From the IMG/VR virus record IMGVR_UViG_3300028025_001730, positions 1 through 31,742 of that record: a stretch of 31,742 bases of DNA; one strand, given 5' to 3'. Under the pieces are notes generated by a model that saw nothing but the letters and a program-made list of their open reading frames with translations, was not told the DNA's origin and did no database searches. A program made the translations under genes and the position numbers. How positions within the stretch are numbered: position 1 is the first letter of the stretch; each line of letters starts with the position of its first letter. This DNA comes from a virus. Of the stretch, positions 1 to 31,742 are shown in pieces.

Positions 1-3
1 AAA

Positions 4-30
4 ATTTTAAAAATTTACCCCCCCCCCCCC
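4..30. repeat. Left copy of terminal direct repeat with C13 tract
   Basis: An AT-rich 14-mer (ATTTTAAAAATTTA) is followed by thirteen C. The same block recurs at 31709-31735. Seen directly: a perfect match of 27 bases, after which the two ends diverge. I infer that the molecule is circular or terminally redundant and that assembly broke at the homopolymer. A genuine short terminal repeat is the alternative. Confidence 0.8.
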
Positions 31-40
31 TGAATTACTT

Positions 41-170
41 AAAAAAACGTTAAAATGTGTTGCGGAGTGCCTTTAATATAGTTTAAACAATGATTTCCGC
101 AACACATTTTTAAAACACTAAAAAAACGTGGTGTAATATTGTTTTTATTTATTAATTTATTAATTTAGTA
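41..170. other. Candidate replication origin / terminus element
   Basis: A perfect 15-bp inverted repeat has arms AAAATGTGTTGCGGA at 52-66 and its complement at 96-110, separated by a 29-nt AT-rich spacer that contains GTTTAAAC. Direct copies of AAAAAAACGT flank it at 41-50 and 120-129. Tandem ATTAATTT at 151-158 and 159-166 gives an easily melted tract. A palindrome plus AT-rich repeats directly upstream of the primase/helicase gene suggests an origin. A packaging site or a structured RNA are alternatives. Confidence 0.45.
134..141 (+). promoter_or_regulatory. Weak candidate promoter -7 box for the replication genes
   Basis: TAATATTG matches the Bacteroidota -7 consensus TAnnTTTG at all but one position. 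It lies about 110 bases before the primase/helicase start. No clear -33 TTTG is present at the expected distance. Confidence 0.25.
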
Positions 171-174
171 CTCA

Positions 175-228
175 GTATTGGCGGATACCATCAAAGAACT
201 TAAAGCATTAGGGAGTAGCCGCCGCTAC
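175..228 (+). promoter_or_regulatory. Structured 5' leader of the primase/helicase gene
   Basis: Two local hairpins are visible. GTAT (175-178) pairs with ATAC (185-188), and GTAGC (215-219) pairs with GCTAC (224-228). A competing long-range pairing, GGCGG (180-184) with CCGCC (219-223), would disrupt both. Alternative folds just before a start codon suggest regulation of translation, but the stems are short. Confidence 0.3.
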
Positions 229-250
229 GGTGAAACCTAATTGCTTAATC

Positions 251-2581
251 ATGGAAATATCAGTATTTAAAGATTTATTCAAATCTCAGGACGTTCCTTT
301 TCACGTCCCATTGAATAAAGTTATTGAAAGGATTAGAAGGGGAGCATCTAAGGATATTCTTGATAAGATACGGTCAGGAGATAAATCACTGAAAAATAAA
401 CTGCCATGTATTCTATTTGCAGGAATATTTAATGAAAGAAATTCTAAATCATTAAAGAAACATTCAGGTCTTATGGTTGTGGATTTTGATAAATATCCAG
501 ACGATGCAATAATGACCAGGCATTTGGAATTTCTTAAACAAAACAAACACTTTGTATTGTTATTTACCTCTCCTTCTGGTAATGGTATAAAGGGAGTTGT
601 AAGAGTATCAGACAATTTAACAAAGGAAACACACCCTTTAATATTTAAGGCTTTTCATAAGGAATTTGATTTTGAATATTTTGATATATCAAACTCAAAT
701 GTTGATCGGGTATGCTTTGAGTCTTATGATCCTAATATTTATGTAAATTTAGAAGCAGAGATATTTAATCCTGAAATAAAGGATGAAGGTTTTATGGTAC
801 AAGATAAAGTACCAATGGTGCCTATAACTGATCAGGACATAATTATTAAGAAAATATTAGAATGGAATTGGAAGCGTGATTTTATTGAAGGAGAGCGTAA
901 CACATACATATTTGATCTTGCAGGTGCATTTTGTGAGTATGGAATAACATTACAAAATGCAATAGGATATATTTTGAACAATGTTATACATTCAGGATTT
1001 TCAGAATTAGAAGCAACAACTGCCATAAAAAGTGCCTACAAAAAGAGATCATTTGAAAGTAAATATTTTGAGGACTATACAAAGATCAACCGGATTAAGA
1101 CCGATTTAAAAAATGGTAAAAAAGAGGTTATAAGTAAACATAATATTGATGAGGATATTTATAACCAAATCAAAGAGGTCACAGATATTGAAGATTTTTG
1201 GTACTTTGAAAAGGATAAGTCAGGAAGTAATAAGATTAAGATTGATGCCTTCAAATATAAATTATTCCTTGAGCGCAATGGATTTAAAAAATACTTCCCA
1301 AATGAAACGCAAAAACCTACCTGGGTAAAAATCGAAAGCAACAAGGTATCTGAGACATCCATTGAAAAGATTAAGGATTTTGTTTTGGATTACCTCCTAA
1401 AAAACGGAGAGCATAATGTTTGGGGATTTTGTGCAAATTACATGACTCTTTTCAGTGAGAATTATTTGTTGATGCTAAATACCATTGATTTAATGTTATT
1501 AAAAGACTTAAAGGATAAATCATTCATTGCCTTTAAGAACGGTATTTTAGAAGTCACTAAATCAACTGCCAAACTTATTGATTATATAGATGTGAATGGG
1601 TATGTATGGGAATCACAGATCATCCAGCGAGACTTTATAAAGAACGAGGATATTGAGAATGATTACAAGGATTTTGTAAATAATATATCAAACTCCAACC
1701 CAATGCCAATTGAATGTACAATAGGCTATTTACTATCAACTTATAAGAACAAAATGAATAATAAGGCTATAATCTTAAATGATGAGGTTATAAGCGAAAA
1801 TCCAGAAGGCGGTACAGGTAAGGGGTTATTAGTTCAGGGACTCAAGCAGATCAGGCGCGTTTCAATTTTGGATGGCAAGACGTTTGATGATAAGAAGTCA
1901 TTCCCGTATCAGACTGTAAATCCTGAAACGCAAATATTAGTGTTTGATGATGTTAAGAAGAATTTTGACTTTGAGAGCAAATTCAGCATTGTTACGGAGG
2001 GAATGACATTAGAGCGCAAGAACAAGGATGCCGTAAAAATAAAAGTTGAGGATAGCCCCAAGATGATGATCAGCACAAACTATGCAATAAAGGGAGAGGG
2101 TAATAGTCATGATAGACGTAGGCATGAGATTGAAATATCTCAGTATTATGGCAGGAAATTAACTCCTTATGATGAGTTTAATAAACAACTTTTTGATGAT
2201 TGGGATTTGCCAGAGTTTGAACGCTTCGACAATTATATGGTTTTATGCCTACAATTATATCTTAACAATGGATTAATAAAACAGGATGCTAAGAATATTA
2301 AACTACGCAAGTTTATTGCTGAAACTTCGATGGAATTTTATGAATGGATTAAGGATAATGAAAATGTTTCATTAAACACAAGACACGATAAAGTTACCTA
2401 TTTCAATAATTTTATTGATGAGTACCAGGACTTTAAGAAGTGGCTAACTCGTAAGAAATTTAATATTTGGGTACAAAAATACTGTACGTTTTCAGATTTT
2501 GAGTATAATGATGGCAACTCAAATGGGATGAAATGGTTTAGCATAGGAAAGGAGGTAGACGATGAGCCAATCCCTTTTTAA
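251..2581 (+). CDS. Replicative primase/helicase: BT4734/VirE-like N-terminus plus SF3-type ATPase
   Basis: A 776-aa DNA replication protein. The N-terminal part matches the BT4734/VirE N-terminal type common in Bacteroidota elements, with a strand-like VVDFD (about residues 76-80) and SPSGNGIKG (107-115) reminiscent of primase-polymerase motifs. The C-terminal half is a viral helicase-type ATPase: Walker A EGGTGKG at 519-525, Walker B LVFDDV at 563-568, a polar STN at 608-610 and an arginine cluster after it. I chose the ATG at 251 because MEISVFKD is the usual family beginning. An in-frame GTG at 230 would add seven residues. The C-terminus ends DDEPIPF, resembling the tip of bacterial SSB. 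It overlaps the next gene by 20 nt and heads the left replication operon. Confidence 0.85.
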   Translation: MEISVFKDLFKSQDVPFHVPLNKVIERIRRGASKDILDKIRSGDKSLKNKLPCILFAGIFNERNSKSLKKHSGLMVVDFDKYPDDAIMTRHLEFLKQNKHFVLLFTSPSGNGIKGVVRVSDNLTKETHPLIFKAFHKEFDFEYFDISNSNVDRVCFESYDPNIYVNLEAEIFNPEIKDEGFMVQDKVPMVPITDQDIIIKKILEWNWKRDFIEGERNTYIFDLAGAFCEYGITLQNAIGYILNNVIHSGFSELEATTAIKSAYKKRSFESKYFEDYTKINRIKTDLKNGKKEVISKHNIDEDIYNQIKEVTDIEDFWYFEKDKSGSNKIKIDAFKYKLFLERNGFKKYFPNETQKPTWVKIESNKVSETSIEKIKDFVLDYLLKNGEHNVWGFCANYMTLFSENYLLMLNTIDLMLLKDLKDKSFIAFKNGILEVTKSTAKLIDYIDVNGYVWESQIIQRDFIKNEDIENDYKDFVNNISNSNPMPIECTIGYLLSTYKNKMNNKAIILNDEVISENPEGGTGKGLLVQGLKQIRRVSILDGKTFDDKKSFPYQTVNPETQILVFDDVKKNFDFESKFSIVTEGMTLERKNKDAVKIKVEDSPKMMISTNYAIKGEGNSHDRRRHEIEISQYYGRKLTPYDEFNKQLFDDWDLPEFERFDNYMVLCLQLYLNNGLIKQDAKNIKLRKFIAETSMEFYEWIKDNENVSLNTRHDKVTYFNNFIDEYQDFKKWLTRKKFNIWVQKYCTFSDFEYNDGNSNGMKWFSIGKEVDDEPIPF

Positions 2582-3863
2582 GCTGCGAGATTATCAGCAG
2601 CATTTATCGGATAAAGCCTGCACGATATTGAGCCAAAACAGAATGGTTTACTTTTCTATTGAAGTTCGATGTGGAAAGACGCTTATAGCCTTAGAAACCT
2701 GTAAGAAATATGGTGCCAAGTCTGTTCTGTTTATTACTAAAATCAAGGCATTTAATTCTATACAGTCAGATTATGACAATTTTGGATACACTTTTAATAT
2801 TGAAATAATTAATAAGGAATCAATACATAAGATCAATCATAATAATTTTGATGTTGTGATCTATGACGAAGCACATCAGTATGGGGCATTCCCGAAACCG
2901 GGAACAAATCAAAAGATTATGGTTAATCGGTTTTCAAATATACCCTGCATCCTGATGACAGGCACAAGCACCCCAGAATCATTTTCACAAATATATCATC
3001 AGCTTCAGCTTTCAAGCAATAGTCCCTACAAAAATTATAAAAACTTTTACCAATGGGCAAAACAATATGTTTGTGTTAAGCAAAGAAATCTGGGTTATGC
3101 CGTTGTAGCCGATTATAGCGATGCGGATTCTGTACGAATTATGAAAAATATTGATCCATTTACTTTACGTTTTACACAAAAGGAATCAGGATTTGTCAGC
3201 AAGGTAAATGAAACAGTATTGACCGTAAAGATGCAGGATAGAACCTATGAGATTATTAAAAGATTAAAACGTGATTTTGTTATACGCGGTTCAAAAGGTG
3301 TAATTTTAGCAGATACAGGAGTCAAACTAATGCAGAAAGAACACCAACTTACAAGCGGAACGGTTAAGCTCGAAGATGGGACATTTATTATTTTGGATGA
3401 TACCAAGGCAAGGTTTATTTTAAACAAATTTAAGGATGATAAAATAGCGATATTTTATAAGTATGTTGCACAGTTGCAGAACCTTAAAAATGTTATTGGC
3501 GATAGACTTACAACAAATTTAGATGAGTTCAACAACACAGACAAATGGATTGCCTTGCAATTTGTATCAGGGCGTGAAGGCATTAATCTAAGCAAGGCAG
3601 ATTATTTGGTAATGGTTGAGATTGACTTTAGTGCTGTAACGTATTGGCAGGCACGCGATAGAATGACAACTAAAGATCGTGCAGAAAATTATGTGTATTG
3701 GGTTTTTTCTGATCGAGGTATGGAGTCAAATATTTATAAACTTATTCAAAAAAAGAAAAATTTCACATTAGCGCACTATGAAAGAACAATTAATACAAAG
3801 CAAGATTATCAAGCGATTAGAGGGGCAGGGGTGGTACGTAATAAAATTAATCAAAACCAATAA
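2562..3863 (+). CDS. SF2 (DEAH/SNF2-like) DNA helicase
   Basis: A 433-aa superfamily 2 helicase, probably acting in phage replication or recombination. Visible motifs are a Q-motif-like RDYQQ (9-13), a P-loop VRCGKT (35-40), DEAH (102-105), motif III TGTSTP (133-138), a C-terminal RecA-domain REGINL (338-343) and motif VI QARDR (363-367) with the arginine finger. A strong Shine-Dalgarno AAAGGAGG (2548-2555) six bases before the ATG is unusual in this genome. It fixes the start, which overlaps the primase gene. The last 28 codons also encode the start of the VRR-NUC gene in another frame. Confidence 0.88.
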   Translation: MSQSLFKLRDYQQHLSDKACTILSQNRMVYFSIEVRCGKTLIALETCKKYGAKSVLFITKIKAFNSIQSDYDNFGYTFNIEIINKESIHKINHNNFDVVIYDEAHQYGAFPKPGTNQKIMVNRFSNIPCILMTGTSTPESFSQIYHQLQLSSNSPYKNYKNFYQWAKQYVCVKQRNLGYAVVADYSDADSVRIMKNIDPFTLRFTQKESGFVSKVNETVLTVKMQDRTYEIIKRLKRDFVIRGSKGVILADTGVKLMQKEHQLTSGTVKLEDGTFIILDDTKARFILNKFKDDKIAIFYKYVAQLQNLKNVIGDRLTTNLDEFNNTDKWIALQFVSGREGINLSKADYLVMVEIDFSAVTYWQARDRMTTKDRAENYVYWVFSDRGMESNIYKLIQKKKNFTLAHYERTINTKQDYQAIRGAGVVRNKINQNQ

Positions 3864-4014
3864 AAATGGCATCCCTGACCTCATTGCATTTAAGGATAAT
3901 GAATTCAAATTTATTGAGGTTAAAACAGAGACAGGGAAGTTATCAGAATTGCAGAAGTTTAGAATAGAAGAATTAAAAAATAAAGGATTTAAAGTATATG
4001 AATTACGAAATTGA
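3778..4014 (+). CDS. VRR-NUC (PD-(D/E)XK) nuclease
   Basis: A 78-aa stand-alone VRR-NUC domain. GIPDL (31-35) supplies the metal-binding Asp34, FIEVKTE (45-51) supplies Glu47 and Lys49, and Gln59 follows in ELQKF. This is the expected order for the fold. Minimal phage VRR-NUC proteins of this size are common and often sit beside SF2 helicases, where they may process branched or flap DNA. The first 86 bases overlap the helicase gene in the +1 frame. The early residues match the family N-terminus (Leu, Gly-Trp and Lys spacing before GIPD), so the long overlap looks real. Confidence 0.88.
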   Translation: MKEQLIQSKIIKRLEGQGWYVIKLIKTNKNGIPDLIAFKDNEFKFIEVKTETGKLSELQKFRIEELKNKGFKVYELRN

Positions 4015-4249
4015 ACCTCAAACAGTTGGTAACTTTGGCAGACCTTTAGTTAGTCGCTATGGGCATCGTTATTCAAACGAAGTTATCGCTTTGGCGATTG
4101 AATTTACTGTTGCTAATAATCTGGGACCTACTGAAGCTGCCAGGTTGATGAACTTTCCAAAGGCATCGCTTTACAAATGGCTAACTAAACATTGGTATTA
4201 TGCCAAAGTTGAAAATCCGGTAATTATAGTTTTGCAATCAAATGTTTAA
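3998..4249 (+). CDS. Small helix-turn-helix protein
   Basis: An 83-aa protein, not recognised by name. Residues 44-62 (PTEAARLMNFPKASLYKWL) read as a helix-turn-helix of the type that selects a DNA site with its second helix. The start overlaps the VRR-NUC gene by 17 nt, so it is probably translated from the same replication transcript. It could be a small regulator or an origin- or packaging-related DNA-binding protein. A non-DNA-binding role cannot be excluded. Confidence 0.65.
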   Translation: MNYEIEPQTVGNFGRPLVSRYGHRYSNEVIALAIEFTVANNLGPTEAARLMNFPKASLYKWLTKHWYYAKVENPVIIVLQSNV

Positions 4250-4274
4250 TCACTTGCACCAACAGATAATAATG

Positions 4275-4294
4275 GACTTCCTCAGAGGGAGGTC
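4275..4294 (+). promoter_or_regulatory. Hairpin sequestering a strong Shine-Dalgarno
   Basis: GACTTCC (4275-4281) pairs with GGAGGTC (4288-4294), with one T-G wobble, around the loop tcagag. The GGAGG within this stem is the only good ribosome binding site before the mini-ORF at 4299 and the HNH gene. The fold would block initiation until it is melted or bound. Confidence 0.55.
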
Positions 4295-4298
4295 ATTA

Positions 4299-4355
4299 AT
4301 GAAGTATAAAATTGATGATATAATTGATGCGATTTTGAGTTATTATGAAAGTTGA
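4299..4355 (+). CDS. 18-aa candidate leader peptide before the HNH gene
   Basis: An ATG six bases after the AGAGGGAGG site opens an 18-codon frame (MKYKIDDIIDAILSYYES). Its stop at 4353-4355 lies just inside the HNH gene, which starts at 4345 in another frame. The sequence is acidic and helix-like with no known family. The arrangement fits translational coupling, in which ribosomes finishing the peptide restart on the HNH ATG. It may equally be a chance frame. Confidence 0.35.
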   Translation: MKYKIDDIIDAILSYYES

Positions 4356-5037
4356 AAAATTTAAACCGATAGAAGATAAATATTTGCAGGATAATTACTT
4401 GAAAATCCCTGCAAAAACAATGTCTAAAAATTTAGGCAGATCCGAAAGCGGAGCAAGGCAAAGATTGAAACTGTTAGGCTTAAATGTTCCTCCAGAGATA
4501 GCAAAGAAATTTCAGGAAAACTCACGTTTTAAAAAAGGTCAAACACCTCCAAATAAAGGCAAGAAAATTACTGAATGGATGTCTCCTGAAAAAATTCAAT
4601 GTATTCAGCAAACACAGTTCAAAAAAGGTAATGAGCCACACAACACCAAATTTGATGGATCAGAACGAATCTCCAAAGATGGGTATATCGAAATTAGAAT
4701 AAGTAAAGCTAACTGGATACACAAGCACCGATTTGAATGGGAAAAAGTTAACGGAATTATTCCCGAAGGTTTAATATTAGTTTGCAAAACCGATAATAAG
4801 CTAAACAGTCATCCTGATAATTGGAAACTAATTACTAGGGCAGAAAACATGAACCGTAATTCTGGACCCATAAATCTGAGTGATACGATGGTTGCGACTT
4901 ATTTAGCTAAAACACCAGGGCGGAAAACAGATATAGGATTGAAAACCGAACTGCTTGAAAATCATCCCGAATTGATTAAAACTAAAAGAACTCACTTAAA
5001 ACTAAACCGAAAAATTAAAGAATATGGCACGAAATAA
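4345..5037 (+). CDS. HNH homing-type endonuclease
   Basis: A 230-aa free-standing HNH nuclease. Residues 8-45 resemble a DNA-binding helical repeat (YLK, pakTMSKNLGRS, GARQRLKLLGL). Residues 60-110 carry two RFKKG/QFKKG-type NUMOD-like motifs. The nuclease core spans about 124-172, with HKHRFEW, IIPEGLILVCKTDNKLN and DNWKLITRAEN. The usual HH dyad before the Asp is replaced by Cys-Lys (147-148). Several phage homologues vary at this spot and keep the His of the HRxxW motif. It is probably a selfish element inserted in the early operon, so cleavage activity is uncertain. Confidence 0.8.
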   Translation: MKVEKFKPIEDKYLQDNYLKIPAKTMSKNLGRSESGARQRLKLLGLNVPPEIAKKFQENSRFKKGQTPPNKGKKITEWMSPEKIQCIQQTQFKKGNEPHNTKFDGSERISKDGYIEIRISKANWIHKHRFEWEKVNGIIPEGLILVCKTDNKLNSHPDNWKLITRAENMNRNSGPINLSDTMVATYLAKTPGRKTDIGLKTELLENHPELIKTKRTHLKLNRKIKEYGTK

Positions 5038-5278
5038 AATTACTGATCTGAATGATCACTTGTTTGCCCAATTAGAAAGATTGAACGATGAAACCATGAA
5101 AGCTGATAAAATGGAAATTGAATTTCAAAAGGCAAAAGCAATCAGCGGAGTAGCTGCTCAAATCATAAAGGCAAATAAATTAACGCTGGATGCTATGCGA
5201 ATTTTAAAGGATGGAAGTGTAGGTCCTAATGACATGCCTGATACTTTTGGGTTGAAACAGTTAAAGGCAGTATCTTAA
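5024..5278 (+). CDS. Conserved phage protein of unknown function
   Basis: An 84-aa, mostly helical, charged protein. It overlaps the HNH gene by 14 nt. The pattern DLNDHLFAQLERL, then KADKMEIEFQKAKAISGVAAQIIKANKL, is typical of a small phage protein often placed next to HNH or packaging genes in Bacteroidota phages. No catalytic motif or membrane segment is seen. I cannot assign a function. Confidence 0.7.
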   Translation: MARNKITDLNDHLFAQLERLNDETMKADKMEIEFQKAKAISGVAAQIIKANKLTLDAMRILKDGSVGPNDMPDTFGLKQLKAVS

Positions 5279-5284
5279 ACTAAG

Positions 5285-5494
5285 ATGAATACAGACGAAA
5301 ACCTACAAAAAGCCTGGTCAATTCTTGACAACCTGAAACCATCCGAAATTATGGAAATGAAGCGAATACCGGAAGACCGGCGCGAGGTTTTTATATCCTG
5401 CGCTAAACAATACGCCGACACTCACCACAACATCACATTTAATAACTCATTCACTAAGATTAGGAAAGATGAACCTATACGAAAAAGCACTTGA
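5285..5494 (+). CDS. Small unknown protein
   Basis: A 69-aa soluble protein, not recognised. It is helical and charged in the first two thirds and ends in a basic tail. It starts six bases after the previous stop and overlaps the MazG-like gene by 26 nt, which supports it as a real member of this compact operon. Confidence 0.6.
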   Translation: MNTDENLQKAWSILDNLKPSEIMEMKRIPEDRREVFISCAKQYADTHHNITFNNSFTKIRKDEPIRKST

Positions 5495-5702
5495 CAAATT
5501 CGGGAACCAGAACCAGAAATTAAAGCTCATTGAAGAAATGGCGGAGCTTACACAAGCTATTATAAAAGATTCAAACATAGCTGAGGAGATAGCAGATGTG
5601 CAAATCGTTTTGGATCAACTTAAACTACTTTATCCCGATTGGAAAAGCTGGGAGCAGGTAAAAATCCAAAGGTTAAAAGAAATTTGTAATTTTGAGGGAT
5701 AG
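5469..5702 (+). CDS. MazG-like nucleotide pyrophosphohydrolase
   Basis: A 77-aa all-alpha NTP pyrophosphatase. The metal-binding pattern is complete: EExxE (Glu22, Glu23, Glu26 in LIEEMAEL), then EExxD (Glu39, Glu40, Asp43 in AEEIADVQI). Family members hydrolyse (d)NTPs or (p)ppGpp-like nucleotides to monophosphates. In phages they are thought to clean the nucleotide pool or blunt host starvation signalling. The length is near the single-domain minimum. The substrate cannot be read from the sequence. Confidence 0.85.
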   Translation: MNLYEKALDKFGNQNQKLKLIEEMAELTQAIIKDSNIAEEIADVQIVLDQLKLLYPDWKSWEQVKIQRLKEICNFEG

Positions 5703-5722
5703 CAATGAAATTGCACTGAAAA

Positions 5723-6211
5723 ATGTCACGCGATGAAATCCTATCTGAGTTTTGGGAATCAAAATCAGTCAATGAGGCATTTGAAAAAATGCAGCCGGTA
5801 GAACTTCAAGCGGATTTAAAAGCGGAAGTATTCCTAATCCTCTGTGAGATGGATGAAAGTAAACTTATAGGTTTATACGAACGTAACGAACTGAAGTATT
5901 ACATGGTCAGGATTATGCTTAACATGATTAAAAGTGACCGCAGCAGTTTTTTTAAGAATTACCGAAACTATGTTGAACTTTTGGAAAATGATGTAGAGGT
6001 TTTTGAAAGCAATCCGGAGGAAACTTACAACAAAATAGAGGTACATTTACAAAACCTTCATTGGTATAACCGGGAACTGTTCAAGTTATACGCTTTAGAT
6101 TTTAAAAAGAATGCGAAAGAATTAAGCCGGAAGACCGGGATCCCTTATATGTCAATTGTACGATCAATCAATAAGACTAAGGCCGAGATTAAAAAGAATT
6201 TTAAAAAATGA
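5723..6211 (+). CDS. Sigma-70-like / HTH transcription factor
   Basis: A 162-aa protein with the layout of a minimal sigma factor. A helical front (about 25-85, with YYMVRIMLNMIKSDRSSFFKNY) resembles a region-2 helix bundle. The C-terminal helix-turn-helix (about 130-158, NAKELSRKTGIPYMSIVRSINK) resembles region 4. It lies just before the cassette that leads to the packaging and structural genes, where a middle/late transcription activator would be expected. Homology is remote by eye. A terminase-small-subunit-like or other HTH role is possible. Its stop overlaps the next start by ATGA. Confidence 0.55.
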   Translation: MSRDEILSEFWESKSVNEAFEKMQPVELQADLKAEVFLILCEMDESKLIGLYERNELKYYMVRIMLNMIKSDRSSFFKNYRNYVELLENDVEVFESNPEETYNKIEVHLQNLHWYNRELFKLYALDFKKNAKELSRKTGIPYMSIVRSINKTKAEIKKNFKK

Positions 6212-6447
6212 TTTTATCAATTATAACCGCTATCTGTGCATCACTATTTTTTACGGAAATCCATAAATTTCATGTTAGATGGAAAATCAACTTCAAGCCT
6301 TTTAATTGCGGAAGTTGTCTGGCTGCCTGGCTTGCACCATTACATTACTTTTCCCCTGAATTGATTCAGGAAATTAGCAGCACTATTTTTATAGCTGGGT
6401 TTTGCGCACCGATTGTAACTAAATTTATCTGGAGTTTATGGAAATAA
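6208..6447 (+). CDS. Small membrane protein with a C-G-S-C motif
   Basis: A 79-aa protein with two likely membrane segments: about 1-15 (MILSIITAICASLFF) and 52-76. A central FNCGSCLAAWLAP carries a CxxC pair. Similar small proteins with a Cys pair before a hydrophobic stretch occur in Bacteroidota phages, without known function. It is coupled to the preceding gene by ATGA and overlaps the next gene by 10 nt. Confidence 0.6.
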   Translation: MILSIITAICASLFFTEIHKFHVRWKINFKPFNCGSCLAAWLAPLHYFSPELIQEISSTIFIAGFCAPIVTKFIWSLWK

Positions 6448-6659
6448 AGCAAGAGCATCGGGACTGGCTGGTCGAACACCAGGGGAATTACGAATCTGCA
6501 AAGAACGGATATATCAGGAATTTAGATTTGCCGGTACTTCAAATGTATGAGCATATTTACCGAATGTATTTAGATCCTAACTTTATGCTTTCGGTTTGGT
6601 GCGGAAATTGTAAGTATGACATGATCATGAGGTTGTATAAATGGTTTGAGAAGCAATGA
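6438..6659 (+). CDS. Small unknown protein with a CxxC
   Basis: A 73-aa soluble protein, rich in aromatic residues. WCGNCKYDMIMRLYKW near the end contains a CxxC that could bind metal or form a disulfide. Other conserved-looking parts are EHRDWLVEHQ and LPVLQMYEHIY. It sits between a membrane protein and a glycosyltransferase and is coupled to the latter by ATGA. Function unknown. Confidence 0.6.
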   Translation: MEIKQEHRDWLVEHQGNYESAKNGYIRNLDLPVLQMYEHIYRMYLDPNFMLSVWCGNCKYDMIMRLYKWFEKQ

Positions 6660-7654
6660 GAATACTCGCTATCACAACTAAAACCAGCGGAGTAGGTTAT
6701 CATAGAATTATGATGCCGATTGCAAACATGCAAAAGGATTATTGCATGATGAGCGATACGATAAGCGATGAAACCTTTGAGGGCAATTATGACATTGTAA
6801 TACTTAACCGAATGTTAGCTAATATCACGCCTGATCAAATGGAGGCATGGAGAGCAAAGCATGGTTTCAAATTGGTAGTTGATAATGATGACTTTTGGCA
6901 TTTAGATCCTACGCATATACTTTATGAAAGTTACAAAGCCAATAAAGTGACCGAGCAAATAATAGACTGGATTAGGATCGCGGATCTCTGCACATGCACT
7001 CATGAACGATTAGCTGAGGAAATAGTGAAGCTGAATCCAAACGTAGAGATTTTACCAAATGCAATACCGTTTGGAGAGGAGCAATTCATATTGGATAAAA
7101 AGCCTTCCGATCTGGTGCGGTTATTTTGGTCTGGATCTGGAACGCATGGCAAAGACATTCAAATATTACGAAACCCAATGAAGCGGATAAACTTCCCGGT
7201 GCGAACTGTGATTGCTGGATATAACGATGGCGAAAAACATATTTGGGATGGCATGATCTCAGCTTTTACGAACGGATTGAAGCTTAATCCAACTATCTAT
7301 AATTACAATCAGGTTACGGAATACATGGCTGCTTATTGTGATTCAGATATTAGTCTGATTCCTTTAGTCGATTCAAAGTTTTGCGCGATGAAATCAAATC
7401 TAAAAGTTTTGGAAACCGCATCAAAAAAGAATCCAGCGATAGTAAGTAACCTACATCCGTATAAAGATTTGCCGGTATGCTATGTAAATTCTCAAAAGGA
7501 TTGGTATAAATGGATTAAACTTTTGACTTTAGATCAGGATGCAAGAATAGAATACGGGAATAATCTGTATGAATACTGCAATACTCATTTTAATCTGCAC
7601 GTAGTAAATAAGAGAAGGTTTGCTATTTATCATAAATTATATGCCGGTAATTAA
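6656..7654 (+). CDS. GT-B (GT4-like) glycosyltransferase
   Basis: A 332-aa predicted glycosyltransferase. The N-terminal half begins MRILAITTKTSGVGYHRI, with a VGYHR substrate-loop pattern, and has VVDNDDFWHLD (74-84). The C-terminal Rossmann half starts after ILPNAIPF (132-139) with LFWSGSGTHGKD (156-167), and a nucleotide-sugar-site stretch, SNLKVLETASKKNPAIVS, follows. This fits a GT-B enzyme that transfers a nucleotide-activated sugar. The acceptor may be host surface glycan, virion protein or modified DNA. It heads the cassette with a second glycosyltransferase-like gene and a methyltransferase. Confidence 0.8.
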   Translation: MRILAITTKTSGVGYHRIMMPIANMQKDYCMMSDTISDETFEGNYDIVILNRMLANITPDQMEAWRAKHGFKLVVDNDDFWHLDPTHILYESYKANKVTEQIIDWIRIADLCTCTHERLAEEIVKLNPNVEILPNAIPFGEEQFILDKKPSDLVRLFWSGSGTHGKDIQILRNPMKRINFPVRTVIAGYNDGEKHIWDGMISAFTNGLKLNPTIYNYNQVTEYMAAYCDSDISLIPLVDSKFCAMKSNLKVLETASKKNPAIVSNLHPYKDLPVCYVNSQKDWYKWIKLLTLDQDARIEYGNNLYEYCNTHFNLHVVNKRRFAIYHKLYAGN

Positions 7655-8051
7655 ATGCAGCAATGGAAAGTATCGGATTGGATCCGGTGCATGTATATTT
7701 GAAACAGAGGAAGCAGCGCAAAGAGTTTGGGCAGCTATCAGGGTATCAATGGTCGACAGTTATAACGATTATCCGGAGGCAGCGAAAGCAAATGCAAGAA
7801 GGGCGTTAAATATTAAAAAAGAAAATGATCGGGGATGCGGAACTTTGGTCGGATGGACAAGGGCGAACCAGATCGCTAAGGGCGAAAACATAAGCCGGGA
7901 AACAATAGCAAGAATGTCAAGTTTTGAGAGGCATCGTGAAAACTCAAAGGGTGATCCGAAAAATGATTGCGGTGCTTTGATGTGGTTAGCATGGGGAGGC
8001 GATGAGGGCGTTGCTTGGGCACAAAGGAAATTAGCAGAAATAGACAAATGA
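7641..8051 (+). CDS. Phage domain protein (KCSNGKYRIGSG + WGGD type)
   Basis: A 136-aa protein joining two motifs common in phage virion and head-maturation proteins. The first is a short zinc-ribbon-like beginning, VIKCSNGKYRIGSGACIF (3-20). The second is the block ARRALNIKK, GTLVGWTRANQIAKGENIS, MSSFERHR, LAWGGDEGVAWAQRK (52-130). The latter is often found as a C-terminal appendage of head proteases or MuF-like proteins; here it stands alone. I prefer the ATG at 7641 over 7620 because MPVIKCSNGK is the normal beginning. It overlaps the glycosyltransferase by 14 nt and the next gene by ATGA. Biochemical role unknown. Confidence 0.7.
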   Translation: MPVIKCSNGKYRIGSGACIFETEEAAQRVWAAIRVSMVDSYNDYPEAAKANARRALNIKKENDRGCGTLVGWTRANQIAKGENISRETIARMSSFERHRENSKGDPKNDCGALMWLAWGGDEGVAWAQRKLAEIDK

Positions 8052-8695
8052 ATAACTTTTATCATAGCGGAGCGACTGGGGATGTGATCTATGCTATGCC
8101 TACGATTAAGGCATTAGGCGGAGGCATTTTCAATGTAAATTTACCAGATGATTTATACAATACGGTAAAACCTTTATTGGAATCTCAGGACTATATCCAT
8201 GAAGTCAAAAAAGGCAGGGAGTTATCTGGTACGATTTATGACTTAGATAAATTTAGAAATAATGATCATCTGCATTTAACTCATTTAGTTCATCTTCATT
8301 TGCAGAGTTTTGGTATTGTAGATGAAAGTTGGAAGCAAGGCTGGTTAAAAGTTGAACCGATTAAATCACAAAACAGTTTTATAAATGTAACAGAACGCTA
8401 TCGGAATAATTATACTGATTGGGTTGCTGAGATTAATTTTCTAAAGGATAATTCTGATAAGGTTTATTTTGTTGGTTTTGAAAATCAATATGAGCCTTAT
8501 AAACATTTGATTGAGAGATACGAGATCAAAGACTATTTAGAGCTTGCGCAATTATTGGCAGGTGCCAAATATGTAAGTGGGAATCAATCAAGTTTTATGT
8601 CAGTAGTGCAGGGACTTGGCAGAGATTACAGAATGAGCCAAGCGGAAGGACATACAAATTGCACTCAATTTTTACCAAAGGAAACACTAATATAA
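8048..8695 (+). CDS. Heptosyltransferase-like (GT9-type) protein
   Basis: A 215-aa protein starting with the GxxGDVIYAMP pattern (8-17) seen at the beginning of GT9/heptosyltransferase-like enzymes. Near the end, LLAGAKYVSGNQSS (169-182) followed by SVVQGLG matches the nucleotide-sugar site, where such enzymes have a loop announcing a displayed 'still active' residue. It is shorter than cellular heptosyltransferases (about 320-350 aa), so it is a compact or reduced version. The start at 8048 gives a perfect ATGA overlap with the previous gene; 8015 would only add an unrelated 11-residue extension. Confidence 0.65.
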   Translation: MNNFYHSGATGDVIYAMPTIKALGGGIFNVNLPDDLYNTVKPLLESQDYIHEVKKGRELSGTIYDLDKFRNNDHLHLTHLVHLHLQSFGIVDESWKQGWLKVEPIKSQNSFINVTERYRNNYTDWVAEINFLKDNSDKVYFVGFENQYEPYKHLIERYEIKDYLELAQLLAGAKYVSGNQSSFMSVVQGLGRDYRMSQAEGHTNCTQFLPKETLI

Positions 8696-9219
8696 TGACA
8701 GATCAGGAATTTTTAGCGACGGAATTAGAGAACGGAATCGGGATGCACAATCCTATGTTTAAGGAGTTGGCACGATTAAGTGTTGAGTTGATAAAGGATT
8801 TAGAAGTTACAACGGTTTTAGATTACGGTGCAGGTACTGGGGTTTATTCAGATGCATTTCACAAGGCTGGTTACGATGTTAAGGCTTTTGAGATATTCAG
8901 AGCGCATCGGGAATACATGAGGGAGCATGTGCCTCACATTCAGATATTGAATAATCCGATTACAACGGATTTACTTTTTTTCATGGAAACGGCTGAACAC
9001 ATGACAGATAAGGAGCTTGATTCTTTATTTGCTAAAATTAAGCCTAACTATATTTTTTTCAGCTCTACATCTGAGGTAACTGATAAAGACAAAGAATGGG
9101 GTCACATTAATCTTAAATCGCAAGATGCGTGGGATTTATTCTTCATGTGTAATGGATATTCCAAAGTTAGGGATTTGACACTACCGACAAGCTGGAGCAA
9201 GTTGTATAAAATTTATTAG
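8695..9219 (+). CDS. Class I SAM-dependent methyltransferase
   Basis: A 174-aa Rossmann methyltransferase. Motif I is VLDYGAGTG (41-49), and an acidic residue ends strand 2 in VKAFEIF (Glu66). Strand 4 is DLLFFMETAEHM, followed by a helix and the IFFSSTSE strand. This layout is typical of small-molecule or glycan O-methyltransferases. There is no DNA target-recognition domain and no DPPY/NPPY motif, so DNA N-methylation is unlikely. Together with the two glycosyltransferase-like genes it suggests methylation of a transferred sugar. The ATG at 8695 shares TAATG with the preceding stop. Confidence 0.78.
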   Translation: MTDQEFLATELENGIGMHNPMFKELARLSVELIKDLEVTTVLDYGAGTGVYSDAFHKAGYDVKAFEIFRAHREYMREHVPHIQILNNPITTDLLFFMETAEHMTDKELDSLFAKIKPNYIFFSSTSEVTDKDKEWGHINLKSQDAWDLFFMCNGYSKVRDLTLPTSWSKLYKIY

Positions 9220-9220
9220 T

Positions 9221-9583
9221 ATGGCAAATTTACAAAATTTAAAGCCATGGGTAAAAGGTCAATCTGGAAACCCGAAGGGAGCGGAACGCAAGTATGTGAC
9301 TTTGTTAAAAGATCAGGGTTATCGTCTGGGTGAGATCAACGATACGATTCAGGTCATGACGGCTATGACTATCGCGGAACTGAAAGAGGTATTTGATAAT
9401 CCAAAAGCTACTATTTTAGAAAAGAGTATCGCGAACGCTTTTGTTAATGATTTAAAGAAAGGAAGCCTAAACAGCTTGGAGACCTTATTAACCAGAGTTT
9501 ACGGAAAGCCTAAAGAGCAGTTGGATATTCAGCAAGATTCAAAGATTGAGGTTGTATTTATAGAGGGTAAAACTATTTTATGA
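9221..9583 (+). CDS. terS: Terminase small subunit (DUF5681-like)
   Basis: A 120-aa protein that begins with KPWVKGQSGNPKG (8-20), the DUF5681-type motif often found in phage small terminases. A helical body and a basic stretch follow. It is immediately upstream of, and overlaps by ATGA with, the large terminase. The role is recognition of phage DNA and loading of TerL. It lacks an obvious classical helix-turn-helix, so the assignment rests on the motif and position. Confidence 0.78.
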   Translation: MANLQNLKPWVKGQSGNPKGAERKYVTLLKDQGYRLGEINDTIQVMTAMTIAELKEVFDNPKATILEKSIANAFVNDLKKGSLNSLETLLTRVYGKPKEQLDIQQDSKIEVVFIEGKTIL

Positions 9584-10731
9584 GGTTGGAACTTCCGAAG
9601 CCACATATTAACCAGGAACAGATATTAGAGTGCGAAGCTCGATTCATTGTGGTTATGTGCGGCCGGAGGTTTGGCAAGTCTGAGTTATCCCAGATTATGG
9701 GGATTAAGGAAGCAATCAAAGGCGGGCAGGTTGCATATATTACACCGACTTATAAATTAGCTAAGGTATTTTTTGAAAAACTTACTTTAGTATTACCCTT
9801 TAAAAGTAATATTTCTGATTTAAAAATCTATTGCCCGAATAACGGAAGTATTGAGTTTTATACCGGGGAGAGGCTTGATAATTTAAGAGGTCGTAAATTT
9901 CATTTAGTGATAGTGGATGAAGCGGCATTCATTCCTGATCTTGAAAGCGGATGGCAGAACAGTATTCGACCGACTTTGACAGATTATCAGGGCAAGGCGG
10001 TTTTCCTATCTACTCCCAGAGGTAAGAACTTTTTTTATTCAATGTTCATGAAGGGCGAAGAAACGGATTGGAAAAGTTTTAAATTTACCACATACGACAA
10101 TCCCTATATCAATATTAGAGAGATTGAGGATGCAAAATTGCAGCTCCCGGCAGTTGTATTTGAGCAGGAATATTTGGCGAATCCTGCCGAAAATAGTGCG
10201 AACCCATTCGGCAGTGTATTTATTAGGAGTTGCATTAAACCAATATCAGCACAACAGATAGTAAGCTATGGAATTGACTTAGCAAAGTCTGTGGATTTTA
10301 CTGTTATTATCGGACTGGATGCAAGCGGTAATGTGGCTTACTTTGATCGCTTTCAAATGGACTGGCATAACACTAAAGAGAATATAAAGAGATTGCCTCC
10401 AGCACCAATATTAGTAGATAGCACCGGAGTTGGCGATCCGATACTTGAGGACTTGATGCGCGAAGGAATAAACATTGAAGGCTTAAAGTTTACCAGTCAA
10501 TCAAAGCAGCAATTAATGGAAGGATTAGCACAAGCAATCCAGCAACGCAAAATAGGTTATCCCGAAGGCGTTATAGTGGATGAGTTAGATATTTTTGAAT
10601 ATCAATTTACTGCAAATGGAGTTAGATATTCAGCTCCATCAGGATTTCACGATGATTGCGTAGTTGCTTTAGCTTTGGCATGGCAGAATTTTAATTTTAA
10701 AAGGGGTTCTGGGAGGTACTCATTTGCTTAA
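9580..10731 (+). CDS. terL: Terminase large subunit
   Basis: A 383-aa packaging motor. The ATPase has Walker A CGRRFGKS (27-34), Walker B IVDEAAF (111-117) and the coupling motif STPRGK (144-149). The RNase H-like nuclease has Asp233 in YGIDLAK, Asp280 in ILVDSTG and the Asp pair 358-359 in FHDDCVVALA. All the expected motifs are present although the protein is shorter than many TerL proteins. It pumps DNA into the prohead through the portal and cuts genome ends. Whether it makes cos or headful ends cannot be judged here. Confidence 0.96.
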   Translation: MRLELPKPHINQEQILECEARFIVVMCGRRFGKSELSQIMGIKEAIKGGQVAYITPTYKLAKVFFEKLTLVLPFKSNISDLKIYCPNNGSIEFYTGERLDNLRGRKFHLVIVDEAAFIPDLESGWQNSIRPTLTDYQGKAVFLSTPRGKNFFYSMFMKGEETDWKSFKFTTYDNPYINIREIEDAKLQLPAVVFEQEYLANPAENSANPFGSVFIRSCIKPISAQQIVSYGIDLAKSVDFTVIIGLDASGNVAYFDRFQMDWHNTKENIKRLPPAPILVDSTGVGDPILEDLMREGINIEGLKFTSQSKQQLMEGLAQAIQQRKIGYPEGVIVDELDIFEYQFTANGVRYSAPSGFHDDCVVALALAWQNFNFKRGSGRYSFA

Positions 10732-10734
10732 ATT

Positions 10735-11409
10735 ATGAAATGGAACGAATTAACACTTTGGCAGTATCAGCAGATTATGCCAATACTACAAAATTCAGAT
10801 AAGGATTGGACAGAATTAGACAAAGAAGTCAAGCTATTGACAATTGTAACCGGATTGACCGAGCATCAAATTGATAGCTTAGGGATTCAGGATCTGCAGG
10901 AACTTAGAAAAGATTTAACCTTTCTGGATGAACCGATTGAAGGGAAGCCGGTAAATTATATTAAAACCAATGGCAGACAGTATCGGGTTAATTACGACAT
11001 AAAGAACATGCCTTTTGCCCGGTACATTGAAAGCAAAGTATTCAGCAAAGATACTGTGGGCAATCTTCATAAGATAGCTGCCTCAATGGTTATACCTCAA
11101 AAAAAGAACTGGCTGGGAAAATGGAAAGATGACAAGTATGATGCGAGTAAACATGAGGAGTATTCGGCAGATATGCAGGAAGCAAATTTTATTAGCGTAT
11201 ATCACTCGCTGGTTTTTTTTTATCAAGTTTACAGAAACTGGATCGAAGTTTCGCGGGATTATATGAGGGCGGAGATGATGAAGGCGGGGATGAGCGAGGA
11301 GCAAGCGGATTCGGCGGTTTTGCTTTTATGCGAATCTACGGATGGCATTATACCGTCAAACTTATTGCCGACCACGAAAATATTAGAAATTCGGAAGCAT
11401 TTGAAATGA
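10735..11409 (+). CDS. Tail assembly chaperone, zero-frame product (gpG-like)
   Basis: A 224-aa protein in the position and style of a siphovirus tail assembly chaperone, which coats the tape measure during tail assembly. Supporting patterns are LWQYQQIMPIL and WTELDKEVKLLTIVTGL at the start, VNYIKTNGRQYRVNYD in the middle, and GNLHKIAASMVIP before a DKYDASKHEEYSADM segment. I recognise this layout from Bacteroidota phages, though the tape measure here lies four genes later. The run of nine T at 11213-11221 gives an in-register T-TTT-TTT slippery heptamer (11214-11220). The -1 frame is then open to 11492, as expected for a G/GT chaperone pair. Confidence 0.65.
   Translation: MKWNELTLWQYQQIMPILQNSDKDWTELDKEVKLLTIVTGLTEHQIDSLGIQDLQELRKDLTFLDEPIEGKPVNYIKTNGRQYRVNYDIKNMPFARYIESKVFSKDTVGNLHKIAASMVIPQKKNWLGKWKDDKYDASKHEEYSADMQEANFISVYHSLVFFYQVYRNWIEVSRDYMRAEMMKAGMSEEQADSAVLLLCESTDGIIPSNLLPTTKILEIRKHLK
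11214..11252 (+). promoter_or_regulatory. Candidate programmed -1 frameshift site with hairpin
   Basis: In the zero frame the codons are GTT TTT TTT TAT (residues 160-163), which gives the slippery heptamer T-TTT-TTT. GAAACT (11234-11239) pairs with AGTTTC (11247-11252) around a 7-nt loop and lies 13 nt downstream, a possible stimulator. The -1 frame from here to the TAG at 11490 has no stop codon. Confidence 0.6.
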
Positions 11410-11492
11410 AAACTATTGAAGCCTTAAACGTGATGGCTTACATGAAATCAAAAAATGCGTATGATTATGAACAAAGCAAGCGGCTCAGATAG
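11328..11492 (+). CDS. Tail assembly chaperone, -1 frame extension (gpT-like)
   Basis: This frame is open from the slippery site at 11214 to the TAG at 11490. Its last 54 codons, counted from an ATG at 11328, read like real protein (MRIYGWHYTVKLIADHENIR, then AFEMKTIEALNVMAYMKSKN). In lambda-like phages the T part is made only as a G-T fusion through a -1 slip, and I infer the same here. A fusion would join residues 1-162 of the upstream frame to about 91 residues of this one. Independent starts at 11328 or at 11406 (28 aa, ATGA overlap) are alternatives. The short stretch just after the slip is Gly/Asp-rich and less convincing. Confidence 0.55.
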   Translation: MRIYGWHYTVKLIADHENIRNSEAFEMKTIEALNVMAYMKSKNAYDYEQSKRLR

Positions 11493-11503
11493 TCGCTTTT
11501 TTT
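11478..11503 (+). terminator. Rho-independent terminator after the tail chaperone
   Basis: AAGCGGCT (11478-11485) pairs with AGTCGCTT (11491-11498), with one G-T wobble, around the loop CAGAT. The hairpin ends in a run of seven T (11497-11503). The chaperone stop codon lies at the loop. It could lower transcription into the tail genes or stabilise the upstream mRNA end. Confidence 0.7.
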
Positions 11504-11539
11504 ATGAGATATTAAAATCGGGTTTGGCTATTTATAGAC

Positions 11540-12262
11540 ATGAGTGAATTTAAAGAACAAGCGAAACTATTAAGGGATGGTTTTTTAGCAAGTATTGGAG
11601 AAAAGTTTGATCTGATTGACCCAACTGAATACCCAGTTGCTGAGCAGATCCTCATGTTTTACGGAAAGCAGTTCAATGATGAAGTACAAAAGAATCTAAG
11701 CAAAAGCGGTTCCATTGCTTCCGGGAAGATCGGGGATTTGGCAGTTCCAAAGGTTAGAAAGTTTGGCAATGATTACGAAATGTTACTTGGCTATGATCAG
11801 AATAATCCTGCATCAGTTTATTACAAGTTCGTAAACAAGGGAGTGCGAGGTGTTGGAGAATTAAATGCAAGACCGAAAAGAGTTGCATCGGATTCACCTT
11901 ATGCTTACAAAACTTCTTTTCCGAATAAGAAAATGACTACCTCTATTTTGCGGTGGTATAAATTAGGGAAAGCAAAAACAACATCTGAAACACAAAAAAA
12001 GAATTTAAGTAAGACGCAAAGAAAAAATAAAAAGCTAAAACAGATAGTAAATAAAGCAGATTCATTAAAGGCTTTAGCCTATGCGACTGCTTCGGCTATT
12101 AAAAGAGATGGATTAAAAACAACATCATACTTTGATAATGCAGTTAAAACGATATTTAATAAGGATTTTTTTGCAGCGATGGCAACTGCTTTTGGTGGTG
12201 ATGTTCAGCTTCAGATTAGACAAATTGGTAATAAGATAGAAAATGGCAATAACAATAAATAG
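11540..12262 (+). CDS. Probable neck/tail morphogenesis protein (HK97 gp10-like?)
   Basis: A 240-aa protein with a basic, coiled central part (about 150-180, rich in Lys/Gln/Ser) and a C-terminal GLKTTSYFDNAV motif. The general plan (helical front, VPKVRKFGNDYEMLLGY strand region, YYKFVNKGV, then a late helical segment) recalls HK97 gp10-type head-tail connector proteins. That likeness is weak. Its place among tail genes supports a virion role. It overlaps the next gene by 20 nt. Confidence 0.5.
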   Translation: MSEFKEQAKLLRDGFLASIGEKFDLIDPTEYPVAEQILMFYGKQFNDEVQKNLSKSGSIASGKIGDLAVPKVRKFGNDYEMLLGYDQNNPASVYYKFVNKGVRGVGELNARPKRVASDSPYAYKTSFPNKKMTTSILRWYKLGKAKTTSETQKKNLSKTQRKNKKLKQIVNKADSLKALAYATASAIKRDGLKTTSYFDNAVKTIFNKDFFAAMATAFGGDVQLQIRQIGNKIENGNNNK

Positions 12263-13457
12263 TCAACCGGCTACTTTCCCAAGTATGCATGATGATCTTT
12301 GGTTTGTGGCTTCCTCAAATAATGTAGGAACGACAAATTTTAAGTTCGTTTATGATATTTACATCAACGGATCGCAAGTCAGCCGCAATAAGATATTTCC
12401 TTCACCTTCTGCCGATGGGAGCTATGGGGTTTTCAATGCTTCCCCAGTTGTAAGGTCATACGTTACGAATTATTTTGAGCCTTCCGGAACGACTGTTTTA
12501 ATGGCTTCAAATGATAAGATTAAGGTAGATTATCAGATGCGCATTGGTGAGGAGGTCAGCGGTGCAGTAATTGCAAATCTTGCTTCAGGTAATTTCTCCG
12601 CTTATAATTATTATGCTCCTTTATTTGGGGATATTTTTACCGAGAATGGGGATATTCCTTTAGTTCTATCGGACTATTACGATAATTTACTCATTGAAAA
12701 TTATACAGATGATTGGCTTTCAGATCGGGATAGTTTAGAAATACCCATTGAATACGGTGATCAGTTTTTTATTACTTTTTTAAAGATCACTTCTGGGTCA
12801 TATAAATTATGGGTTCAGCCTACGAATGAAAACGGAACGGTGGGGACTGCGGTCAGCGGAGATATTACAATGACTGGGCAATTCAACTTGTTTAATTTTC
12901 AAGCTGCAGCAATCAATTCTTTTTTAGGAAGTACAGTTATCACAGCGGATACCTTTGGGTACAATGTTTACATTACATTGGGTGCGGCAGTTACCAGAAC
13001 GCTAAAATTCAAGCAGGTTTGTAATCCTAAATACCGACAGTATAATTTGCACTTCCTGAATAGATTGGGTGGTTATGATACCATGGCTTTTAGGTTAGTC
13101 AATAAACGTAGATCAGAATTTGAACGGAGTTCATACCGGAGAAACCCTTACAAGTTATCAGGCGGTCAAATGACAAATATTGATGCTTATAACAAGTACA
13201 ATGAAACTACATTTAACTTCGCTATCCAGCATACGGATTACTACATGCTCACAAGCGACTTTCTTCTTGATCAGGATTATGCTTGGCTGGCTCAGTTGGT
13301 AGCCTCTCCGATTGTCTACATGGAAGTGCAGGGTGCGTTCTTCCCGGTCACAATCAGGAACACTAATTATCAGTACAAATACAAAGTTTCGGATGGCTTA
13401 TTCAATTTTGATTTAGAAGTTGAAATTGGCAAATATTTAAATAGTCAATTCCGATGA
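12243..13457 (+). CDS. Tail protein, possible distal tail / baseplate component
   Basis: A 404-aa, beta-rich structural protein. It starts with MAITINSQPATFPSMHDDLWFV and later has YNLHFLNRLGGYDTMAFRLVNKRRSEFERSSY, a pattern that recurs in Bacteroidota phage tail proteins upstream of the large hub protein. No enzyme motif is seen. It is coupled to the next gene by a 4-nt overlap. The likely role is to connect the tail tube to the hub, inferred from position and family resemblance. Confidence 0.55.
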   Translation: MAITINSQPATFPSMHDDLWFVASSNNVGTTNFKFVYDIYINGSQVSRNKIFPSPSADGSYGVFNASPVVRSYVTNYFEPSGTTVLMASNDKIKVDYQMRIGEEVSGAVIANLASGNFSAYNYYAPLFGDIFTENGDIPLVLSDYYDNLLIENYTDDWLSDRDSLEIPIEYGDQFFITFLKITSGSYKLWVQPTNENGTVGTAVSGDITMTGQFNLFNFQAAAINSFLGSTVITADTFGYNVYITLGAAVTRTLKFKQVCNPKYRQYNLHFLNRLGGYDTMAFRLVNKRRSEFERSSYRRNPYKLSGGQMTNIDAYNKYNETTFNFAIQHTDYYMLTSDFLLDQDYAWLAQLVASPIVYMEVQGAFFPVTIRNTNYQYKYKVSDGLFNFDLEVEIGKYLNSQFR

Positions 13458-15532
13458 TAAGAACTGAAATCTACATTGAAGATCAATTAATTGATTTGCT
13501 AAAGGATATAGGAACGGATTTCACTTATTCCATTGATGACGTCAAGGATTTTGGGAGCCGTAATACTTCGTTTAGTAGAACTATTTCAATCCCTGCGACT
13601 GCAAGAAACAATCAGATTTTCGGTTTTGCTTTTGAGATTAATATGGCTCATGAGCATAATATGGATTTGCCAAATGTGAACACAAATTTTAGTGCAAGTC
13701 AAGCGGCTAAATGCGAAGTGTATATAGATCGTATTCAGATATTTAAGGGCGTGATCAGGATTCTTGAAATGGTCAGCGATAAAGGAGCGACAGAATATCA
13801 ATGTGCGGTTTTTGGAGAGCTTGGCGGATTCATTACAGAGTTAGGGAACAGAAGATTAGAGGATTTAGATTTCAGCGAATATAATCATACTTGGAACGTA
13901 ACATCAATCCAAAATAGCTGGGACACAGTTAACGGATCTGGTTACTTTTATCCGCTAATTGATTATGGGGATGTTTCAACTAATAAGGACGATTTCAGCG
14001 TATATACTTTTAGACCTGCATTATATGTAAAGGAATATATCGAAAAGATATTCGAGGGAACTACTTATTCGCTAAATTGTGATTTCTTTGATACTGCATT
14101 TTTTAAGACTTTAATAATTCCGAATAATAGCCAGGGGATAAGAGGAACGAATGACCGTTTTATTTTAGGAACAAAAACAATCTCGCAAGTATTGTTAAAT
14201 AGCAATACGCCGACTGCTCGAAGTGCGAACCTTCCATTTGATACTACCACGTTATTAAACTTTACTGAAAATGCAGGGAAAAGTATATTCACGTATACAG
14301 ATAGTACAAAAACAGTCAGAACGATTGCTTCTATAACTGGGATTTATCAAACGGATGCGGCTTCCTCAATTACTGCGACTTTGTATATTGCTGGGGTTGC
14401 GGTTCAGGCTTTCACGCAAAATACGTTTTCGGCAAATAATCCTTTCAGCTTTGGTTTTGATATTACCGGGAACATAGCAAACACGAATACAGTACGCATT
14501 GAAATAAGCGTTCCAGTAACTGCCAATACTTATATCGTAACAATATCAAGCGCGAGTATTAACCTTGCTCAGATTACATCCCAGATAGTTGATGTAGCAT
14601 ATAATGGGGTTATATCTATTAACGAGAATTTGCCAAAGGGAATATTTCAGAAAGATTTCTTTTTGTCAATCTGTAAAATGTTCAATCTGTACGTTTTTCA
14701 GGACAACTTGAACGAAAAACAGATAAATATTTCGCCCTACATTGACTTTTATTCCTCATCGGTTACTAATAGTCTGGATTGGTCGCAAAAGATTGATACC
14801 GGATCCGCGATGTCAATTAAGCCGATGTCACAATTAAACGCAAGGTACTATGCTTACAAATACACCCCAGATACGGACTATTATAATGACAACTATCTAA
14901 AAAAGTACGGGCAAAGCTATGGCGATAATTTGTATGATTCGGAGTTTGATTTCGTAAAAGACACGGCTGCAACCCAAATTATCTTTGCACCAAGTGTATT
15001 ATTTCAGCCACAAAATCACGCACATATTGATAAATATTATACAACAATTTTTAAATTGTCAAATAATAATTCGCAAGAAGATCCAATGGATAGCGTTATT
15101 CGTATTTTAATGGCTAAGAAATTAAGTATTGCACATACTTGGCATATTAAAAGCGATGAAACAGGTGGCGGTTCTAATTTAGCAAATTTAAACGTTTACG
15201 GGTATGCGGGACATTTAGACGATCCTATAACACCGACTATTGATATTAATTTCGGAGTTCCAAAGGAATTGCAGTTCCCGGCAACAACTTACCCAACAAA
15301 TAATCTATTCAATACTTATCATTTGCCTTACTTGTTGGAAATTACTGACATGGAATCTAAGCTATTAACCTGCCGGGTTTATTTAACGGCAGTTGACATT
15401 TATAATTTAGATTTTAGCAAATACATTTGGATTAATGGGGTGTTGTTTAGATTAAACAAGGTCACTTCTTATGACCCGACATCATACCGGACAACACAAG
15501 TTGAATTATTAAAAGTTATAAATACAGACTGA
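13454..15532 (+). CDS. Large tail hub / tail-tip protein
   Basis: A 692-aa structural protein. The first 130 residues (IYIEDQLIDLL, then GSRNTSFSRTISIPATARN and VYIDRIQIFKGVIRILEM) resemble the N-terminal part of phage hub proteins that begin with nested beta domains. The middle contains a Thr/Ser-rich insert of about 120 residues (around 255-375), and NLPKGIFQKDFFLSICKMFNLYVFQD follows, a typical hub stretch. I infer a gp27/Tal-like tail tip beside the preceding protein. No lytic domain is evident. It overlaps the tape measure by one base. Confidence 0.6.
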   Translation: MIRTEIYIEDQLIDLLKDIGTDFTYSIDDVKDFGSRNTSFSRTISIPATARNNQIFGFAFEINMAHEHNMDLPNVNTNFSASQAAKCEVYIDRIQIFKGVIRILEMVSDKGATEYQCAVFGELGGFITELGNRRLEDLDFSEYNHTWNVTSIQNSWDTVNGSGYFYPLIDYGDVSTNKDDFSVYTFRPALYVKEYIEKIFEGTTYSLNCDFFDTAFFKTLIIPNNSQGIRGTNDRFILGTKTISQVLLNSNTPTARSANLPFDTTTLLNFTENAGKSIFTYTDSTKTVRTIASITGIYQTDAASSITATLYIAGVAVQAFTQNTFSANNPFSFGFDITGNIANTNTVRIEISVPVTANTYIVTISSASINLAQITSQIVDVAYNGVISINENLPKGIFQKDFFLSICKMFNLYVFQDNLNEKQINISPYIDFYSSSVTNSLDWSQKIDTGSAMSIKPMSQLNARYYAYKYTPDTDYYNDNYLKKYGQSYGDNLYDSEFDFVKDTAATQIIFAPSVLFQPQNHAHIDKYYTTIFKLSNNNSQEDPMDSVIRILMAKKLSIAHTWHIKSDETGGGSNLANLNVYGYAGHLDDPITPTIDINFGVPKELQFPATTYPTNNLFNTYHLPYLLEITDMESKLLTCRVYLTAVDIYNLDFSKYIWINGVLFRLNKVTSYDPTSYRTTQVELLKVINTD

Positions 15533-17811
15533 TGGCTGAGGAAATTATAGGTATAAAAATTACTACGGATGCGGCACAAGCAACCGAGCAGGTTAAGAAG
15601 TTAGATAGTGCCTTTGATTCAACTGATCAATCTGTAAAATCTTTACGTACTCAAATGCGCGAAGCGGCTGCAGATGTTCAGGTGTTATCTGATAAGTTTG
15701 GTGCTACTTCAAAGGAAGCGATTAATGCAGCAAAGAAGGCGGCGGATTTAAAAGATAGGATTGGGGATGCTAAGGCTTTGACTGATGCTTTCAATCCTGA
15801 TGCTAAATTTAAGGCTGTGGCTTCCTCACTGGCTGGTGTTGCTGGGGGTTTTGCTGCGCTCCAGGGCGGCATGGCTTTATTCGGAAAAGAGAATAAGAAC
15901 GTTGAAGCTGCATTATTGAAAGTAAATGCCGCGATGGCTTTATCTCAGGGACTTCAATCAGTTGGGGAGAGCGTGGATTCATTCAAGCAGTTGGGTGCAG
16001 TAATTAAAGCAAGTACGGCATTTCAGACTTTAAACAATGCGGCAACTTCAACGGCTACGACTATTCAAAAAGCCTTTGGGATTGCAACAGTTGAAACAAG
16101 TGTTGGTTTTAATGTTTTAAAGGGTGCGATTATAGCGACTGGAATCGGTGCTTTAGTTGTTGCGCTGGGTTTGGTTATTCAAAACTTTGATAAGATCAGC
16201 AAGTGGATTATGAGCAGTCCGCTTGGTGACTTAGCGCGGGGCGTTGGTAATTTAGTTGAGCAGTTTACGGACTTTATAGGGGTAACAAGTGAGGCGGAAC
16301 GGAACTTAGATAAATTATCCGCTGCCAATAAACGTGCGAATGAAGATATTGAAAACAGAATCAAAATTTTAAAGGCTCAGGGGGGATCTGAAAAAGAGAT
16401 TTATGAATTAAGTAAACAGAGAGTTGAGAATGAATTAAATGATCTAAGAAATTCAAGCAAGGTAAAAGGCGAATTATCAACAGAAGATCAGAAAAAATTC
16501 AGGGATTTAAAAGTTGAGCAATTAGTTTTAACGGCAGAATTTAACAAAAAAAGTGCTGAGGAAGATAAGAAAGCCGCGGAGGAAGCTAAGAAGAAACGTG
16601 ATGAAGCAAACAAGCAGGTTATCGCTGACAAAAAGACTGCCGATAAAATGTTGCTTGATCTGCAGAATGAAAAGGCTTTAGCTGAAATCGGTTCAGAAGA
16701 TGAAAAAGCAAAGAAACAAGCTGAAATAAATAACGATGCCCGAATTGCTGAGATTAATTCTTTAAAAGTTGATATAAAAACTAAGAATGAATTAAAAAAA
16801 GCAAGTGAGGCGACTTACCAATTAGAAATTCAGGCGATTGATGACAAAGTAAAAGAAGATCAAGCAAAGAAGGATCTGAAATTCGAGGAGGATTTACAAG
16901 CTACTTTATCGGAGGCGAGGGTTGCAAAATTCCAAGAGGGAAAGGATAAAGAAATTGCTGCTTTAGATGAAAAACTAAAGGAGGAAACTAAAAAGATTGT
17001 TCAAAATGCTGATTATACCGAAAAGCAAAAAGGGTTATTAATTTCAGCGTTAAGGGATAAATATGGGGCGGAAGTTGCTGGCATTGATGCAAAGTATGTA
17101 AAGCAGGCAGAGGACAATGAAGTAAAACGGTTAGATTCCATTATCAATAATGAAAACCTTTCTTATGCGGCTAGAAAACGAGCTGTAGATGATGCTTTGG
17201 CTTTAAATAAAAAGCTTTATAAAGAGGGTAAAATTGACAGTATAGCGTATTCAAAAACTGAAAAAGAATTAGCCGATGGCAGAATTGAACTCAGTAAAAA
17301 GGAATCAAGTTCCAGAGCCGAAAATGCGCAGAAAATTAGTTCTACATTAAAGAACGTAGCGAAGGCAATCGGAGAGCATACAGTGGCAGGTAAGGCAGCC
17401 GCGATTGCAGCGACTACAATAGATACTTATATGTCAGCAACTGCGGCGTTCAAATCTCTGGCAGGTATTCCGGTTGTAGGTCCTGTGCTTGGAGGTATTG
17501 CGGCAGCAGCAGCAGTTGTGGCAGGGTTAAAAAATGTTAAGTCTATTTTGGCTGTAAAAACTCCTGCAATTCCTGCGGGATCGTCTGAGCCGGGATTTGT
17601 TGATATTCCTTCCCCTGGTGGATCTTTAGGAGGTGGAGGTGCGATGCCTACGATTAACCAAATCACTACACCTGATTTAGGTGGCGGAGATTCAGGCGGT
17701 CAGGTTCGTGCTTCAGGAGATACGGTAATAAGAGCCTACGTAGTGGAAAGCGATATAACGGACAGTCAAAGCAGGATGCAAGAGATTGAAAACAGAGCAA
17801 GGTTTGATTAA
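15532..17811 (+). CDS. Tape measure protein
   Basis: A 759-aa tail-length ruler. It starts with the usual IGIKITTDAAQATEQVKKLD heptad region. It has a hydrophobic stretch at about 190-225 (IIATGIGALVVALGLVI), a long Lys/Glu/Ala coiled coil at about 260-620 and a second apolar segment at about 640-690 (VAGKAAAIAATTI, VVGPVLGGIAAAAAVVAGL). A Gly-rich C-terminus follows. At the common rule of about 0.15 nm per residue the tail would be near 115 nm. It ends the tail module and precedes the head genes. Confidence 0.9.
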   Translation: MAEEIIGIKITTDAAQATEQVKKLDSAFDSTDQSVKSLRTQMREAAADVQVLSDKFGATSKEAINAAKKAADLKDRIGDAKALTDAFNPDAKFKAVASSLAGVAGGFAALQGGMALFGKENKNVEAALLKVNAAMALSQGLQSVGESVDSFKQLGAVIKASTAFQTLNNAATSTATTIQKAFGIATVETSVGFNVLKGAIIATGIGALVVALGLVIQNFDKISKWIMSSPLGDLARGVGNLVEQFTDFIGVTSEAERNLDKLSAANKRANEDIENRIKILKAQGGSEKEIYELSKQRVENELNDLRNSSKVKGELSTEDQKKFRDLKVEQLVLTAEFNKKSAEEDKKAAEEAKKKRDEANKQVIADKKTADKMLLDLQNEKALAEIGSEDEKAKKQAEINNDARIAEINSLKVDIKTKNELKKASEATYQLEIQAIDDKVKEDQAKKDLKFEEDLQATLSEARVAKFQEGKDKEIAALDEKLKEETKKIVQNADYTEKQKGLLISALRDKYGAEVAGIDAKYVKQAEDNEVKRLDSIINNENLSYAARKRAVDDALALNKKLYKEGKIDSIAYSKTEKELADGRIELSKKESSSRAENAQKISSTLKNVAKAIGEHTVAGKAAAIAATTIDTYMSATAAFKSLAGIPVVGPVLGGIAAAAAVVAGLKNVKSILAVKTPAIPAGSSEPGFVDIPSPGGSLGGGGAMPTINQITTPDLGGGDSGGQVRASGDTVIRAYVVESDITDSQSRMQEIENRARFD

Positions 17812-17839
17812 ATGATAAATTTTTAAATAAAAGCTATTT

Positions 17840-18439
17840 ATGAACATGAATACAGAGATACCAATATACATGCTTGACATTACGGATAGCATTGATGATG
17901 ATTCACAAGTGGATTTTATCTCATTAGTAGATCGCCCAGCTATACAAAGGAATTGGAACGCATTTAATAAAACTCAAAAATTTGAAGTCACGAATGAAGA
18001 TCGCCGTATCATTTCTGGTGCTATTATGTTGGCTGATACGCCTATTTTTAGATCTGATAATACTTATGGTGATTATTATGTGGCTTTTACTGCGGAGACT
18101 ATTATTAAAATCGTACAGAAATTTTTCAAAAAAGGATTCCAAAGCAACGTGAATTTAATGCATAATTCAAGTCAACAATTTGAGGGTGTTACCTTATTTG
18201 AGAGTTTTATTTCAGATCCTTCGCGTGGCATTATGCCTATGAAAGGATTTGAGGATGCACCGGAGGGTAGTTGGTTCGGTTCAATGATTGTAGAAAACGA
18301 TGAGGCATGGGCAAAAGTTAAAAGTGGTGAGATTATGGGGTTCAGCGTTGAGGGATTATTTCAATACAAACCAAAGGAAGTAAAACAAGCAGGCTCATTG
18401 ATGGATGAAATCAAAAAAATATTGTCACAAGTTAAGTGA
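17840..18439 (+). CDS. XkdF-like prohead protease
   Basis: A 199-aa serine protease of the XkdF / Peptidase_S78_2 kind. Diagnostic patterns are DFISLVDRPAIQ (25-36), FEVTNEDRRIISGAIMLAD (48-66), VNLMHN with the likely catalytic His108, and GEIMGFSVEGLF with the likely nucleophile Ser169. Family members cleave scaffold and capsid precursors in the prohead. It is followed at once by the scaffold-like gene and the major capsid gene, the standard order. The ATG at 17840 is used; another lies two codons later. Confidence 0.85.
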   Translation: MNMNTEIPIYMLDITDSIDDDSQVDFISLVDRPAIQRNWNAFNKTQKFEVTNEDRRIISGAIMLADTPIFRSDNTYGDYYVAFTAETIIKIVQKFFKKGFQSNVNLMHNSSQQFEGVTLFESFISDPSRGIMPMKGFEDAPEGSWFGSMIVENDEAWAKVKSGEIMGFSVEGLFQYKPKEVKQAGSLMDEIKKILSQVK

Positions 18440-18474
18440 TAAAGATTCAATTATTAACTATTTAAAGAAAAAGT

Positions 18475-19050
18475 ATGAACGCACAAGAAGCAATTTTTAA
18501 AATCAAATCTTTGTTCGATGATAACATTGCTCCGATTGAAGCTGAAGCAGCTCCGATTGAAGAAACAAAGATGGAGATGTATGAGTATTCATTAATGGAT
18601 GGCACTAAAGTTGAGATTTCAGAATTAGAGATCGGCGGAATGGTTACTCTTGAAGGCAACCCGGCACCGGTTGGAGATCATGAATTAATGGATGGAACTC
18701 AAATAACTTTAGACGATAACGGAATAATCACCGCGATTAAAGCTAAGGTAGTTGAGGCAAGTCCAGAGGTTGATGTTGAAGCTGGTTATAAAAAGAAAAT
18801 GGATGAAATGTCCGAGGCATTTGAGGCAAAGATTGCTGAATTAGTTGAGGCAAATGATGCTAAGATTTCTGAACTTGAAAACAAGGTAAAGCAGGGTTTT
18901 GCTCAGGTAGCTGAATTGATTGAAGTGCTTTCAATCGCTCCGACGGAGGATCCAATCCAAAAACCGAATAGTTTTTCAGAGTTTGTAAAAACGAAAAGCA
19001 TCAAAGAAGAAAGAATTAATAAGTACAGAAACGCAATTTTAAACAAGTAA
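18475..19050 (+). CDS. Scaffolding-like protein
   Basis: A 191-aa acidic protein. Residues 38-85 carry two related units (YSLMDGTKVEI and HELMDGTQITL) with a VTLEGNPAPVGDHE linker, a beta domain that recurs in phage scaffold-region proteins. Residues about 100-150 form a coiled coil (KKMDEMSEAFEAKIAELVEA). The tail is basic. Its position between protease and major capsid supports a role as assembly scaffold, probably cleaved by the protease. A decoration protein is the alternative. Confidence 0.7.
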   Translation: MNAQEAIFKIKSLFDDNIAPIEAEAAPIEETKMEMYEYSLMDGTKVEISELEIGGMVTLEGNPAPVGDHELMDGTQITLDDNGIITAIKAKVVEASPEVDVEAGYKKKMDEMSEAFEAKIAELVEANDAKISELENKVKQGFAQVAELIEVLSIAPTEDPIQKPNSFSEFVKTKSIKEERINKYRNAILNK

Positions 19051-19062
19051 AAATAAAAAACG

Positions 19063-20025
19063 ATGGCATTTGACGTATCAGCTTTAGCAGCATACACAGA
19101 ACAGAACGAAGCCTTATTGGTAACCGATTCAGTTTTAGGCGCAAAAACTGCCGCTTTAATTAAGAGCGCAGGGAACGTAATGATTGGCGTGAAAAGCGCA
19201 GAAACAATCAACATTATGGATACTGATGCAATATTCCAAGCTGGTGGCAGCTGCGGATTTACTGCGTCAGGTTCAACAACTTTCACCCAGAGAACGGTGA
19301 CTGTTGGTAAAATCAAAGTAAACGAGGCACTTTGCCCGAAAGATTTAGAGTCTAAGTATTTACAGAAGGCTTTGCCTACTGGTTCAATGTATGATTCAAT
19401 CCCTTTTGAGCAGGAATTTGCTGATAAGAAAGCAAAAACAATCGCTTCACAGTTGGAAACTGCTTTATGGCAGGGAGATACTGATTCAGCAAACGTAAAC
19501 CTTAACAAGTTTGATGGTTTAGTTAAATTGATCGGTGCGGCAACTGGTCCCGTAGCTGCAAATAGTGCAACTTATATTGCAACTGCACCAATTAGTACTG
19601 CAACTGGTATCATAGCTACAAACGTAGTTTCAATTTTTGATGGTGTTTACAAGGCAATCCCTGCTCAGGTAGTGGCTGCCGATGACATGACAATATTCTG
19701 CGGTCAAGATGTTTTTAGAACGTACACAATAGCATTGAAAAATGCTAATATGTTCAATTATTCTTTTGACGGAAAGGCTGATTCTGAATTTGTATTGCCA
19801 GGAACTCCGATCAAGGTTATCGCTTTGGCAGGATTGAACGGAACGAATAAGATTTATGCTTTGAGAATTAGCAACCTTTTCTTAGGAACGGACTTGCTAA
19901 ATGAGGAAGATAAGTTTGAAATCTTCTACGCAAAGGAAGCAGATCAGGTTCGTTTTGTATCTGAGTTCAAATTGGGTGTGAACGTAGCTTTCCCTGACGA
20001 AATCGTTAAATTCATTTTATCATAA
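19063..20025 (+). CDS. Major capsid protein
   Basis: A 320-aa protein following protease and scaffold. Typical capsid passages are VSALAAYTEQNEALLVTDSV, CGFTASGSTTFTQRTVTVGKI, LCPKDLESKYLQKAL, ASQLETALWQGD and a late AGLNGTNKIYALRISNLFLGTDL. This matches the HK97-fold capsid type seen in Bacteroidota phages (family known by pattern; fold inferred). An intrinsic terminator follows 5 bases after the stop, consistent with a highly expressed gene with its own transcript end. Confidence 0.88.
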   Translation: MAFDVSALAAYTEQNEALLVTDSVLGAKTAALIKSAGNVMIGVKSAETINIMDTDAIFQAGGSCGFTASGSTTFTQRTVTVGKIKVNEALCPKDLESKYLQKALPTGSMYDSIPFEQEFADKKAKTIASQLETALWQGDTDSANVNLNKFDGLVKLIGAATGPVAANSATYIATAPISTATGIIATNVVSIFDGVYKAIPAQVVAADDMTIFCGQDVFRTYTIALKNANMFNYSFDGKADSEFVLPGTPIKVIALAGLNGTNKIYALRISNLFLGTDLLNEEDKFEIFYAKEADQVRFVSEFKLGVNVAFPDEIVKFILS

Positions 20026-20030
20026 TTAAC

Positions 20031-20057
20031 GAGGGTGTAAAAACCCTCTAATTTTTT
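20031..20057 (+). terminator. Rho-independent terminator after the major capsid gene
   Basis: GAGGGT (20031-20036) pairs perfectly with ACCCTC (20043-20048) around gtaaaa. A T-rich tail with six consecutive T follows (20052-20057). Confidence 0.75.
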
Positions 20058-20076
20058 AAATTTAAATTTCAATATT

Positions 20077-20598
20077 ATGCCATGCGCATTAACACAAGGA
20101 TATAGCTTAGATTGTAGAGATAGCTTAGGCGGTATTGTCGAAGTATATTTCACAGAAGCAGCAAACGTAACTACAACAACCGAAGCAAGTGGTGTAATAA
20201 CTGCTTTGACTAAGGCTGCTGGAAAACGGTTCTGGAAATATGCTTTAGTAAAAGACACTTCAATGTTTAACCAGACAATGACTGCTTCTGTTGCAAACGG
20301 AACTGTTTTCTACGGTCAAGAATTGCAGATCATTTTAAATAAGCTACAAACGAATACGAGGAATGAGTTGCTATTATTAGCGCAGAATTCTTTAGTTGCA
20401 GTCGCAAAAGATAGCAACGGAATATATTGGTATCTTGGTAAAACCAGAGGAATTGACATGACTGCAAACGCAGCTTCAACTGGAACTGCACAAGGAGATA
20501 GAAGTGGATTCACTTTGACATTTACGGGATCAGAACCAGCTTTAGCGCCAAGCGTAGCACAAGCTGTTTATTCAGTTTTGGAAACTCCAGGATCTTAG
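20077..20598 (+). CDS. Probable major tail tube protein
   Basis: A 173-aa structural protein between two terminators. It starts MPCALTQGYSLDCRDSLGG, and later has VFYGQELQIILNKLQTNTRNELLLLA and GDRSGFTLTFTGSEPALA. The last phrase, a Thr/Phe-rich strand before a short polar tail, and the small size suit a tail tube subunit. A head decoration protein is possible because the gene sits directly after the capsid. A 5' T/A-rich leader and its own terminator suggest strong, separate expression. Confidence 0.55.
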   Translation: MPCALTQGYSLDCRDSLGGIVEVYFTEAANVTTTTEASGVITALTKAAGKRFWKYALVKDTSMFNQTMTASVANGTVFYGQELQIILNKLQTNTRNELLLLAQNSLVAVAKDSNGIYWYLGKTRGIDMTANAASTGTAQGDRSGFTLTFTGSEPALAPSVAQAVYSVLETPGS

Positions 20599-20626
20599 TT
20601 TAGTTTTTCATTTGGTGTTTGGGGAA

Positions 20627-20658
20627 GCCGTTGATCATTTGGTCAGCGGTTTTTTTTA
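20627..20658 (+). terminator. Rho-independent terminator after the tail tube gene
   Basis: GCCGTTGA (20627-20634) pairs with TCAGCGGT (20643-20650), with two G-T wobbles. A run of nine T (20650-20658) follows. Confidence 0.75.
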
Positions 20659-20694
20659 TTTTGTAATTTTTATATCACTTTGCTATTTAGGTAT

Positions 20695-21069
20695 ATGATA
20701 AGGCTTACAAAGGGACAAACACAAAGCGTAATATTGACTTTAACCGAAAAGCAGTTATTGACTAATCCTAATTATTTATTTGTTTTTACGAATCGTAGCG
20801 CAAATACGGAGATTAAATTTGTCAGGTTAAACAATACAGATGTCAGCATTTATAAAGATCGGTACAATGAATTTAGCTTTGTTACAAATACTAATTTTGC
20901 AACTGCTTTAAATGGTCAATATGATTATGTTATATATGAGCAAGCAAGCACAAGCAATACAAACCCAGCAGGATTAAATGCGTTGGAATCTGGGATAATG
21001 GAATTAGTAGGAACGGCATTTGAATTTACAGAATATGCAACAACAGATACATACAAAATCAGACAATAA
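20695..21069 (+). CDS. Conserved Bacteroidota phage virion protein
   Basis: A 124-aa beta-rich protein. MIRLTKGQTQSVILTLTEKQ, then NPNYLFVFTNRS, DVSIYKDRYNEFSF and QYDYVIYEQ form a pattern I know from structural regions of Bacteroidota phages, where it has no firm function. I use the ATG at 20695; the frame extends to a TTG at 20680, but MIRLTKG is the natural beginning. It abuts the portal gene. A neck or adaptor role is a guess. Confidence 0.65.
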   Translation: MIRLTKGQTQSVILTLTEKQLLTNPNYLFVFTNRSANTEIKFVRLNNTDVSIYKDRYNEFSFVTNTNFATALNGQYDYVIYEQASTSNTNPAGLNALESGIMELVGTAFEFTEYATTDTYKIRQ

Positions 21070-22866
21070 ATGGATCTAAGAGTAGTCACATTTGCAGAGG
21101 CAAGGCAACCAGAATTTAAGGAAAAGAAAGGCGAGGGATATATTCAATACGGAGATCGGAATGATTACCCGAATTATCTTGTTGATCTTTTTAATAAATC
21201 AGCCAAGCATAACGCAATTATAAAAAGCAAAGTACATTATATTTCTGCGAACGGTTGGAAAGGTAGCGAGGCGGCAGAGCCTTTCATTGAGAAAGTCAAT
21301 CGGATGGAGAGCCTCAACGATTTGACAAGAAAGGTTTCTTTGGATGCAGAATTATTCGGAGGTTATTATTTAGAGATTATTTTTTCTTCCACTGGTCAAC
21401 TTTCTGAAATTTGGCATTGCGATTATACCAAGGTAAGGACAAATAAAGACAATACTCAGTTTTGGTACAAGGAGGATTGGAATGATCGAATTGAAAAAGC
21501 ACAAGTTTATCCAGCGTTTAATCCGGCTAATCCTTTCGGGAAGCAGATATTATACGTTAAGGAATATCGCCCAAACATGGGGTTCTATTCTTTGCCGGGT
21601 TACTTTGGTGCGTTAAATTACATAGAATCAGATATTGAGATTTCAAAGCACGTTTTGGGGAACGCTCAGACTGGGTTTTCTGCAAGTAAACTTATCACGT
21701 TACCAAATGGAGATCCTTCCGATGAAGAAAAGCGCAATATTGAGAAACGATTTACAAATAGATTTTCGGGATCCGATGGCAAGAAATTCATTTTAGCGTT
21801 CGTAACTGATAGTGCGAGAAAGCCAATAGTTGACGACCTGGGGACTTCCGATATTACTAAAGAGGATTTCGGGCGTGTAGATTCATTAATTCAAACTAAT
21901 ATTTTCAGCGGTCATCAAATTACAACGCCTTCGATCTTTGGTATTGCGGAAGCTGGGAAACTGGGTTCACGTTCTGAGATGCGTGATGGTTATGAGATTT
22001 TCAAAAATACGTATGTAAATAGTAAGCAAATGCACCTTGAAAGTGTGTTTAATATGCTTTTTAAATATCGCGGGATTGCAGAGCCTGAATTAAGCATCAT
22101 CCCGACAGAGCCTATCGGTTTTGAGTTCACAGAAAACCTACTGAAAGAAATAGCACCTAAAGAGTGGTTACTTGAAAAGGCAGGTATTGACATCAGCAAA
22201 TACGAACCAGCACCTGATACTGTTGCGGTTGTTCAATCAGAGCGATTTGCAGACGATTTCAGCGCGTTTTTTGAGTTTGGTGAAGCAAAGCAAGGGTTTA
22301 ATGTTTGGAAGCAACGAGCGCGCTTTGATGATGATTTAGAGCATCAAATGTTTGCCGAGGTTAGTCAGTTACAGGCAAATGTTTTGGACTTAATGTCAAA
22401 GGATAAGCGGATTACTGCCGAGGTTTTGGCTACAACTTTAGATCAGAATGTTGAAACTATTAATTTGGTCATAAAATCGCTTGTTGATAGTGGCTATATT
22501 CAAGTAAATGAGTACGTAATCGGGCAGGGCATTGATGAAAACACAATCACAGAGCATATATTAACCGAGCCGTTGAATGACATTTTAGTAAAAATTAAGC
22601 CTCAAACAAAGGAAATTTTGATTCGTTATTCCTACGAATGGAAAGCAGGGTTCAATAATCGTGATAAAAAAACAAGCAGACCGTTTTGTGTTGCTTTATT
22701 GGAAGCTGATAAAATGTACTCCAGATCAGAGATTGAAAGCATCAGCGCAAGGTTAGGATATTCGGTTTGGGATCGCCGGGGCGGTTGGTATACAGAGCCG
22801 GGAACTCAAATCCACAGTCCGAGCTGCAGACATCAATGGGTATCTAATATTGTAACAAGAAGATGA
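21070..22866 (+). CDS. Portal protein fused to winged-helix and C-terminal capsid domain
   Basis: A 598-aa protein. Residues 1 to about 400 are a portal: GEGYIQYGDRNDYPNYLVDLFNKS at the start, KVSLDAELFGGYYLEI, then GHQITTPSIFGIAEAGKLGSRSEM and the terminal helix. Residues about 430-481 read as a winged helix-turn-helix (ITAEVLATTLDQNVETINLVIKSL, DSGYIQV). Residues about 519-598 hold a conserved tail with TSRPFCVALL and CRHQW (586-590), similar to MuF-like head morphogenesis ends. The portal is the DNA-entry dodecamer; the added domains may bind DNA or scaffold. It lies downstream of the capsid gene, which is not the usual order. Confidence 0.82.
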   Translation: MDLRVVTFAEARQPEFKEKKGEGYIQYGDRNDYPNYLVDLFNKSAKHNAIIKSKVHYISANGWKGSEAAEPFIEKVNRMESLNDLTRKVSLDAELFGGYYLEIIFSSTGQLSEIWHCDYTKVRTNKDNTQFWYKEDWNDRIEKAQVYPAFNPANPFGKQILYVKEYRPNMGFYSLPGYFGALNYIESDIEISKHVLGNAQTGFSASKLITLPNGDPSDEEKRNIEKRFTNRFSGSDGKKFILAFVTDSARKPIVDDLGTSDITKEDFGRVDSLIQTNIFSGHQITTPSIFGIAEAGKLGSRSEMRDGYEIFKNTYVNSKQMHLESVFNMLFKYRGIAEPELSIIPTEPIGFEFTENLLKEIAPKEWLLEKAGIDISKYEPAPDTVAVVQSERFADDFSAFFEFGEAKQGFNVWKQRARFDDDLEHQMFAEVSQLQANVLDLMSKDKRITAEVLATTLDQNVETINLVIKSLVDSGYIQVNEYVIGQGIDENTITEHILTEPLNDILVKIKPQTKEILIRYSYEWKAGFNNRDKKTSRPFCVALLEADKMYSRSEIESISARLGYSVWDRRGGWYTEPGTQIHSPSCRHQWVSNIVTRR

Positions 22867-23462
22867 GCAAGAACACATTATTTATTTCCGTTCAATCAAT
22901 AAAGGATAGAACCGGACTGCATGCCAACGTGGATGAGAAATTGGTGCTGCCTGAGATCAAGACTGCCCAGGACATGTATATTTTACCTGCCTTGGGATCG
23001 GCATTATACAACGAGCTGCAGACTGCCGTAGATTCTGCGACTTACACCCAGCTTCAAACAACATTGCTTGATGATTATATTGTGGATGCGCTGATTTACT
23101 TTGTCATGTCGGAACTTCCGCAAGGGTTAAGTTTTCAGTTTTACAATAAGGGACTATTGCGCAAGACTGGAGAGAATCAGGAATCGCCTTCCATGCAGGA
23201 CATGATTGATGTGGCAAATCGCTACAAAGCAAGGGCGGAATTTTACAAGCAAAGATTGATCAAGTATCTAAAGCAGAATAATGCTTTATATCCTAATTAT
23301 TTAAATTTTGGATCTGGTATTGATTCGATAAAACCAGATAACGAAGGTTACACAGTTAGCATGTACCTGGGTGATGCTTGTTGTAATGATGATTATACGG
23401 ATGATGGAAAGCGTCGCAAAACTTTTGAGGAACGGTATCAGGGGAATATAGGATGTTGTTAA
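22863..23462 (+). CDS. Head-tail adaptor (DUF6712-like)
   Basis: A 199-aa helical protein. LFISVQSIKDRTGLHANVDEKLVLPEIKTAQDMYILPALG at the start, then LDDYIVDALIYFVMSELPQGLS, resembles gp6/gp15-type connector proteins that dock under the portal. It overlaps the portal stop by ATGA. The C-terminus is Cys-rich (GDACCNDD, NIGCC), which is odd for this family. I am fairly sure of the neck role and less sure of the family name. Confidence 0.6.
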   Translation: MSKNTLFISVQSIKDRTGLHANVDEKLVLPEIKTAQDMYILPALGSALYNELQTAVDSATYTQLQTTLLDDYIVDALIYFVMSELPQGLSFQFYNKGLLRKTGENQESPSMQDMIDVANRYKARAEFYKQRLIKYLKQNNALYPNYLNFGSGIDSIKPDNEGYTVSMYLGDACCNDDYTDDGKRRKTFEERYQGNIGCC

Positions 23463-23591
23463 ATGAGCAAGGAAGTTAATTTCAAAAATCAAAATAAGCT
23501 GAAAGTTTATTTAGAAAAATCTAAAAAGAATGACATTAAATCAGATAGTCAAAGAGCTGACCAAAATAGGAAACGATCACGAGCAAATTAA
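23463..23591 (+). CDS. 42-aa candidate ORF overlapping the next gene
   Basis: An ATG directly follows the preceding stop (TAAATG) and opens 42 basic codons. The first 22 (MSKEVNFKNQNKLKVYLEKS) look protein-like, while the rest overlaps the 23530 gene out of frame. It might be a small coupling ORF. It could instead be the remnant of a longer N-terminus for the next gene after a frameshift. Confidence 0.25.
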   Translation: MSKEVNFKNQNKLKVYLEKSKKNDIKSDSQRADQNRKRSRAN

Positions 23592-23979
23592 TTTTGTCTA
23601 TTTTGGTGATGTATGGGAACGGTTAAGCAATTCTGAGGTTACTTATCCAGCTATGTTTTTTACTTTGACTGGGGCAACCGTAGGAGCTAAGGAGATCGCT
23701 TATTCCTTTAGCTTTTACTTTATGGATCGGATGCTAATGGAAGAAACAAATGAAACGGAAGTTTTATCAGACATGACGCAAGTAGCCGGGGATATTGTTG
23801 CTCAGTTGAGATACCCAGAGGATTATTCAATCGTGACCTGGACGCCTTCAACAAGTATGCCTTTAAGTTTTTTTACTGAAAGTGATCCCGATTTATTAGC
23901 CGGTGTAAAGTTAGATTCTACCTTAACTGTGCCGTTCTTAAATGATAGATGTCAAGTACCCTCTAATTATACTTTTTAA
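23530..23979 (+). CDS. Neck or tail-terminator-like protein
   Basis: A 149-aa protein. INFVYFGDVWERLSNSEVTYPAMFF, then IAYSFSFYFMDRM, TQVAGDIVAQLRYP and DPDLLAGVKLDSTLTVPFLNDRC follow the plan of small phage tail-terminator or completion proteins (helix, sheet, late YP and strand). It stands between adaptor and tail fibre. The assignment rests on position and shape. Its stop overlaps the fibre gene by TAATG. Confidence 0.5.
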   Translation: MTLNQIVKELTKIGNDHEQINFVYFGDVWERLSNSEVTYPAMFFTLTGATVGAKEIAYSFSFYFMDRMLMEETNETEVLSDMTQVAGDIVAQLRYPEDYSIVTWTPSTSMPLSFFTESDPDLLAGVKLDSTLTVPFLNDRCQVPSNYTF

Positions 23980-25739
23980 TGGAATCAAAAAAAATAAACC
24001 AATTAGCAACTGAATTATCTCCAGCTCTGGATGACTTGACAATAATAGGAGATCCGACAACCGGTATAAGTAAAAAGATTACGCTATCTCAAATGGCTTC
24101 TTTATTTACCGGGACTGTTGAGGAGTATGCAAATCTTGCGGCTTTTCCTTTGGTTGGTGTAGCTGATACGATTTACATTGCTTTAAATACTAATATCATT
24201 TATCGCTGGAGTGGTAGTGCCTATGTGGAATTATCTCCAAACATTGTTTCGTCTTTGGTTTTTAGTGACGCAAACGGATTTGATGGCACGATTACTTTAG
24301 TTGGTTCTGTTGCAACCTTATCCATAACAACTGCTTTGACTTTGGGATCCTTGCCATTTATTGGTGCTTCGGGTGCATTAACTCAGGACAATGCTAACTT
24401 GTTTTATGATGATACAAACAATAGGTTAGGAATTGCGACTAATGCGCCAACAACTCCGCTTGATGTTTTCGGATCTGGGATTATTGGCAGAGTTAACGGA
24501 ACTTCGACAAATAACGCTTTTTTAGGTTTCGGAAGTGCAGGGACTAATCGCTGGTCTATTGGTAATGTACAGAGTGATCAAAGATTTAGACTATATAATG
24601 AAGCAACCGCATCAGAAGTATTATCTATTTTGTCAACTGGGGAGTTTGGAATCGGTATTGCGAACCCAACTACAAAACTACATTTAGATGGTGGCGCAAC
24701 TGCGCTAATTGCTAACTTAGATGCTAATGTATCGGTTGCAAAAAGTCTTAGCTTTCGTTCAGATAATTCCAATCGTATCAACTTAGAGGTCAGCGGAACG
24801 GAATCAGGATCTAATGCTGGTGCTAATTTATTTATACGTAGGTATTCGGATGCAGGTGCATTAATTGATACGCCTTTCACAATCACGAGATCAACCGGAT
24901 TAATTACCTTAGCAACTGAATTAGCTGGAGCAACTGCAACATTCAGCGGTGCGGTTGGTGTTGGTGCATCATCTCCATTTACCTTAACAAATTATAATTT
25001 TTTAACGACAAGCGGAGTATCAGGCGGCGGCTTGTATATGCAAAAATCTGGTATTGGCAAAGCGGTTGTTTATTCGGCAAATGATGACTTATATCATGAA
25101 TCAATAGGAAGCCAAATATTTGCAACCGGATCCATATTGGGAGGCACGCCAAGATTAACCATTGCGGCAACTGGGGAATCAACTTTTGCAAAGGCAGTAA
25201 CGATAAACGATGCAGCAAGAATAGACGCAGCCAACGGAAACCAATTAATATTAGATAATGCAGGGGAGCGTTTCACCCAAATAGATTGGTATAACAACAA
25301 TTCAGGAAAGGCAGTTATTTTTTGGGATAATACAAATAATTACTTTCAAATTCAATCAACTCCTGCATCATCAAAGATTAGGGTTGTGGCTCAGACTAAT
25401 GGTGTGGAACTTGCAAACGGTGGTACTTCATGGAGTTCATTGTCTGATATTCGGGAGAAAACAATTATCAGACCGATTCAGGATGCATTAACAACTTTGA
25501 AAGATTATAGAACAGTCATCGGAAGGTATAATACAGATCTTGAAACAGTTGAAAGAGCGTTTTTAATTGCTCAAGATGTTCAGATGACATACCCTTATGC
25601 AGTCACAGAGGATGATGATGAAGATCAAAGATTAAGGCTTTCTTATACCGAATTAATACCTTTGCTTGTGAAGTCTATTCAGGAATTAAAAGCAGAAATA
25701 GACATTTTAAAAAATACACAAACACAAGGCAATAATTAA
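23979..25739 (+). CDS. Tail fibre / receptor-binding protein with Peptidase S74 chaperone
   Basis: A 586-aa trimeric fibre type. The N-terminus (KINQLATELSPALDDLTIIGDPTTG) resembles virion-attachment ends. The middle is a repetitive beta region with many NRLGIATNAPTTPLDV-like turns and Ala/Gly/Ser/Thr repeats. The end is a Peptidase S74 intramolecular chaperone: WSSLSDIREKTIIRPI (485-500) with the Ser489-Asp490 dyad, FLIAQDVQ, and a YTELIPLLVKSIQELKAEIDIL helix. S74 domains fold the trimer and then cut themselves off. This is the best candidate for host-range determination. Confidence 0.88.
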   Translation: MESKKINQLATELSPALDDLTIIGDPTTGISKKITLSQMASLFTGTVEEYANLAAFPLVGVADTIYIALNTNIIYRWSGSAYVELSPNIVSSLVFSDANGFDGTITLVGSVATLSITTALTLGSLPFIGASGALTQDNANLFYDDTNNRLGIATNAPTTPLDVFGSGIIGRVNGTSTNNAFLGFGSAGTNRWSIGNVQSDQRFRLYNEATASEVLSILSTGEFGIGIANPTTKLHLDGGATALIANLDANVSVAKSLSFRSDNSNRINLEVSGTESGSNAGANLFIRRYSDAGALIDTPFTITRSTGLITLATELAGATATFSGAVGVGASSPFTLTNYNFLTTSGVSGGGLYMQKSGIGKAVVYSANDDLYHESIGSQIFATGSILGGTPRLTIAATGESTFAKAVTINDAARIDAANGNQLILDNAGERFTQIDWYNNNSGKAVIFWDNTNNYFQIQSTPASSKIRVVAQTNGVELANGGTSWSSLSDIREKTIIRPIQDALTTLKDYRTVIGRYNTDLETVERAFLIAQDVQMTYPYAVTEDDDEDQRLRLSYTELIPLLVKSIQELKAEIDILKNTQTQGNN

Positions 25740-25764
25740 CCATATTTGACATAAAATCAACCCA

Positions 25765-25938
25765 ATGAAAGAAGAAAAACAACCCGAGCCGAAAAAGTTA
25801 ACAGTAGAATTGACTGCGATTGAATGGAATGCAGTATTGGCAGTCATTGAGGAATCAACTGCACCACACATTCAAGTTAAGGCAGTAGCAGCAGAATTAG
25901 TTAAACAATTACAACCTCAGATTAAAGATGACAAATAA
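25765..25938 (+). CDS. 57-aa unknown protein before the lysis genes
   Basis: A short soluble ORF, charged at the start (MKEEKQPEPKKLTVELTAIE), then helical (WNAVLAVIEE, QVKAVAAELVKQL). It resembles a small protein often found after fibre genes in Bacteroidota phages. It overlaps the next ORF by 11 nt. An imperfect -7-like CATATTTG (25741-25748) precedes it. Function unknown. Confidence 0.55.
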   Translation: MKEEKQPEPKKLTVELTAIEWNAVLAVIEESTAPHIQVKAVAAELVKQLQPQIKDDK

Positions 25939-26095
25939 TAACGCTGATTTAGCGACCGTAGTAAGTGTATCAGGCGCAATGCTAAGTATTGCAGACATTC
26001 AACCGATAGTAACTTTAATAGCTTCTTTGGTCGCTATTGTTAGCGGGATTTTTGCCATTAGGTATTACATTAAAGCAACCAACAAAATCAAATGA
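25928..26095 (+). CDS. Small holin-like membrane protein
   Basis: A 55-aa protein with a single long hydrophobic segment (about 25-47, IQPIVTLIASLVAIVSGIFA) and a basic tail. Size, lone membrane helix and position before spanin-like genes and an M15 peptidase suit a small holin, which would open the inner membrane at lysis. The overlap with the next gene is ATGA. A pinholin or another membrane role is possible. Confidence 0.5.
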   Translation: MTNNNADLATVVSVSGAMLSIADIQPIVTLIASLVAIVSGIFAIRYYIKATNKIK

Positions 26096-26628
26096 TTAAG
26101 AACGGAATAATATTTATTTTGATTTTATTGTCTTTGTTTTTGTTTGAACTTAGGATTCCACCAAGGACAGTTACTAAAACAACTATTGATACTGTAATTA
26201 CTCATAAAACATTTACTAAGTTTACAAAAGGCGATAAAATACCTTTTAAAGTTTTAGACACGATTTTCACTAATACAAAAAGCTATGATACAACATACAT
26301 TGTTAAAGATTATAACCAAGCTACGGAGTATTTGGATTCAATCAGACAAGACAGTAACCTCTTTGTCATCACAGATACCATCAGCCAAAACAGAATCATC
26401 GGCAGGTCATTCCAAGCCAAAATTCAAGAAAAAACAATCACAATAACAAACAATATAGAATCCAAGAGCAAAGTGGCTTTGTATTTAGGAATAAGAAGCG
26501 ATGTAACGAGAGATTTAGGTAAAGTGAATCACAACATTAGCCTATCATTTAAAACTCGGCATAGAGGCTTATTTAGCGTTGGTTATGGAATGAGTGGTTA
26601 TTCAGTAGGTTATTCATTAAAATTATAA
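26092..26628 (+). CDS. Membrane-anchored lysis-region protein
   Basis: A 178-aa protein with an N-terminal anchor (3-20, NGIIFILILLSLFLFEL). A Thr-rich extracytoplasmic part follows (TVTKTTIDTVITHKTFTKFTK). The end alternates polar and aromatic or Gly residues (HRGLFSVGYGMSGYSVGYSL), like amphipathic beta strands. It could be a spanin-like envelope protein with an outer-membrane-seeking tail. I do not recognise a named family. Confidence 0.5.
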   Translation: MIKNGIIFILILLSLFLFELRIPPRTVTKTTIDTVITHKTFTKFTKGDKIPFKVLDTIFTNTKSYDTTYIVKDYNQATEYLDSIRQDSNLFVITDTISQNRIIGRSFQAKIQEKTITITNNIESKSKVALYLGIRSDVTRDLGKVNHNISLSFKTRHRGLFSVGYGMSGYSVGYSLKL

Positions 26629-26630
26629 TT

Positions 26631-26930
26631 ATGGCAATCAAAGAAAAAGTAAATTTAACAAATCCTTTACCAATAAATTTTAAGGATTTTAGTAAAAACC
26701 CAGTAGTGGGTACAATGTTCTTAGTAATCATTGGCATTAGTGCTTTATACATTGATATTAGAAGCACGTTTCATGAGCAAATTGATAATCAAGGAGCAAA
26801 AATCGAGAAACTTGAAGCTAAAATGGATGCTATGAGTCAATCATTAATTAAGTGCGAGGGTGCAATGAGTGGAGCATCTGCAAAGTTAAGCACGTTGGAA
26901 TCATTAGGTAAAATTCAGAAAATCAAATGA
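26631..26930 (+). CDS. Membrane protein with coiled coil (inner spanin candidate)
   Basis: A 99-aa protein with a transmembrane helix at about 26-42 (VVGTMFLVIIGISALYI), a heptad stretch at 48-75 (HEQIDNQGAKIEKLEAKMDA) and a polar tail. An inner-membrane anchor plus periplasmic coiled coil, next to a small lipoprotein, is the usual i-spanin/o-spanin arrangement. It could also be a holin-associated protein. It overlaps the lipoprotein gene by ATGA. Confidence 0.5.
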   Translation: MAIKEKVNLTNPLPINFKDFSKNPVVGTMFLVIIGISALYIDIRSTFHEQIDNQGAKIEKLEAKMDAMSQSLIKCEGAMSGASAKLSTLESLGKIQKIK

Positions 26931-27265
26931 GATATTTAGTATTCATACTTTTCATAAGTTCGTGTACAACAACTGAACCCGAGCAGGTAAACAAATACGA
27001 TACTTTACTATTAAAAGTTGCTAAAAGTCAATTAAAGATGGATAGTAGTATTGTTGAGGCTACAAAGAAAGAAGCTAAAATAATTAACAAAACTGTTGAA
27101 AGTATTATTGAGGATAAAAAACAGATTAAACAATTGTTTAGTGAGGTAGCTGAAATAAAAGCAAATCCAAGAGTACAAATTCAAATTGATACTGTTAGGG
27201 ATACTATTTTTGTTACAGAGAAGAAAAACTTTTGGGGTAAAAGTAAAAAAGACACAGTACAATGA
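26927..27265 (+). CDS. Small lipoprotein, outer spanin candidate
   Basis: A 112-aa protein. MRYLVFILFISSC is a type II signal peptide with the lipobox ending at Cys13, and TTTEPEQ follows. The mature part is mostly helical (LLLKVAKSQLKMDSSIVEAT, SIIEDKKQIKQLFSEV). An outer-membrane lipoprotein of this size inside a lysis cassette suggests an o-spanin that fuses inner and outer membranes with the neighbouring anchored protein. The pairing is inferred, not shown. Confidence 0.6.
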   Translation: MRYLVFILFISSCTTTEPEQVNKYDTLLLKVAKSQLKMDSSIVEATKKEAKIINKTVESIIEDKKQIKQLFSEVAEIKANPRVQIQIDTVRDTIFVTEKKNFWGKSKKDTVQ

Positions 27266-27486
27266 AACAGTTTTTTTGTGATGAAAGTGGAAGTCTAAGC
27301 ATGAAGCGTTTATGCGGATTGCTTTGTGTAATAGCTTTGTGCGTTACTATGTATCATAACTCGTTTAGTGAGGAACACGTAGCACCATCGGCAATACTTG
27401 TTGAATCAGTAGCCTTGTTGGCTTTTGGTTGTTTAGGTTTAACCTCTGCTGAAAAAATATTTAAGAAGAAAAATGAAACTATCTAA
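27262..27486 (+). CDS. Holin-like two-helix membrane protein
   Basis: A 74-aa protein: FFCDESGSLSMKRL, then two hydrophobic helices (about 18-30 and 43-60), then a Lys-rich C-terminus. The D-x-x-G-x-x-S-x-x-RL start followed by two membrane helices recurs in Bacteroidota phages beside endolysins. It overlaps the M15 peptidase gene by 14 nt. This and the 25928 ORF are both holin candidates; one may be an antiholin. Confidence 0.6.
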   Translation: MKQFFCDESGSLSMKRLCGLLCVIALCVTMYHNSFSEEHVAPSAILVESVALLAFGCLGLTSAEKIFKKKNETI

Positions 27487-27934
27487 ACATTTAGATTTAA
27501 GCGAAGTTACACGCAGCGAATCTGCGAAACGTAATCAAATTTCAAATATGCCAACTGGAGAGCATATTGCAAACTTTATGATATTAGCTGAAAAAGTATT
27601 TGAGCCTATCAGAGAACATTTTGGCGTTCCTATTCATATATCATCCGGGTATAGAAGCAAAGAGTTAAATGCCAAGATTGGAGGAAGTGCAACCAGTCAG
27701 CATTGCAAAGGTCAAGCGATTGACATTGATATGGATGGCAGTACCAATGGAGTTACAAATGCTGATGTGTTTAATTACATTAAAGATAATTTACCATTTG
27801 ATCAGTTAATCTGGGAGTTTGGTAATGACAACAATCCAGACTGGGTGCATGTTTCTTACGATGCAAAGCAAAGAGGGCAAATATTAAAGGCAGTAAAAGT
27901 AAAAGGGCAGACAAAGTATTTGCCTTATTCATAA
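27473..27934 (+). CDS. M15A-type peptidase endolysin
   Basis: A 153-aa peptidoglycan peptidase. ISSGYRSKELNAKIGG (56-71) leads to the zinc motif SQHCKGQAIDID, with His77 and Asp84, and the third ligand is His126 in DWVHVSY. Family members cleave peptide cross-links (D-Ala-D-Ala or similar bonds). There is no signal peptide, so release through a holin is expected. It closes the lysis cassette. Confidence 0.9.
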   Translation: MKLSKHLDLSEVTRSESAKRNQISNMPTGEHIANFMILAEKVFEPIREHFGVPIHISSGYRSKELNAKIGGSATSQHCKGQAIDIDMDGSTNGVTNADVFNYIKDNLPFDQLIWEFGNDNNPDWVHVSYDAKQRGQILKAVKVKGQTKYLPYS

Positions 27935-27937
27935 CAC

Positions 27938-28120
27938 TTGCAGTTGAAAGTACAAATCAAGGTAGGCAGAAAAAACAGTTGGTATAATGACCTTGAAGGA
28001 GAAATATTTGATGTGGAAGAAATCCCCAACGGCTATGGAGATCACAAAGTAATTGACTGCTCGGATGGCTATAACCGATGGATAAATAAGCATGATTTTA
28101 AAAGTGTTTTTCACAAATAA
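27938..28120 (+). CDS. Small SH3-like protein with a non-ATG start
   Basis: A protein of about 60 aa: KVQIKVGRKNSWYNDLEGEIFDVEEI, then a conserved-looking DCSDGYNRWINKHDF. This is the pattern of a small beta-barrel protein found in Bacteroidota phages. No ATG exists; TTG at 27938 or 27944 must serve. It begins three bases after the endolysin stop, so coupled translation is likely. Function unknown. Confidence 0.6.
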   Translation: MQLKVQIKVGRKNSWYNDLEGEIFDVEEIPNGYGDHKVIDCSDGYNRWINKHDFKSVFHK

Positions 28121-28137
28121 TAAGTGTTTTTCACAAA
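28102..28137. repeat. 16-bp direct repeat, spaced 20 bp
   Basis: AAGTGTTTTTCACAAA occurs at 28102-28117 and again at 28122-28137. Each copy contains GTG-TTTTT-CAC, a small inverted repeat. The first copy covers the last codons of the 27938 gene. It may be a tandem duplication or a binding site. Confidence 0.6.
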
Positions 28138-28159
28138 AGCCACTAAACCCAAAACCAAC

Positions 28160-28195
28160 CTACACCCCCAAACCAAAACGGAGAGGGTTATGTAG
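28160..28195. terminator. Possible bidirectional terminator between converging genes
   Basis: CTACA (28160-28164) pairs with TGTAG (28191-28195), and inner C and G runs (28165-28169, 28185-28187) can extend the stem. It lies between the end of the rightward late genes and the end of the leftward unit. There is no strong T run, so this is weak. Confidence 0.3.
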
Positions 28196-28229
28196 ATTGT
28201 CAGGGTGATGAATATGAATGCGGTGAGAA

Positions 28230-28385
28230 TCATTTTTCTTTATTGCTTAATTGTTTATTCTTTTGCCTTTCAATTATTAATGCGATTTGCAGTTTAAATA
28301 CTTCCTTTTTAAGAGTTTCATTCTCTAATTTCATCTCCAGATACTTGTCATTAAGTTCTGCAAGTTGTTGAAGAAGTGTTTCCAT
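28230..28385 (-). CDS. Coiled-coil protein, last gene of the leftward unit
   Basis: A 51-aa minus-strand protein, almost entirely heptad-like (LLQQLAELNDKYLEMKLENE, LKKEVFKLQIALI), with a polar tail. It is too short for most detection limits, but its ATG shares TAATG with the stop of the membrane-protein gene, which supports it. It could dimerise or bind a partner. No family recognised. Confidence 0.6.
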   Translation of the reverse strand: METLLQQLAELNDKYLEMKLENETLKKEVFKLQIALIIERQKNKQLSNKEK

Positions 28386-28747
28386 TAGTTATTCCTTTTA
28401 AATATTTTTTTACGTTTATCAGTATCAATTGTTTCTGAGTAAAATAATATAGTTATGGGGATAATTAATGATATTACATTCATAGCAACAAAATTTTGAT
28501 TGAAGCCAAAATCAAACCAATAGTACAGCAAGTTGATAATCCACGAAATTAGCGCAAAAAATACTGCAGTATTTCTTTTGCCGATCAACGTAAATATCAA
28601 GATGGAGCATTCTAAAGAAAATGCAAATATCCAAGATATTATGTAATCTAATTCCGTCTTTTTACTAATCATGTAAAATACCTCTGAAGCGTGTGTTATT
28701 TGGGTTAGTAAGGCAAACCCTATTGTAATTAGTATAAATTTTTTCAT
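28385..28747 (-). CDS. Four-helix membrane protein of the leftward unit
   Basis: A 120-aa protein with hydrophobic segments at about 3-20, 35-55, 60-78 and 86-104, and a basic C-terminus (DKRKKIFKRNN). The positive tail suggests the C-terminus is cytoplasmic. It is coupled to the RHH regulator upstream and to the coiled-coil protein downstream. A small membrane protein next to a repressor suggests superinfection exclusion or a lysogeny-conversion function, but nothing in the sequence proves it. Confidence 0.7.
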   Translation of the reverse strand: MKKFILITIGFALLTQITHASEVFYMISKKTELDYIISWIFAFSLECSILIFTLIGKRNTAVFFALISWIINLLYYWFDFGFNQNFVAMNVISLIIPITILFYSETIDTDKRKKIFKRNN

Positions 28748-28896
28748 AATTTAAATCCTTCTCTTTTTAACAACTTGTCAATCTCTTGCTCGATTAATCG
28801 AGTCTGAGCAATGCGTTTACTTTTACTAATAGTTTTTAAAGCTGCTCGCTTTTCATCGGTCAAGTAGACCGGAATTGATTTTAGTTTTTCTGTCAT
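28744..28896 (-). CDS. Ribbon-helix-helix transcription regulator
   Basis: A 50-aa minus-strand protein. The order is a short strand (SIPVYLT, 7-13), a first helix (DEKRAALKTIS, 14-24), a KSKRIA turn and a second helix (QTRLIEQEIDKLLKRE, 31-46). This is the ribbon-helix-helix plan; dimers insert the strand pair into the major groove. It is transcribed away from the 29031 genes across a shared AT-rich gap with repeated TATCAAAAT, so it probably controls that promoter pair. It overlaps the membrane-protein gene by ATGA. Confidence 0.75.
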   Translation of the reverse strand: MTEKLKSIPVYLTDEKRAALKTISKSKRIAQTRLIEQEIDKLLKREGFKL

Positions 28897-28912
28897 GTGT
28901 TTTTTATTTCTA

Positions 28913-28920
28913 CAAATATA
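28913..28920 (-). promoter_or_regulatory. -7 box of the leftward promoter
   Basis: On the minus strand this reads TATATTTG, a perfect match to the Bacteroidota -7 consensus TAnnTTTG. It lies 16 bases before the RHH start. A good -33 element is not evident. Confidence 0.5.
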
Positions 28921-28927
28921 TAAATTT

Positions 28928-28983
28928 TATCAAAATTAAAATAAATAAAAAAAAATATCAAAATAATTTTTTTATTTCAAAAC
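28928..28983. promoter_or_regulatory. Candidate operator repeats in the divergent gap
   Basis: TATCAAAAT occurs at 28928-28936 and 28956-28964, and a relative, TTTCAAAAC, at 28975-28983. They lie between the two -7 boxes. RHH dimers commonly bind short direct repeats, so these are the best operator candidates. The AT-rich background weakens the case. Confidence 0.4.
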
Positions 28984-28989
28984 TATTAG

Positions 28990-28997
28990 TATATTTG
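28990..28997 (+). promoter_or_regulatory. -7 box of the rightward early promoter
   Basis: TATATTTG is a perfect TAnnTTTG match, identical to the leftward box. It lies 33 bases before the ATG at 29031. The -33 region is a T run without G. Confidence 0.55.
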
Positions 28998-29030
28998 TTA
29001 TGTCAATACAGACAAACAAAACTTGCAAAC

Positions 29031-29294
29031 ATGACTACTCAAGAATTAAACAAAGAAGTAAACGCAGCTATATTAAGAGGTTGTAAATTACCAGTTGCTC
29101 AAATCGAGGCTATTTTATTAAAATCAGAAGCTAAGAAAGCAAAAAACATGAAGCGCATAATGAAAGGTTTTGCCAGACGTGCAGAATGGGAAGCAAATCC
29201 ATCGGATGGAAATTTAGTTCTTGATGGTGTTGTGTATGACAACTTGAGCGAATATAACAGAGCGTGTGGTCGTAAATTAATGTCTATAAGATAA
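29031..29294 (+). CDS. First rightward early gene, unknown function
   Basis: An 87-aa basic protein: TTQELNKEVNAAILRGCKLP, then a Lys/Arg-rich helix (SEAKKAKNMKRIMKGFARR) and LDGVVYDNLSEYNRACGRKL. I use the ATG at 29031. The frame continues upstream through the promoter, where translation looks like AT-rich noise. It is the first gene after the divergent promoter, so probably early. It may bind nucleic acid because of its charge; this is a guess. Confidence 0.65.
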   Translation: MTTQELNKEVNAAILRGCKLPVAQIEAILLKSEAKKAKNMKRIMKGFARRAEWEANPSDGNLVLDGVVYDNLSEYNRACGRKLMSIR

Positions 29295-29304
29295 CATTCT
29301 CCAG

Positions 29305-29380
29305 TTCCAGCAAGTCTGGAAGTCTGCCACCCCATAGCTTTTCGAGGCATGGGGATTTGGCAGTACCGGGATGTTCCGGA
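29305..29380 (+). ncRNA. Compact three-hairpin RNA element A
   Basis: This gap, more GC-rich than its surroundings, folds into three adjacent hairpins. TTCCAG/CTGGAA (29305-29310, 29316-29321) has a 5-nt loop. A two-part stem, CTGCCA/TGGCAG (29324-29329, 29358-29363), stacks on CCCCAT/ATGGGG (29330-29335, 29349-29354). CCGG/CCGG (29366-29369, 29376-29379) is the third. No T run follows, so it is not a simple terminator. It may be a structured leader of the 29397 gene, a riboregulator or a processed small RNA. CTGGAAGTC (29316-29324) is the exact complement of a loop in element B. Confidence 0.5.
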
Positions 29381-29396
29381 TTAAAACTTGCATACA

Positions 29397-29552
29397 ATGA
29401 AAAAGTACACAATCGCATTTATGGACAATGATTACAACGATCTAATCGTTAAGAAAGTCCAGTTCAAGAACTTAAAGGAAGCTAAAGCATTCGCTAAAGT
29501 CTACTTAGCTAACCTTTGTGATAATGATGTCAAAACCTTTAGAATTTACTAA
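29397..29552 (+). CDS. 51-aa unknown protein
   Basis: A small protein: MKKYTIAFMDNDYNDLIVKK, VQFKNLKEAKAFAKVYLANL and a short tail. It has an alternating strand-helix character with no motif. The ATG is preceded by AAAACTTGCA, the same ten bases found before the 29031 start. It is the gene most directly downstream of RNA element A. Confidence 0.6.
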   Translation: MKKYTIAFMDNDYNDLIVKKVQFKNLKEAKAFAKVYLANLCDNDVKTFRIY

Positions 29553-29553
29553 C

Positions 29554-29643
29554 ATGGAACTTTTCATCTTTTTTATTATTATGTTGGCTCTCCTAATTGG
29601 ATTAGCTGGATTATGTGATTATTTAACTAAGAAACTAAAATGA
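29554..29643 (+). CDS. 29-aa single-pass membrane peptide
   Basis: MELFIFFIIMLALLIGLAGL followed by CDYLTKKLK: one membrane helix and a basic tail. It begins one base after the previous stop, and its TGA overlaps the next ATG. Tight coupling on both sides supports it despite its size. Confidence 0.5.
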   Translation: MELFIFFIIMLALLIGLAGLCDYLTKKLK

Positions 29644-29786
29644 ACTTTGACGCCTATTACGATAATCTGTACGAGAGAACAGAGACATCAGCAGAGCATT
29701 GCGAATACTGCGATGCCCGAATTGAAAAATGTAAATGCCACAAGCACGATGATTACGATCGAAGGAGGGATGAAGAAAATGAATAA
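29640..29786 (+). CDS. 48-aa Cys/His-rich possible zinc protein
   Basis: A small acidic-then-basic protein with CEYC (21-24), CKC (31-33), His34 and His36. The spacing suits a small zinc finger. The region after it is highly charged (DDYDRRRDEENE). It overlaps the preceding gene by ATGA. A strong Shine-Dalgarno for the next gene lies inside its end. Confidence 0.5.
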   Translation: MNFDAYYDNLYERTETSAEHCEYCDARIEKCKCHKHDDYDRRRDEENE

Positions 29787-29997
29787 TCTATTTGACCGAT
29801 TAAAGCCTGAGTACAAGGTTTTATTGCAAGATCAAGCTGAGTTTTATCCACATACTATTCCAGCAATAATTGAGGAACTTATAAAAGAAAGTTCTATTTT
29901 AGATTTACGTTATGGAACTGTCGGATCCTTAGCCTTGTATCTGAATCTTAAAAATTCAGGATTTACCGAAATCTTAAACCTATTCAACGAAAAATGA
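29779..29997 (+). CDS. 72-aa unknown protein
   Basis: MNNLFDRLKPEYKVLLQDQA, then a helical IPAIIEELIKESSILDLRYG and TVGSLALYLNLKNSGFTEIL. A GGAGG at 29764-29768, ten bases before the ATG at 29779, selects this start. The longer frame to 29647 reads through the previous gene and is unlikely. It is coupled to the next gene by ATGA. No family recognised. Confidence 0.6.
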   Translation: MNNLFDRLKPEYKVLLQDQAEFYPHTIPAIIEELIKESSILDLRYGTVGSLALYLNLKNSGFTEILNLFNEK

Positions 29998-30245
29998 AAA
30001 CATTATTAATCAAAACAACAACCCTTCCAAGTGGTGAGCGTATCACTTGGAAGGATGGCATGCCGGTTCACAGAACCAGGGAACTACATTCTGACCAGTT
30101 TAATCAATGGCATTTTTATATCCAAAACGAAATGATAAAAATGCGAATGTGGACTAAGATTATTAATCGAATTAAACCCGGTGGCGTTTGTCATCAGGAA
30201 GGGCAGGAATCAGCTTTAAAGTTAGCAAAGGAGATATTGAGATGA
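29994..30245 (+). CDS. 83-aa unknown protein containing a coding-region hairpin
   Basis: LLIKTTTLPSGERITWKDGM leads into PVHRTRELHSDQF and a helical, basic C-terminus (MRMWTKIINRIKPG, SALKLAKEILR). No enzyme motif is seen. The codons for LPSGERITWK carry a 14-bp hairpin (30023-30054). It overlaps both neighbours by ATGA. Confidence 0.6.
   Translation: MKTLLIKTTTLPSGERITWKDGMPVHRTRELHSDQFNQWHFYIQNEMIKMRMWTKIINRIKPGGVCHQEGQESALKLAKEILR
30023..30054 (+). other. 14-bp hairpin inside the 29994 coding region
   Basis: CCTTCCAAGTG (30023-30033) pairs perfectly with CACTTGGAAGG (30044-30054). Three more pairs (G-T, T-A, G-T) close it to a 4-nt AGCG loop. It lies about 30 bases after the start codon. 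Confidence 0.7.
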
Positions 30246-30370
30246 TGGGATTTCACGAAGACCACGATCCAGAATCAAACCGAAATTTCTGGCTTATCAT
30301 TATAGCAATGATTTTAGTTGTTATAATATTTGTAGCGGAAATGTTTGTTTTGATGTTGGATATACAATAA
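30242..30370 (+). CDS. 42-aa single-pass membrane protein
   Basis: MMGFHEDHDPESNRNF followed by one long hydrophobic helix (WLIIIAMILVVIIFVAEMF) and a short tail. The polar, acidic start and the lone helix give no family. The ATG at 30242 overlaps the previous stop. It ends the small-gene run before the structured leader. Confidence 0.55.
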   Translation: MMGFHEDHDPESNRNFWLIIIAMILVVIIFVAEMFVLMLDIQ

Positions 30371-30393
30371 TTTTTTATAATTTAGTACACCGT

Positions 30394-30470
30394 CTGGAAG
30401 CGGATTTTAAAAACTTAAAGAGCCTTATTTTGGGGGCGGCGACTTCCAGCGCCAAACCCAAGTAAGGCAT
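30394..30470 (+). promoter_or_regulatory. Structured leader B (pseudoknot-capable) before the 30482 gene
   Basis: A long hairpin has nested stems GCCTTA/TAAGGC (30422-30427, 30463-30468), TGGG/CCCA (30431-30434, 30457-30460) and GGCG/CGCC (30435-30438, 30450-30453), closing on the loop GCGACTTCCAG. Upstream CTGGAAG (30394-30400) can pair with CTTCCAG (30443-30449) in that loop, giving a pseudoknot. The stem is followed by ATTTTTATTTTAT and then the ATG at 30482, so it could act as a terminator/attenuator or as a translation switch. Confidence 0.55.
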
Positions 30471-30481
30471 TTTTATTTTAT

Positions 30482-30949
30482 ATGAGTACAGATATAGAAG
30501 AATTTGATATTAAGCTAAACAGTTTAATATCAACCACAAAAAAACAAAGGACTGATCTTGCCAAATGGATAGTAGAAGAAGTAAATAATGGGAATCAGGA
30601 TGCTTTAAAAACATTTATCTATGCAGCAAAAGCAGAGGTGTTTTTTAAAGAATTAGTTGATAATATTAGACCTTTGATTGCAGCTAAGCAAATTCAAAAG
30701 GGTGGATTAATAATGTATGAGGCTCAAATAATTGAACGTAAAAATCCTGACAAATATGATTTTGAATCTTCAAACGATAGTACATGGAATGAGCTAAATG
30801 ATTTATTGATTCAAACTAAAGCAAAATTAAAGGAACGCGAAACATTTTTAATGACACTTACTGAAGATGTATCTACAATGGAAGGTGAAATAATTCATCC
30901 TCCACAGAAAACATACGGTGCGCAAAATATATCAATCAAACTTTTATAG
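30482..30949 (+). CDS. 155-aa conserved phage protein linked to the SSB-like gene
   Basis: A helical protein: STDIEEFDIKLNSLI, then IYAAKAEVFFKELVDNIRPL, YDFESSNDSTWNELNDLLI and AKLKERETFLMTL, ending in a Pro-containing beta-like tail (IIHPPQKTYGA). I recognise the layout as a protein that often accompanies the SSB-like gene in Bacteroidota phages and prophages, with no proven role. It may form a helical bundle working with the replication or recombination proteins. Its expression probably depends on leader B. Confidence 0.7.
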   Translation: MSTDIEEFDIKLNSLISTTKKQRTDLAKWIVEEVNNGNQDALKTFIYAAKAEVFFKELVDNIRPLIAAKQIQKGGLIMYEAQIIERKNPDKYDFESSNDSTWNELNDLLIQTKAKLKERETFLMTLTEDVSTMEGEIIHPPQKTYGAQNISIKLL

Positions 30950-30955
30950 ATGCAA

Positions 30956-30980
30956 GGGCAGGGCATCTTAATTCCTGCTC
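30956..30980 (+). promoter_or_regulatory. Small hairpin before the SSB-like gene
   Basis: GGGCAGG (30956-30962) pairs with CCTGCTC (30974-30980), with one G-T wobble, around an 11-nt loop. It lies between the 30482 stop and the 31003 start. It could be an mRNA-processing or attenuation hairpin; there is no T run. Confidence 0.35.
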
Positions 30981-31002
30981 ATAACTTAAATTAATTCCAA
31001 AA

Positions 31003-31671
31003 ATGGAAACTCAATCAAATCGCAAACAAGCGTTTGCACAACCACAGTCTAATCCAGCTACTAAATTCTTAAACTGGAAATCAAACGATCAGCAATTTTC
31101 TTATTATGACAAAGAACTTAAAGAAAATGTTGCCGTTCCGTTACCGTTTAAATTTTTAGTACTTGATGAATTGCACACCATTTCAGGGTGGAATGATGCA
31201 ACATCAAGCGGTATTTATTCAAATGAGGTGAAATATATCTCAAAGGAAATAATGACCGTTAAGCCGTTTAAAGGCAACGAGATTGCCAAAGGGTTATACA
31301 AGGAAATTAAAGAGCGTGTTCAAGCCGCAGGAGGTCACTACGTTAAATCTATTTATATTATGTTGGTAGATGGCAAATTGGCAAACATTCAGTTGAAGGG
31401 ATCCGCTGTTCAAGCATGGGGGGATTTTACCCAAAAGAGCAGGACAAGACTTTCTGATGAATGGGTAGAAGTATCATCTGCAAAAGAGGGTAAGAAGGGA
31501 GCGGTTAAATTTTACGTTCCTGAGTTTAAATACATTAATTCCTTGACTGCAAAAGAGTCAGAAAAGGCAGATTTAGTGTTTAATGTGCTTGAAGCTTATT
31601 TAAAGGCATATTTAGTCAAAGATGTGGCACCTATTGAAGTCGAAGAAGTTGAAGATGACCTTGATTTTTAG
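31003..31671 (+). CDS. SSB-like single-stranded DNA-binding protein
   Basis: A 222-aa protein with the pattern of the SSB-like protein of Bacteroidota phages: SNPATKFLNWKSNDQQFSYYDK, then VAVPLPFKFLVLDELHTISG, SNEVKYISKEIMTVKPFKG and HYVKSIYIMLVDGKLANIQL. The end is strongly acidic (EVEEVEDDLDF), as in SSB proteins whose tail recruits partners. It would coat ssDNA during replication. In the circular map it is upstream of the primase/helicase gene, completing one replication block. Confidence 0.72.
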   Translation: METQSNRKQAFAQPQSNPATKFLNWKSNDQQFSYYDKELKENVAVPLPFKFLVLDELHTISGWNDATSSGIYSNEVKYISKEIMTVKPFKGNEIAKGLYKEIKERVQAAGGHYVKSIYIMLVDGKLANIQLKGSAVQAWGDFTQKSRTRLSDEWVEVSSAKEGKKGAVKFYVPEFKYINSLTAKESEKADLVFNVLEAYLKAYLVKDVAPIEVEEVEDDLDF

Positions 31672-31742
31672 TGCGCATTTTTAGGGGTTCCCTAGGGGGG
31701 GTAGAGACATTTTAAAAATTTACCCCCCCCCCCCCCGATTTA
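31672..31742. other. Right-end non-coding terminus
   Basis: Seventy bases without a gene. They hold a TAGGG/CCCTA hairpin (31682-31694), G7 (31695-31701) and the AT-rich 14-mer with C14. Together with 1-250 they form the only large gap if the genome is circular. No terminator for the SSB gene is clear apart from the G/C hairpins. Confidence 0.6.
31709..31736. repeat. Right copy of terminal direct repeat with C14 tract
   Basis: This copy repeats bases 4-30 exactly and carries one more C. A run of seven G at 31695-31701 lies just upstream and can pair with the C tract across a 21-nt loop. A small TAGGG/CCCTA hairpin sits at 31682-31694. The few bases after the C tract (gattta) differ from the left end (tgaatta), as expected from slippage or sequencing error after a homopolymer. 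Confidence 0.8.

Follow-up and report, generated by a model that had tools for sequence, protein, structure and literature searches.

In the window, i.e., the whole 31,742-nt stretch of viral DNA that was analyzed (IMG/VR record IMGVR_UViG_3300028025_001730, positions 1 to 31,742), the gene next to that of the terminase large subunit (TerL) very probably undergoes a programmed -1 frame transition, carried out by either the ribosome or the RNA polymerase, within a run of nine T's. The transition is conserved and under selection, and the observed arrangement of frames is far beyond chance. The gene is best regarded, with modest confidence, as a programmed two-product gene in which the ribosome is the slipping machine; its position beside tail genes and its G/G-T anatomy most likely make it a tail assembly chaperone gene.

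Organization of the locus

The two-frame gene directly follows TerL and is separated by three unassigned ORFs from the gene for the tail length tape measure protein (Table 1), on which G/GT-type chaperones usually act. The tail tube may be encoded by one of these three ORFs (11540-15532). Elsewhere in the window, the ORF at 5723-6211 resembles, by eye, a small sigma factor; the annotation of ORF33 in Nonlabens phage P12024S includes a Sigma-70 region 2 domain.

Table 1 Features of the two-frame gene and its surroundings in the window
Feature	Position	Strand	Remark
TerL (terminase large subunit)	9580..10731	+	PHROG 2, E=1.3e-45; Pfam Terminase_6N
0-frame ORF, 224 codons (G-like chaperone)	10735..11409	+	from the ORF list; codons 163-224 dual-coded
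T9 homopolymer	11213..11221	+	read from the sequence; T9/T10 in both branches
Slippery heptamer T_TTT_TTT, in register	11214..11220	+	0 of 7 positions variable in 75 distinct sequences
-1 frame (T-like part), 90 codons + stop	11220..11492	+	
6-bp hairpin GAAACT/AGTTTC	11234..11252	+	present in the window; no support as a conserved structure
ORF, 240 aa, between the chaperone and tape measure genes	11540..12262	+	without family match
ORF, 404 aa	12243..13457	+	weak phrog_31822 match only
ORF, 692 aa	13454..15532	+	
Tail length tape measure protein	15532..17811	+	PHROG 3336, E=1.4e-7; PHROG 1538, E=9.8e-5

The slip site and the predicted products

Codons 160 to 163 of the 0-frame ORF read GTT TTT TTT TAT. 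An earlier reading of this DNA, made from the sequence alone, had pointed to an in-register T-TTT-TTT heptamer followed by a -1 frame open for more than 270 nt, and both are present: the heptamer lies within the T9 run, conforms in register to the X_XXY_YYZ pattern of -1 ribosomal frameshift sites and is invariant in relatives, and the -1 frame runs without a stop as far as the TAG at 11490-11492 (91 codons from 11217, 90 of them after the slip). From the slip site to the 0-frame stop there are 62 codons. When the synonymous codons were redrawn with the 0-frame amino acids kept, 0.24% of the draws left the -1 frame of this sequence open across the overlap, and GTT TTT TTT at the V-F-F residues was expected in ∼30% of single sequences.

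Most reading would end at 11409 and yield a helical protein of 224 aa, and a minority would slip back one base on the T run and then read the -1 frame as far as 11492, for a predicted fusion of 252 aa (0-frame codons 1 to 162 plus 90 -1-frame residues). The -1 part consists of a Gly/Asp-rich linker and then a conserved helical YGWHY...LNxMAYxKxKN domain. The AF2 model of the 0-frame product has a pLDDT of 82, with the tail below 50, and residues 204-224 are predicted to be disordered, which fits selection acting there mainly on the -1 frame.

Conservation in two branches of relatives

The close set comprised 60 IMG/VR loci, nearly all 74 to 95% identical, with others at 73 to 82%, and one Chitinophagaceae MAG contig. 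In these close relatives, the T9 is kept wherever the site is covered, the full-length ones have a 224-codon 0 frame, and, in the complete ones, the -1 frame is open for 90 to 92 codons and the +1 frame is closed after 7 to 15. A member only ∼34% identical (L107) was recovered when 296 genomes from the family of the Chitinophagaceae MAG were searched with a profile, and was the sole find when the search covered 395 genomes drawn across the phylum of G186; further distant relatives were added by alignment-driven scans. The patterns in the discovery scans were degenerate back-translations, open to TTC and any GTN, and none of the 23 matches to the TTC variant encoded a relative. Throughout this first branch, all 184 relatives with V-F-F at the site read GTTTTTTTTT (3 with T10), and one further locus (L173) reads CTT TTT TTT TGT.

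Stops in the -1 frame of relatives, which the sequence-only reading had named as grounds for abandoning the frameshift, were not encountered: 82 to 97 codons are open in every complete first-branch relative except L059, and the +1 frame stops within 15 codons in all relatives with the same exception. In L059, both frames break together soon after the T9, a pattern that looks like a deletion or an assembly join. A natural single-ORF fusion was found at none of the first-branch loci examined. Two contigs, IMGVR_UViG_3300002835_000289 (L011/L012) and IMGVR_UViG_3300043436_001856 (L015/L036), each contain the locus twice, in differing copies spaced by roughly one genome length (31 to 33 kb), and appear to be joined related genomes or chimeric assemblies.

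A second branch was reached through P12024S (JQ823122), which was found only by a fold search with the AF2 model; tblastn against named phages with P0001, P0002, the 404-aa ORF and the tape measure protein as queries gave no match. The gene order of P12024S matches that of the window, with TerL (ORF_37) followed by ORF_38, which carries CTT TTT TTT TAT in the same register and a -1 frame open for 81 codons. Its ORF_39 (23663-23830), annotated as a separate hypothetical protein, coincides with the 3' part of this -1 frame and probably belongs to a fusion with ORF_38. Together with 63 IMG/VR relatives, P12024S forms a branch of 64 sequences, all with T9 or T10, preceded by GTT, CTT, ATT or ATC codons; the complete members have a -1 frame of 80 to 92 codons with a [GS]W-Y motif, and 19 to 87 residues lie between the slip and the 0-frame end. 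The profiles of the two branches match with a probability of 98.6% (E=5e-16, 18% identity), and in this match the slip sites fall opposite each other. An F, L, F, W, L core is common to the aligned -1 parts, both of which have a GW-containing motif. Clustering at 80% yielded 22 lineages. Across both branches, each of the ∼250 sequences has T9 or T10, and none has T7 or T8.

Two other proteins surfaced in the fold comparisons. The predicted fold of BFVD A0A6J7WJY4 (243 aa) matches both the 0-frame part (E=1.5e-8) and the -1 part (E=1.3e-3), and this protein is perhaps a natural in-frame fusion. Flavobacterium phage 6H (R9VW65), a weaker fold match with T_TTT_TTC near the 3' end, was not counted as a member because a -1 shift at that site stops at once.

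Dual coding begins at the slip site

Alignment of the -1 frame in homologues, a check that the sequence-only reading had proposed, found this frame open and conserved, with a signature of dual coding. Synonymous diversity in the 0 frame is ∼0.37 before codon 160, falls to ∼0.1 from codon 160 on and stays low. Among 75 distinct sequences, variability is highest at 0-frame codon position 3 upstream of the slip (0.41), roughly flat within the overlap, and, once the 0-frame stop is passed, greatest at -1-frame position 3 (0.47). As judged from these substitutions, the pattern is that of two overlapping coding frames that begin at the slip.

These data bear directly on two simpler readings of the locus. 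That an open frame happens to lie above a chance T run might be entertained for a single sequence, given that the genome is T-rich and that the V-F-F codons would so often be all T after the first G, but the conservation across 22 lineages and the substitution pattern of the -1 frame already refute this explanation, which retains a negligible probability. It is also very improbable that the -1 ORF is an independent gene, translated from a start of its own with no fusion formed. There is an ATG at 11328 in the window, and the annotators of P12024S called the 3' part as its own ORF. However, an ATG precedes the conserved GW motif in just 59 of the 103 distinct sequences and a GTG in none, so that an independent start as a general mode, another outcome that the sequence-only reading took as fatal to its proposal, was rejected. 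Furthermore, the TTG early in the -1 frame is a by-product of the 0-frame AAT TGG, and the window has CTG in its place. The heptamer does not vary, and the signal of dual coding begins at the slip, ∼110 nt 5' of the ATG at 11328.

Role of the encoded protein

Identification of the product as a tail assembly chaperone is likely from synteny and anatomy, with homology adding weak support. The protein of the window matched Pfam Phage_TAC_7 (PF10109) at E=0.0057, below the cut-off, and among 31 members, weak matches to the same family were obtained for 15 (best E=0.0019, below the cut-off) and to phrog_166 (tail protein) for 9 (E=0.01). By fold, an annotated tail assembly chaperone was matched at E=0.26 and probability 1.00. 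The PDB gave no match by sequence or by fold, and hhalign against P2 gpE/Mu gp41 detected no link, a weak test with a two-sequence profile. The chaperone assignment of the sequence-only reading thus is plausible, but its Pfam match stays below the cut-off. A short product and a -1-extended fusion, as in the G/GT type, are present at the gene level as predicted proteins. The gene does not lie just upstream of the tape measure gene; in P12024S, too, genes lie between ORF_38/39 and the long tail ORFs. On the whole of this evidence, we have fair confidence that the gene works like G/GT and do not claim it as a formal member of a known chaperone family. By analogy with lambda, the tape measure protein would be coated by the short form, and recruitment of the tail tube subunit would fall to the domain that only the fusion has. 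It is improbable that this is a genuine programmed two-product gene with another role, e.g., a head or adaptor factor: the lack of any family above the cut-off and a location beside TerL, three ORFs from the tape measure gene, would be compatible with such a role, but the recurrent weak Phage_TAC_7 and PHROG 166 matches, the fold match and the G/G-T anatomy all speak for a chaperone.

Ribosome or polymerase

A 6-bp hairpin 13 nt past the heptamer, noted in the sequence-only reading, exists in the window (GAAACT 11234-11239, AGTTTC 11247-11252), but a role for it as a conserved stimulator was rejected. In 26 sequences, neither two-sided covariation nor any gain relative to shuffled partners was detected, each of the outer two pairs is broken in 4 of the 26, and folding of the downstream 60 nt in 34 sequences was no stronger than in shuffles (mean z 0.01; 1 of 34 below -2). 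A Shine-Dalgarno (SD)-like element was rejected as a general stimulator as well, being present in 1 of 34 sequences. A conserved stimulator, either a 3' structure or an SD-like element, is common but not obligatory in -1 ribosomal frameshifting, and none was found here.

The combination of an invariant homopolymer with no conserved ribosomal stimulator makes slippage of the polymerase a serious rival. In this scenario, which we consider possible but short of an even chance, RNA polymerase stutters on the T9, and a share of the mRNAs with one extra U (or minus two) yields the same fusion by normal translation. The signature described for such systems, an A/T run of at least nine that persists in homologues sharing the overlapping-ORF layout (PMC1088944), is observed here, with T9 or T10 in all. 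Runs of nine A's or T's slip in bacterial transcription (PMC1088944, PMC5009743), and the poly-A of tssM gives rise to two ratio-critical products (PMC4256274). In a set of 190 long ORFs from 37 representatives, there are 35 runs of at least nine T's, and every one sits at the slip site. Homopolymer depletion, tried as a test of polymerase slippage, is uninformative because the expected T9 runs derive almost wholly from the slip site itself. The residues flanking the slip vary (V, L or I before; Y, C or L after), with the run still at least nine; a heptamer needs seven T's and tolerates other bases, yet the run is never shorter than nine, a point against the ribosomal reading. This constancy is only suggestive of the polymerase, however, because the flanking T's may stem from the choice of hydrophobic (V/L/I) and aromatic residues. 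In addition, slippage by the polymerase would also generate truncated +1-frame products, no documented T9 slippage by a Bacteroidota polymerase was found in the literature searched, and the experimentally supported tail chaperone cases that were found are ribosomal, including lambda G/GT (PMC5009743) and P2 E/E' on T6G (PMC3931495).

We infer, in line with these precedents, that the ribosome rather than the polymerase is most likely the slipper and that the fusion is the minor product; tested phage tail assembly chaperone genes show 6 to 7% frameshifting (PMC3711429). In the ribosomal reading, two tRNA-Phe would re-pair on U_UUU_UUU with no general downstream structure. A ribosomal slip without stimulators is possible, as is the joint action of ribosomal and polymerase slippage.

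Significance and comparison with known systems

Programmed -1 transitions in tail chaperones are already well known. As far as the searchable literature goes, four things are new: this family, its invariant T9, the lack of a conserved stimulator and the length of the dual-coded overlap (62 codons). A large phage family that makes its tail-chaperone fusion through polymerase slippage on an invariant T9, and not through ribosomal frameshifting, is a tentative prospect. The findings extend the frame switch of tail chaperones to a family of phages in which it is unannotated, the halves in P12024S being listed as two hypothetical genes. The case is also unusually clean, with ∼250 sequences, ∼60 dual-coded codons and an invariant run that never has fewer than nine T's, but no conserved stimulator. 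The choice between ribosome and polymerase slippage becomes directly testable in a cultured phage, P12024S, with its marine flavobacterium host. The findings also carry a warning that the gene is at risk of being wrongly split or fused by gene callers and homopolymer "error correction".

Among the closest counterparts, ORF_38/ORF_39 of P12024S shares with the window the location directly after TerL, the in-register T run, the open -1 frame and a related motif; it differs in the ∼18% protein identity, the short 0-frame tail and the annotation as two genes. The "classic" G/GT arrangement that the sequence-only reading saw here is not supported, given the adjacency to TerL, the distance from the tape measure gene and a slip 62 codons before the stop. 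In lambda, the tape measure gene comes immediately after G/GT, whereas here three ORFs intervene, and no sequence relation between lambda G/GT and the gene of the window was found. Lambda likewise produces a short and a -1-extended protein near tail genes, with a C-terminal domain added, but its slip occurs close to the 3' end of G (PMC5009743), as opposed to the 62 0-frame codons that follow the slip here.

In P2, E/E+E' resembles the window in the in-register T-run slip (GGT TTT TTG, NC_001895), the -1 shift and an extension of tens of residues into the next gene; furthermore, PF10109, the weak Pfam match of the window, is the family of P2 gpE. Conversely, P2 slips ∼20 nt (∼7 codons) before the E stop, the hhalign probability is 0.3%, and the T run is shorter and varies among P2-like phages (T6G, T7G, T7C) (PMC3931495). 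Systems of transcriptional slippage (PMC1088944; tssM, PMC4256274) are akin to the window in run length, strict conservation of the homopolymer and two products from overlapping frames, but involve IS elements or secretion genes.
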